This document shows, in pieces, positions 1 to 64,000 of a DNA stretch of 64,000 bases. Position numbers and translations under genes: made by a program. Positions within the stretch are counted from its first letter, which is position 1; the number at the start of each line of letters is the position of its first letter. The notes below the pieces were generated by a model. The model was not told where the DNA came from. It worked only from the letters and a program-made list of their open reading frames with translations, and ran no database searches. The stretch spans positions 1 through 64,000 of the forward strand of contig WTXI01000031.1 in assembly GCA_022376515.1 (NCBI GenBank). Reading direction: 5' to 3'. This DNA is from Lactifluus volemus (taxonomy: Eukaryota; Basidiomycota; Agaricomycetes; Russulales; Russulaceae).

Positions 1-182
1 TGTGAGCCACTGTGGTACTGTGTTGAAATCCATCTTCTGGCATCTTGATTTTCCCCTTTCGTTCTTCATGCGTAATCTCGTATTTCCCCTCGTTTTCGAT
101 TCCGCGTCTCTATGCGAGTACCTGCCAGTGACACCATTATTGAAACACCTCTCTACTGGATCCTCAGACAGACTCGCTGGCA

Positions 183-3100
183 CTAACTGAATTCTAACCA
201 TACACTAATCAGAGCTTGCATATATACTGTAGATGAACTCTGAACGTATCCCGTAGCCCAGTTAATCCATAAAACAAAGTTTGAGAGATCTACCTCCGTT
301 CTATCTGCCAGCAACCCAGACTGTGTGAGCTTTATAAAGGTATGGTCGGTGAATGGGAGGAATCCACAAAAGGAGTTCATTATCTTCCCCATACATCCAT
401 CCATCACTATTGATTGGGAACTTGTCCATCAGGTGATCTTTCTCGATATCTTCTGCTCTGAGTTTCCCTACATGAATCGTAATCTCGTAAGACCGAGATG
501 ATAGGCTGCCATTCAGAGGACGCACCAATTTTTGTCGATTCGGTGAGTGGTAGACGAGCCCACAACATCCTGTCCTGCTGTGGCATCCCACATGCGAATC
601 GTGCTATCTCGAGGCCGAAACGACCCGCTGCCCGTCTGGTGAGAATGCAACCGAGTGATCGATTCTGTGTGTCCAATAAACGGGCCTGCTACGGCTGCCC
701 CTGTTGCAGAATTCCACAAGCGAACCATGCGTCCTTTGAGGCCGATGCGATGCGCTTCCCATCCGGCGAAAATGCAAAGAGAGCCCCGTCAGTGTGTCCA
801 GTAAACGGGCCCCCACAACCTCTCCCGTTACCGCATCCCATACTCGAATCGTGCAGTCCTCCGAGGCCGATGCGATGTGCTTCCCGTCCGGCGAAAATAA
901 CAGACAAACCGCTGTGTGTCCAGTAAACGGGCCCACAACCTCTCCCGTTATGGCATCCCATATCCGAATCGTGTGGTCTTCGAGGCCGACGCAATGCGTT
1001 TCCCGTCTGGCGAGAATGCAACAGAAGACCGCATTAATGTGTCCAATAAATGGCCCACTACAACATCTCCCGTTATGGCATCCCACACACGAACCTTGCG
1101 ATCGACCGAGGCCGACACGATGCGTTGTCCGTCCGGCGAGAATGCAACAGACATGACAATATGGGTATGTCCGGTAAACGGGCCCGCTATAACATTTCCT
1201 GTCGCGGTATCCCACACGAGAATTGTGCGATCATAGGAAGCAGAGGCAATCCGCCGCCCTTCAGGCGAGAAAGCAAGACAAGTGACCCAATCGGTGTGGC
1301 CAGTAAATGGACCTGCTGTGACCTCTCCTGTTGCGGCATCCCACACGCAAATTGTGCAGTCTACAGAGGCAGAGGCAATCCGTCTCCCGTCCGGTGAGAG
1401 CGCAACAGAAAAGATCGACTGGGTATGTCCAGTAAATGAACCTGCTGCTTCTCCTTTTCTGGCACCCCACACACAAACCGTGTGATCTTCCGAGGCCGAG
1501 GCAATCCGCTGCCCGTCCGGCGACAGTGCAACAGAAAATATGGAACTGGTATGTCCAGTAAATGGGCCTGCCACGATCTGCCCTGTTGTGGAATCCCACA
1601 CGCAAATCGTGCGATCTGCCGAGGCTGAGGTGATGCGTTGCCCGTCCGGGGAGAATGCAATAGAGCAGATAGTACCGGTGTGTCCAGTGAACGGGCCTCC
1701 TACGACCTGTCCTGTTGCGGAATCCCACACACGAATCGTGCAATCATCCGACGCCGAAGCAATGTGCTTCCCATCCGGTGAGAATGCAACACTCCTAACG
1801 TATTCAGTGTGTCCAGTAAACGGGCCCGCTACGACATCTCCGGTTGCAGCATCCCACATGCGAACCGTGCAATCTCGAGAGGCAGAGGCGATATATTGTC
1901 CATCTGGTGAGAATGTAACACAGTAGACCTGGTCGATGTGTCCAATAAATGGGCGCACAACGACCTCTCCAGTTGCTGCATCCCAAACACGAATTGTGTG
2001 ATCATCCGAGGCCGAGGCGATGAGTTGCCCGTCTGGTGAAAATGCAACACATCTAACCCAGCTCGTGTGTCCATTAAATGGGCCCGCAACAACCTCTCCC
2101 ATTGCGGCATCCCACACCCGAATCGTGCAGTCCACCGAGCCCGACGCAATGCGTTGTCCGTCAGGCGAGAATGCGACGGAGAAGATTTCTTCTGTGTGTC
2201 CGGAAAACGGTCCTGCTACAATTTCCCCTGTCGTAGCATCCCACACCCGAATCGTGCAATCTTCCGAGGATGATGCGATGCACTGTCCATCTGACGAGAA
2301 TACAACAGAGTTGACGGGTCCATCGTGTGCTTTAATAGTCATTTCTAATGCTGGCCAATCAGCCAACCGTCCGCGTTTCAAAGACAGTCTGTGAGGGAAT
2401 AGGTGAAGGTGGTGGTTTACGATGCGGGAAGAGGATGGTGCGAAAGGAAGAGCTGATATGTATATATGCGGGAGGCTCCTTGCTATCGCCATCCCGAAAT
2501 ACCGCACAAACGCGAACGCATCATTCAATAATCCCAACAGATTGTCAACCTCTGATTGGAATAATCGCTGTGATTGTACACAATAGTTACTACATGTCGT
2601 AGAACATGATAAGAACTGCCTACCTTCTGCTGATTAGACTGCAACCATGTGTTCAGAGATGCCAATGCTCGTGATGCAAGACCGACACCGTTCTTGATGC
2701 TAAGCACTTCCAGCCAGAAAAGAAATCTTGTCTCGAACAGAGATCGAAGTTTTGGAAACAGGTCCTGTTCAATACCAAGACGTTCTAAATGGTCGCCCCA
2801 GAAGACGCACGCATACAATAGAGCAGGTGGAATATATTCTGAAATTCGAGATTCAAGGTCTGGGAGATCCCTGTTCGCGATATATGACGACTCCAATTTG
2901 CAAATGTTGAATTTGAGCTCATTGAGCAATAATCCAAGACAGGAATGTGCCAGCTGACGGTGAGCCTTGCCAAGGTCGATGTGGAATATCCCACTCTTCT
3001 CATCGGCCAGAAAATCACGGAAGGAGGTGTGAAGAGGGACGATTGGGAGGGTATCGTCGGATGAAGTCACGTTACTGAGCAGTGAGCCAAGGTGGCGGAG

Positions 3101-5397
3101 CATCTCAACAACGCAATCAGAATCCTCGGGATCAGAATCTTCGGGATCAGAATCTTCGGGATCAGGATCGTCCGAGTCGGGGTCACCCTTGGGTGCATGT
3201 TGTCGCAGAATAGTCAAAGAACGGATGGAAAGTGGCACCATCGCAGCAAAAAGCTGTCCCATCACAGACCGAAATAGTGTCTGTGCTGCAACCGGTTCGA
3301 AGTATCCTTCCAGAACTTCTCTGTACAGCTGGTCCAACGGATCCCGTCCATCGCGACCTCGTGAGTGTCCCAACAGACGTTGTATGACCTTTTTCCTATT
3401 AAACCCAAAGCTTGGGGGTGGTTTCTTTATCAAACCGCATGCAACGGCTGCCCACTGAAACAACCCTTCCGCTGCCTTTGCCAGTTTGACACCATGTCGT
3501 TTGAACAAGTCCAAGGGGAGTTCGTTCTCGAGATACAAGCGAATATCTTGCTCCGTCTTGGCGGCCAGTTTTCGATCGTCCATGTAAAGGGTGCGTACGG
3601 ACAGCGTATTACCAAATGCCTGTTCGATTCCGTTTTCCGGCCTCGAGGTGATGAGGATGCGAAAATTCGATGGCAACTCGAAGAGATGTTCAGCAAGAAA
3701 TTTGTGTAGTCCGTTTTGGTCAACTACGTCACCGCTCTCGTCCAACGCATCGATCACAATAAGGATTGGATCCCCAAGCTGAAGGTTCTCGAGTGGTTCA
3801 AGGAGGAGGCGTTCGAAAAGTGTGCGGTAGTGTCGAGTGCTACAAAGTGACGGATCATTCTTGAGTACCTTTCCGAGGGCGAGTTTAAAAGCAGGATAGC
3901 GATTGGAGAGGTCGCGAGCAAGTGTTGTGAACAGCTGATGAGCCTCGTCCTTGGAGCCCTCCTTTCGTAGAAAGGCGAAGTAAGATCCGAGATACTTGTT
4001 TTCGAGCCTCCGAGCGACTTCATGTGCAATCGAAGACTTTCCTGTCCCGGCCTGGCCGAGGAGCACGAGTCCACGTTGAGATTCTCGATTCTCGACCCAG
4101 TTCATGATATGGTCCAAGAAGTCTTCTCGTGTTCCCGGAAGACAACGCCTGTCATCGCCAAATCGCAAGCCTCCTTTATAAGGCAATTCTCTGATTGTTG
4201 CGGCCAATTCTTCGTGCCTCTCGTCAGGAAGATTTTCCGACAATCGCATTACCATTAGGACTACGTACCAGCTTCTAGCACAGCAATCCCAGTGACGACA
4301 GCAGTACGTGCGAGGAAATTGTCTCGCAGTCGAGTGAGGTTTGTGCGATACTCATCAATTTTCGTATCAACTTGTCTGACGACATTCTTCAAAGTCCGCT
4401 TTGCTGAAAATCAAATGTTTAGGATGAATCGCCAATAAGAGAGGCCATGACGACATACCGACTTGCACATTCTCCGCATACGATATGATAAATTTCGCAC
4501 ATTCCGAGACGCACTCCAGCATCTCATCCAGGATTTTGCATGAGTAGATCCTGGTTCCATGTTCCTCAAAACGTCCGCCTCCTGTGCAAACTCGAATGCA
4601 TCCTGTATCGCATTGAGTAGTGTTTGGACGTTGTCATCACGCTGAAGCTGGAGTAGCAAAGTCTGGTGACAGACGAAAACCATTCAACGTTCCATCTCCT
4701 CCGACAAGGGTTGGGGACGCACCTCGGGAATCTTTGAGAGTAGAGTCCATGCCAACTGTGCATGGGGGAGCAACTGAAGCGCGAAACCTTGCTTAGCAGA
4801 GCAAATGATGCGCAAATTTGATGTGAGACATACTCCTGCGATTGGTCCGATAGCATCGAGTACTTGCTTGATAACATTCATAGCACTCTTCCATGCCATC
4901 ATCGAATCCATAGCCTTCATTGCTTCCTCGGCACGATCGAGAGTACGTGACATCTCCACCTGGCCGTCTGGTACTGGTCCCACAGGAATATTGCCCCTGG
5001 TGGGAAGGTCACCAGGACGTGCACCACCTTCTTCAGCGCCAGGATTGTCCAGTGCCGTTGTCGTAGGACTTGGGGTATTGGCTGCCACATTTAGAGAGTT
5101 CGTGGACACGGTGATACTCAAGAGGAGTGTGGCCGGCTCTCTTAAGTGTCTACCACGTCCATCAGAACTGCTGAAAACTATCTCAAGATCTAGATGTAGG
5201 ACTCTCAGCGCATGAGTAACAATTCGAAGACATAGACGTACCAGGTTGGGCTTCACAGGTGATCTCCTCCCTTCCGATAAGGATGTCTGTCCGCATGGTC
5301 CTCTTCGCATAAAGCGATACTGTAATACGGGAGAGTGGTTGTAAACCACTGCAGGAATCTCAGTTGGACCGAGGAATGAAAGAACGACAGTGCTCAC
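183..5397 (-). CDS. NACHT-WD40 repeat NLR-like STAND protein, frame broken in places
   Basis: This is a signal-transduction NTPase of the fungal NLR/NWD type; relatives act in non-self recognition and programmed cell death. The N-terminal exons (from 5397) are low-complexity and then helical, with no domain I recognise. A NACHT domain lies at about 4255-3000, with Walker A GQAGTGKSS near 4060 and Walker B LIVIDALDES near 3745. An acidic linker follows, then at least 14 WD repeats from 2340 leftwards. Introns are needed near 4850 (46 nt), near 4700 and near 4450. The frame breaks at an A-run at 4534-4537 (one base short of the expected codon series) and repeatedly in the WD repeats below about 1200. 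The conserved end (PPIHRPYLYKAHTVWVAGR, then TEVDLSNFVLW) is split between frames near 300. The start at 5397 is the first ATG of the N-terminal open frame and is uncertain. It is either a decayed gene or one affected by sequencing indels. Confidence 0.8.
515..2340 (-). repeat. Tandem WD40-coding repeats, 129-bp unit
   Basis: At least 14 consecutive units of 43 codons, each built on the pattern GHT..V.SVAFSPDGQ.IASAS.D.TIRVWDAATGE. Neighbouring units are very alike at DNA level, and the differences concentrate at a few positions. Units 1-10 (about 2340 to 1060) are in one open frame. Later units jump between the three minus frames. This is the high-internal-conservation repeat style known from het-d/het-e type fungal NLRs. 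Confidence 0.9.
3116..3186 (-). repeat. Acidic minisatellite inside the NACHT-WD40 gene
   Basis: A short tandem array with a unit of about 15-18 bp encodes repeated D-P-E-D-S motifs between the NACHT domain and the WD40 repeats. It keeps the reading frame. It is probably a flexible linker of variable length. Confidence 0.8.
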
Positions 5398-7158
5398 GAT
5401 GCATCTACTCTTTCATTCCATTCCACGTGCTGCGCCACGCTCTGCCTCGATCGTGTCTGCCATGTATTCTTCTCGTTCGTCACTGTGACATAAAACTGTC
5501 TCTCCTTCCCCGGGAGGACTTTAAGACGAGGAAGATTGTGTGCCCTGAGGACTGAGAAGAGGGGGAGATTTAGTACTTATCGAGGTAGAATTACTGAGAT
5601 AGGTACCAGTGACCTCGAGCTGGAGTATGCTGGATTGTATTCCGCTGGCCTGAGAGGTGATCGCGCTAATCAAAGGCAATCATCTGAGTAAATACTAGTA
5701 TCGAAATTGAAGATGAAGTGAGTGATGTACCCGATTCGGGACTTTTCCAGTGGAGGATCTGGGCTATAGTAATGGTTAACGGGAACATCAGGATCGAGTG
5801 TGAAGGACATTGGCATACGAATTTGGTTGTGGAAGGGCCATCGCAGACTGAGGTGAGAAGTTGAGAGAAGCACTGGCGCCACTGCCGCATGTTCAGGGTG
5901 CTGGTTCCCCGACTCGGAGGGCGCTTCATCGTGGGGAACAAACAACAAACAATAGTGGGCCGTTAAGTTGACACGTTGACATCTGGAGGCACACTGGCAG
6001 TCCAAACATTTTCGCGGGAGTAGGCCAATTCGCTGGAGTTATCCCAGTGCACATTCTCACACCCGCACGCTTGCATACATCACTGGCAAGGCCGGCATTC
6101 AGTTGAAGTGAAGATTCGGGGATCCCGGGGATCCTTATGATGTCAAAGCCAAATCTCAACAAATAGCCTTACTGTAGTATGAATCTTCGTAATGAATACG
6201 ATGAAGATGCCCTCCATTGAAAGACTGCCTATGGTCCAGAACCAGGTGAATCCCCAGTTTACTTTATCCTCTCAAGTAGAGAATGTAAATGCAAGCAGGC
6301 CGTGCCTTAAACTCTGCTCTAGCGGGGGGGGGGGGGGAAGCTGTATGGTGACCCTTCAGGAAGATGCCTTGACGAATTCGAGGGGCGCAGCTAGGGAAGG
6401 ACCTCCGCGCAGACATCGTAGCCGTGCGTGATAAGCAGCCTCTGTGCTCCCTCCCATTCCTCCTTCTTTTCCTCAGAGTTACGTCAGCAGGAAGGTGGAC
6501 GGGGGTGGCGACGACGATGAAGATGGTTCATAACAGGCGAGGATGGTTCGGAGAGACTGGGCGAGTCAATGACTAACGAAATGAGTAGCAAGAAACCGGT
6601 GAGTGAGACTAGGAAAGAAAGATGAGAGCATTGCCAGTGGACGCAATGGGAGGAGAGGCGATGCAAACGTTGGAGTATGGGCCTTGTTGGAGGGCTCCAT
6701 GTGCCCTTTCCTTTGTGCGTGCCAGAACTAGAAGAGAGCTAAGCATGCTCCCATTGGTGTGGGCTCGCTGGTTGATGGGAACAGGCGAATATCTGTAAGT
6801 TGAGATCTAGCATGTGCTATTACGCTATCCATTCATTCTAGGGGATGAGACACTGGATGACATACTCTCACTCTCAACTGAAACTCGCTGCCATTGGATC
6901 ACCCTCTATGTGGCAATGTCAGACAAGATCCGCAGGAACCGCGGATGAGGCCACGGTGGGACTGAATCCCAGGGGAGCGACGTCGGAGGGCCCTGTTCCT
7001 CCGAGTCCGCGGAGAATTACAATGCCAATAACTGAATGATTGACGCAAGGAATGTTGGCAGAACGACTACTAGTAGCAGGTGACAACATCAACCACCGTG
7101 ACTACTCACTTTGACCATCGATTTCTGAACGATACCGTATCTAAAGCCATAAACTGCA
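5398..7158. other. Intergenic, no recognisable gene
   Basis: This is the upstream flank of the NACHT-WD40 gene and the 3' flank of COG3. Open frames are short and show no family signature. The best is a minus frame at 5670-6005, part of which (near 5850-5720) has protein-like composition, but I cannot assign it. A run of 14 G lies at 6324-6337. Confidence 0.5.
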
Positions 7159-10100
7159 CTAAGTCCGAGCTGGCGGAGAACCTCCACCATCCTCACGAAC
7201 GTCCTGCAACAACTGCTTCAACAATCCATCATCCATCAAACAATCCTGCCCATTCCCAGCGCGCGCTCCGACCTGTCTGGCCGCGAGGCTAAACGCTGAA
7301 TACGCATCCTCGACGCGATCCAGCGCATGCTGCACGAGCACGCCGGCCGTGCGCACATCCGGGACGTACAACCGAACTCGCGCGATGCTTGCCCGCAAAT
7401 CACTTGCGCACGCGTTGCGGAAGGCCTCGTCGAGCACCGCAGCTTCCGCGGCTGACGCCGGTCGGCCCGTGAAGGCCCGCAGCGGTGTGCAAAGCGGCTC
7501 CGATGCAGCGGAAATGACGGACTCGCAGGCATGTTTCAGGTCTTGATCGATTCCCTGTAAGTAGCGTGGACACGTATGAAAAAAAAGGGAGGTCGGGAAA
7601 TTTTAAGTAGAAGTGGATGCGTACTCGTCTCGCATCCGCGAGGTGTTCTGCGCGCATGCCGGCGAGAGATGTGAAGAGGGAACCAGGAAGAAGCGTTGAC
7701 GTGCGCGACAGCACAGAGGATAACATATCTGGAATCCATGATCATTGAACGTATAGCTCCAGGGTGCATAGTTCGATGGGCTGCTGAACCGACCTGCAAC
7801 ACCGTACTGATCTGCGGCTCCACCACCGACACCTACTTGAGGCTCGTCCCTCTGCGCAATGTCCAGATTCCGCGTGATCTCCTTAAGGATTAGTAGATGG
7901 CGGACAAGAAACAGTTGTCCATCGAATCCGCTCTTTGCTCTGACCAAGCCTGCCGCACTCAGCAATGACCCATGGCACAAACTAACGGCCTCATGGGCAA
8001 GGTCATAGAATATAGTTGGCTGTAGGTGTATTCCATATGTTCAACATAAACGTTACAAGATCATAAAAGGCTTGCCTGAACAAAGTCGTGTAGCTGGGAG
8101 AGCACCCACACAGTCTTGGAAAGCGTTGGGTACCACGTCTCGCGTTGGTTAAGCCCTGGGCCCTCAAACAGGCGACTGATGCTCTGCTTCTCGCGAATTT
8201 CGTATCCTGTCTGTGCTCCCTGCGCAGCTGCACATACCTTTAGCAAGGATAGACAATAAAAAAGTGACACGTACCAGCAAGCTTATCTGGGTACGCCAGA
8301 TCTTGGGCCGTTGGAGTATAGTATCGTATGTCGGACTGTATGACAGCCTGTGCCTTGAAAAACAGCCTCGTTTGCGCATCCTGCAATACCATCTGCAGTA
8401 GATGACGAATGTGTAGTCTACCAAGGTCGTCATTCTTCTCCTCATTCTCTTCAATCTCGTCTTCCAGGGGCTGATCGAGCACCATCAGCGCTTGAAGCAC
8501 AGTGCAAACTTCGCAGAGGACAGTTAGCCGAGGCTCGTGTAGGATGCGGGGGCGCAGGTCATCATAGAGGTAATCACAAAGCGTTTCCAAGTACTGGCTG
8601 TTGGCGAGTAATCTGGTCAGTTGGCATGAAAACAAGCATAACCGGTACGTACTAGAGTTCCTGCTTCCCGGTGCTGAAAAATGCCCTGTACAAGTCAAAT
8701 TCTTCAGTGCAAATCTGCTTCAGGTAGCTACACCCGGCGCGTGTCTATAACGCGTTCATGACATATCGTTAGATGACTGAGGATATGATGCAAAAAGGCG
8801 TACCAATTCCACGAGTTCCGTTCTCGTAGGGTCGAGACCGCGGATCTGCTCAGTAAGACGTGAAACCAGGAGGTTCTTTCGTGCGCCAAAGTACGCCCCG
8901 TGGCACTCAGAGAGCAGAGCTCCCAGCTCCTCGGGGTGTGAGTGGGCACGGCGCTCGAATTCTCCAAGAAGAGGTGCAAGCTGGCCAGCCACGGTGGTAA
9001 ACGCGTGTAAAGAAGATGCATTTGTGCGGTGTCAGAGACATCCTGTAAACAGATCAGTGTTTAGAAAAGGTGGTGAGATATCCGCAAAGAAAGGCACCTG
9101 CTCGAAAAGTCGCCGCGAGACATCCTGGGTGAGTGCACGGAGAGATCCAACAAAATACATTTTGATGAGTGTCATTGCACGGGTCATACATTGCTGGAAG
9201 CGTAGAAGATAGACTTCTGCTTCTTTGTAGTTTCTCTAGGGGTGGAGAGGGAAGATGAGCAAGCTCACAAACCTGGCAGAAAAGCGGGTCGTACATGGGA
9301 TTTGAGAAACTCGATGCAGATGTCCACACGCTCAACCATATAGAGAAAGTCGGTCTGGAGAACGAGCGACTCGCCAGGATGATTGAGCAGCCGCGTCGCA
9401 TGCTCCAGTTCCTGAAAGTATTCCAAGGTCGTCCCGATAGCCGTTTGCAGCTCCACCAGTTGATCCTGTAAAACGACGACACAACCATCAAGCTCCTCTA
9501 CGCATCCGAGAGGTGTGTGTGTGTGAGGTGATACGCACCCGCTCGTCCAACAACTTTTGACTCGCGTCCTGCAAACTTTTTCCGCCCTCCTCCACGCTCT
9601 TCCACTTATCCAACATACTCGCAACTTCTGTGTCGACCTGGTCGATCCGGCTGATAAGCCTGTCGCAAGTGTCGAGATGTTCGGAGACGCGCAAAAGATG
9701 GTGTCGGAAGTGAGCTTCCTGGCTATGCGCCACTGAGCGGTCTATTAGCGCGAACCAGTCGTAAAATTGTTGTGGAGTCTGGACTGGCTGCTTCGGATGT
9801 AGTGCGTGTGCGTGTGCAACGGCGGTGGCGGGAGCCTGGCGTGGGAGGACGAGAACCTGAACCAGAACCAAGCTTGACGCGCTGTAGGGGAGTTGATGGA
9901 CGGGAAGCATTGCCAGAATCCTCTCGTGAAGGCTGTAATTATTCTGAGTTGCAAGGGATAAAGGGGAACATAGAAAAGGACTGACTCTGACTGGGATATT
10001 GGTAGTGAGGGTCTCCGCTCAACAGCAGCCTTGAGGGCTGCCACGCTTTTGACCTCAGCATCTCCTAGTGGTGCCTTGGCTTCCCATTCTTCAATAGTGA

Positions 10101-10164
10101 GAGCAGATTTTGGTTGTTGAGTGCGAATATTCAGACTGGGCGTATTTGCACGGCTGGAGGCCAT
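7159..10164 (-). CDS. COG3: Conserved oligomeric Golgi complex subunit 3 (COG3/Sec34)
   Basis: Subunit of the COG tethering complex, which acts in retrograde intra-Golgi vesicle traffic. The spliced minus-strand product starts MASSRANTPSL at 10164. It then has the helical segment TPQQFYDWFALID (near 9780), the family block with YFQELEHATRLLNHP (near 9420), and AEVYLLRFQQCMTRAM followed by VGSLRALTQDVSRRLFEQ (about 9210-9100). ELVRLFASYP (near 8800) and a C-terminal helical part follow, ending at 7159. The order and spacing of these blocks match COG3. About eight short introns interrupt it. One frame break cannot be an intron: at 8999-9001 a TTT on the coding strand should be one base longer to join YTRF to TTVAGQ. 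In an essential single-copy gene this suggests a sequencing indel. The gene reads away from the oxidoreductase upstream. Confidence 0.85.
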
Positions 10165-11546
10165 TTTTCAACAGGTAGAGAGAGAGAATCTATCTTATCT
10201 GCAAACCAACTTTTTATCCAGGACCCACCCATCATTTCAGCCCGAGATCTCTCAAAATGGAACGCCACTTCATCCCGCTCGGTGACTTCTTGTGTACTTT
10301 TCATATTCCCTCTCAGTTTTCTGTGAAACTTGGGCTTTAACAAAAATTAGAGCTTGGCTCAATGATTGTCTTCATCGATGTCCCAACTCGAATCCCTGAT
10401 CTGTCTACATCTGAGGGGGTTACCCTTCTCCCCCTACTCGACGTAATACGAGATTCTATTGAAGGAATTTGTGGGGCCACATCACCTCTCCTCGTGTTTG
10501 ACGAGCTTGATTTTGGGCCACTTCTCATGGACATTGCCAGTGGCGTGTTGTTCAAAGGCGAGTGAGCGAGTGAGGAACGCCTCTCCTCTCCTCCCGTTCC
10601 CCATTTATTTTAAGGCGCCTCGATACACAGAGCGATGTTTTACCAGCCGTATGATGCCACATCACTACTCTCAATGAATTCGATACTATCGTGCGAATAT
10701 GTACGTCTACACTCTTCAATTTCTTCGTCCTGAAACGAGCTCAATTCCGTACATCTCGCTTCACGCAGGGGTAGCGCTCATTGACCACGCCCCGACGCAT
10801 CATACCACGCATCCGTGCACTGCAGTCTCGTCTAGGGGAGCATCACGTATTTTGAGCGCGGGACGGGGAATGCGATCCTATATGGTGAAAGCCATCGCCA
10901 TGATGCCAGTGTCAGTAAGTTACGTCCACGTCGAACCGATTCATCGTTGAGGCGTTGAGGCTCAATTGGGTTTGTTGGCCAGCGCGTGGTGTCTGTCGTG
11001 TGCTCGTGTAATAGCAAAACGACCCACAGCCTGTCTGTGGGTCATTTTTGCTGCTATAAGAGGATGTTCAGTTGTGCCTGATGATGTGCGGTCATATCGG
11101 GTGTTACGTGTATTCAAGTTTTCGCATCCCAGTCCACCTGTCCAGATTTAAGGCCCCCGAGGCCGAGCCGTATTTCGCCCTGCTGCCTTGATAGGCTACA
11201 TAACGTGTGTGACTGTGGGTCTTGGTCAGCGCCATCGCCACCCAAGAGATGGGCGAGATGGGAATAACCCCGCATCAGGGTGGTAGTATTGAGTTGCTCA
11301 AGGAGAGAGGGAGGACCCGCTAATAGGAGGCGAAGTCGCCTATTTGACTTGCTGTGGTCAAGTTTGTCAACGCAACCGCCAACAGGGCGCCTTCTAGGTT
11401 GAGTATAAGCACCAGCTTATCAAAGAGATCATAATGCATTGAATGGAGAACTCGGTTGTAAGTCCTCGATTGGCATTTTCTTTCAGCCAGAAAGCTGTTA
11501 CTAGCCTTGACAAGTTTTCCCAGCTATCAGATAACATGAGCTATGA
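10165..11546. other. Intergenic, COG3 upstream region
   Basis: Contains the COG3 promoter and the 3' flank of the FAD oxidoreductase. A plus-strand frame at 10362-10565 (start MIVFIDVPTRIPDLS) has protein-like composition, and a possible 5' exon starts at an ATG near 10258. I could not build a convincing spliced gene. A perfect 9-bp hairpin stem lies at 11021-11043. Otherwise nothing is visible. Confidence 0.45.
11021..11043. other. Perfect inverted repeat (hairpin)
   Basis: GACCCACAG, a 5-base loop, then CTGTGGGTC; a flanking A-run and T-run extend the pairing with one mismatch. It lies in the 3' flank of the FAD oxidoreductase. No function can be assigned. Confidence 0.6.
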
Positions 11547-13364
11547 CTAGGTTGAAATATGTCGACAAGCCATCTCAAGCGTTGCAGCCTTGCAACGCTT
11601 CTCACTCAGCCGAAACTCGTCAGGAAACCACGTACGCAAGCTTTCCTCTTCTTCTAGGCCAAGCACCATCAAGGCCAGCGCGTGGGCACACAACCAGGCA
11701 TGAACCATCCCTTCTCCGCTGTATCCCGCGGAGACCCACTCTCCCGCCGTGGAGCCACCGTCATATTTCTTAGACTCCCCCGCTAGCAAAGGTGGTGGTG
11801 CGGGAGCAGCACGACCTGAAATAAGAGACGGCACACGTCCGACCCATGGCTGCAAGTCTGCCGAATAGCCGATGATGCCTGTCCACAGCGCCTTGACACG
11901 TCCGCTGTCCCAAGTGAGCACTGGCGACCCTTCATCAGCCTGAGAGCCAGGGGCAGCAGCACTGGAAGCAACAACGCTCTCCGCGCCCCAATTCGCGCCT
12001 CCGAAATACTCCGGTAGGGCGCCCTGGATGTGCGACGCGACGCCCAGGTCGTAATCCCCATCATCCGCGACGCCTACATCAGACATTGTGACGCGGCCAT
12101 CTCGCACTATGCCACCGCCGAACAGCAGCTCACCGCCGTCGTCTTGGCCTTCACGCTTGGGCAGCTGTGTCAGGTAGTCGAAGCCTGGAGGCACATGGAA
12201 AATCGTGTGAGCGCGGGTGGCCGCTGGGGTCGAAAGATTAGTGCCAGGCCGCTGCGCAGTCACTAGACCGCGGATGGGGACGATCTTTCCGCGTAGGCCC
12301 GGGAGGAGGTGAGGGGTCCACCCATTCGTGGCGTGTATGATATGATGGGCCGTCACCGTGCCGCGCGGTGTCTGAACGGTGTAGAGGGGCGTCATGGTCG
12401 TGGGTGGTATGATTCCGGTGCATGGTGTCTGTGTGAAGAGGTCGAGTCTGCAAGCGTGTCGATAAATAAAAACGATGTTGTGAGCAAGGTGCGGTTTACG
12501 CTTACCGATCTGGATATCGCTTTAGGAGGTCCGCAAAGATGGACGTCACGGTACGATATGGGTGGGCGGCACCCCCCGAGGAGGCGATGACGCCCACCAC
12601 CTTGTCAGAAAGTTGGAACATCTGTCCTTGCAGTTCTTCAGTTGCGAAAGAAAAGAAAAAAATCCCCAGGAAACTGAGAACCTTGGCGGCTTCGCTGCCC
12701 TTGAAGACGCGGCAGTTGGCCGCTTCTTCGGGCATATCTGCTCTCCACACTTTAAGCGCCTCTACTTGCTCTTTGAACGGATCGGGATGGAAATGGACAT
12801 CGAGTTTTTCTACATCGCGTATCTGCGAATGCTCGAGCGCTCCGATACCCTCGACGGCTTCTCGCATGACTGAAAGGTGAGCGAGGCGGAAGCGAATGAT
12901 ACGCTTTGCCGACTCGATTCCGAATTCCGACTTTAGCTCTACATAGTCATGGAAGAGCGGTGGATTGATATGCCCGCCGTTCCTAGTAGGAAGGGAGTAA
13001 GCAGCAAGTAAGGGTACAGGTATTGCGTGTCAGTGAGAGCGCCGCTAGCGAGCTTTGATCACTCTTACCGACCAGTAGCGCCTGAACATACGTCTCGCGC
13101 CTCCAAAACCAAAACGCGGAGATTTGAGGGACCCTTGTTCAGCAGCGTACGAGTGCAAGAGACGCCAGTGATACCAGAACCAATGACCAGGACGTCGACA
13201 TGAGAAGGTAACGCGGCGCTGGGAGCCTCAAGGACAGGCAATATGGCTGGTGGAACTGTCCAAAATGAGATGGTGGGGTTGTTGACGGGTAAGCCTGGTG
13301 AACGTTGTATCCTTTCTTCTAAGGAGCGATAGTCTGCGTCAAGTCGGCGGAATGATACATCCAT
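11547..13364 (-). CDS. FAD-dependent oxidoreductase, DAO (DadA-like) family
   Basis: Probable FAD-dependent amine or amino-acid oxidase; the substrate is unknown. The product starts MDVSFRRLDADY at 13364. The Rossmann FAD motif VLVIGSGITGVSC is near residues 58-70. CSGATGR sits at an exon end and joins NGGHINPP after an intron near 13060-12985, giving the SGATGRNGG signature of this family. Further exons cover 12985-12500 (with a short intron near 12650) and 12395-11547. The last one has HATNGWTPHLLPGL and, near the C-terminus, GIIGYSADLQPWVGRVP and SAGYSGEGM, the usual second FAD-binding region. No signal peptide is seen, so a soluble enzyme is expected. It ends at 11547. Fungal relatives are often annotated only as FAD-dependent oxidoreductases. 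Confidence 0.88.
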
Positions 13365-16300
13365 GAGGACGTTGATCTGAGGGACGACACAACAAGGAGC
13401 GGTGGGTACTAGTACCCGTCACCCTAGGAACTGCCCTACTAGTAGGTTGCGGCCTGCTAACCCATGTACTGCCAGGATGCCAAAACACAGCCATCACTTA
13501 AGCAGAGTCGGCTTAAACGATCCATTCGAGCGCCCGTCGCACGGCCCGAGCCTAGGAAGGAAGAGTGCTTTAGAGGTATTGTATGTTGTCCCAACGTCCG
13601 TCTTCAAGTTGCCTGGGGTATATTTCCAACAGTGTTTGTTTGTTTGTTGTTTGGTTTCGCAGTAATTTGAGGAATTAACGATAGCCAATGGATGCGTTGT
13701 TCGTGCCCTCTTTCAAGTTTCAATTAGCTTACTCTTGGCCATTTTACAGCACTTCTCGAAATCTCTCGAAATGTACACACAGGCCACACATGGCTGAATC
13801 AGAGGCTCAGCCTCGATTGCAACCCGGAGATTTCGCATTCTTGCAACATTACAAGAGCTTTATAGGGACTCGGCCCGGGATGCCGCAAGCGTGTGTATGC
13901 TCCCACACCCTGCCCAAACTGTCACTTTATACCCTCCTAGAAAGATAAGCGGGCGCCAAGGAGGGTGGATGTAAAATTGATAGCCCATTGCACCGCGAGC
14001 TTCGAGATGTGCGAGACTCCGAGACGGAAGGTGTGAAACTCCGCGAGTCACGCCAGCACTGGCAGTAGTAGTCACTCTCTTTTTATTGTATTTTTTTGAT
14101 GATGATCCACTAGAGGCGCGTTTGACTACTTTGTACAGCAATACGTATAGGCGAACCTTCAGGTCCGTCTGCAAGCTTTCCTTGCAAGGACATGGGAGTT
14201 ACATACCTACTATCTCAAGGACTGCCGGACAGGGAGGTTACCGCCAGAATTGCAGAGAAACATCATGTTGCGTGTTGGCGGCCGCCGAGGTCCGCGATTG
14301 GCAAACACAAACCGTGGGCGAAGGTGTTCAACAGAAGTTTCACTATCATCAATGGGCAGTCATTTTGTCTAGAGGGCCCGTGGCAAGTCAGAACGCACTT
14401 GACCCGAAAATGGTTGCGCCATTCTGCCTCAGTCAGAACCTTAGGTGCAGGAAAGAAAGACGATTGACTCGGGCTATAGTTCTGGACAATGTACAATTTT
14501 AAGGACGCATAGACCAAAGCAAAGCTAAGCTTGACAAATAAGTTCTGCTCGTAGACTCGGGAAGCCGTACTAGTACAGGCACATAAGTTCCAGTGGTGGC
14601 ATACTAAGAAGCTTCAGGGATGCAAAGTAGCGATCAAAGCGTACGTACGTAGATTGATCACCCTCGGCCAAGCTTCGGTCATCCATCATGACACGTACGA
14701 CGCCCATGGTGGGAGCAAGGAGCCATGTGTGCTTCTCTCGATGCAGGGGCCGATCACCGGTGATTGAAAGAATATGCGGATCCAATCATAGTTAGGAAAA
14801 ATTCGGTGTTCATTACCTTATTTCCTGGACGTTCGTTGCAAGGGTCTTGGTGACGGGACGTCTGATAACAACATAATGAGAAAGCAGCACATGGGGGGGG
14901 ACTCATTTGTAAACTCCAGTTGGGAAGAATTATAGTTCAATGTTGCGCGCGGGACGCAGTTGTACTGTACCTAGTTTCCTTTCTCGACCGTCCAAAAGAC
15001 AAAATGGCAATACCTGGTGGTGAATCGCATGCCTGTCGCCACCGAGGTCGCAACAAGTGTAACCGTACCCTTTTTTTTTGGGATGGGCACGTCGTCCTTG
15101 CGCCGCCACCTCTTAACGACAGACCCGTTGGCCCACGCGGCACCGCGCGACTGACCCGTGATGCCAGCGGGGAGTGGCGAGTCGTTCCCGTTAGGCACTA
15201 TTTTTAGGGATTTTGAGTAGCTCGTTTTGGGCCCTTTGGGATTTTTCCATCGGAATGGACGGGGACGGGTATAAAAAAAAAACCTGACTCGAGCTCTGGG
15301 GGGGGACCCGCACGCCGTGTCCGAGAGTTCGAGCAAAGAACGCGAGGGGGTGGCGGGGAATCATTTGCATTTACAAGAAGATTTGTGAGCGAGGGCCCGG
15401 GACGAGTCAATAGAAATAAGAACAAGGCGCGGCCGGCGTATGCGACGGTGACTCTCTTGCGAGAACGGGGAATATAACCCGTGCACATCAGAGCAACGGT
15501 CGGTGAAACATAATTTCCATGAAATGTCCGAAAAGTGGCGCAAAGAAGCTTCGTTGGAAGAACTAGTAATGGAAACTCACGGATGAATGATTATAAAAAA
15601 TTTCTTTTTCTGGTTTTTGGTCAAAACGTAGTGGTTGGAAGCGGCGGGAAAACCGTGACGATTGCTACCGATGTAATGTGATGTGATGAGGTTTTAAAAT
15701 CTTTTGCAAACCATTGCTGGGCAATGGCATGTAGCGGCGAAACATGTCCCACCACCGGGGGTTACAGTACCACATATGACTTCGGGACAATTGTTCAAGC
15801 CATTTACTTCTCTTGACCCTCCGCGGCCAAAAAGGCAGTACCAGATTGGGGAGGAGTGCAACAAGAGTGATAGCTTAGCCGGTCCATCCCACTACGTGCC
15901 TCCGAAACAAGAAGAAAGGGAGCCTGAGGAGGATTCGTCCACGTTCCGCGGAAAAACGCGACGTTTCAGCGTTTAAGGTTATTTTTACCTATGATAGCGG
16001 GCCATCGCGCAGGGCTTTGCTGTTGTTGCTAGTTGCTAGTTGCTGCTGCCAGTGCTGCTACGCGACGCCACCGCAGCCAGCTTTGTGCAACGTACTGTAC
16101 CGTGACCCAGTTGGCAAGTTGCAACACATGGCTCGGCTGCTTTGAGCGAGCGCGCCATTCTGCACTACCACATAACCATGAGGTATTCTCTCAGGTACTG
16201 TTTTGGGGCTGCTTTGCTGATGACTTACGGAGAGCATTCGTAGTGTATCATATTTTATTTTTTTCGTTTCGTTTCCGAATTTTATTTTTAGGGCCTCGGA

Positions 16301-17374
16301 AAATCAATCAACTTGACCTCTCGGAAACTTTGCTCGTCTTCATAAAAACAATGAATTCCGTCATTTTTTTTTGTTTCAAAACACAAAACACAAAGCTTTC
16401 CTCGGATCCACAACTCGGATCTCAACTTGTTGTTATAGACACAAGTTTTCTTTTTGCAAAAACTTCCATTTATTTCATGTCACGTTTCAAAGTCTTTGTC
16501 CAAGCTCGGACAGAATTTATTAATAAAAACGATTTGATACGGAATGTCGTTGCCAACGGACCAACGCCGCAAAGGGAGACAGACCCACGTCCTTTTCATC
16601 TTTTTCATCTCGTCTCACCAACTCGGGGGCCGTTATTCGGTCCGCGCACCACTCTTTTAATTTATTTTTTTAGTACTTCTTCTATCATATAGCTTGACTC
16701 GGAGTACGTTTTTCGTACTAGTGAAGCAAAGATGACATTATTGCAAGAAGAAAGCCAATCCATCAGCACTGAGCAACAATATCACTTGTTTTGCGAATAC
16801 GGTCAACTTGAACCGTTATCGGTTTTCGCAAGAACTGACCTGAAGGGGAAAGAGAAGAGAGAGAGAAAAAAATTTCGTCGTGTGTGCCATGTTTGACTTT
16901 GGATCCGCAGCTGTAATAAGCTTATCAACGTTTTGTGTATACGTGTGCTTGCTGCGCATTTGAGAGCGTATCATAAAACGGACTTTTATCTCTCTATTAC
17001 GCGCTGCGCGGACACGGATCTTGAACGATAAGCGAACAACGTAGCATCGGTTCCGAGCGCTGACTGCCGTTCTTTTTTTTTTCTAGAATCAGTGAGTTTC
17101 TCTTCATATTGCATGGGCGGGAGAGTGTTTGGGTAGTACAAGGGGAACTGAGAACAAATGAAAGAAAAGAAAGACAAGCCTGTCAGGGTAAAAAAAAAAA
17201 ACCACAACGATGAAGTGAGGCGGATCATCTTGCATAGGGGAGGGAAAAAGTCTCATGGCGTAAGAAAAAGGAGAGAAAAAAAAAAGATAACTGTATCCAT
17301 GCTGACAACCAGGAGGAAAGAAAAATAAAATAAAAAAATAGGGGGAGCAGGGATGAGAAAAGGGGTCTACATAA
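13365..17374. other. Long intergenic stretch, no recognisable gene
   Basis: About 4 kb with no domain-bearing frame. Longer open frames (14086-14502 and 16033-16692 on plus) have biased, AT-rich or low-complexity translations and look fortuitous. The stretch has many A and T homopolymers of 8-11 bases (15069, 15278, 16363, 17076, 17190). Parts are markedly T-rich (16250-16680). It includes the 5' flank of the oxidoreductase and the 3' flank of the next gene. Confidence 0.5.
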
Positions 17375-19007
17375 TCAAACACCACGTCGACCGCTACGCT
17401 GCGCCTCACGCGCACGCGCAACTCTATCATGAGACTCGCGAATCGGGCTTCGCCATTGCAGGATCGTAAAGTGCGGGGTCACGTACGGCGGTGGAAGGAG
17501 CGCGTGAATGTTCTCACTCGAATGCGCGTGCTGCGAATTCTGTTGCGGTGGGAAATGCACGGGCGCATAATTCAGGGCCAGATTCAAGGACGCGCGCGTG
17601 GGGAGTTGCGCGAGCGACGAGAGCGCCGCAGAGGTCGTCGAGGTCGTCGAGATCGTCGAGTAGGTGCGTCCACGCTCATAGTTGGGCGGCGTGTTGTTGT
17701 TGATCGAATGGGAATGGGAATGGGTAACGTGGCAGCCGAATGCGCGGACGAGGTCGAGGAGCGCCGGAAGATCGCGCTGGAAAAGTGCGCGCTCGGTGAC
17801 GGCGTATGTGATGGTGTGTGGATGGTGCGGATGCTCGTCGGGGATGAAGATACGGCCTGGTTCGGAGGGGAAGAGGAAAGCTGGGCCTGCGCGGCGTCGG
17901 ACGAGACTTTGAGTGGCGCTAGGTGCGCGTGGCCGAATGACTGGCCACGGATAAGGGGGTGCGGACGAAGGTGATGTGCATGCTCAGCGATAAGTGAGCG
18001 CGTAGATGACGGACGAGCTTTGCTGGATGAATGACGATCGGACCGAGGTGAAGTTGGCGTTGGAGGTTCTGTGCGAGCACCGCTCACGACGGGAACAGCG
18101 TCGGGTGTATGGGGTGGTGGAGACTGAGGGGACAATGACTTATCTAGGGGAGGGACGTCGGTCTCGGAGCTTGCTGACGGACACTCTGTGCCGGATCTAA
18201 TTGTGATTGCAACAACGGCCTGAGCCGTGGGCGATAAGGCTCTTGTTCATTCTGGGGGTATTGGTTTTGCTTGGATGATGAGGGTATTCGTGCTGTCGGG
18301 GCAGCGACGTGAGGCGGAAGTGTTGGCACAAAGCCATTCGTCTGCACGCGAGGCCGTGAAGGTACAGCCTCTGCGCGTGGAGTGGTGCCAGGTGCCAGGG
18401 CAAGATTCTGGCCATTGGTGCGCTGCACAGTGAGGTCGACGGGAGTCGGGACCGTTCTTGTGGTGTTTTCTTGCCCGAGTCTTCGTCACCCGACGCGGTA
18501 TCCATTGGAGTAACTGCCCCACTCTCGCTCGAGATCCACTCTTCATCGTCGTCGCTGGCTACGGTCGACGCTGCGATTGTAAAACCAGCTTTGGGCTTGC
18601 CGCTTCGGGGGGGTTGTAGGTTGGAAACACGACGAGGCGCTGCACTGGGGACGTGTTCACGGGATTGCACCCGTGCAGTACCGCCGGTTCGAGTGACATT
18701 CGCCCTTGCGACCGTCTGTTAGAAACGCGATCAATAACACACCCCAGGAATGATTCGATAATAAAAAAACCGATAAAAAATGAAGTAAGATGAGTTATGT
18801 TTACGAGTGCGGTTCGGATTGTTGGAGTGAAGAGGGGAAATGGTGACGCACCTCGAATGTGTGGCCAGTGCGTCTTGCCTTATCAATCTTAGGCTGGACG
18901 GGGTCTTTCTGGGTGAGTTGGAGATTGAGAACGACCTTTGAGGAGCCACTCGAAGAGGTCCTCGAGTGCGTGCGGGTCAGATTCGGTCTGAGGCCTCTCG
19001 TCGGCAT
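17375..19007 (-). CDS. Disordered regulatory protein, resembles fungal AreA-like/DUF3295 proteins
   Basis: A low-complexity, Ser/Pro/Arg-rich protein. Exon 1 starts MPTRGLRPNLTRTHS at 19007 and ends at a GT donor near 18851. Exon 2 starts near 18715 and has an acidic block SDDDEEWISSESGAVTP followed by TASGDEDSGKK. Later parts include HPLIRGQSFGHAHLAPL near 17950 and a conserved-looking end, PPYVTPHFTILQWRSPIRES then DRVARAR, stopping at 17375. The acidic DDDEEW..ESGA block with a C-terminal SPIRES-DRV motif reminds me of the Mks1/DUF3295 family of nutrient-signalling regulators, but I do not see the N-terminal GATA-like segment. The middle (18430-18130) changes frame and needs introns or corrected indels. 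The family assignment is tentative; that it is a real gene is fairly sure. It is divergent from UTP6. Confidence 0.55.
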
Positions 19008-19125
19008 AAGCGAAAAGCTAACCGTTGGAAAAGAGCGGAGAGCGACCGATCACTCGTTTCCTTTCTCTTTCTCACTCAAATATACCGGCCCGATCAACCC
19101 CGCCCCTTTTCACTTGAAAAACACG
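19008..19125. promoter_or_regulatory. Short bidirectional promoter region
   Basis: Only 118 bp separate the start of the minus-strand disordered-protein gene (19007) from the UTP6 start codon (19126). Both promoters must lie here or overlap the 5' coding regions. It contains a TTTCCTTTCTCTTTCTC pyrimidine stretch on the plus strand. No TATA box can be confidently named. Confidence 0.6.
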
Positions 19126-21320
19126 ATGGAGAGAGTACAGTTTGAGCAAGAGCAGGTGCCCTCCCTCCCCCTTCTTCATCAAATAATTACTGTTCAATGG
19201 GCGACTGACCATCAACCGAGTAGATGCTCGCAGAGTTGAAAGACTTTGGCGAGAAAGGTCTCTTCTCAGCCAAAGAAATTAAACACATTGTCAAAAAGCG
19301 CACAGCGTTCGAGACCGCACTCGTACGGCGCATCCCAAACAAAAATGACTACCTGCGCTACGCAGCCTACGAAATGGGTCTCGAAGCTCTCCGACGTAAA
19401 CGCGTCGCGCGCCTCAGTGCGTACCTCGCCTCACCCCCATCCTTTTGTTTTCACCAACAAAAAAAAGGGTTACCGAAAACCCCACCATCGATATCGGACC
19501 ATGCGCTGATGCGTAGACAATACCACATCTTTGAGCGGGCGCTACAAAAGTTCAAATCGGATGTATCATTATGGCTGCAGTACCTGCGCGTGGCGCAGCG
19601 CGCGGGTGCGCGAGCACTGGCGGGACGAATAGCGGCACGAGCGGTACAGCTGCACCCGCGCACGCCGGCGTTGTACGTGCTGGCAGCTGCGCACGAGCTC
19701 GCACATGGCGGAATGGGCGCCGCGCGCGTATTACTGCAGCGCGGACTTCGGCTCAACGCGGGTAGCGTAGAGATGTGGCGCGAGTACGTCCGTCTCGAGC
19801 TTGGTTTTGTCGAGGCTGTTCGCAGGCGGTGGGAGCTACTCGGTATTGAGGTAGAGGGAGGAGGAGGAGGAGAGCGGGTTGATAGAGCAGCGGAAGAGGC
19901 TATGGGCGACGAGGCGAGACGGGCAATCATGGATGGCGCGATCGTACGTCAAGCTATCGATAGTGCGGCGAAAGGTGACGTGTTGTCTCTTGCACAAAAA
20001 AACGCGGCCTTCTCGGTTGATACGTTGAAATCATTACAGCACTGCCGACGATCGAGCTCTTCCGGAATTTGCAGACCCTCATTGCGGGTTATCCCACACC
20101 GGAGACTCTTCGCCGTTCGTTGCTGGATCACTTGCATGTCCGACTGGCCGAGGCATTGCCGGAAGACGCGGCGAGCGTGGTTTTGCGCGCGACGCGTGCA
20201 CTGGCTGTCGAGGAGGAGAAGCTCTCGGGCGTAGGACTGGTCGAGGCATTGCGATGCGCGAACGAGGAGATGCTCGCAGCGCTGGAGCCACCAAACGAAG
20301 GGATGGCCAAGGCATACGCCCAATTCGTCGAAGAGTGGTTTGGGAAGGAAGATCTAGATGCACACCTGGTATGTATATACCAACTTGAACTAAAAGATTC
20401 CAAATAACTCTTGGTTGACAGAAACTGTACTTGATAGGCAGCTTAGGTGCGCTGATCAAACGCCAATCTGAAACACGACCGTCGGCGACTCTCCTCGCAG
20501 CGCACGTCCGTCTGCTCCACGACGCGCTAGACCACTTGTCATCTCCACCTTGCCCACCATCACGTATCCTACGCCTCGCACGACGGTACACATCTATCAC
20601 CACCACCGGGGCGCAACCAGAAGCTGTCCGGGATCTTTGGCTCGCCCGCCTGCGCGCCGAATCTGTACACGGGACTCGAGAGTCGGTCTTGGAAGCTGGA
20701 CAAGCGCGCGCGAGTCCCTACCGACGTGCGTCGAGATTTGGCTCTGGGGCGCAGATCGGTGTTGCCCACCTCATTCGTCGTCATGGGAAGAATTCGACGC
20801 GTTATTGGCGGAGAGCATGCGTGACGCGGCGATGCGCGACGTACACCAGTCGCTGCTTTTGTTTGTCGCAGAGTCGATGGGAGCGCACAAACGACGATGG
20901 CGGAGCGCCGAACGCGTGTGGAGCATATCGCTCGGAGGTGTTTGCCGAGTTCGAAAGTGTGGGCAAGGATATTTGCCGTTCTTGCCAAACCTAAAGAACC
21001 AAAGAAGAAGAAGAGGAGCTGATGAGGGAGGTGTACGAGTATTGGCGTGGGACGGGAGAGGCGGTGGAGGACGCAACGCTGGCCTGGGCACGATGGCTCT
21101 TGTTCAGGAAAAAGCGAGGGGACGAGGCGATGAAGGTGATATTGGTGGCGCGGGCACGGCACGGACATGGGTCTGAGTCTCCTCTTGCACAGCGATGGTC
21201 TGCGATGGTCCGCCGGCACGGAAGGAGGAGAATGATGACGGGCCAGACTTCGGCGGCGACGGCGACGATAGTGGCAATGGCGACTCTGTGCATTCTGAGG
21301 ATGGGAAGACCACGGGTTAA
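19126..21320 (+). CDS. UTP6: U3 snoRNP-associated protein UTP6 (HAT-repeat)
   Basis: Component of the small-subunit processome needed for pre-18S rRNA processing in the nucleolus. Exon 1 (MERVQFEQEQ, 19126-19155) is followed by a 68-nt intron (19156-19223). Exon 2 starts MLAELKDFGEKGLFSAKEIK and continues IVKKRTAFETALVRR, the hallmark N-terminus of UTP6. A second intron near 19420-19490 precedes the HAT-like helices (YHIFERALQKFKSDVSLWL, then WREYVRLELGFVEAVRR near 19790). Further exons run from 20038 and from about 20424. From about 20690 the gene changes frame several times without splice signals (first at GAAGC/TGGAC near 20696), which suggests indel errors. The acidic C-terminus probably ends at the TAA at 21318-21320. 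The start is supported by the family alignment; the end is less certain. Confidence 0.85.
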
Positions 21321-22631
21321 TACCGGAAGTGGTATAGCACACACATGCCAGTTCCATTACAGTCAAACAGTTGGATTTGCCCTGCTTTCGGAACCGCAAA
21401 ACTTTGGCCACATGGCCCACCTGCCCGTTTTTGGAATACCACCTCTTAATTTATGTATTCAATTCGTAAGTTACCCTGACATGTTTTTTTTTTCACACTT
21501 AGGGCAGCTGTTGATCGACGGGAATACAGTACAACATGGGCGTGTCACTTGTACTGTAATTAAAAGGGAAGGACGAAGGCGGGCAAGCGGGCACGCGGTA
21601 GTAACCCCATCTCGATGGTCGATCGTGTGGACAGCATCGGTAGGGATCTATTTATGACACACGCGAGATAAGCTACTATAGGGGAGAGTAACATGTGCAA
21701 GCGGAGAGCGCGTGGCGATCCCGGTTTCTGAAATAAAAAAAGGGTTAGGGCTCTAGTCACACATCACTTTTTTACGTCGAACGGGATGGTGATCGCGAGA
21801 AGGGGGGTTATTGTTGAGGTTTAATAAAAGGATCAAGTTACGTTCACATAGGGAGGAACTACGGAGATTGGGTTGAGGACGTGTAACAAGTGGCCCCAAA
21901 AAAATGAAAAGGGAATAGAGATTTCGGTGGCGGCGGAGATGCGCGTGCCAGTGAATCTCGATAGAGACGGGAGGCGGCAGAGAAGCGCGGGAAGCACATG
22001 GTACCCAAGGGTGCACTTATACATACCTGTCATATCCCCGCCGTCCGTTGTTCAAGTTTTAACATCTCTCTTTTCCTCTCCTCTTCTTGGTATCTGTATA
22101 CCATACGTATCGAATCCAAGTGTCAAGAGCAAAAAGTCAACCTTGAAAAAAAGTACAGAGGATAGAAAAGGTAGTGAGGAGAGGGAAAGAGGCACCGCAT
22201 GATCGCATTGTTAAATTGAAAGCCCGCTATTAGGACATTTTCTACAACCCACACGGTTGCACTTCGCCCCGCCCCCCCCTTTAGCCTATCTCGTCCCTTT
22301 GGCTCTCTCTCTTCTCTCCGGCCTCTCTTTCCCTTTCCCTCTTCTCCCTCCTCTTTTCCTCTTCTTTCCTCCCCTCTTCTTCCTCTTTTCTCTCTCATCT
22401 TTGGGGCTTATATCCTCCCCTTCCCTTCCCTCCCTCCTCTCTCTCTCTCCCTCCCTTCCTCCTCGGCCTTTCGGAGCAAATCCCTTAATTGCAATCTGTA
22501 TGCCATTCAAATCAGACACCCAGCAGGTCTCCGTCTGAACAAGGATACACCACCTCGCCTTTCTCTACTTTTGAGCGAGTCGCCGGCGGTTATCACACAC
22601 CCTCTTCATCCTCTCAACTCGCCCATCCTCC
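21321..22631. other. Intergenic, kinase promoter and 5' UTR
   Basis: No gene is recognised. The region holds a T-run at 21485 and, nearer the kinase, a strong pyrimidine tract. It is likely the UTP6 3' flank plus the promoter and leader of the kinase gene. Confidence 0.5.
22262..22481 (+). promoter_or_regulatory. CT-rich promoter or leader tract
   Basis: About 220 bp almost entirely of C and T on the plus strand, ending about 150 bp upstream of the kinase start codon. CT-rich blocks just upstream of the start are common in fungal promoters, where they position transcription starts. It could also be a simple-sequence repeat without function. Confidence 0.5.
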
Positions 22632-25600
22632 ATGTTGCAATACACTCATCCTGCTCCGTTCGCCTTCTCTGATGGCCCAAACAGGTCTTCCTCGTCCACC
22701 AATAACTCTAGGCTACTTCATAATACTCATTCAAGGCTCGATCCTCGTCGTCTCCCGCCCATCCCTCCCGTTACGTTGACCCATGGTCGTAGCGTGGACA
22801 CTGACTTGTCTCAGGATCGCCTCTCCTTCTCCCCTTCCACCCTCTCCGTTTCTACCTCCGTATCCTCCCTACCCTCTCCATCCTTCCCATCTTCTTCTCT
22901 ACCTCGACCAGTACCCCGTCCTTCCCACCCTCATACCGCTCAGATGATCTTCACTACCCTTCGTACTCCGCAAATGACCTTTCCACAGTCTCCTCTCACG
23001 TCGAAGATATCCTCTCCCCAGGTGATATCGTTGGCGAAGGAATCCCCCTCTTGGGTGAACCTCTTCGTGTCGTTCTTAGCCAGTCTGCCGAGCAGGCACC
23101 CGTCGCAGACTACCAAGAACCTGCCAGGGAATTCCAAGTCGTAGATAAAGTCGGCACCGGCAGTTATGCTATCGTCTATCTCGTTCGTGAAGTCCTTTCC
23201 CGCTCACCGCCTTCCGAGGATGATCATACCTATCCTGGCGGTCGCCTCGAGCTCGATGATTCAGCACGCATTCCCTCTCGGACAGTCTATGGCCGTGAAT
23301 ATGCTATCAAGCTCTTGTCCAAGGCAGATCTTGAAGAGGAAGGACAGCTTGTCCAGCTTACAGAGGTACTTTTCCACCCGGATTCTTCGGCCTATAATCT
23401 TACCTTCCTTTTCCAGGCGACTATCCACCAGTCCATTCCAGTTCACCCAAACATTGTCACGTTGCATCGTACTCTCGAAACTTCGACCTTTCTCATCCTT
23501 CTTCTCGAATTTGTTCCCGGTCAAGATCTGTTCTATTTCCTAGAACAGGCTCGCGATCATTATGACCTTGATCCTACTGCCGATCCGGCTCTCAACCATA
23601 CTCCACCCACGCCCGGCCTCCTTTCATCCCTTCACCCATCTCAGTTACTATCTCACACACGCCTCCGTCTTATCGCCTCCATGTTTGCCCAAATGTGCGA
23701 GGCCGTAGCCACTTGCCATGATGCTTCCGTTTTTCATCGGGATATCAAACCCGAAAATTTCATCGTGACGGACGGTTGGACCCTCAATCATGACGGCATT
23801 CGTGAGCGCAAGGTCGTTGTCAAACTTTCTGATTTTGGCCTGTCTACGCACGATGCGGTCTCATCCGACATGGACTGTGGGAGCGCTCCGTATATGAGCT
23901 ATGGTGTGCCTTATTTTATTTTTTCAACCTTCTCCCTTCTTATCGTCTTTTCCCCGGTGCAGAGTGCAGAAACAACGTGGCTCCGGTATATAAGCCCCGT
24001 GCCGCTGATGTATGGTCCCTAGGCATCGTTCTGATCAACATGTACGTACCCGACATCGTGTTGCCCTTGCGCCTTACTTCCTTTTACTCCGATCGTCGGG
24101 ATTTTGCTCATCCGCGTGCTTGTAGGCTTTACCATTGCAATCCGTGGGTGGACACGGTCAAGGATGGCTGCTCTTCATTTACTCAATATCTTTCCAATCC
24201 GACGGACTTTTTTATGCGGCGATTTGCGGGAATGACTCTTCCCGTTGCAGACTTTCTCGTCAAGAACGTGTTTTGCATCCTCGATGATCCCACCGACGAC
24301 TTGCAGCGTATCGGTGCCCGCGAGTTTGGCTGGTGGATCCGTGACTTGCCCACGCTCATGGGAGCTTCGCAACCAGCAACGCATACACATCCCGTGCTCC
24401 CTCTACGGCGTCTATCATCAATGGCCATCCAATCGCTTCCGCACCAGCTTCCAGTCGCCCTGCATCTCGCCAAGCTTCTATTGCAGGTACTAGCTCACCA
24501 CGCCGTCCCTCGGTTGCACTCCGTTCTCTTTCTCGCCACACTGTGGACCCTGTCCTGGACCGTGACGGGCCTGACAGCGTCCTCTCTCCCACTCTTAGTT
24601 CCGCACTTAACGAGGAGGATGAGGAGGAAGAGGTGCCGATCAACAAGAACAGCAGCAGCAGCAGGCAGATGATAGTCGTTCTCCTTCGCTTCGATCAACT
24701 TCGACCACGAAGCGGCGTAAGCGTGGACGCAAGGGCAAGGGTATGACGCCTTCGTTGGACCACATTCAGACGTCCGAGTTGCTCGCGTCGGCACAAACCC
24801 TTGCCCGTGAGCTCAGCCGTCAGACGCGTTCAGCTTCCGCTCTTATTCAGTCATTCCCTGATCTTCCTCCCGTGCCACCGTCCACCTGTCCCACCTATTC
24901 CGGCGCAAGCATCGATGCCAGTTGTCACGAAGAAGTCGAGCAGGTGGAAGCTGTCATTTGGCAGGAGCGCTGGCGAGGCGGCTGTCAATGCGCGGTCTGA
25001 TTCGCACAGCACACGTTCCAACTCAAATTCGGGCTCAGCTCGAGCGACGAATGTGTCAAATATACTTAAGCAGTTGAACCCACCATCGCCCCAGCTATCA
25101 TCACCACCGCCACCACCCGACCCGCCCATTGAAAGGGGAGAGCCTCAGGTGCAAGCACAGTCCAGACGTGCTGCATCGCCAACAAGCGTCCGCAGCGGAC
25201 GGCCACTGGCGAGCGGTTCATCGAGCACTAATTGGCGCAACTCGACTTCGAGTACGAACACTTCATCGAGCGCATTCACACGGTATAGTATGAGCAACCA
25301 AAGTATGCGTTCGGTATCCACGTTTGCTACTACCGGGTCTTCCTCATCCGCAACATCAAGCAATAACTGGCGCAAACATCCGGATCCTACTTTCCCATCT
25401 TCCTCAAGCCTTGCATCCTCTATAGTCTCCAATAATGGTACTGTGAGTAGTCATAATAACGGACTGCCGCGGCGACCGCCATCGAACGTCAAGTGTACGT
25501 ACCCTCTTGCTCCTCCTTTTATATATATATGCTTAACGGGCACGAAATTTATCAGTGATGACGGGTGTCCCGTGGGAAGTCGGTGGTGCGCCGCGACAAC

Positions 25601-25947
25601 TTCACCAAAAGGAACTTGACATTTTCGGTGCCCCGCCGTTGCCGCGCGAACGCAAACGTGCCGCACGCGGAGGAGGCAAGGGCAAGCAGTCCATGACGAC
25701 GGTGACGGGGAACAAGAGCGCGCTCGAACCGATCACCGAACGTCCTCAACTCCATGTACCTTTGCAGTACAGGCAAGACGCGGCGACGAGCACGACGGAT
25801 TTGACGCTTCAGCACGGACCGGCGGGACACGGACAGGGGTCAGGAGGAGGGCACGATGGTGGTGGCGGTGGTGGTAGCGAGGCACCCAAGGTGGCAAAGG
25901 CGCAAATCAATACGCTCGCCAAATTACTCTCCACCCTCAGGCGATGA
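22632..25947 (+). CDS. Ser/Thr protein kinase, Ran1/Ksp1-like
   Basis: Protein kinase of the fungal Ran1 (Pat1)/Ksp1 group, which links nutrient status to growth or meiosis. It starts MLQYTHPAPFAFSDGPN at 22632 with a Ser/Pro-rich N-terminus. The kinase domain follows: glycine loop VGTGSYAIVY (near 23150), YAIKLL (23300), HRDIKPEN (23740), LSDFGLS (23828) and APYMSY (23888). After an intron come ECRNN and PRAADVWSLGIVLINM (near 24000), then LYHCNPW. Introns interrupt near 23380, 23905 and 24040. A long disordered tail follows with Ser/Asn-rich blocks. It ends in a conserved-looking piece, MTGVPWEVG.APRQLH then DIFGAPPL, and stops at 25945-25947. Frame changes between 22900 and 23050 and around 24700-24950 need an intron or an indel. 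The ECRNN/PRAADVWSLG signature is typical of this subfamily. Confidence 0.85.
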
Positions 25948-27173
25948 TGATGATAACCCATCAGCTGATGATCAATCCACTTGCGCGCCTGTTTGGCCAG
26001 TTGGGACTTGGGCGTTCACTCTACTCGGTTCCCTGGTGCTGTCCGGTTTGAGCAATGTGCGGTTTTTTTCGTTTTGCTTGATGGTTTTGTGTTGGTTGTG
26101 TATGTGCAGGAGACACAGCAGGCGCGTACCCCATGCTTCGCCCGTTTTCCGTCATCACACACCCTTTGCACACGTCTTTGTTCCATATTGACCGCCCGTG
26201 TGCATTGTTTGTATTACAGCATTTTTGTCCCCACCCCACCCCTATTTTTATTATTTTCCAAACGGTTGGTGCTGCAATCTCGTGCGCGCGCCTCCTCCCC
26301 TTTTTGTGTAGACCCAAATTCTGATCCTTCCTGGAACTGAGCCATTCCTTGTACACCTCCCCATTTTTCATGCTCTTCTCATTGTTCCTGGTGGTTCGTT
26401 TTACTACAGTTTTATCGGACTAACTTAAATCAAATCTCAAACGAAGAAGAAAAAAACAAAAGAGGAGCACCCCCCTGTCGTCGCGCTACTTTTTTTTTTT
26501 TGCCATTACCACCACCACTACCAAATCGCATATTTTGTTGCAACTGTTACTTGTCACTCTCACTCTCTCTTTTCAACTACTTGGTCTCAATCATTTTTTT
26601 TTAACAAAGTACCAGTAACCAGTACAATTACCTGCCCCCTTGTGTGCGCTAAAAAAAAAAATTCTTAGCATATTTTTACAAGGACCAACATCATACCACA
26701 CCATCAAACAAAGTTCGCTCTAGCTGTACGACTGGCGCCCCTTTTGTAAAACCCCTTTCATATCTTTATTTCAAACTTTTACTCCTGTCCCTCTTTGACG
26801 AGCGCGAGCGCGCATTCTAGCCCTTTTTAAAATTTCTTTTTCTTTCCAAGCTCCCTACTAGTGCAGATTCGGAATATCGTTGTATGATCATGGGGGTTTC
26901 ACTGATCTTTTTGGTCGTCATTGGTTTCGGTCTCATAAGAAGGTATCTGATTGATTGTGAATGTTTGTTGAGAAGTTTCGAGTTTTTTTTTTTTGAGTGG
27001 ATGAATGTTACGCGAGCCTGATTTAGTTTGTTTTTTACATGACAAAGGTAAAGAATTTTGGGGTAAAAAAAATGGGAAAAAAGACACATGTGATACTAAT
27101 CAAAAAAGAATAATAGTTTTGGAAATCAATTCGAAACGTAGGAAAGAAAATGGGAGAAAGGAGGGTCGCCCCA
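25948..27173. other. Convergent 3' intergenic region
   Basis: Lies between the plus-strand kinase and the minus-strand cyclin, so it contains both 3' UTRs. It is T-rich, with runs at 26490, 26595 and 26650. No protein-like frame of any length is present. Confidence 0.6.
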
Positions 27174-28316
27174 TCAACCCTCACCTCGTGCACGCTCCTG
27201 AAACTGTGCAAACGCCATGTTCTGTTCAACACTAGCGCCCGTCCCTTCTGGCCTGCCGACGGGTGGTGGTGGAGGACCTGCGGCCGGTACTATGGCAGGT
27301 GAGGACGTTCCGCCGCGACTGACGGCACCACTGGCACTACCGCTGTCGGATGACATCACGCCGCCGTCGGACGAAGAACCGCCGAGGGATTCCTCGGGGG
27401 ACGATAGGAGGAAGAACCTGCCTCCGGAGTGTGCGACGAGGTTGACGTAGTAGAGCTGGAGGACCTCACGTGTGCAGGCGAGGCGCCAATCGATGGCGGC
27501 GAGGAAAGCGCGTTCGAGGCGGGCGAGCTCGGAGGGGGCCAGACCGCCTACGCGGGCGTAGTGCGAGTTGGTGCAGAACGCGTCGCAGTGCGATTTGGAG
27601 GAGAGGGAGACGGCGGTGATGATGAAACGGTGTACGGTGAGGGAGGATATCGTAAAGGTTGGCTCGCGAGCGCAGATCTGGTCAATGTAGTGCAAGATGA
27701 GGAGGAGACAGGTCCTCTGTAGTGTAAATCATCGTTGGGGTATAACATTGCAATTGCGCATCAGATTGACATGACAGATAGTAAAAGTCAGCTTCATGGT
27801 AATTTGCTTATCGGTAATAAGAGAGGGGTAAAAATGGAAAAGAGGGGTGGAGAGGGGGCAGGAAAAGACGAGGCACACCTCGAGATTGGTAAAGCGCACG
27901 ATACGTCTGAGATAGTCGAGGATTGTAATCTGCGGAACGGATGCCGAGTGGAATCGCGAAATGCTCTCTCTGGGTGTCATGCAGTTTGTTGCATCGGATC
28001 ACGATCAGCAAAATACGCGCGTACATGCACGCGTAGCACCAAAAAGAGAAATTCGGAGAAAAATAAATAAATGTGTGATAATCAGTTAGGTGGTCCAAGA
28101 CAGAGTGGGAGAGAGAGACGCACGGAGAGAGTGGGATACGGTCGTTGATGGATATCAGGCGGTCGAGCATGAGTGCTGTCCTCGTAGGCAGGGAGAATGA
28201 GCGTCTCTCTCTCGTCAACTTGAACGGAATGGCTACGTACCAATGAGCTGGCAGAGGGTGTCGATGTTAGCGTCCTCGTAAGCGGGCGGTAGACCAACCC
28301 TGCGTGAGGATTCCAT
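27174..28316 (-). CDS. PHO80-like (Pcl) cyclin
   Basis: Cyclin partner of a Pho85-type CDK, acting in phosphate, nutrient or cell-cycle signalling. Spliced from the ATG at 28316: MESSRRVGLPPAYEDANIDT (then LCQLIG), intron, TALMLDRLISINDRIPLSP (near 28160), intron, FHSASVPQITILDYLRRIV (near 27960), intron, then the cyclin-box core HYIDQICAREPTFTISSLT (near 27680). AFCTNSHYARVGG and AIDWRLACTREVLQLYYVNL follow. The Ser/Gly/Pro-rich tail stops at 27174. The YARVGG and DWRL.C...L..YY motifs are diagnostic of PHO80-like cyclins. Introns are 50-100 nt. The C-terminal tail is poorly conserved in the family. Divergent from RPL12. Confidence 0.88.
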
Positions 28317-28597
28317 GCATCCATCTCACTGAGCCCGAGCCCGTTGTCGAGGCCTGGCACCACACAACAAGGTTCCGCGCGTCGTTTATCACTGGCCGAA
28401 AAGCGAAAGCCACTGAATTAGTTGTTGAAACGGAAAAAAAAAAGAATAGAATTACGCTCAAATTCAAATTCTACACGGCATATTTCGGCACATTTGTGAC
28501 ACAGCTGTGACATTAAATGTACAGTTCCTGTTATCGGAGTGTAAACCTTGTTCATCATCTCATCGTCCCGTCATCGGCTTCGCTTCAACACAGTGCA
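28317..28597. promoter_or_regulatory. Bidirectional promoter between cyclin and RPL12
   Basis: 281 bp separate the two divergent start codons. It has an A-run on the plus strand (28434-28443). No consensus box is strong enough to name. Confidence 0.55.
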
Positions 28598-29265
28598 ATG
28601 GCCCCCAAAATCGTACGTGTCCTGTCATCTACGTCTTGCTGATGATGACTCTTGGTGCGTTTTTAGGATCCCAACGAAATTAAGATCATCTACCTCCGGG
28701 CAACTGGTGGCGAGGTTGGTGCTTCGTCCGCGCTTGCACCTAAGATTGGTCCTCTCGGTCTTGTGCGTATACATCATCGTTGCGGAACTATAGCCTTTCT
28801 CAACCCTTGTCGTTCCTTTCACAGTCCCCTAAAAAGGTCGGAGAAGATATCGCGAAAGCAACCACCGCTTGGAAGGGTCTGCGCGTCACCGTTCAACTCA
28901 CTATCCAGAACCGTCAGGCCCAAGTCTCCGTCGTACCTTCTGCATCGTCCCTCGTCATCCGTGCGCTCAAAGGTACGATCGCATTCTTTCCTTCTATCAC
29001 ACCCTCTCACGTTTGTTTGGTCGCAGAACCCCCACGAGATCGCAAGAAGGAGAAAAACATTAAGCATTCTGGCAACATCGCGCTCGATGAAATCTACGAG
29101 ATTGCACGAACGATGAAGTACAAGTCGCTATCGAAGGATCTTGCCGGCGGCGTCAAGGAAATCCTGGGTACGGCACAGTCTGTCGGATGCACGATTGACG
29201 GCCGCCCGCCACATGACATTATCGACGCTATCGACGCTGGGGAGATCGATGTTCCAGATGAATAA
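28598..29265 (+). CDS. RPL12: 60S ribosomal protein L12 (uL11)
   Basis: Large-subunit ribosomal protein of the P-stalk base (GTPase-associated centre). Four exons with clean GT-AG introns: 28598-28612 (MAPKI), intron 28613-28666, 28667-28762 ([20 protein letters not shown], on to PLGL), intron 28763-28824, 28825-28972 ([20 protein letters not shown] onwards), intron 28973-29026, and the last exon to the stop at 29263-29265. It has the family signatures [25 protein letters not shown] and [17 protein letters not shown]. The product is about 165 residues, the normal length, with no frame problem. A short first exon before an early intron is usual for fungal ribosomal-protein genes. Confidence 0.97.
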
Positions 29266-31891
29266 GCGAGCCGTTGACATAGGGAATGAGGGTCGCATTA
29301 TACTGTGTGTAGTTTTGTCCTTCTTTACTTGTGCTATGACGACACTATTGGAGAACGCTCAACCTGGTGTATGGTACTGGCCCGCCTTGCACCATTGATG
29401 CTGTGCAAGCTGGGCTGCGTCGTCTTGATAATGTTTATCGCACTCATCGATCAAGATCTTTGACCGACGTAGTTCTTCGAGTCAATCCATCAAGCTATTC
29501 GTCCCTGGGGACGATATTTAGCCTCGCTTGTGTCAACCCTGAAACATATTCCTTGCCTTTTTCCCGTCATTGAACCCTTTACGGACGATTCTTTGATCGG
29601 GTTACAAGCGCATCAAGTAACCAATCCACTCTCGTCTCTAAACCCATGCGGTGTTGCCACAGCTCGGCTCCGTTCAGTTGGCTGACGCTCGCAAGCTGTT
29701 ACTAGAGAAAGACGGTTCTTCCTGCGGTTGGCACAATGGTTTGCAGACATGATACAGACATGACCCAAGCCGTGACAACACCACTCTGGCATATCGTCTA
29801 CTTGAGGGAGTAAGCATATCAATGGGCAGCCACTGAAAGGGAAGTGTGGAGAAGACGGAGAGGATCCTGTACAAGCCGTGGCAACGCTCACGGCATCCCT
29901 AATCTTGTTCCTAATCACTCTCAACGTTCAGGTCATGACATGCCCGAGCCCGATGATCGAAGGTGGACATGTCTATTATTTGGGCTACACTCGCCATATA
30001 TTGCGGTAGGTAATAGCTTAGTGAACATTTGTTGTCAACAGGGCATTATTGCCTTTTCACTCATCACTCATAGCGACACACCCCAAGCGCTAGCGACACC
30101 ATCGTTTTATTCCCGCGTTATGCCTACAGTATCTCCGCGGGACTGGCCCTTTCGCGAAACAGGGTGATTCGCGTATGGTGTGAGTCGTCTGATGAGCTCT
30201 GGGCTTTTTGTTTAATGAGAAGTGCTGACAGGCTTGGGGTCCTTATTTTGCAGTCCCTCGGCACGCATTTCCCGCAAGTTGGTTGACATCAAAAAAATTG
30301 CAAGTGCACGATGTTCCAACCCGCGCACGCGCACTACCTGCATTGGACCGCGTCAAAGCCTATTCATGCCTCTTGTTCATGGCGCACTCGGACAGGTTAT
30401 TTAGAGAGCACACATCGCGTTGTCACCGATTCTCTCGAAATACCTGGCGAATCACATCTTGAATAATACTGGGCCTGGTGATAACTTAACTCACTCACTT
30501 CCCCCTTTTCACGCGCCCATTCGTCGCATCGTAGATGACAAGCGGGGTCCTTTTTTCTACGGATCCGAGAAGTATGACGCCTTTGTAAGCCCCCCCCATC
30601 TTCGCTATTCGGTTGCCGGTCTCGCCTCGAGGGGGTGGTCCGTCCCCAAACTCTGTAAGTTACATCACCATGGTTTCTGCGATTAGCGCGCTGCGGTGTC
30701 GTGTCAGCCCAAGAGGGCTTCTTCCCTTGACATTGTATTTGTTTCGCAGGTCTACTACCCCCTAACCGTTTCAAAGGGTCGAGTAAAGACCGTACGACAC
30801 AGTGTTTCCGGGCTCAATAGGATAAATCGATGCTTCTCTTCTTGCGAATCGCTCCCCCCTCTCTCCAGTCCCCTCCGTCTTTGGCGTGGGGAGTTATCGG
30901 ATACTGACGACGGTGAACGACTTCTGCGATCTGCGTAGAGGAAGCCTCATCCGCGAACTTAGTTGCTACGATGGACGGTGGTAACGCAGCCTCACTCGTA
31001 GAGCTCATTTTATGAGCGTATCCTTTGAGTCTTCGCGGTTGTTGTATGGATCTGCTACTTGTAGCCCGTCCCCGTGTCCGCAGCTCAGACGAGTACGCGA
31101 ATCCATGGTTGCGCAGGTGAGTGTCTCCCTTTGCCAGTTGTCCAGGGCGTGGGAATCAACATCAGGCTCACGTTTTTGTCACCTCACTTTCACCTGCAGG
31201 CGCGCTTCGTCAGCGCGAAGCTGCACTGTCCCATCGATATTGCATTCACATATAACTGTGTGTCTCGGTGTCACGCTCAAAAGGGGCCGCAACGATCCAC
31301 ACCAAGGGTTGCCCAGCCTTTGCGGACGTTAAACAGGTCATGCTGCTGTGGGTTTTTACGCTCAGCACGCAGGGCTTAGGGCGAGAGCCACGCAAAACAA
31401 GGATCAGGTGTACTCGGGATGGTGCGTAGAGCGCATGCCCTTATCTTAAGCCTTCCTCCCTCCGGTACGATGCTGGACGTGCTCTTATATCTGGTCCCGC
31501 TTGCCCGATTCCCCTCGATGACTATGTTGTGTGAGTTTCTCCCCCGTAGGCGTTGCTATGATGACTCTGAACTGCTGCTGACCTGCAACACAGGAGAGTC
31601 GTTGCTGAGACTGCAAGGTCAGCGTTTCACATTCGTAACATGGCGTAATGCAGGACTATATGATAGCGGCATCATAGATCAAGAAGGCGAGACATTCACA
31701 AGGGACGGCGTGATGTCCGTCAGCGAAGAAGGCATGGTGATGCCAAGATCGATGTCGCCAAAGTGAGCCCAAAAAAAACAGGGTTACTGTATTATAGCCA
31801 TTTCGGATATCCAATAGAACCACGTATGACATTACAACGGCGGCTGTGCGATCTGGCAGAGCCAAGCACCGGCACGAGGCGTGGTGCCGGT
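29266..31891. other. Unresolved stretch, scattered short frames
   Basis: About 2.6 kb without a gene I can recognise. The first 100-150 bp should be the RPL12 3' UTR. Protein-like pieces occur on plus near 30510 (DDKRGPFFYGSEKYDAF) and 31590-31760 (RNAGLYDSGIIDQEGETF) and on minus from 31008 (MSSTSEAALPPSIVATKFAD). They do not join into a family I know. It may be a multi-intron gene or a decayed one. Confidence 0.4.
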
Positions 31892-32567
31892 TATACTACA
31901 GAGGTGCGTGAACCTGCTAAACGGTCCAAGAGCTAGAGCGCAAGGGGGGAATGTGTGTGAGCGCGACAGAGCCCAGGCGAAAAAAAAAATGAGGGTTGAT
32001 GGCGTACAGGGCGGAGGTAGGGTAGATTCAGGAACGTGCCAATAAACGGTAATTGGCGGAGGAAAGTTAGGATGACGGGGAAAAAGTCCCTGCGTGGGAG
32101 AGGTAAGGAGGGGGGCAGGATGCCAGAAAAAAAGGCGCATACGCACCCGAAAAGATTGAGAAACCCGAACATCTCCACCAACACGCCGATGGCTGGCCAC
32201 TTGAGAAAGACGAGGAGGATGCCTCCGAGGAAACAGGCGGTCCCACGCAGCTTGTTCTTCCGCGCGAAAAAGTAAAACGTCTTTTGTGGGCCGATGATGA
32301 GGAAGAGACCTCCGAGAAAGAGGATCTAAGTGCGTGTTGTGTATATTGAGGGAATAATGGTTAGCCAGCATGAGACTGGGAGAGATGGATTGCGCACGTT
32401 TCCGAGGGCGAGGAGAGCACCGTCAAAGAAGAGCATGACGCCGAGCAGCATGAAGAGTGCGCCAAACGAGGTCAGCCCGACGCCAATTTCTGCTCCATGT
32501 TAGTCGTCGACCTTCGTAGTGAAGACAAAAAAGCTTTTTACTGACTTTGCATATCTGTTAGCCACAT
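31892..32567 (-). CDS. GOT1: Golgi transport protein Got1
   Basis: Small four-helix membrane protein of ER-Golgi traffic. Spliced from the ATG at 32567: MWLTDMQ, intron, [19 protein letters not shown] then [11 protein letters not shown], intron (about 80 nt, from about 32402), [20 protein letters not shown] and [18 protein letters not shown]. After a third intron come [19 protein letters not shown] and LNLPYLRP. After a fourth comes [13 protein letters not shown], with the stop at 31892-31894. Length and all helices match GOT1/GOLT1. It is the only complete copy in the window; eight decayed copies lie to the right. It is on the same strand as the NACHT-ankyrin gene upstream. Confidence 0.92.
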
Positions 32568-32682
32568 AATTTTGGGAGGATTCGATTAGGTTGTATATGT
32601 CACGGTCAATGGCAGGTGAAGCGAGGCGGTCGTAGCAGGCCGCCACGTGCCATGCTGACGCGATACGTTGCGCACGCTACTA

Positions 32683-33216
32683 GTCACTGACCACCCCGGT
32701 TCTACCTTTGATTGAAATCGTTCAATCACGGCAGCCATAGGCTTTATACTCTGCTCGGTTGCTTACCAGTACTAGTGTCGAGGGCCCCTCACTGTCCTCG
32801 GTGTACGAACCATACTAAATTTTTGTGTGGCGATGAGTAAAAATTGAGTGAGAAATTCAAACATTAGGTGAAATCCTCGAGTGAAATGATCCAGGACGGC
32901 ATTGTATCAGCATAGTCAGCAGAGCCGTGTATGTCCTGGACTAAGAAAATACAGATGCCATACGCAAACGAGAACGGCTTGCGATCTAGACTTCGAGCTC
33001 CATACACAATGAGGCATTAATAGATTCTTGTCGCACTTCTATTGTGAATAAAAGCGAACTACTAATGTGTTATTCTTGTCCCAAAAAATCATTTCTCTTT
33101 ACATCAAGGGCAACTTGAAGAACACATATATTTCCCGCAGCAAAAATAGTGCGACTGACACTTAGTCCAGAAGATGCAGGTCACTGAGTTAAGATTGATA
33201 TAGTCTGATTTGTTCC
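32683..33216. repeat. Spacer segment, inverted relative to its copy in block 2
   Basis: This segment matches the reverse complement of 45399-45879, while the flanking GOT1 5' region and ankyrin 3' region are in the same orientation in both blocks. For example, ACTAGTGTCGAGGGCCC here (near 32770) corresponds to GAGCCCTCGAAACTAGT near 45780. The copy here is about 50 bp longer. The arrangement here also matches the third ankyrin gene's 3' end (TGTTCCATACTTC here against TGGTTCCATACTCC near 63242), so this orientation is probably ancestral. Confidence 0.8.
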
Positions 33217-33240
33217 ATACTTCAACAACACTGTCGGTCA

Positions 33241-33444
33241 TCATACCATACGCAAGTATCCTATGTAATGTGAACATTGCAGGGGTGTTCGATTATATTG
33301 GTGACTTGTCCAATGCCTTTGCGTCTGCACCACATCTGAGAAGGAGCTGAGTGACGTCCAGGTTCCTTCCTTTGATGCGAGGTGTAGTGATGTCTGGCCA
33401 TTCGTGTTAAGTGCATTGACATCTACGCTACAATCGAGAAGGAG
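33241..33444 (-). pseudogene. Vestigial 3' ankyrin coding after a premature stop
   Basis: Downstream of the TAG at 33445 the ankyrin pattern continues: LLLDC.VDVNALNTNGQTS, then LLLRCGADAKALDK, then YNRTPLQCSHYIGYLRMV with a stop at 33241. It contains at least one more frame change. It corresponds to the intact C-terminus of the third paralogue (63227-63620). Confidence 0.65.
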
Positions 33445-36400
33445 CTATGCAAGGTCTACGCATCTCCATTTTGGTGCAAAGTACCATGGCCTCGGGTTGT
33501 TCGTGCCTCGTGAGTTTACATTTGCGACGCACCCAATAAGGGCTGTAGCGACATCTGCATCATGGTTTGCGCCACGAAGAAGAAGAAGCTGGACAATTTC
33601 TAGGTGTCCGCGTTCCGAAGCCAGATGAAATGGGGTCACGTGATTGTTATCCAGGGCATTCGGATCTGCGCCATGATCGAGAAGAAGTCGAGCAGTGTCT
33701 AGGCATCCAATGTTCGATGCAAAGTGCAATGGCGTCTGGTTGTCCGTGTCTTGTGAATTTACATTTGCACCATACTCAATAAGGACTTGAGCGAGAACTG
33801 AAAACTCCAAAGTAGATGACCTAAAAGGATTTCTACCATTACCTAAACTGAAATGGAGAATGACATACAGCGTACCAATGTGGGTTTAGCACCAGGTGTA
33901 AGGGAGTCCGGGCATCCTTATCTCGGGGATCATGATTTGCGCCACGAAGAAGAAGAAGCTGGACAATTTCCAGGTGTCTGTATTGTGAAGCCAAATGCAA
34001 TGGGGTCATGTGATCGTTATCCAGGGCATTTGCATCTGCGCCATGATCGAGAAGAAGTCGAGCAGCGTCTACGTATCCAATGTTGGATGCAAAGTGCAAT
34101 GGTGTCCAGTTGTTCGTGTCTTGTGCATTTACATTTGCGCCGCACTCGATAAGGACTTGAGCGAGAACTAAAAACTCCAAAGTAGATGACCTAAAAGGAT
34201 TTCTACCATTACTTAAACTGAAATGGAGATAATGACATACAGCGTACCAATCTGGGTTTAGCACCAGGTGTAAGGCAGTCCGGGCTTCCTCACCTCGGGA
34301 ATCATGATTTGCGCCACGAAGAAGAAGCTGGACAAATTCCAGGTGTCCGCGTTCTGAAGCCAAATGCAATGGGGTCACGTGATCGTTATCCAGGGCATTT
34401 GCATCTGCGCCATGTTCGAGAAGAAGTCGAGCAGTGTCTAGGTATCCAACTTCCAATGCAAAGTGCAATGGCGTCCTGTTGTTCGTGTCTTGTGAATTTA
34501 CATTTGCACCACACTCGATAAGGACTTTAGCGAGATCAGAACGCTCTTTAAACTCCAAAGTAGATGACCTAAATGGATTTCTAGCATTATCTAAACTGAA
34601 ATGGAGAATGACATACAGCGTACCAATGTGGGTTTAGCGCTAGGTGTAAGGGAGTCCGGGCATCCTTATCTCGGGGATCATGATTTGCGCCACGAAGAAG
34701 AAGAAGCTGGACAAATTCCAGGTGTCCGCGTTCTGAAGCCAAATGCAATGGGGTCACGTGATCATTATCCAGGGCATTTGCATCTGCGCCATGTTCGAGA
34801 AGAAGTCGAGCAGTGTCTAGGTATCCAACTTCCAATGCAAAGTGCAATGGCGTCCTGTTGTTCGTGTCTTGTGAATTTACATTTGCACCACACTCGATAA
34901 GGACTTTAGCGAGATCAGAACGCTCTTTAAACTCCAAAGTAGATGACCTAAATGTATTTTTAGCATTATCTAAACTGAAATGGAGAATGACATACAGCGT
35001 ACCAATGTGGGTTTAGCGCTAGGTGTAAGGGAATCCGGGCATCCTTATCTCGGGGATCATGATTTGCGCCACGAAGAAGAAGAAGCTGGGCAATTTCCAG
35101 GTGTCCGCGTTCCGAAGCCAGATGCAATGGGGTCACGTGATCGTTATCCAGGGCATTTACATCTGCGCCATGTTCGAGAAGAAGTCGAGCAGTGTCTAGG
35201 TATCCAACTTCCAATGCAAAGTGCAATGGCGCCCTGTTGTTCGCGTCTTGTGAACTTACATTTGCACCACACTCGATAAGGACTTTAGCGAGATCAGAAC
35301 GCTCTTTAAACTCCAAAGTAGATGACCTAAATGGATTTCTAGCATTATCTAAACTGAAATGGAGAATGACATACAGCGTACCAATGTGGGTTTAGCGCTA
35401 GGTGTAAGGGAGTCCGGGCATCCTTATCTCGGGGATCATGATTTGCGCCACGAAGAAGAAGAAGCTGGACAAATTCCAGGTGTCCGCGTTCTGAAGCCAA
35501 ATGCAATGGGGTCACGTGATCGTTATCCAGGGCATTTGCATCTGCGCCATGTTCGAGAAGAAGTCGAGCAGTGTCTAGGTATCCAACTTCCAATGCAAAG
35601 TGCAATGGCGCCCTGTTGTTCGTGTCTTGTGAATTTACATTTGCACCACACTCGATAAGGACTTTAGCGAGATCAGAACGCTCTTTAAACTCCAAAGTAG
35701 ATGACCTAAATGGATTTCTAGCATTATCTAAACTGAAATGGAGAATGACATATAGCGTACCAATGTGGGTTTAGCGCTAGGTGTAAGGGAGTCCGGGCAT
35801 CCTTATCTCGGGAATCATGATTTGCGCCACGAAGAAGAAGAAGCTGGACAAATTCCAGGTGTCCGCGTTCTGAAGCCAGATGAAATGGGGTCACGTGATT
35901 GTTATCCAGGGCATTCGGATCTGCGCCATGATCGAGAAGAAGTCGAGCAGTGTCTAGGCATCCAATGTTCGATGCAAAGTGTAATGGTGTCCAGTTGTTC
36001 GCGTCTTGTGCATTTACATTTGCGCGGCTCTCGATAGGGACTTGAGCGGGAACTAAAAACTCCAAAGTAGACAGTAACCTTAAAGGATTTCTAGCATTAC
36101 CTAAACTGTAATGGAGAATGACATACAGCGTACCAATGTGGGTTTAGCGCCAGGTGTAAGGGAGTCCGGGCATCCTTATCTCGAGAATCATGATTTGCGC
36201 CACGAAGAAGAAGCTGGACAATTTCCAGGTGTCTGTATTGTGAAGCCAAATGCAATGGGGTCATGTGATCGTTATCCAGGGCATTTGCATCTGCGCCATG
36301 ATCGAGAAGAAGTCGAGCAGCGTCTACGTATCCAATGTTGGATGCAAAGTGCAATGGCGTCCGGGCATTCCTATCCAGGGCATTCGCGTCTGCACCGTGA

Positions 36401-39400
36401 TCGAGAAGGAGCTGAGCAACTTCCAGGGATTTGCTTTTTAATGCAAGGTGTAGCGGCATATGGCCGTTCTTGTCATGCACACTAGCATTTGCGCCGTACT
36501 CGAGAAGAACCTTGGCTACTTCCCAATTAATATGGACCGACACAGAATGCAATGGCGTCGATCCTGTGTCGTCCTGAGAGTTCAAATCCGCACCATGGGA
36601 AACAAGGATCTGAACAACTTCCAGGTGTCCTCGTTGTGACGCTAAATTCAGTGGAATGCAGGAGTTGTTGTCGCGTGGATTTGTATCGGCCCCGTGCTGG
36701 AGAAGAAATCGTGTAATCGTCCCGTTGCCCATTTTAGAAGCTATAGATAATGGGGTGTGATCGTCAGACTGCCGAGCGTTTACGTTTTGTGCGCGTTCGA
36801 CAATGAGGAACTCTGCGACGTCACATAAGCCGTAGTGGACCGCGAGATGCAATGGAAGTTGAATTGTCCGGAAAAGATACTTTTTCCGGGCCCCAAAGTG
36901 TCGGGATGTTGGGTCGAAAAGACGTTTCAAGCCTTCTTGTACTGTCACTGACACATTTTCAAACAGGGCATGGTCCACCCAGTGCCTCGCTGCATACTGA
37001 GCGAGAGGGAGCTCCTTGAGGCTATCATCGGTGAGCCTTTCATCGGGGTGGAGCAGGGTGCCGAGGCAGGCTTTCGTGACCATCGTGTGAGCAGGAGTGG
37101 TAAGAATGTTATAACGGCGGATGGTAGGCATTTGTGCAGCTGCGAGGCGGCCCGACATTAAGAACTCTTTCACCGAAAAATGCGAGAACTGAACCAGTTT
37201 CAAATCACTAGGGCCGTACCAGCGATCTTCCTTGACAATGGTGATCAGACTCGAGCACGTGGTTAGCACAGCCTGCATTGGGTCTTTCCGGCGGCGATCC
37301 TCGACAAGCTTGGGAATTTCCCCGGCCTCGAAATCGAAAGCAAGAAACTCCGCAAGCTCTTCAACGAAAAACGGACGGGACGCCACCGCCATACACTGGA
37401 ACAGCCGGTGCGCATAGTCCCAGATTGCCTCATCAATATCTTGCAAGGAACGCTCATACGTTCCATCCAGGGTGTCTGGCAATTCTTCCAGAGCACGCCG
37501 GATTCGCTCCGGAGGGTAGCGGCGAAGAAAGTCGAATTGACATGAGACCCACTTGAACCTGCATCACATGTGTAAGTCACCATCGTGCAGTTTTGTAGCA
37601 CCGATGCCTTACATTCTATCGCCCTTTTGTAAAAGCGCTCCGGTGACTAATGTCTTCTCCTCCTCTCCCCATGTCCCTATGACGAGGTCCGAGTCAACGA
37701 CAGATCTGACGTATGCTTCGATGTCTCGCCTTTGTCCCCCCTCTTCGTCAAGGGAAACAAAATGGGACTTCAATCGATTCAGGACAGCTCCGATGTCGGT
37801 TTCAGGGCGAGAAGTGACGCATATACGTAGATTTGGAAGATTTAAACAAACAAGCTCCTCCACAAGCTTCAGGACCTTTCCCCGGGGAGTTGGCGTGCCA
37901 TAGGCTTTCGGGCATTCGTCAAGAGCATCCACAATAACGTAAATCGGGGGTTGTGCAGCACATCGGAAAATATCATTTAGACATCTGGAAAGTGCGGCGT
38001 CACTGGGTTCTTGAGAGCCATTACGATGTTCCGAATAGAACTTTGAAAGAATCTCGGAGTAGGACTGGGACTGGTCATGAAGCTGGAACAGAAGTGAGGA
38101 CATCAAACCCCGTGAGTTCCTCTTTTCGTCGTCTCCGAATTCGCAATAGAAGAACGCTAGCGAGGCCGATCCAGACTTGCGCATGCTGTCGATGTATTCA
38201 ATAATCGACGAGCTTGTTGATGATATCAGTTTCCACATCGGAACATACCGGAAATGTTGCGTACCAGAGGACGGTCTTTCCAGCGCCGGCTACGACAACG
38301 GAAGCCATCAATCCCAGTGTGTTGTTGTAACAGCAAGGGACACTGACGTTTACCACAAACCCACAAAAGGGAGCCAGACGACTGCCAGTTGACCAAAGCA
38401 TCACTTTGAGTGAGCCATGTCGTGGTCCCGTCGTGGCGAGCTGCGCACGCCGTGTTGTGGTTCTTCCATGGGTTTGGCGGGGAGAGCCAGTGTTGAAGAT
38501 CCCGCCGGATTTGGTCAGCTGTAAAACGATCTCGGTGTTCTTGGTCAGAAATGACGAGATTATGTGGGTAACTGACCCTTTTCTTTCTTCGCATGGCTCG
38601 TCTCACCGTCCATGATCACTCTCGTATTCTGCTCCAGACGGGACGTATTCTGCTCTAAACGGGAGACAGCGCCGAGCGTCTGAGCCGCAGTCGCCCGCAC
38701 CTCCTCCTGGATAAGCTTATCCAGCTTCTTTAGTGCCTCCTCGACCTTATTCTCTCCGAACAGCTTCAATCCGAACTTCTCTGCATCGTGGTCAGCCATG
38801 TGACCTATGGGCAAAAATCCACTCACTCAGTCGTCCTTGCTTTATCTGTTTGGTTGCCAGAGCCAAGGTAGACAACATTTCGATTATGATCTTCACAACA
38901 ACCTTCCTTAGTGCCATTGTTGGAGAAGCTTGGGTATAAATATCCAAGCGTTGGACGAAATTCCCAAGGGACTCAAATAGTTCGAAAAGGAGATCATAGC
39001 TGGCATTGACATCCTTCACGGCCTGGGATACGAGATGTCACGAGAACACACGCTGAGGAACTGAAGAGACATACGGCAAGGAGGATACCAATGGCAGAAA
39101 ATACTAATTTTATAGATGGGATGGACTGCAAAATATGGATCATGACATGAACGGAGACTATGGGCACATTCAGGCGCACCACTGAAGCAACACCATGTCC
39201 AGCTTGGATAGCTCCTTGAAGTCCTCTCAGGGCAGTGCCCGAGCCAGTGAAAACCGTATGCAGAACATTCACCGTACGCAGTATGGACTTCGTCATCTTG
39301 GGGTGACGGTCATTTCCCAGGGATTTACGAAAGGGTTGTACTTGCTCTTCGAGAACTTGATTGATGGACTCAATAGTATGGCATGATCTGAGTCGGATGG

Positions 39401-39512
39401 CAAGTTGATGTTCAATGAGACTTGCCCCGACCTTCGCTTGGTACTGCTTAACGGCATCGTCCAAAAGAGACTGCAAAGTAGACGAGTCAGAAGTATCGGT
39501 TATAGAAGACAT
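33445..39512 (-). CDS. Goodbye-NACHT-ankyrin NLR-like STAND protein (block 1)
   Basis: Fungal NLR-type receptor. The N-terminal exon from the ATG at 39512 (MSSITDTSDSSTLQSLLDDA) has the pattern of the STAND N-terminal Goodbye domain. It is followed by exons at about 38990-38820 (KDVNASYDLLFELFESLGNF) and 38770-38570 (a helical linker). The NACHT domain has Walker A AGAGKTVLW (Lys codon 38276-38278) and Walker B PIYVIVDALDEC near 37955. An NLR-type helical region (GTYERSLQDIDEAIWDYA, about 37460) follows. Ankyrin repeats run from about 36870 to the end, the last seven exons being near-identical tandem units. The stop is TAG at 33445-33447, where the third paralogue has CAG (Gln), so the protein is about 2.5 repeats shorter. 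It is the structurally healthiest NLR in the window. Introns are short; exact junctions were not all resolved. Confidence 0.88.
33450..36100 (-). repeat. Tandem exon-plus-intron ankyrin units, about 379 bp each
   Basis: Seven consecutive units. The exon ends lie at 36065, 35695, 35316, 34937, 34558, about 34180 and 33810 (spacing 370, 379, 379, 379, about 378 and about 370). Each unit is an exon of about 324 nt (108 codons, roughly three ankyrin repeats: VLIECGANVNSQDTNNR, then HGADANALDNDHVTPLHLA, then LLLLRGANHDPRDKDAR) plus an intron of about 55 nt (GTACGCTGTATGTC to CCATTTAG). The middle copies (34560-35700) differ at only a few positions. Confidence 0.9.
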
Positions 39513-40779
39513 ATGGTTGAGAAAAGAGAAACTAGTTGGGTCTGAGTATATGAAAGTGGGGTGGATGTAGTCGTGGTTCACGGGTGAGGGTGAGGGTACC
39601 TCGTGTACTAGTATTGATATCAATACTACTAGTCAACTACCAATCAGATTTTAAGGCAGGCGCAAGTTACTTTCCTATGTGGGTATACAATGCCGGCATG
39701 ATTCGGAAACAACGTTAGCCGGTCGATAGTTCAAAGTTGAGATGACATTGTGTTTCCGGATCCGAGTCTGGCTATCCAACCATCACTCGGTGGTTCCGCA
39801 GGGTCATTCTTGTGCCAATATTCATTACGCGCGGCACGCAGGCCACGCACCACAACCTTCCGAACCGAAGACGTTACGTGGTGACAGTCCTTTCATGCCA
39901 GTAACTTGTTAGTAGGGGGTAACTTACGCACTCTCTACCGTGACAGCCTGTGAGCTGTGACCATACTGTACTTCTATTGGGGACGGGGAATGAAGTTAAT
40001 GAAGTCCTTATCGCCACGACACCGTGGAATTGGCCATTACCAAAAAGTATGTTCCTGCTTCCATGTTCATCACTCAACGTCAATCACTGTTTTACCATGT
40101 GCCCTCGCGCCTTGATCTGGGATCCCCTGCCCACTCGTTCCTGACTCGTCGGCCACTCCCCCCAAAGGCCCATCTTATCCTCTAAGAATGCACCCGCGAT
40201 GTTATCGTGTTCTTTTCCCTCCTCAAATACTTGTTTGCATAAAGCACTCGATGAAAGCTCACGCTCCACCCCGACAAGCTCTACCCGACCTAGCGCTTAT
40301 TGGGCAATGTCACCCACGCTCTCCAACTCATTTACGCATCTGTGTGGGATTGTTACGAGCGACAAGCGGCGGCGACGTGATCAGGGCGACGATACACATC
40401 GACACTAATCTGACGACGGCTTCGACGTACCTCCTGAGAATGGCCTGTACTCGGGTGATGCACTCGTCGCTGATAATGTGCCCAAAGGGGTTGAAGGTGT
40501 GAAGGAGACATGAGTCGTACCATGATGGTACGCTAAGTGAAAGATAATATACGCTCGGACTTGGTGTGGAGGTGGGATAAGCACGCAAAACAATAACTGG
40601 GTAGGAGGGTTTGGAAGTGTATTTTTGTTTTCTTTAATAGAACTTGAAGAGTTGATATCTAGACTCACGGACCTGACGAATGTGAGGGCAATCTCGGGCA
40701 CCGTAACACGCGCGATGATGGCCCTCAATCAGCCCAGGATCCAGGTGAATGCGCCTAGTGCGAAAACGAGGGGTTGCCA
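39513..40779. other. Upstream region of block-1 NLR gene, partly duplicated
   Basis: 39530-39900 is shared with block 2 (53900-54230), including CCTCGTGTA..TTGATATC, GTTAGCCGGTCGATAGTTC and TTCCGGATCCGAGTCTGGCT. It probably contains the NLR promoter. 39900-40779 has two protein-like minus frames (near 40269-40084, KQVFEEGKEHDNIAGAFLED; near 40588-40330, DECITRVQAILRRYVEAVV). They suggest an unidentified or broken minus-strand gene; I cannot name it. Confidence 0.45.
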
Positions 40780-40814
40780 ACAAGAGCTACAAGACCATCT
40801 GATTGAGAAAGCCA

Positions 40815-41000
40815 AAGATTTACAGAGCTGCGTACCTATTTCTGGTCCTCAATTTCGCCCTGATCACCACATCCTCCATTTATTTGTCCTCATTGTGTGT
40901 ACATCACTCTTCTCATGCACGGCAGCAGTCAGCCATCAACAAGGCAACCAACAGGGTTCCACGTTCAGAACCTCGGTGCGAAGCCAGGCCAGAGACGATG
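40815..41000. repeat. Spacer repeat family A, partial copy
   Basis: GAGCTGCGTACCTATTTCTGG through the GCCAGGCCAGAGACGATGGTC area matches the right end of the longer copies at 43425-44460, 54340-55345 and 58945-59950. It lies directly before a truncated GOT1 copy, as in the other copies. Confidence 0.75.
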
Positions 41001-41129
41001 GTCGGTAGGTGGGTAGCCGATGACGGAGTCGAGTGGGATCGAGCGGGTTATATGGTTATAGCGCTTACCTAGAATAACCCTGTTGTAAAGCCTGGCAGGG
41101 AAATGGGAAACCGCATAGGGTGGACGCCA

Positions 41130-41635
41130 TACAACGGTGGCACGTGAACCTACTAGCCCAAAAACTGGAAGGTGTGGCAGTGGTATGGCAAGCGCGAGAT
41201 GTTTAGAGGAAATTGCGAGGGGCAGTGACATAGAGCGCAGAGGTATCATAGTTACTCGAATGGGAGCGACAGAACAGGTAAGGAGGGGCAGGACGGAGAC
41301 GCGGCCAGAAAAAAGGAGGATACGCAGCCGAAAAGAAACGCGAACATCTCCACGAACACGCCGATGGCTGGCCAGTTGAGAAAGACGAGGAGGATGCCTC
41401 CGAAGAAGCAGACGGTACCACGTAGCTTTTTCCTCCGCGCGAAAAGAGTAAAACATCTTTTGTGGGCTGGTCATGAAGAAGGGGCCTCTGAGGAAGAGGA
41501 TATGGTGCGTGTGTATCGAGGGAGTGATCAATAATAATGAGAGCTAGCATGAGAGTGGAGAGATTGTGCCCATTTCCGAGGGCGAGGAGAGCACCGTCAA
41601 TCAAAGAGGAGCATGACGCCGAGCAGCTCAGCTCA
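41130..41635 (-). pseudogene. Truncated GOT1 copy 1
   Basis: Matches GOT1 exons 2 to 3 (GALLALGN near 41590, ILFLRGPFFMTSPQKMFYSF near 41500, a [11 protein letters not shown] equivalent near 41360), the following intron and a remnant of the last exon (GLVGSRATVVW near 41150). It lacks exon 1 and the first part of exon 2 (break near 41635). The penultimate coding exon is replaced by about 100 bp of unrelated sequence. Introns are retained, so it is a DNA-level copy and not retroposed. Confidence 0.8.
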
Positions 41636-42330
41636 GCACGAGCGCCTTGAGCGCTCGCTTGATCAACCGAACAACGCCACCACCCTTCTCGGTGACTCCG
41701 CGATCGCCAGCTGAGCGCGCTCTGAGCACACCCTCAGAGTTTAGGCAATTACGATCCTTCCCAGTGACGATATCACATCTGGCCGGGATGTTGGCACACA
41801 ATATTACTCTCGTTCGAGATTTCCCGCTCTTTTGGCGTTCATGGCAGACGTACAACAATGTATCGCGTCCATGATCGACTAACAACACATACAAGTATAC
41901 AGATGATTGCTTCTTTCGTCAGCACAAATGACAAGATTTATTTGCCCCAGAAGGGGGTTGCAGTATCTGGATATGACAAAAAGGAAGCGACACCAATCCC
42001 CGCCGCGTCCGCATTTCCGGTGATACGCATAATAGGAGGGATGCAGCGATGAACCCAGCGAAGGTTGGTATCCTCGGGTTGACATCACCAGGAATGACGG
42101 GTTGTTCGAATGCTCTGGGCTGTGGGTTTGAGCCAGCCGAAGAACTGAAAATTATCCGCTCGTACCCATTTCCAATCCCCTGTTTCGCTCTCACGAATAC
42201 ATCTTCCATCTATGTGTCCTCGCTGTTCTTCAGGAACCTGAGCCAGAACCGTCAACCAGGCCACCTAAGAAGGTTCCACATTCAGAAATGAGGCACGGTG
42301 CCAGGCCAGAGGCAATGGTTAGTGGGTGGT
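41636..42330. repeat. Spacer repeat family B, copy 1
   Basis: Shares order and sequence with 55963-56900: CGCTTGATCAAC near the GOT1 break, a TCTGAGCACACC motif, then AAGGTTGGTATCCTCGGGTTG near 42062 against AAGATTGGTATCATCGGGTTG near 56628. A minus frame at 42209-41919 (RIPTFAGFIAASLLLCVSPE) is protein-like and resembles family A minus frames, but I cannot assign it. Confidence 0.65.
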
Positions 42331-42439
42331 TAACCAATGAGGGAGCCGAGTGCCAGATAACTTGTGTGTTGGAATGGGTGTAATACCGCACAGAGTCATG
42401 CCTAAACATCTATTGAAATGTGACACCACGTAGGTAGGG

Positions 42440-42720
42440 CCGGCGCCTTATCTCAACGGCATGCGAACCTGCTACATGGTCCACAGACTGGAAGACGTGG
42501 CAGTCGTATGGAAGATGGGTAAGTTAATTAGTGAAGAAAAGTCTGAAGTGGGGAGGATTAGTACTATAAGGGGTAAATGGGGCCGATGAATGCACATCTT
42601 TGCACCTAAAACAAGACAGTTCGAATACCGCATTTGGATGTCGAAACTGGGGCCCACGCATAGCTTGAACCTGCGCGAAATTTGAAACATCATTCGTAAG
42701 TTAGGTCAGAGTGAGGAAGA
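42440..42720 (-). pseudogene. Highly decayed GOT1 copy (class 2)
   Basis: CTCAACGGCATGCGAACCTGC, then CTGGAAGACGTGGCAGTCGTATGG, matches the 3' end of the truncated GOT1 copies. TTTGCACCTAAAACAAGACAG near 42600 matches the class-2 copies at 57320 and 60877, where it corresponds to the donor of the intron after the [12 protein letters not shown] exon. Confidence 0.5.
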
Positions 42721-42759
42721 TGTATTTACTCGTTGAAGCTGTAGCCGATATCAGCTAGC

Positions 42760-43140
42760 AGGACAGAAGATATCCGACATATCAAAGACATCGGAAAAGA
42801 CCATGTTACTACTAGATCTCACATGGACGGGGTAGATGGATGACCGAAGAATACGTTCGGGCGTTCGGGTCATGGCCCGTCTCAGCCGAGCTCGTCTATT
42901 TGACACAACCACTGACTTCGACTCATTCCCCTACTTCTCGACCAGCACCAGTCAAGGGTGACCCACCAAATTCGCCCCGGTCAAGATGCCCTTCATAGTG
43001 GTCTGCACAAATTGACTATTTTTGTATGTCCGCGGGCTCGGCCATTCTCACTCCGGATCCGTCGTATGCCCTCCAGCGATACGAACGAAGCTCTCTTCCC
43101 ACTGGCAGAAATCTCGCCTATAGTCCGAGTCTAGCTATCC
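42760..43140. repeat. Spacer repeat family C, copy 1
   Basis: GACAGAAGATATCC, then CATCGGAAAAGACCATGTTAC, then the segment CTTCTCGACCAGCACCAGTC to the CTCTTCCCACTGGCAG area. It recurs at 57480-57890 and, more diverged and partly rearranged, at 61030-61780. No coding assignment. Confidence 0.65.
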
Positions 43141-43424
43141 AATTATCACTCGGTAGTTCTACAGTTTGACAAGATCATTCCTGTGCCAATATCCATTACG
43201 CCCAATTAGTCAACAAGACCACCTCATTCAGTCTCTTCACGAGAACTTCGCCCGGCCGCCCGGCGACAAAGAGATCGATTTTTGGTAGAGTCGGTTATCG
43301 GAACTGAGCTCATTATCGTCCACTCGCCCACCCCTCGCTAAAGGCTCTCTTTCCGAGTCCACTATAACAATGATATCGCTGTCCTCTATCTATTGGAATG
43401 AATACATCCCCACTCTCCCGCCGT

Positions 43425-44460
43425 CATGAATCGTGATGGACGGACAACCTCTATGGCCGACTAACAAAATCTCAAAAACCGTTTCTACGTGCCAACAAGC
43501 ATGTGACGTCCTTCCTGGCTCGTCATGTCTCCGAGTCCTCAGCCACCATGCGGGCCGCATAGAATAAACCCGAGGCTTATCTTCACATGGTCCGTGGACA
43601 CTTCCTGGGGAGCGCCTACTATGCGTCAGAGTCGCGTGTACGGGGTCTCAATGGGCCACAAAAAACATATTCAGACAGCAGTACGTCTATGCCACGTCAG
43701 AGTCTTCGCGCTGACACGCCTGTTGCTAGACAGGGACCTGGAGGTGCAAAGCAAGGTTGAAGAGCAATTGAAGGAGAGAGAAGTCGTGCAGGCCGATCGA
43801 TGAAGGAGATGGTCGTTGAGGAGACGCGGCTTGCGGTAGGGGCACGATAGAAGGCCGAAACCTAGCTGTTGAGAAGGAGCACATCGAGAATTGACTGTTG
43901 ATAGAAAACATATTGTGAACAAAGACTATCTCATTTTGTCGCTGTGAGCGGACCTCCGAGCCATCACAGGTTGATTCAGTCCAACCGCGACCAAATGTAC
44001 AGATGACCTTGTCCGAGCACAAATGCCAGTGGCACAACTGGTGTATTCTCTCCAAAAGCGATACAGCGCCCGAATAAGGTTACAAAGAAGGAATGATACC
44101 AATCCCTGCTGTCTCTGCATTGCCGTTCCGACATTCACAATAGGGTCATATGCGCTCATCTCGGCAATAAAATCCAGCGAAGGTCAATGCCCTCAGATCG
44201 AGGTCAACAAGAATGACGAGTTGTTCCAATGCTCTGTATGTACATTTGAGCCAGTTCAGTACAACTTGAAACTACAGCTGCGTACCTATTTCTGGTCCTC
44301 AACTTCACACTGATCACCACATCCTCCATTTATATGTCCTCCTGCGTGTACCCCACTCTTCTCATGCACGGCGGCAGTCAGCCGTCAACGAGGTCACCGT
44401 TCCACGTTCAGAACCTCGGTGCCGTGCCAGGCCAGAGACGATGGTCAGTAGGTGGGGAGC
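43425..44460. repeat. Spacer repeat family A, copy 2
   Basis: Starts near GTCATGAATCGTGATGGAC and runs through CGTTTCTACGTGCCAACAAGC, CACAAAAAACATATTCAGACA and CGCTGTGAGCGGACCTCCGAG to the CAGAGACGATGGTCA area. About 1 kb is shared with 54340-55345 and 58945-59950. A minus-strand stretch (near 44159, NVGTAMQRQQGLVSFLL) is the most protein-like part, but all copies contain stops. It always precedes a truncated GOT1 copy, so the two travel as one duplicated unit. Confidence 0.75.
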
Positions 44461-44639
44461 CAATGACGGAGTCAAGTGCAATAAGCGAGAGACAAGCGTG
44501 CGCTGGCAAGGACGTAATGATGTATAGCTGAGCCTAAACCAATGTCAATTGGGAACGAGCGAGTTCTATGGTTACAATGTTTACCTAGAATGACCTTGTT
44601 GTAGGGTCTGGCAGGGAAATGGGAAACCGCATAGGGTGG

Positions 44640-45268
44640 ACGCCATACATCGATGGCACATGAACCTACTAGTCCAAAAACCGGAAGGTGTAGCAGTGGT
44701 ATGGGAAGCGCGAGATGTTTAGAGGAAATTGTGAGGGGCAGTGACCTGGAGCTCAGAGGTATCGTAGCTACTCGAATGGGAGCGACAGAACAGGTAAGGA
44801 GGGGGCAAGACGGAGACACGGCCAGAAAAGCGCATACGCACCCAGAGAGATTGAGAAACCCGAACATCTCCACGAACACGCCGATAGCTTGCCACTTGAG
44901 AAAGACGAGGAGGATGCCCCCGAAGAAGCAGGCGGTCCCACGTAGCTTGTTCTTCCGCGCGAAAAAGTAAAACGTCTTTTGTGGGTCGATGATGAGGAAG
45001 AGACCGCCGAGAAAGAGGATCTAAATGCGTGTGTATATCGAGGGAGTGATCAATAATAGTGATAGATAGCATGATAGTGGAGAGATGGATTGCGCACATT
45101 CCCGAGAGCGAGGAGAGCACCGTCAAAGAAGAGCATGACGCCGAGCAGCATGAAGAGTGCGCCAAACGAGGTCAGCCCGACGCCAATTTCTACTCCGAGT
45201 TAGTCGTTGACCTTTCGTAGGGAAAGGAAACCAAAAAGCTTTTTACTGACTTTGCATATCTGTTAGCC
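44640..45268 (-). pseudogene. GOT1 copy in block 2, 5' part intact, 3' part lost
   Basis: Start codon, first exon, first intron and upstream region match the intact GOT1 (32567 and above), and the sequence up to LNLSG is open ([33 protein letters not shown]). The exon encoding the [17 protein letters not shown] region is absent. A last-exon remnant (GLVGSCAIDVW) follows near 44660. Substitutions hit conserved positions (IIGPQ to IIDPQ, WPAIG to WQAIG, NLFG to NLSG). A truncated protein could in principle be made, but function is unlikely. Confidence 0.8.
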
Positions 45269-45398
45269 ACATAATTTTGGGAGGATTCGATTAGGGTGTA
45301 TATGTCACGGTAAATGGCAGGTGAAGCGAGGCGGTTGGCAGGCCGCCACGTGCCATGCTGACGCGATACGTTGCGCACGCTACAGTAGTAGTAACTGC

Positions 45399-45879
45399 CT
45401 ATAACAAATCAGACTATTTAAATCTTATCTCAGTGGCCTGCATCTTCTGGACTCCTTGATAGAAAAAGAAATGATTTTCTAGGACAAGAATAACACATTA
45501 GTTCGCTTTATATCCACAACAGAAGTGCGACAAGAATCTATTAATGCCTTTTATCGCTGCCATTGTGTAGATCGCAACCCATTCTCGTTTGCGTATGACA
45601 TCTGCATTTTCTTAGTCCATGACATACACGGCTCTGCTGACTATGCTATGCTGACACAATGCCGTCCTGCTGTGGGTCATTTCACTCGAGGATTTCACCT
45701 AATGTTTGAATTTCTCATTCAATTTTTACTCATCGCCACACAAAAATTTAATATGGTTCGTACACCGAGGACAGCGAGGAGCCCTCGAAACTAGTACTGG
45801 TAAGCAACCAAGCAGAGTATCAAGCCCATGGCTGGCATGAATGAACGATTCCAATAAGAGGTAGAACCGGGTGGTCACT
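45399..45879. repeat. Inverted spacer segment (block 2 copy)
   Basis: Reverse-complement counterpart of 32683-33216, about 50 bp shorter because of a deletion near 45455. It sits directly against the ankyrin coding remnant (ACTATGTAATGTGAACATTGC at 45877). The inversion has therefore removed the sequence that ends the coding remnant in block 1 and replaced it with a new tail. Confidence 0.8.
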
Positions 45880-46051
45880 ATGTAATGTGAACATTGCAGT
45901 GGTGTTTGATTATTGTTCAATGCCTTTGCATCTGCACCACATCTGAGAAGGAGCTGAATGACATCCAGGTTCTTTCCGTTGATGTGAGGTGTAGCTACGT
46001 CAGGCCATTCGTATTATGTACATTAACATCTACGCCACAATCGAGAAGGAG
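45880..46051 (-). pseudogene. Vestigial 3' ankyrin coding of block-2 NLR
   Basis: Beyond the shared TAG at 46052 the ankyrin pattern continues with a further stop (DCGVDVNVHNTNGLT*LHL) and then NNNQTPLQCSHYI, after which it runs into the inverted spacer with a stop at 45726. Confidence 0.65.
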
Positions 46052-47154
46052 CTACGCAATGTCTGCATGTCCAAATTTTGATGCAAAGTCCAATGGCCTC
46101 TGGTTGTTCGTGCCTTGTGAGTTGACATTTGCCACGCACCCAATAAGGGCTGTAGTGACATCTGCATCGTGGTTTGCACCACGACGAAGAAGAAGCTGGA
46201 CAATTTCCAGGTGTCCGCGTTTCGAAGCCAGATGCAATGGGGTCACGTGATCGTTATCCTGGGCATTCACATCTGCGCCGTGATCGAGAAGAAGTCGAGC
46301 AGTGTCTAGGTATCCAAATTTCGATGCAAAGTGTAATGGCGTCCTGTTGTTCTTGTCTTGTGAATTTACATTTGCGCCGCACTCGATAAGGACCTTAGCG
46401 AGATCTGAATGCTCCTTTTCCCTCCACCTAAGACGATTTCTAGCATTACCCTAAACTGAAATCGAGAATGACATAAAGCGTACCAATGTGAGTATAGCGC
46501 CAGGTGTAAGGCAGTCCGGGCTTGCTTATCTGGGGAATGATTTGCTCCACGAAGAAGAAGAAGCCGGACAATTTCCAGGTGTCCGCGTTCCGAAGCCAGA
46601 TGCAATGGGGTCACGTGATCGTTATCCAGGGCATTTGCATCTGCGCCATGATCGAGAAGAAGTCGAGCAGCGTCTACGTATCCATTTTCCGATGCGAAGT
46701 GCAATGGCGTCCGGTTGTCGGTGTCTTGTGAATTTACATTTGCACTGCCCTCGATAAGGACTTTAGTGAGATCTGAACGCTCCTTTATCTTCAAGGGCCA
46801 TCTTGAGGTATTTCTAGCATTACCTAAACTGAAATCGAGAATGACATGAAGCGTACGGATATGAGTATAGCGCCAGGTGTAAGGCAGTCCGGGCTTCCTT
46901 ATCTCTGGAATCATGATTTGCACCATGAAGAAGAAGAAGCTGGACAATTTCCAGGTGTCCGCGTTCCGAAGCCAGATGCAATGGGGTCACGTGATTGTTA
47001 TCCAGGGCATTTGCATCTGCGCCACGATCAAGAAGAAGTCGAGCAGCGTCTATGTATCCACCTGTCAATGCAAAGTGCAATGGCGTCCTGTTGTCTGTGT
47101 CTTGTAAATTTACATTCGCACCGTGCTCAATAAGGACTTTAGCGAGATCTGAAT

Positions 47155-47163
47155 GCCTCCACC
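47155..47163. repeat. Target-site duplication, left
   Basis: GCCTCCACC directly before the left terminal inverted repeat, identical to 49747-49755 after the right one. Counting 8 bp (CCTCCACC) leaves one extra base at the right terminus; counting 9 bp gives matching termini. Confidence 0.85.
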
Positions 47164-47172
47164 TAGGGATCA

Positions 47173-47300
47173 GCATGGGTATGGGTAACCCATGTGGGTT
47201 ATGGGTTGGGTAATGCTTGGGTATGGGTGTGGGTAGACTCGGGCTGACCCATAGCCGGGTTAAGCCTGGGTCACCACCCATGTCACCACCCATGCCGCTT
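47173..47300. repeat. Left subterminal ATGGGT/ACCCAT array
   Basis: Dense direct and inverted copies of the hexamer ATGGGT and its variants GTGGGT and TTGGGT, next to the left terminal inverted repeat. The matching array at the right end (49600-49735) is of similar length. Confidence 0.75.
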
Positions 47301-47559
47301 ATCTCAGCTTTGCAGATCTCGCTAGTGTTACCGCGAATTAGCCGAGCTGATCGTGGGAAATTGGTTCCAGGAGTCGTGAGGAGTCGACTCCACTGGCGTC
47401 GCTCTCCCCCTTCTCGCCCCTCTCTGCCGCCGCGTCCCCTCCTCTCACTCTTCTCACTGCCGCTGATTTCCCCCCTTTCCCCTCTCGCTCTTCTCTTTGT
47501 CACTTCCTTCCTTCCTTTCGCTGTCCTCTCTCTCTCTGTTGCCGCCATTGCTGCCCTTT

Positions 47560-48297
47560 GGCGCTCATCGCAGTAGAGTAGGGCTCCGATCGCGGACCAG
47601 ACGCAATACATCGAAAGGCGAATAGCTTTTCGCGTCTCGCTGGCGCTCCGCCTCACGGCGTCATGGCGCACGCACTGCGCTCTGTCGGCAGCGCCGCGTT
47701 GAATTTTGGGTTGGTCGCTCAGGGCGCGGTGGATTTGTATCGGTTCGTCTTTTTTTTTTTTTATGTTGTTTGTATTCATGTCCTTCTGAGGGACTGAAAA
47801 TTTTCGTTTGATGGTGCTGTTGTTGATAGGGAGATTGGATGCTGGTAAACGATTTAATTTTTTTTGGTATTCCGCAGTTTCTGTCGCTAACACAAGATCG
47901 TGGCCTTCTCCTTCCCTCCTCCCCCCCTTCAACTTAAAGGCCTTGGGATGTCTGCGTCGCGTAGTACTAAAAATGCTACACTTTCATCAAATGTTCTGAC
48001 ATTTTGGGTCATTAGGTGGGCATCGTAATCCTTCAAGAGGCTGGCGGTTTCGTTACGGGTTCCAAAGATGTATTGCACGATGGGATCGTGACGGAGGCGA
48101 TCCTGACTGGCCGACGCTACCTTGCCATCCGCGGCGTAGCGGAGACCCCGGTACGTACAAAGATACTGAAAACTCGATTGCACCGCTAACGCACACAACT
48201 TGGGTGAACCAACCAACCAGGAGGAGAGTAGCATCGAAGTGCAGGAACGCATCACGCGTGAATTCACGATACAGTCGAGGATATCCCCCTCGACGAA
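47560..48297 (+). pseudogene. Captured inositol monophosphatase fragment (C-terminal half)
   Basis: Part of an IMPase-family gene (Mg-dependent inositol phosphate phosphatase). The readable pieces in order are: VE*GSDRGPDAIHR near 47573, where the stop replaces an expected Trp (TGG to TAG at 47579-47581); SFSRLAGAPPHGV and GSAALNFGLVAQGAVDLY (to 47740); EIGCW; PWDVCV (metal-binding WD motif, about 47945); ILQEAGGFVTGSKDVLHDG (48020-48085); TGRRYLAIRGVAETP; and EESSIEVQERITREF (48220-48265), with a one-base loss before the terminal DTVEDIPLDE stop at 48297. Introns are retained. The N-terminal half, including the catalytic DPIDGT-type motif, is absent. Not functional as an enzyme. Confidence 0.8.
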
Positions 48298-48470
48298 TAA
48301 AAACAAGGCAGTAGTGCATAAAGGCAGTGAATACATGTCATTACCCACCGGTGATGGATTGGATGGATGCAGTAGAGTACCTGGTATGCTATATAGTGAT
48401 TCCTGCCCTAAATGACACGTCAAAAGTGCGTTTATCTATCTGTCCCTTATATGACACTTACATCCTCGTA

Positions 48471-49105
48471 GAGTATAACATCCGACTACAGTACGCAGAC
48501 GATTTGCCCCTCGTCGACGTGGGACAACCCGGCAAGCCAAGCTATATCCCGGCGGAATCGTGCGCGATTGAACACGGCGAACCTCACCTCGGAAAACTTG
48601 GCCCCAAAGAAAAATCGGACATGCTTAAGGTTGCGAGTCGAAGACCAGCCGAGAGTGCAAAGACCATAACCAGATGATCGTCGTTCGAGCTTCTGGCGCT
48701 GTCATTGACGTACGGCAAAGGACAACCACGCGTGGCCGACAGCAGTTGGAATATCTTGGACATCAGGTTCCACCAGGGTGGCCGTATGACGAATTGGAAG
48801 GTTCTCGTCATGCATGATGGCGTGGAGGCGTTGATGTTCAAGGGTCCCACGGACGAGAGGTTATAGTGTTCATCAAGGCGTTCGCCAACAAGTGCAAGAA
48901 CAGCGGGATGGGCGTCGGCAACGAGCCACCAGTGATCTTGCCCACTGCGGTGCTCCCGCATGTCAAGGACGACCTGGGACGCCGATGCACGATCGAGAGC
49001 ATCTCGCAGACGATCAAGTGTTTCGGAGATGCCAAGGGCATCAGCTTTATCCTCGTCCTCGTGCAGAAAAAGGACGACTATATCTTGCCTGGTATCAAAC
49101 GTCTG
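48471..49105 (+). pseudogene. Captured Argonaute fragment (end of PAZ, L2, MID)
   Basis: Part of an Argonaute gene, the small-RNA-binding core of RNA silencing. It begins at an intron acceptor (CTCGTAG at 48464-48470) with YNIRLQYADDLPLVDVG and SYIPAESCAIEHGEPHLG, then KLGPKEKSDMLKVASRRPAE (PAZ end, to 48655). After a frame change come LALSLTYGKGQPRVADSSWN and FHQGGRMTNWKVLVMH (L2 and the start of MID, about 48690-48815). Then FKGPTDERL and, after a frameshift near 48865, VFIKAFANKCKNSGMGVGN and KGISFILVLVQKKDDYILPG (MID, 48866-49105). The PIWI slicer domain and the N-domain are missing. It has no complete frame, so it is not a working Argonaute. It lies on plus, antisense to the host NLR. 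Confidence 0.8.
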
Positions 49106-49599
49106 GTCTCCGTGTCCGTGTACGCGTGTGTGCTCGTGTCCTTCATACCGGTGTGTCCGTCGGCGGTCGCATTGGTCGGCCTGGCGATCGGCAGCGCGAG
49201 ACTCCTGCGCCGAGCGTGTGTGTCTGAGAGATGTCTGTGACTGCTTAGAGGTCCTACATATAAGTGGTGGTCTTGATAATGGGGTGCGCTTATGGCAGTG
49301 GACTGGAGGTATATCTATTTGGAACATGGACCATGTTTTCGTACAAGGAACCACCGGTGGGGGGCAAGTTTCCCATCGATCTGCTTGATGCGTGCATCTT
49401 GGGCTTTTGAGGTACATGTAGCCTGCTGTAGGGATGTATCATGAATATATTGTTATTGTTGTAGACCTGTCGTTTGGTCACTGGGGTGTAAACTTGTTGA
49501 TGATGGATGACCTCAAGCCAGACATGGGTCCCACGGTGCAGCTAGCAAATGATGTGGCTAAAAATGGCTAGTGGCTCGGCCCGGCTACTGTAGCCGCGG
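49106..49599. other. Transposon interior, unassigned
   Basis: Between the Argonaute fragment and the right subterminal array. One short plus frame (49305-49408; KEPPVGGKFPIDLLDACILG, then F and a stop) looks like the 3' end of a third captured gene, but I cannot identify it. Confidence 0.4.
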
Positions 49600-49735
49600 C
49601 AACACTACCCACATGGGTGACCCATACCCACCTCAACCCACACTAACCCATCAGAATGACCCATGGGTTGATGGGTCATTCACCCATATGGGTATGGGTG
49701 TGGGTCAGCCTCTCGGCACCCACGGGTTCACCCGT
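49600..49735. repeat. Right subterminal ATGGGT/ACCCAT array
   Basis: Dense direct and inverted ACCCAT and ACCCAC hexamers next to the right terminal inverted repeat, mirroring 47173-47300. Confidence 0.75.
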
Positions 49736-49746
49736 GCCGATCCCTA

Positions 49747-49755
49747 GCCTCCACC
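49747..49755. repeat. Target-site duplication, right
   Basis: GCCTCCACC followed by TAAAAGGATTTCTAGC. On the minus strand this is the intron acceptor (CCTTTTAG) plus the first bases of the ankyrin exon, placing the insertion within about 10 bp of that splice site. Confidence 0.85.
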
Positions 49756-49869
49756 TAAAAGGATTTCTAGCATTACCTAAACTGAAATCGAGAATGACAT
49801 ACAGCGTACCAATGTGGGATTAGCGCCAGGTGTAAGGCAGTCTGGGCTTCCTTATCTCGGGAATCATGA

Positions 49870-50480
49870 TTTGCGCCACGAAGAAGAAGAAGCTGGACAA
49901 TTTCCAGGTGTCCGCATTTCGAAGCCAGATGCAATGGGGTCACGTGATCGTTATCCTGGGCATTTGCATCTGCGCCGTGATCGAGAAGAAGTCGAGCAGC
50001 GTCTACGTATCCACCTGTCAATGCAAATTGCAATGGCGTCCTGTTGTCGTTGTCTTGTGAATTTACATTTGCCCCACGAAGAAGAAGAAGCTGGACAATT
50101 TCCAGGTGTCCGCGTTTCGAAGCCAGATGCAATGGGGTCACGTGATCACTATCCTGGGCATTTGCATCTGCGCCGTGATCGAGAAGAAGAAGAAGAAGAA
50201 GCTGGACAATTTCCAGGTGTTCGCATTTCGAAGCCAGATGCAATGAGGTCATGTGATCGTTATCCTGGGCATTTGCATCTGCGCCGTGATCGAGAAGAAG
50301 TCGAGCAGCGTCTACGTATCCACCTGTCAATGCAAATTGCAATGGCGTCCTGTTGTCGGTGTCTTGTGAATTTACATTTGCCCCACGAAGAAGAAGAAGC
50401 TGGACAATTTCCAGGTGTCCGCGTTTCGAAGCCAGATGCAATGAGGTCACGTGATTGTTATCCAGGGCATTCGCATCTGC
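49870..50480 (-). repeat. Near-identical ankyrin repeats in block-2 NLR
   Basis: Units such as LLLDHGADANAQDNDHVTPL, then KRGHLEIVQLLLLRGANVNS, are duplicated almost exactly within one exon. One junction carries an expanded Leu run (QLLLLLLLDHGADAN near 50195), a product of slippage or unequal exchange. Confidence 0.8.
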
Positions 50481-51319
50481 ACCATGATCGAGAAGGAGCT
50501 GAGCAACTTTCAGGGATCCGTTTTCTGATGCAAGGTGTAGCAGCATCCGGCTGTTCTTGTCATGCACACCAGCATCTGCACCATACTCGAGAAGAGCCTT
50601 GGCCACTTCCCAATGATCTTGGATCGACACAGAATGCAATGGTGTCCATCCTCTGTCGTCCTGAGAGTTCAAATCTGCACCATGGGAAACAAGGATCTGA
50701 ACAACTTCCAGGTGTCCTCTTCCTGACGCTAAATTCAGTGGAATGCAGGAGTTCTTGTCGCGTGGATTTGTATCGGCCCCGTGCTGGAGAAGAAATCGCG
50801 TAATCGCCCCGTTGCCCATTTCAGAAGCCATAGATAATGGAGTGTGATTGTCAGACCGCCGAGCGTTTACGTTTTGTGCGCGTTCGACAATGAGGAATTC
50901 TGCGATGTCACATAAGCCGTAGTGTGCCGCGACATGCAATGGAGGTTCTGGTATTTCTTCGTCGAACCGATCGACATGATAATTTATCCAGGCCGTAAAG
51001 TGTGGGGTTGTTGGGTCGAAAAGACGTTTCATGCCATCTTGTACTTCCACTGACGCATTTTCAAACAGGGCATGGTCCTCCCAGTGTCTCACTGAATACT
51101 CAGCGAGAGGGAGCTTGAGGTTATTATTTGTGGCCTCTTTATCGAGGAGCAACAGAGTGCCGAGGCAGGCTTTCGCGACCATGGTGTGAGCAGGTGTAGC
51201 AACAACGTTGTAACGGCGGATGGTAGGCATTCGCGCAGCTGCGAGGCGGCCTGACATTAAGAATTCTTTCACGGAAAAATGTGAGAACTTGACCAGTTTC
51301 GAATGCGTATGGCCTATCT

Positions 51320-51510
51320 GGTCATCGCTATATTCATGGTCCTCTTCACATTCCTCGTCATCGATATCTTCCTCGTCATCGATATCTTCCTCGTCATTGA
51401 TATCTTCCTCGTCATCAATATCTTCCTCGTCATTGATATCTTCCTCGTCATCAATATCTTCCTCGTCATTGATATCTTCCTCGTCATCAATATCGTCCTC
51501 GACAACGGTG
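51320..51510 (-). repeat. Acidic 18-bp minisatellite in block-2 NLR
   Basis: About nine tandem copies of an 18-bp unit (TTCCTCGTCATYGATATC on plus) encode DDEEDI/NDEEDI repeats between the NLR helical region and FSHFSVKEFL. The block-1 gene has only a short linker at this place (near 37220), so the expansion is specific to this copy. Confidence 0.9.
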
Positions 51511-53886
51511 ATCAGACTCGAGCACGTGGTGAGCACAGCCTGTATTGGGTCTTTCCGGCGGCGATCCTCGACAAGCTTGGGAATTTCTCCGGCCTCGAAA
51601 TCGAAAGCAAGAAACTCCGCAAGCTCTTCGACGTAAAACGGACGGGACGCCACCGCCATACACTGAAACAGCCGGTGCGCATAGTCCCAGATTGCCTCAT
51701 CAATATCTTGCAAGGAACGCTCATACGTCCCATCGAGGGTGTCCGGCAATTCTTCCAGAGCAACCCGGATACGCTCCGGAGGGTAGCGGCGAAGGAAGTC
51801 GAATTGACATGAGACCCATTTGAACCTGCATCACATGTGTCAGTCACTATCGCGCAGTTTTGTAGCACCGATGCCTTACATTCTATTGCCCTTTTTCAAA
51901 AGCGCTCTGGTGACTAGTGTCTTCTCCACCTCTCCCCATGTTCCCATGACGAGGTCCGAGTCAACGACAGATCTGATGTATGTTTCGATGTCTCGCCTTT
52001 GTCCCCCCTCTTCGTGAAGGGAAATAAAATGGGACTTCAAGTGGTTCAGGACATTTTGGATGTCGGGTTCAGGGCGAGAAGTGACGCATATACGTAGATT
52101 TGGAAGGTGTAAACCGACAAGCTCTTCCACAAGCTTCAGGACCTTTCCCCGGGGAGATGGAGTACCATAGGCTTTCGGGCATTCGTCAAGAGCATCCACA
52201 ATGAGGTAAATTGGGGGATGTGCAGCACATCGGAAAATATCCTGTAGACATTTTGCAAGTGCGGTGTCACTGGGTTCTTGAAGGCCATTATGGTGTTTCG
52301 AATAGAACCTCGAAAGGAATTCGGAGTAGGACTGGGACTGGTCATGAAGCTGGACCAGAAACGAGGATAATAAACCCCGCAAATTTTTCTTTTCGTCGTC
52401 TCCGAATTCGCAATAGAAGAACGCTAGCGAGGCCGATCCAGACTTGCGCATGCTGTTGATGCATTCAATAATCGACGAGCTTGTCGATGATATCAGTTTC
52501 CACCGAAAAAAAATCCGGAAATGTTGCGTACCAGAGGACGGTCCTTCCAGCGCCGGCTATGACAAAAGAAGCCATCAATCTCGGTGTATTGTTTGGACAG
52601 CAAGGGATACTGACGTTTACCACAAACCCACAAAAGGGAGCCAGACGACTGCCAGTCGACGAAAGTATTACTTTGAATGAGCCATTTCGTGGTCCCGTCG
52701 TGGCAAGCTTCGCACGCTATGCTGTGGTTCTTCCATGGGTTTGGCGGGGAGAGCCAGTGTTGAAGATCTCGCCGGATTTGGTCAGCTGTAAAAGGATCTC
52801 GGTGTTTTTGGCCAGAAATGACGAGATTTTGTGGATAACTGACCCTTTTCTTTCTTCACATGGCTCGTGTCACCGTATGTGATCGCACTCAAATTTTGCT
52901 CAATTCGGGTGACAGCTCCTTGCGTCTGCGTTGTAGTTTCTCGCACCTCCTCCTGGGTAAGCCTATCCCTCTTTGCGCCGTCCATGATCACCGTCGTGTT
53001 CTGCTCAAGACGGGAGACACCTCCGAGCGTCTGCGCCACAGTCGCCCGCACCTCCTCCTGGAGGAGCTTATCCAGCTTCTTTAGTGCCGCCTCGACCTTA
53101 TCCTCTCCGAAAAGCTTCAATACGAACTTCTCTGTATCGTGGTCAGCCATGTGACGTATGGGAAAAAATTCACTTACTCAGTCCTCCTTGCTTTATCTGT
53201 TCCGTAGCCAGAGCGAGGGCAGACAATAGTTCGATGACGATTTTCACAACAATGTTTCTTACTGCCATTGTTGGAAAAGCTTGAGTATAAATATCCAAGC
53301 GTTGGACGAAATTTCCAAGGGACTCGAATAGTTCGAGAAGGGCATCATGGTCGGCATTGACACTCTTCGCGGCCTGAGATACGAGATGTCATTATTGTCA
53401 CGAGAACGCGCGCTGAGAGACTGAATAGACATACGGCGAGGAGGATACCAATGGCAGAAAATATTAACTTTACAGGTGGTATGAGCTGCAGAATATGAAT
53501 CATGGTATGAGCATGGAAACTATCGGCGCATTCACCGGCAGACGCACCACTGAAGCAACACCATGTCCAGCTTGAGTAGCTCCTTGAAGTCCTCTTAGGG
53601 CAGTGCCCGAGCCAGTGAAGACCGTATGCAGAACATCAACAACACGCTTTATGGACTTAATCATCTTGGGGTGACGGTCATCTCCCAGGAATTTACGTTT
53701 ACGAAGGGCCTGTACTTGATCTTGGAGAACTTGAACGACAGACTCAGTGGTGTCGCATGACCTGAGTCGGATGGCAAGTTGATTTTCGATGAGGCTTTCC
53801 CCAACCTTCGATTGGTACTGCTTAACGGCATCATCCAAAAGAGACTGCAAAGTAGACGAGTCAGAGGTATCAGTTGTAGAGGACAT

Positions 53887-54240
53887 ATGGTTGAGAAAAG
53901 AGAGACTAGTCGGGTTTGAGTATATGAAAGTGGGGTGGATGTTGTCGTGGTTCACGGTGAGGGTGAGGCTACCTCGTGTATTGATATCGATAGTACTACT
54001 AGTAAGGCGCAAGTAACTTTCCTAAGTGGGTAGGCAAGACCGGCAACGTTAGCCGGTCGATAGTTCAAAGTTGAGACGACTTGTGTGTTTCCGGATCCGA
54101 GTCTGGCTATCCAATTATCACTCGGTAGTTCCGCGCGCCGCGCGTAAATGAATATTGGCACAGCAATGACCTTGTCAAACTGGAGGCCACGCCCGAACCG
54201 AAGACGTCACGTGGTGCCGGCCTGAACAGCCCATAACTTT
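53887..54240. promoter_or_regulatory. Upstream region of block-2 NLR, duplicated, with a micro-inversion
   Basis: Shares the block-1 upstream sequence (39530-39900), including GTTAGCCGGTCGATAGTTC and TTCCGGATCCGAGTCTGGCT. The 50-bp segment at about 54133-54182 is in reverse orientation relative to about 39799-39840 of block 1. Likely contains the NLR promoter. Confidence 0.6.
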
Positions 54241-54339
54241 TACGCCTGCGAGAACAAGGCTCGGCCGCCCAGAATCGGTTATCGGTATCGTTGCCCTCTA
54301 GCTATTGGCGTGAATGAGCATCCCCGCTCTCCCTCAGTC

Positions 54340-55345
54340 ATGAATCGTGATGGACGTATAACCTCTATGATCAACTGACAAAATCTCAAAAACCGTTTCT
54401 ACGTGCCAACAAGCATGTGACGTCCTTCCTGGCCCATCATGTCTCCGAGTCCTCAGCCACCCATGCGGGCCGCATAGATCAAACCCGAGGCTTATCTTCA
54501 CAGGGTCCGTGGACACTTCCTGGGGAGCGCCTACCATGCGTCAAGTCGCGTGTACGGGCCACAAAAAACATATTCAGACAGCAGTACGTTTATACCACGT
54601 CAGAGTCTTTGCGCTCTGGGATGACACGCTTGTTGCTAGACAGGTGCCAAACACGGTCGACGAGCAACTGAAGGAGATAGAAATCGGGCAGGCCAATCGA
54701 TGGAGGAGATGGTCGTTGAGGAGAAGCGGCTTGCGGTAGACGTAGGGTAGGTGCACGATAGAAGGCCGAAACCTAGCATGAGGTTTGATAGAAAATATAT
54801 TATGAACAATGACTATCTTTTTTCGCTGTGAGCGGACCTCCGAGTCCTCACAATTTGATTTGGGCCAACCGCATCCAAATGTACAGATGACCTTTGTCAG
54901 AATACAAATGCCAGTGGTGGCACAAGGTGTATTCTCTTCAAAAGCGATACAGCACCTGAGTAACATAACAAAGAAGGAATAATACCAGTCCCTGCTGGCT
55001 CTGCATTGCCGTTCCGACATTCACAATAGGGTTATATGCGCTTATCTCGTAAAATCTAGTGAAGGTCAATGGACTCAGATCGAGGCTAACAAGGATGAAG
55101 AGTTGTTCGAATGCTCTGCATGTACGTTTGAGCCGGTTCAGTACAACTTGAAAAACTACAGCTGCGTACCTATTTCTGGTCCTCAATTTTGTCCTGATCA
55201 CCATATCCTCCAGTAATATGTCCTCACTGTGTGTACACCACTCCTATCATGCACGGCAGCAGTCAGCCGTCAACGAGGCCACCAACAGGGTTCCACTTTC
55301 AGAACCTCGGTGCCGCGCCAGGCCAGAGACGATGGTCAGTATGTG
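54340..55345. repeat. Spacer repeat family A, copy 3
   Basis: Same order of conserved stretches as at 43425-44460, from CATGAATCGTGATGGACG to CAGAGACGATGGTCAG. The minus-strand protein-like piece here reads NVGTAMQSQQGLVLFLLCYV (near 55025-54960). Followed by a truncated GOT1 copy. Confidence 0.75.
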
Positions 55346-55479
55346 GGTAGCCAATGACGAAGGAGCCTAAACCAATGTCGATTGGGAACGAGCGAGTTCT
55401 ATGATTATAATGCTTATCTAGAATGACATTATTGTAGAGCCTGGCAGGGAAATGGGAAACCGCATAGGCTAGGGTGGAC

Positions 55480-55962
55480 GCCAGACATCGGTGGCACGTG
55501 AATCTACTAGCCTAAAAACTGGAAGATGTGGCAGTGGTATGGCAAGCGCGAGATGTTTAGAGGAAATTGTGAGGGGCAGTGACATAGAGCGCAGAGGTAT
55601 CGTAGCTACTCGAATGGGATGGACAGAACAGGCTAGGTAGGGCAGGACGGAGACGCGGCCAGAAAAGCGCATACGCACCCGAAAAGATTGAGAAACCCGA
55701 ACATCTCCATCAATACGCCGATGGCTGGCCACTTGAGAAAGACGAAGAGGATGCCTCCGAGGAAGCAGATGGTCCCACGTAGCTTGTTCCTCCGCGCGAA
55801 AAAGTAAAACGTCTTTGTGGGCCAGTGGTGAGGAGGAAGAGACCGCCGAGAAAGAGGATCCGGTGCGTCTGTATATCGAGGGAATAGATGATTAGCCAGC
55901 ATGATAGGTAGCGCACATTTCCGAGGGCGAGGAGAGCACCGTCAGTCAAAGAGGGACGCCGA
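55480..55962 (-). pseudogene. Truncated GOT1 copy 3
   Basis: Retains GALLALGN, the following intron, the ILFLGGLFL region and [18 protein letters not shown], and a last-exon remnant (VDSRATDVW). Exon 1 and the start of exon 2 are missing at the same break as in the copies at 41130 and 60080. The exon for the DFFPVILTF region is missing. Confidence 0.8.
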
Positions 55963-56900
55963 GCCGCACAGCTCCAAGTCCGCTTGATCAACAATGCTGC
56001 CCTTCACGCGCAGCTTCACGCTCTGAGCACACCTTCCAATATTAGGTAATTCCGATTATTCCCTTCACTCCACAGCGACGATACAGTGTCACGTCGTGTC
56101 ACGTCCGGCTGGGATCAATCTTACTCTCACTCGAGATTTCCCGCTCTTTTCATGGCAGACGTAAGTTAACAATATCTTGCATCTATGATCGACTAACATG
56201 TTCTTGCTAGCTAACACGTGACAGCGATGCGCTTCTCGGGCCTATCCCGTCACGACCTACTCAGTCACCATGTGGATACCTCACTATAAGCCCATGGCTT
56301 GTCTTCGCATGGGCCGTGGACACTTTCTAGGGAGCGCTAGTCATGGGCTGAGTCGCATTTACGGGTCTCGATGGGCCACAATTGGTGTTCACATGGCGTC
56401 CTCACAGTAACGCGTATGCTGTTATGGATAAAATGCTCGGAAGGACATGGACCTGAAGAGCATGCCAAAAGAGGTCGAAGAGCAATTGAAGGAGAGACAA
56501 TTCATGCAAGCCGATCAAATGGATGCGGAGCGCGGAGCACATCGGTAAGAGCGCGAAAGACCAGGGTACAAATGACACGGTTTATTCGCTCCAGAAGAGG
56601 AGGAAGACAGAGATGAGCCTAGCGAAGATTGGTATCATCGGGTTGACATCACCAGAAATGACGGGTGCTTCAAATGCTCTGTGCTATGGATTTGAGCCAG
56701 CTCAAGACCTGAAAACTATCCGCTCGCACCCACTTCCAAGTCCCTGTTTCACTCTGATCAACACATCTTCCACCTATATGTCCTCACGTGTGCGCACTGT
56801 TCTTCAGGAATCTGAGCCAGAACCGTCAACGAGGCCACATAAAAAGGCTCTACATTCAGAACTGAGGCACGATACCAGGCCAGAGACGATGGCTAGTAGG
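55963..56900. repeat. Spacer repeat family B, copy 2
   Basis: Collinear with 41636-42330, from the GOT1 break through GAAGATTGGTATCATCGGG and TTTGAGCCAGCTCAAGACC to CAGAGACGATGGCTAG. A plus frame at 56523-56957 is open but has no recognisable domain. Confidence 0.6.
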
Positions 56901-57049
56901 TGGCTGACCAATGAGGCAGCCGAGTGCCTGCGTTGGAGAGGGTATAATGCCGCATAGAGTCGTGCCTAAACGTCTATTAATGAAAGAGCGAGCTCTACGA
57001 TTACAATACTCACCTTGAATGTCCTTATAATTGTAGTTGTGTCTGACAG

Positions 57050-57440
57050 AAAAATGTGACACCACATAGGTAGGACAGGCGCCATACCTCAATGACACAC
57101 GGTCCTGCTCTACGGTCCACGAAACTGGAAGGTGGTAGTGGTATGGCAAGCGTCCATGACAAATCGTGAGGAGTGACATAGAGTGCCGGTTTATGGTAGA
57201 TGTGGAACTTGTCGATGGGTAATCGGTGAAGAAATTTGATAAGTGGGAAACAAATACTCTGGAGTGGGGAGGATTAGTACCAGTAATGGGTAAACGGGGC
57301 CGATGAACGCACATATTTTGCACCTAAAACAAGACAGACCGAATACCTCTGACAGCATGCCGATGGTTGGCCATATGGATGTCAAAAAGGGGGGCCCACG
57401 CATAGCTTGAACCTGCGGGAAATTTGAAACGTCATTCGTA
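57050..57440 (-). pseudogene. Decayed GOT1 copy (class 2)
   Basis: WPTIGMLSEVFGLSCFR (57380-57330), followed by an intron donor, corresponds to [18 protein letters not shown] of GOT1. The 3' remnant near 57115 matches the other copies. Confidence 0.65.
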
Positions 57441-57479
57441 GGTCAGAGTAAGGAAGATGTATTTACTCGTTGAAGCTGT

Positions 57480-57890
57480 AGCTGATATCAGCTAGCAGGA
57501 CAGAAGATATCCAGCACATTAAAGGCATCGGAAAAGACATATTACTACTAGATGTCACATTGACGGGGTAAGACCAATACGTTCGGGCGTTCGGCCCATT
57601 GTCCGTCTCAACCGAGCTCGTCTATTTCACACAACCACGAACTTCGACTCATCCCCCTACTTCTCGACCAGCACAAGTCAAGGGTGCCCCACCAAATTCG
57701 CCCCGCTCAAGTTGCCCTTCATAGTGGTCTTTGCACAAATTGACTACTTCGTATGTCCGCGGGCTCGGCCATGCTCACCCCTGATCCGTCGTATGCCCTC
57801 CAGCAATACGAACGAAGTTCTCTTCCCACTGGCAGCAATCTCGCATGTAGCCCTGTAAGGCACCCCAGCGCTACCTTCGGCCTCGATGTT
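57480..57890. repeat. Spacer repeat family C, copy 2
   Basis: Matches 42760-43140 and 61030-61780. A minus frame (57935-57744; STEKNIEAEGSAGVPYRATC) is protein-like but unassigned. Confidence 0.6.
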
Positions 57891-58439
57891 CTTCTCAGTT
57901 GACACATTCCGCAATGTCATGCTTGCAATGCTCATAGTACGTACAGTGTCCCGTACTTATTACTAGTCCATCGTAGCTCTCTGAGATTCTCGCGCCTGGA
58001 ACTTCCCGTAGCTTCTTTCGTCCGCGCAAGAACCACGAAACTTCATGTGAGCGATCTCATGTCCTCCAACCCCCGCCTCCAGCGACCGTGACGGAGAAAA
58101 TAGATACAATTGACGTTCTTTTCAGCATTCGATGTTCATGCGAACGTACAACGTCCCATTCACACAGCGCTCGACTAATGCTCGTCCAACGCGCCGACAT
58201 TTGTGACGCCGGTTCTGCCCACAGATTCAGTGTGACCGCGTTCGAGCACTAAGAATCTAAGCTCCACTCCGACGATCCGAATGCTACTGGCAGATGGGTT
58301 CTAGAAGCGTGGGTCGTACTCAGCGCTGCTGATACAGACAAAGGATCGACAGAGGTACATAGGGCGTCAAGAAAGCCTCTGGAATGCCGCGGAGTGACGG
58401 AACAGGTAAGGAGGGGAGGACAGCGAAGCAGCCAAAAGC
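57891..58439. other. Intergenic, partly repeated
   Basis: Contains stretches similar to 61800-62160 (TAGTACGTACAGTGTCCCG; the ATTCGATGTTCATG area). No gene is recognised. Confidence 0.4.
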
Positions 58440-58625
58440 ACGCTCGCGCCTGAAAAAGTTGAGAGGAACGGACATCTACACCAGCACAGTGATGGCTGTC
58501 GACTTGAGGAAAGCAAAGAGGATGCCGCCGAGGGGGCAGACGATTCCATGTAGCTTGTTACTCCGAGCGACAATGGAAGATGTGTTTTGTAGGCTGATAC
58601 CGAGGAAGAGGATCTGGTACGCGCA
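58440..58625 (-). pseudogene. GOT1 exon fragment
   Basis: ILFLGISLQNTSSIVARSNK, then LHGIVCPLGGILFAFLKS near 58620-58500, aligns to the third GOT1 exon, with a stop inside the [10 protein letters not shown] equivalent. It is the most diverged class. Confidence 0.65.
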
Positions 58626-58944
58626 ATGAGTCAGTTGTCAATAGTAATAGCCATGGCTGAATGATATCTGTCTATCCAATTATCACTCGGTAAGGTCATT
58701 CCTGTGCCAATAATATCCATTACGCCCAATTAGTCAACAAGACCACCTCATTCAGCTCTCCTCGCGAGAACCTGGCCCGGCCACCGGCGACAAAGCGATC
58801 GATTTTCGGTAGAATTGGTGATCGGTACTAAGCTCATTATCGTCCACTCGCCCACCCCTCCCCAAAGGCGCTCTCTCCGAGTCCACTACAACAACGATAT
58901 CGCTGTCTGCTATTGGCGTGAATGAGCATCCCCGCTCTCCCGTT

Positions 58945-59950
58945 GTCATGAATCGTGATGGACGTACAACCTCTATGATCGACTAACGAAATCTCAAAAA
59001 GCGTTTCTACGTGCCAACAAGCATGTGACGTCCTTCCTGGCCCGTCATGTCTCCGAGTCCTCAGCCACCATCTGGGCCGCATAGAATAAACCCGAGGCTT
59101 ATCTTCACAGGGTCCGTGGACATTTCCTGGGGAGCGCCTACCATGCGTCGCGTCGCGTGTACGGGCCACAAAAAACATATTCAGACAGCAGTACGTTTAT
59201 ACCACGTCAGGGTCTTTGCGCTCTGGGGTGACACGCTTATTGCTAGACAGGTGCCAAACAAGGTCGAAGAGCAACTGAAGGAGATAGAAATCGGGCAAGC
59301 CGATCGATGGAGGAGACGCGGCTTGCGGTAGACGTGGGGTAGGGGCACGATAGAAGGCCGAAACCTAGCACGAGGTTTGAAAGAAAATATATTATGAACA
59401 ATGACTATCTTTTTTCGCTGTGAGCGGACCTCCGAGTCATCACAATTTGATTCAGGCCAACTGCATCCAAATGTACAGATGACCTTTGTCAGAGAACAAA
59501 TGCTAGTGGCACAAGGTGTATTCTCTCCAAAAGCGATACAGCGCCTGAATAACATAACAAAGAAGGAATAATACCAATCCCTGCTGTCTCTGCATTGCCG
59601 TTCCGACATTATCAAATAGGGTTATATGCGCTCATCTCGGCAATAAAATCCAGTGAAGGTCAAGGGACTCAGGTCGAGGTCAACAAGGATGAAGAGTTGT
59701 TCGAATGCTGTGTATGTAGGTTTGAGCTGGTTCAGTAGAACTTGAAAACTACAGCTGCGTACCAATTTCTGGTCCTCAATTTCGCCCTCATCACCACATC
59801 CTCCATTGATATGTCCTCACTGTGTGTACACCACTCTTATCATGCACGGCAGCGGTCAGCAGTCAAGGAGGCCACCAACTGGGTTCCACGTTCAGAACAT
59901 CGGTGCCGCGCCAGGCCAGAGACGATGGTCAGCATGTGGGTAGCCAATGA
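58945..59950. repeat. Spacer repeat family A, copy 4
   Basis: Closest to copy 3 (54340-55345); same internal order, with small indels. Followed by a truncated GOT1 copy. Confidence 0.75.
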
Positions 59951-60079
59951 CGAAGGAGCCTAAACCAATGTCGATTGGGAACGAGCGAGTTCTATGGTTA
60001 TAATGCTTACCTAGAATGACATTGTTCTAGAGCCTGGCAGGGAAATGGGAAACCGCATAGGCTAGGGTGGACCCCATAC

Positions 60080-60580
60080 ATCGGTGGCACCTGAATCTAC
60101 TAGCCCCAAAACTGGAAGGTGTGGCAGTGATACGGCAAGCGCGAGATGTAGGAAATTATGAGGGGCAGTGGCATAGAGCGCAGAGGTATCGTAGCTACTC
60201 GAATGGGAGGGACAGAACAGGTAAGATGGGGCAGGACGGAGACGAGGCCAGAAAAGCGCATACGCACCCGAAAAGATTGAGAAAGCCGAAGATCTCCATC
60301 AATACGCCGATGGCTGGCCACTTGAGAAAGACGAAGAGGATGTCTCCGAGGAAGCAGGCGGTCCCACGTAGCTTGTTCCTCCGCGCAAAAAGGAAAATAC
60401 GTCTTTTGTGGGCCGGTGATGAGGGAGACTCGGAGGTCTCCGAGGAATAGGATCTGGTGTGTGTGTATCGAGGGAGTCATCAATAATAATGATAGCATGA
60501 GAGTAGAGAGATAGATTACGCACATTTCCGAGGGCGACCAGAGCACCATCAGTCAAAGAAGAGCATAACGGCGAGCCGCA
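60080..60580 (-). pseudogene. Truncated GOT1 copy 4
   Basis: Same structure and same 5' break as the copies at 41130 and 55480: GALVALGNVRN near 60535, the intron, the GPQKTYFPF region and the [18 protein letters not shown] equivalent (60320-60265). The exon for DFFPVILTF is missing. Confidence 0.8.
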
Positions 60581-60659
60581 CCGCCCCGAGTCCGCTTGAT
60601 CAATAACGCCACCCTTCTAGGTACAGAAGGGTGACTGTGCGATCACCATCTGAGCACGC

Positions 60660-60970
60660 TCTGGCACAAACTGGAAGGTGTGACGGTGGTATGGCAAGCG
60701 CGAGATGTCCAGGGCAACTCGTGGCGAGTGACATAAAGTGCAGGTTTATGGTAGATGTGGAACTTGTCGATGGGTAATTGGTGAATAAAAGTGATAAATG
60801 GGAAACAAATGCTCTGGAGTGGGGAAGATTAGTACCGGTAAGGGGTAAACGGGGCCGATGAACGCACATTTCTTGCACCTAAAACAAGACAGTCCGAATA
60901 CCTCTGACAACACGTCGACGGTTGGCCATTTGGAAAGGGGGCTCCCACATCGTCTGAACCTGCGCGAAAT
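60660..60970 (-). pseudogene. Decayed GOT1 copy (class 2)
   Basis: CTGGAAGGTGTGACGGTGGTAT near 60668 and TTGCACCTAAAACAAGACAG near 60872 match the class-2 copies at 57050 and 42440. Confidence 0.55.
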
Positions 60971-61029
60971 GTGAGACGTTGTCTGTAGGCCAACAGTGGG
61001 GAAGAGGTATTTACTCGTTGAAGCTGTAG

Positions 61030-63226
61030 CCGATATCAGCTAGCAGGGCAGAAGATATCCAGCCCACCAAAGACATTGGAAAAGACCATGTCACTACTAG
61101 ATGTCACATTGACAGGGTCAACCGCCAATAGGATTTTATGGCAACCGCAAGTAGCTTTCCTATGTGGGTATGCAAGACCGGGAACTTGAAGTTGATTCAC
61201 AATGTTAGCCAAACGATAGTTCAAGGTTGAGAGGATGGTATGGTTGCGAGTTTGGCTATCCAATCATCGCTCGATAGTTCCGCAGTATGACGAGCTCATT
61301 CCTGTCCAATATCCACTACGTGCGGCGCAGGGGCCACGCGCCACAACCTTTTTCAACTGGCAGAAGGGCTCGGTGGAAATGAACTAAGCCGTCACGTGGT
61401 GCCAGAACCGAAGGGCATTTCCCCCCCCCTCCCTGGAACTGGTCCACTTACAGCGGTAAGCTTCCCGCCAAGTTCCGCGCCGAAAGGCAGCGTCTCCAAA
61501 AAAAAAACTTTTTACACAACCACGGGCTTCGCACCAGTAATGTCAACCTACGCCTTCTGCACCTTGCCCACGTTGGTGACCCTCCAAAGTCGCTTCTCTC
61601 AAGCTCCCCTTCATAGTGGATTCTGCAAATTGACGACCCTCTTCGTATGTCCGTGGACTCGGACATACTCATCCCTGATGCATGACGTCATCGGGCCGTT
61701 GTATGCCCTCCAGCAATACGAACCAAGCTCTCTTCCCGCTGGCAGTAATCTCGCCTGTAGCCCTGTAAGGCACTCCGGTCCCAAGCAACACTACATTTGG
61801 CCTCGACATTCTTCTCCGTTGACACTTTCTGCCTTGCAATGCTCATAGTACGTACAGTGTCCCGTTCTTACTCCAGTGTAGCTCTTTGAGATACTCTACT
61901 CGCGCCTGTAACTCCCCCATGCTTTCTTTCTTCCGCCCAGAACCACGAAACCTCGGGTGAGTGCTCCCATGTCCTCCAACCACCACATCCAGTCATGAGC
62001 ATAAATACATACATAGTCATTTCAATTGACTTTATTTTCACCATCCGATGTTCATGGTGAATGTACAACACCCCGTGCACACAGAATTCGATCTCATCCA
62101 ACGTGTCGATACTCGTGATGCCTGTTCTCCAACGAGACTGCGCTAGTGCACCATTCACGCATCCACGGCATCACTTAATACGATTACCATCTGGACGACT
62201 TGTGATGGGCTTGCTTGGCGTGCTTTGGGTGATGATAATTGATGTGTATGCTGTGGTGCATACGGTAATTGGAGTACTGCTTTGACAATGGCTGCAGCGA
62301 TTGCATAAGAGAAGAGTCTGAGTGGCCTGGACTCATATGACGTGGTCCTCCTGGCTGATCATCGTGATGCTAATACGACATGGTATGTCTGTTGACGAGT
62401 GACAATCTTAAAAGCAAGCGCGTTGGGCTTGGACTTGAGTGCTACTGAAAAAGCGAAGGCGCTCGAACGATTGAGCCTTCTACTGGCCTCTGCTTATTAA
62501 ACTAAAGATAATAAACGCTCGTTCCTGATTGTGATCAGCGCTAGTGCTTTAAAACGATCAAAAGGAGGCGGAGCCTACAGTATCCTATGTACACAGCGCT
62601 CGAGAGATGCCCATGCACTCAGATGCCGTGTAGACAAACGATGCCTGTCCTGCATACTGATCTGTGGCCACACTCGAGCATCATATAGACCCATCCCTTA
62701 CTACAAGAGTACATCTGGGATGGCCATGATGGGCAAGCGTGGCATGCTCTGAGTGACTATGACTAGGACTGATGCATGCATGCGCTGTAGTGGATGTGAT
62801 ACCTGAAGAACTCTTCTAATGACATGTGTGATGGTTGTGAGACCCCTCTCTAAATCGCACAGGTTTCTCAGCAGAAGAAGGTTGATGCTGAGGAGATGCG
62901 AGTGTGGTGCTTCGATCATAATTGGTAGATAATGTCGGCAGACCCACGGCCGAGAACTTCAATGCCACTGGCGAGCTCCACAGACAGCTTACAGTACACA
63001 GTTTATCGAGTATTCCCTTTTAGAACCAAGAATCCCCCTTGATCCGGGGATCCCAGATGGGTTCTAGAGACGTCGGTCGTAATCGGCGCCTCCGTACAGA
63101 GGAAGGGATTGACATAGGTACATCGGGAATTAGTATTACTGGTATGTCATTGGGCTCCTGCTCGCTCTGTGTGTCGTCCCCTCCATCCTCGGCTTCCAAC
63201 ATCTTTTCACACTCTGCTATAATATT
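61030..63226. other. Repeat-rich intergenic region
   Basis: 61030-61290 resembles the NLR upstream region (GTTAGCCAAACGATAGTTCAA). 61540-62000 resembles spacer family C and its flank. 62000-63226 shows no gene; short frames have no family signature. The last part is the 3' flank of the ankyrin gene at the right edge. Confidence 0.5.
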
Positions 63227-64000
63227 TCAGCACATCCGACTGGTTCCATACTCCGACAAGACTGTCATCACACCTGAGTGTCCTGCATACTTTGCATATT
63301 CCAGTGGTGTTTGATTATATTTGTCCAATGCCTTTGCATCTGCACCACACCTGAGGAGGAGCCGAACAATTTTCCGGTTCCCAGATTTTGAAGCTAGATG
63401 CAATGCAGTCATCTTGTCATTATCTGGGAAATTCACGTCTGCGTCACAATCAAGAAGGAGCTGAATGATGTCCAGGTTTCCTTTGTTTGCCAGTGATGCA
63501 AGGTGAAGCGACGTCTGGCCATTTGTGTCATGTGCATTGACATCTGCGCCAGAATTGAGAAGGAGCTGAGCAATGTCTGTGTGTCCCAATTTTGATGCAA
63601 AGTGTAATGGCATCTGGTTGTTCGCGTCTTGTGAGTTTACATTTGTGCCGCACTCGATAAGGACTTTAGCAAGATCTGCACAAAGGTTTCCCTCCGAGAA
63701 CGGCCCCCACCTAAGAGGTATTCCTAACATTACCTAAACTGAAATCGAAAACGACATAAAGCGTACCAAAGTGGTCTTTTGGACACCAGGTGTAAGGCGG
63801 TCCGGGCATATCTTTCTCGGTTATCATGATTTGCACCACGATGGAGGAGAAGTTGAACCATTTTCAGGTGTCCGTATTGCGAAGCCAGATGTAATGGGGT
63901 CATGTTATTATTATCCAGGGAATTCACATCTGCACCATGATCGAGAAGAAGCTGAGCAGCGTCTAGGCGTCCAGATTTTGATGCAAAGTGTAATGGCATC
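63227..64000 (-). CDS. Ankyrin-repeat (NLR-type) protein, 3' part, runs off the window
   Basis: Third paralogue of the NLR cluster; only the C-terminal exons are in the window. Exon 63999-63770 has HFASKSGRLDAAQLLLDHGA and MTPLHLASQYGHLKMVQLLL. An intron near 63760-63715 precedes the last exon, with VLIECGTNVNSQDANNQMPL, AQLLLNSGADVNAHDTNGQT and LLLRCGADAKALDKYNQTPL. It ends SGVMTVLSEYGTSRMC with a stop at 63227-63229. At the position where both other paralogues have TAG it has CAG (Gln, near 63573), so this is the intact C-terminus of the family. The N-terminal part, presumably Goodbye-NACHT, lies beyond the right edge. Confidence 0.85.

Follow-up and report, generated by a model that had tools for sequence, protein, structure and literature searches.

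A hAT-like element in Lactifluus volemus that carries nested fragments of several host loci, including an Argonaute gene

Results

A bounded element within an ankyrin-repeat gene

The window analysed here is a stretch of 64,000 nucleotides of Lactifluus volemus DNA. It belongs to contig C235, one of the 628 contigs that make up the 62.4-Mb genome. Loci fetched from the same genome are given L numbers and its contigs C numbers, and Pfam profile searches used stop-to-stop frames. Positions 47164-49746 of the window hold a 2583-bp hAT-like element that starts with TAGGGATC and ends with GATCCCTA. Its inverted ends consist of outer arms at 47163-47180 and 49730-49747 (18 nt, 89%) and inner arms at 47176-47199 and 49607-49630 (24 nt, 96%), and both of its flanks read GCCTCCACC, a perfect 9-bp target duplication that would arise by chance at a given position with a probability of 4^-9. 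The element and its surroundings comprise the following features:

47155-47163, no strand: target-site duplication, left copy, GCCTCCACC
47164-47324, plus strand: 5' terminus common to the element family (TAGGGATC...)
47325-47562, plus strand: 5' interior, pyrimidine-rich, also in the sister copies L009, L010 and L011
47561-48417, plus strand: captured inositol monophosphatase (IMPase) fragment, consisting of the 3' part with inferred introns, the stop codon and a downstream stretch; indels break the frame
48417-48667, plus strand: captured Argonaute fragment 1, end of PAZ and start of L2 (donor L012 4073-4323, 96%)
48668-49104, plus strand: captured Argonaute fragment 2, end of L2, MID and first Piwi residues (donor L012 4403-4848)
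49098-49240, plus strand: fragment related to a stretch beside the KIN17 gene on C47/C223 (L026/L027), 86-87%
49231-49333, plus strand: fragment related to C574/C1/C456, 82-83%
49334-49604, plus strand: 3' interior, also in L009, L010 and L011
49605-49746, plus strand: 3' terminus common to the element family (...GATCCCTA)
49747-49755, no strand: target-site duplication, right copy, GCCTCCACC
49773-51830, minus strand: ankyrin-repeat frame of the host gene whose repeat part holds the element (PF12796, E 2e-94)

Positions 33000-54000 of the window (minus strand, contig C235) hold an extended array of ankyrin-repeat genes that resemble one another and contain many near-identical units; similar copies occur on C18, C597 and C50. 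Nine ankyrin units of the window span both flanks of the element at 81-85%, with indels that differ at the insertion point. No exact empty site was found, these units included, nor was an allele of the insertion site recognized, the flank being part of the large array of similar genes.

The ends define a family probably related to hAT transposons

The 5' end of the element occurs at no fewer than 17 places in the genome including the window, with matches of 94-99% over 161 or 144 bases at 8 of the other places and shorter matches, over 44-90 bases, at the rest, and searches with the 3' end gave at least 12 rows at 11 or more places. Eight elements with both ends were examined, and five of these carry a perfect flank duplication. 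The window copy has a duplication of 9 bp, and those of L009 and L010 (each 4218 bp long; GCAAGAAG and ATACTGTG), L021 (5991 bp; GGTGCACC) and L034 (about 4.6 kb; CTCCCCAA) measure 8 bp. No flank duplication is present at L022 and L023, nor at L011, whose 3' end is eroded. The first-pass annotation had taken the locus for an element bounded by terminal inverted repeats (TIRs) and a target-site duplication, and this is borne out by the recurrence of the ends on other copies, four of which have 8-bp duplications of their own; the same observations contradict a pairing of the ends by chance.

Target duplications of hAT elements are 8 bp long, the length seen at four of the eight elements; the 9 bp of the window copy depart from it. 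Transposase-like frames are present in L021 and L034, two relatives with the same ends. Among 120 listed homologues of L034 2392-3615, all fungal proteins and some named for hAT C-terminal dimerisation, 16 carry PF05699, while the family's own frames reach this profile at E values of 0.012 and 0.0098, under its cut-off. A search of the L034 transposase frame against solved structures returned no match and no solved transposase. From these protein comparisons, a relation of the family to hAT is probable. In a DNA comparison the window element has only its two ends in common with L021, and it has no transposase of its own. Outside a 1.4-kb insertion, L021 and L023 agree at 98%. Helitrons have neither TIRs nor target duplications, and gene capture by a Helitron is ruled out here by the presence of both.

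The cargo derives from several host loci

The IMPase cargo (element 398-1254) matches at least 11 genome places over the whole or nearly the whole of its length, at least one further place in two pieces and at least two partly. Seven of these places were fetched, six of which match the full stretch at 91-94% and one in two pieces at 95-96%, and the donor belongs to a family found at 12 or more places. These similar IMPase places (L014-L020 and others; 80-96%) include several that are paired on one contig, and some may be haplotigs.

The open reading frame at 47582-47797 resembles residues 164-212 of solved IMPases (E 0.0024) and matches PF00459 at E 0.022, under the cut-off of that profile. 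The 44-aa exon at 48019-48150, searched alone against profiles and solved structures, gave no match; the fragment is identified as IMPase because of its DNA match together with exon 47582-47797. In donor L014, the frame that ends just 5' of the captured stretch matches PF00459 with an E value of 3e-19. When the IMPase copies were aligned with the element, intron-like stretches, the stop codon and DNA past the stop were common to both. Since intron-like and downstream stretches are kept, DNA was most likely what was copied. As judged from this alignment rather than from gene models, introns appear to be present only in the IMPase part of the cargo. Of the two intron-containing gene fragments described in the first-pass annotation, the IMPase part thus stands, with its introns inferred, but the Argonaute part lies within a single open frame of its donor.

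The two Argonaute fragments occupy element positions 1254-1504 and 1505-1941. The best donor is L012 on C24, and its haplotig L013 on C156, which is 98.7% alike over 6.5 kb, is nearly as good. Fragment 2, which is also present in L009 and L010, agrees with the donor at 93% without gaps and 91% with gaps, and deletions of 8 bp and 1 bp break its frame. Between the two fragments 79 coding donor bases are absent, and their position inside a 421-aa open donor frame shows that no intron is involved. The window frame 48315-48677 matches Argonaute chains at E 5e-6 and the PAZ profile PF02170 at E 0.0003, under its cut-off. The donor frames match ArgoN, ArgoL1, PAZ, ArgoL2, ArgoMid and Piwi (PAZ and ArgoMid under cut-off), and the Piwi matches are free of internal stops, so that the donor looks intact. 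Among 120 listed relatives of the donor frame, named organisms include Phlebiopsis, Paxillus, Taiwanofungus and Russula; the best of the matches listed is at 94%, and the Russula match is at 71% over 47% of the query. Several other Argonaute-type genes exist in the genome, as indicated by 22 Piwi rows and 11 ArgoL2 rows (two of them L009 and L010), which are exons or pieces and not genes.

Two further observations concern Argonaute pieces. L025 4617-5277 (from C619:81116 on) is another broken Argonaute piece with an internal deletion, similar to donor 3594-4033 and 4357-4592 at 88-89%. The Argonaute breakpoints at window 48667/48668 (donor 4323/4324) and at base 1921 of the L009 element (donor 4320) nearly coincide, lying within 4 bp of each other.

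The Argonaute sequence, first described as PAZ-L2-MID from 48471, begins at 48417 and consists of two pieces. IMPase and Argonaute are both present as proposed, and the cargo also draws on no fewer than two other loci, represented by the C47-type piece (element 1935-2077) and the C574-type piece (element 2068-2170). Around the two Argonaute alleles, 9.9 and 9.8 kb of sequence were retrieved, and neither stretch contains an IMPase match. Over the roughly 10 kb fetched per allele, therefore, the two genes are not adjacent and the donors lie elsewhere, and the expectation of an intact donor holds for Argonaute, of which an intact-looking gene is present. The frames of the window cargo are broken by the 79-bp, 8-bp and 1-bp Argonaute deletions and by small indels in IMPase, and the window cargo most likely does nothing as protein.

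Sister copies carry nested cargo and moved after capture

An alignment of L009 and L010 over 4215 columns shows 98.4% identity, and outside the elements the two loci have nothing but repeats in common. Because the same chimera stands at two sites with separate 8-bp duplications, it moved after capture. Both copies contain the probably older Argonaute piece that is common with the window, and inside that piece a further host gene. In L009 the family end is followed by a repeat-like stretch (C609, 89%), 158 bp from C1:1919354 (93%), 429 bp from C47/C223 (96%) that lack 64 bp, roughly 410 bp resembling a multi-copy sequence (C589 and others, 84-86%), Argonaute 4320-4548 (97%), 1094 bp from a C597/C50 gene (94%), Argonaute 4547-4848 (94%), another C47-type piece of greater divergence (87%), a piece of the C574 type (81%) and the other family end. 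No Argonaute base was lost where the C597 piece entered. Two Argonaute bases stand on both sides of it, and the C597 donor matches there too, so that the doubled bases may come from the C597 donor. L011 has the left part of L009 up to the start of the Argonaute piece, no Argonaute and a longer C574-type piece. L021 contains, at 6873-7493 (element 4990-5610), about 520 bp of a Nup93/Nic96 gene at 92%, with PF04097 on the donor frames; as L021 is a transposase-like copy, capture is not confined to short elements.

The element therefore combines TIRs shared with a family, a target duplication, donors elsewhere and the lack of its own transposase, features by which Pack-TYPE and Pack-TIR elements are recognized. 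The remaining feature, movement after capture, is seen with L009 and L010 and not with the IMPase-bearing form, of which the genome yielded a single copy. The original reading of the locus as a Pack-type element withstands the tests of gene adjacency, chance ends and missing donors, and the comparison with its own genome suggested at that time did uncover donors and other copies of the element.

Junctions and the order of gains

The different layers held by the sister copies allow a sequence of gains to be proposed. The window, L009 and L010 all have the same junction between Argonaute 4848 and the C47-type piece. Over donor 4549-4848 these three copies share six changes relative to L012; the change at 4573 agrees with L013 and the other five are new to both donor alleles. 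A sixth change new to both alleles, at 4437 within 4403-4548, also occurs in L025. Because of the shared C47 junction and the six shared changes, fragment 2 was most likely gained once, and the same evidence speaks against an independent gain in the window and in L009/L010.

Eight of 13 junctions are legible on both sides. Those of the window have 2, 1, 0 (at the 79-bp gap) and 4 matching bases and those of L009 have 0 (at the 64-bp gap), 0, 3 and 4, the last being the same junction as the window's. These values fit gap repair with template switching, and are too few for a test against chance. For animal Pack-TIRs, template-switching gap repair has been proposed with a median microhomology of 2 bp (PMC8277862).

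We consider it highly probable that the element is a non-autonomous Pack-hAT (transduplication) chimera, built stepwise through template-switching gap repair. What can be observed directly are the ends shared by the family, the target duplications, donors at other loci, cargo within cargo and the presence of one chimera at two sites; the steps themselves are proposed. An internal break, or the gap left by excision, would be repaired by copying other chromosomal DNA, the cargo thus coming from DNA, with template switches at 0-4 matching bases. Transposase would be supplied in trans by relatives with the same ends, and the copies would then be methylated and decay at CpG. The starting form was likely an L011-like chimera without Argonaute, and the next gain was likely Argonaute fragment 2 together with the C47-type piece. 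On the L009/L010 branch the C597/C50 gene would then have entered the Argonaute piece without loss of Argonaute bases and the element would have moved at least once, while on the window branch IMPase and a second Argonaute stretch would have taken the place of the left interior. The order of build-up rests on few copies, and L011, instead of representing the starting form, may have lost its Argonaute piece.

Captured pieces show CpG decay

The alignment of window Argonaute fragment 2 with its donor contains 31 mismatches over 437 columns. Of these, 21 are C-to-T or G-to-A at a donor CpG, which amounts to decay of 21 of 108 donor CpG bases. Other captured pieces range from 3/50 to 11/52. As controls, the Argonaute alleles show 0/170 such changes, the C597/C50 alleles 2/164 and host IMPase copies 2/155 and 5/154. 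Between L009 and L010, transitions at a CpG of one copy account for 51 of the 68 differences. The observed/expected CpG ratio is 0.95 in the window element, 0.97 in the rest of the window, and 1.23 and 1.36 in the donors; the decay is visible against the donors, not against the surroundings. CpG-type decay is described for basidiomycete transposons (PMC4352252). The decay of the captured pieces, of the kind that methylated and silenced DNA would show, suggests that the elements are themselves silenced.

CpG decay also differs among layers. Fragment 1 versus fragment 2 gives 3/46 versus 21/108 (P 0.05), or 10/251 versus 31/437 when all mismatches are counted (P 0.13). IMPase plus fragment 1 versus fragment 2 plus the C47-type piece gives 16/200 versus 28/159 (P 0.009), and the cargo layers of L009 give 17/275 versus 19/125 (P 0.007), the layer groups for these P values having been picked after the data were seen. 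We favour the reading that fragment 1 of the window is a second, later Argonaute gain.

Other readings of the Argonaute cargo and of the chimera

The Argonaute cargo raises the question of an effect on silencing. Stretches of 21 nucleotides identical to the donor gene (L012 2883-6000) make up 183 of 2563 21-mers in the window element, 159 of 4198 in L009 and 228 of 4198 in L010, and because of these shared 21-mers small RNAs from the element could pair with the donor mRNA. It is conceivable, though very unlikely, that the hAT family would keep and extend a piece of a host Argonaute gene such that small RNAs raised against the element would hit a silencing Argonaute and silencing would limit itself. 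We also view as very unlikely the proposal, raised as speculation in the first-pass annotation, of the cargo as an anti-silencing device, in which transcripts or small RNAs of the element would lower host Argonaute and thereby protect the family. The presence of Argonaute pieces in three family members, with a second piece in the window copy, would agree with such a device. However, the family has captured at least six other loci (IMPase, C47/C223, C597/C50, C1, C589-type and C574-type) plus Nup93 in L021, and most of these have no identified product. To our knowledge, the named genes other than Argonaute have no silencing role. The second Argonaute piece is explicable by homology to the first, the captured pieces show the decay expected of silenced DNA, the genome holds several other Argonaute-type genes, and a search for ungapped arms of at least 14 detected no inverted Argonaute arms in the element.

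Another possibility is that a captured frame is in use, for example that the C597-derived frame of L009, which remains open over 283 aa from stop to stop (element 2134-2982), would be expressed as a new protein. As the C597/C50 donor frame has no Pfam match and the window copy is without C597 cargo, we assign this possibility a very small chance.

Broken frames, and an arrangement in the window that is seen once, would also be expected if the fragments were pseudogenes in an old host segment that two unrelated inverted ends bracket by chance. This is extremely unlikely given the family ends and target duplications, the Argonaute-to-C47 junction in common with L009 and L010, donors on other contigs and the lack of any IMPase match in the sequence retrieved around either Argonaute allele; the chimera at two sites, L009 and L010, contradicts it. 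An assembly error is scarcely credible either, for although this is a draft genome of 628 contigs with haplotigs present, the Argonaute-to-C47 junction recurs on three contigs (window, L009 and L010) that differ in substitutions and flank duplications, while the IMPase junctions are seen once only.

Discussion

Collectively these data favour a Pack-hAT chimera assembled in steps from several host loci. Because layered sister copies and donors occur in the same genome, the gap-repair model of Pack elements becomes testable in a fungus, and the Argonaute cargo provides a natural case in which to ask if small RNAs directed at a transposon also act on a gene for silencing.

In fungal TIR transposons, the ToxA gene is said to be carried by a ToxhAT element, and TET/JBP dioxygenases reportedly occur in DNA transposons.

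The first-pass annotation had held that few clear cases of such capture exist in fungi. Few is right, but the number is not zero, as hAT transduplication of histone H3 has been published (PMC3538342; PMC6710886), and a Tc1/Mariner element with a captured osmosensor-like frame is also described in fungi (PMC3538342; PMC6710886). In the open-licence literature we found neither a captured Argonaute in a fungal TIR element nor such an element with several gene fragments nested in it. The fungal TIR-transposon captures found in print are of whole genes or frames, whereas the present case is a patchwork of gene fragments. Fungal hAT transduplication itself is known; a nested, multi-donor patchwork with Argonaute was not among the cases found.

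In Pyrenophora tritici-repentis, a hAT element has transduplicated a histone H3-like gene (PMC3538342). As in the present family, a fungal hAT holds a host-type gene between its TIRs, and long and short forms occur in Pyrenophora. There the element carries the whole H3-like gene, has ESTs and occurs as 10 long and 16 short copies that are nearly identical (PMC3538342), whereas here several broken fragments from different donors are nested in few copies. Pseudocercospora and its relatives show a hAT capture of histone H3 (PMC6710886) in which, as here, the copies are mutationally inactivated and the donor survives. That gene was captured from a transcript and is present in hundreds of copies affected by RIP (PMC6710886), in contrast to the retained intron-like stretches, few copies and CpG-type decay observed here. 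In a Pleurotus study, the Helitrons of that fungus, which are without target duplication, are described as capturing no host gene fragments (PMC4289320).

The element resembles the Pack-hAT and Pack-TYPE elements of maize and rice (PMC8903248) in being a non-autonomous TIR element with captured coding DNA, and the 8-nt duplication of the plant elements recurs in four of the eight family members examined. Those are plant elements, whereas here the host is a fungus and the nested gains can be read from sister copies. With the animal Pack-TIRs (PMC8277862), for which gap-filling and FoSTeST models are presented and of which hAT is the commonest carrier, it shares junction microhomology and multicopy cases with distinct target duplications. 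The animal Pack-TIRs are mostly single-copy and more than half lie less than 15 kb from the parent; here the identified donors are on other contigs. Finally, DNA transposons are linked with fungal Argonaute genes in Rhizophagus irregularis as well (PMC8647823), but there the AGO genes adjoin MULEs, whereas in Lactifluus volemus the Argonaute fragments lie inside a hAT-like element.
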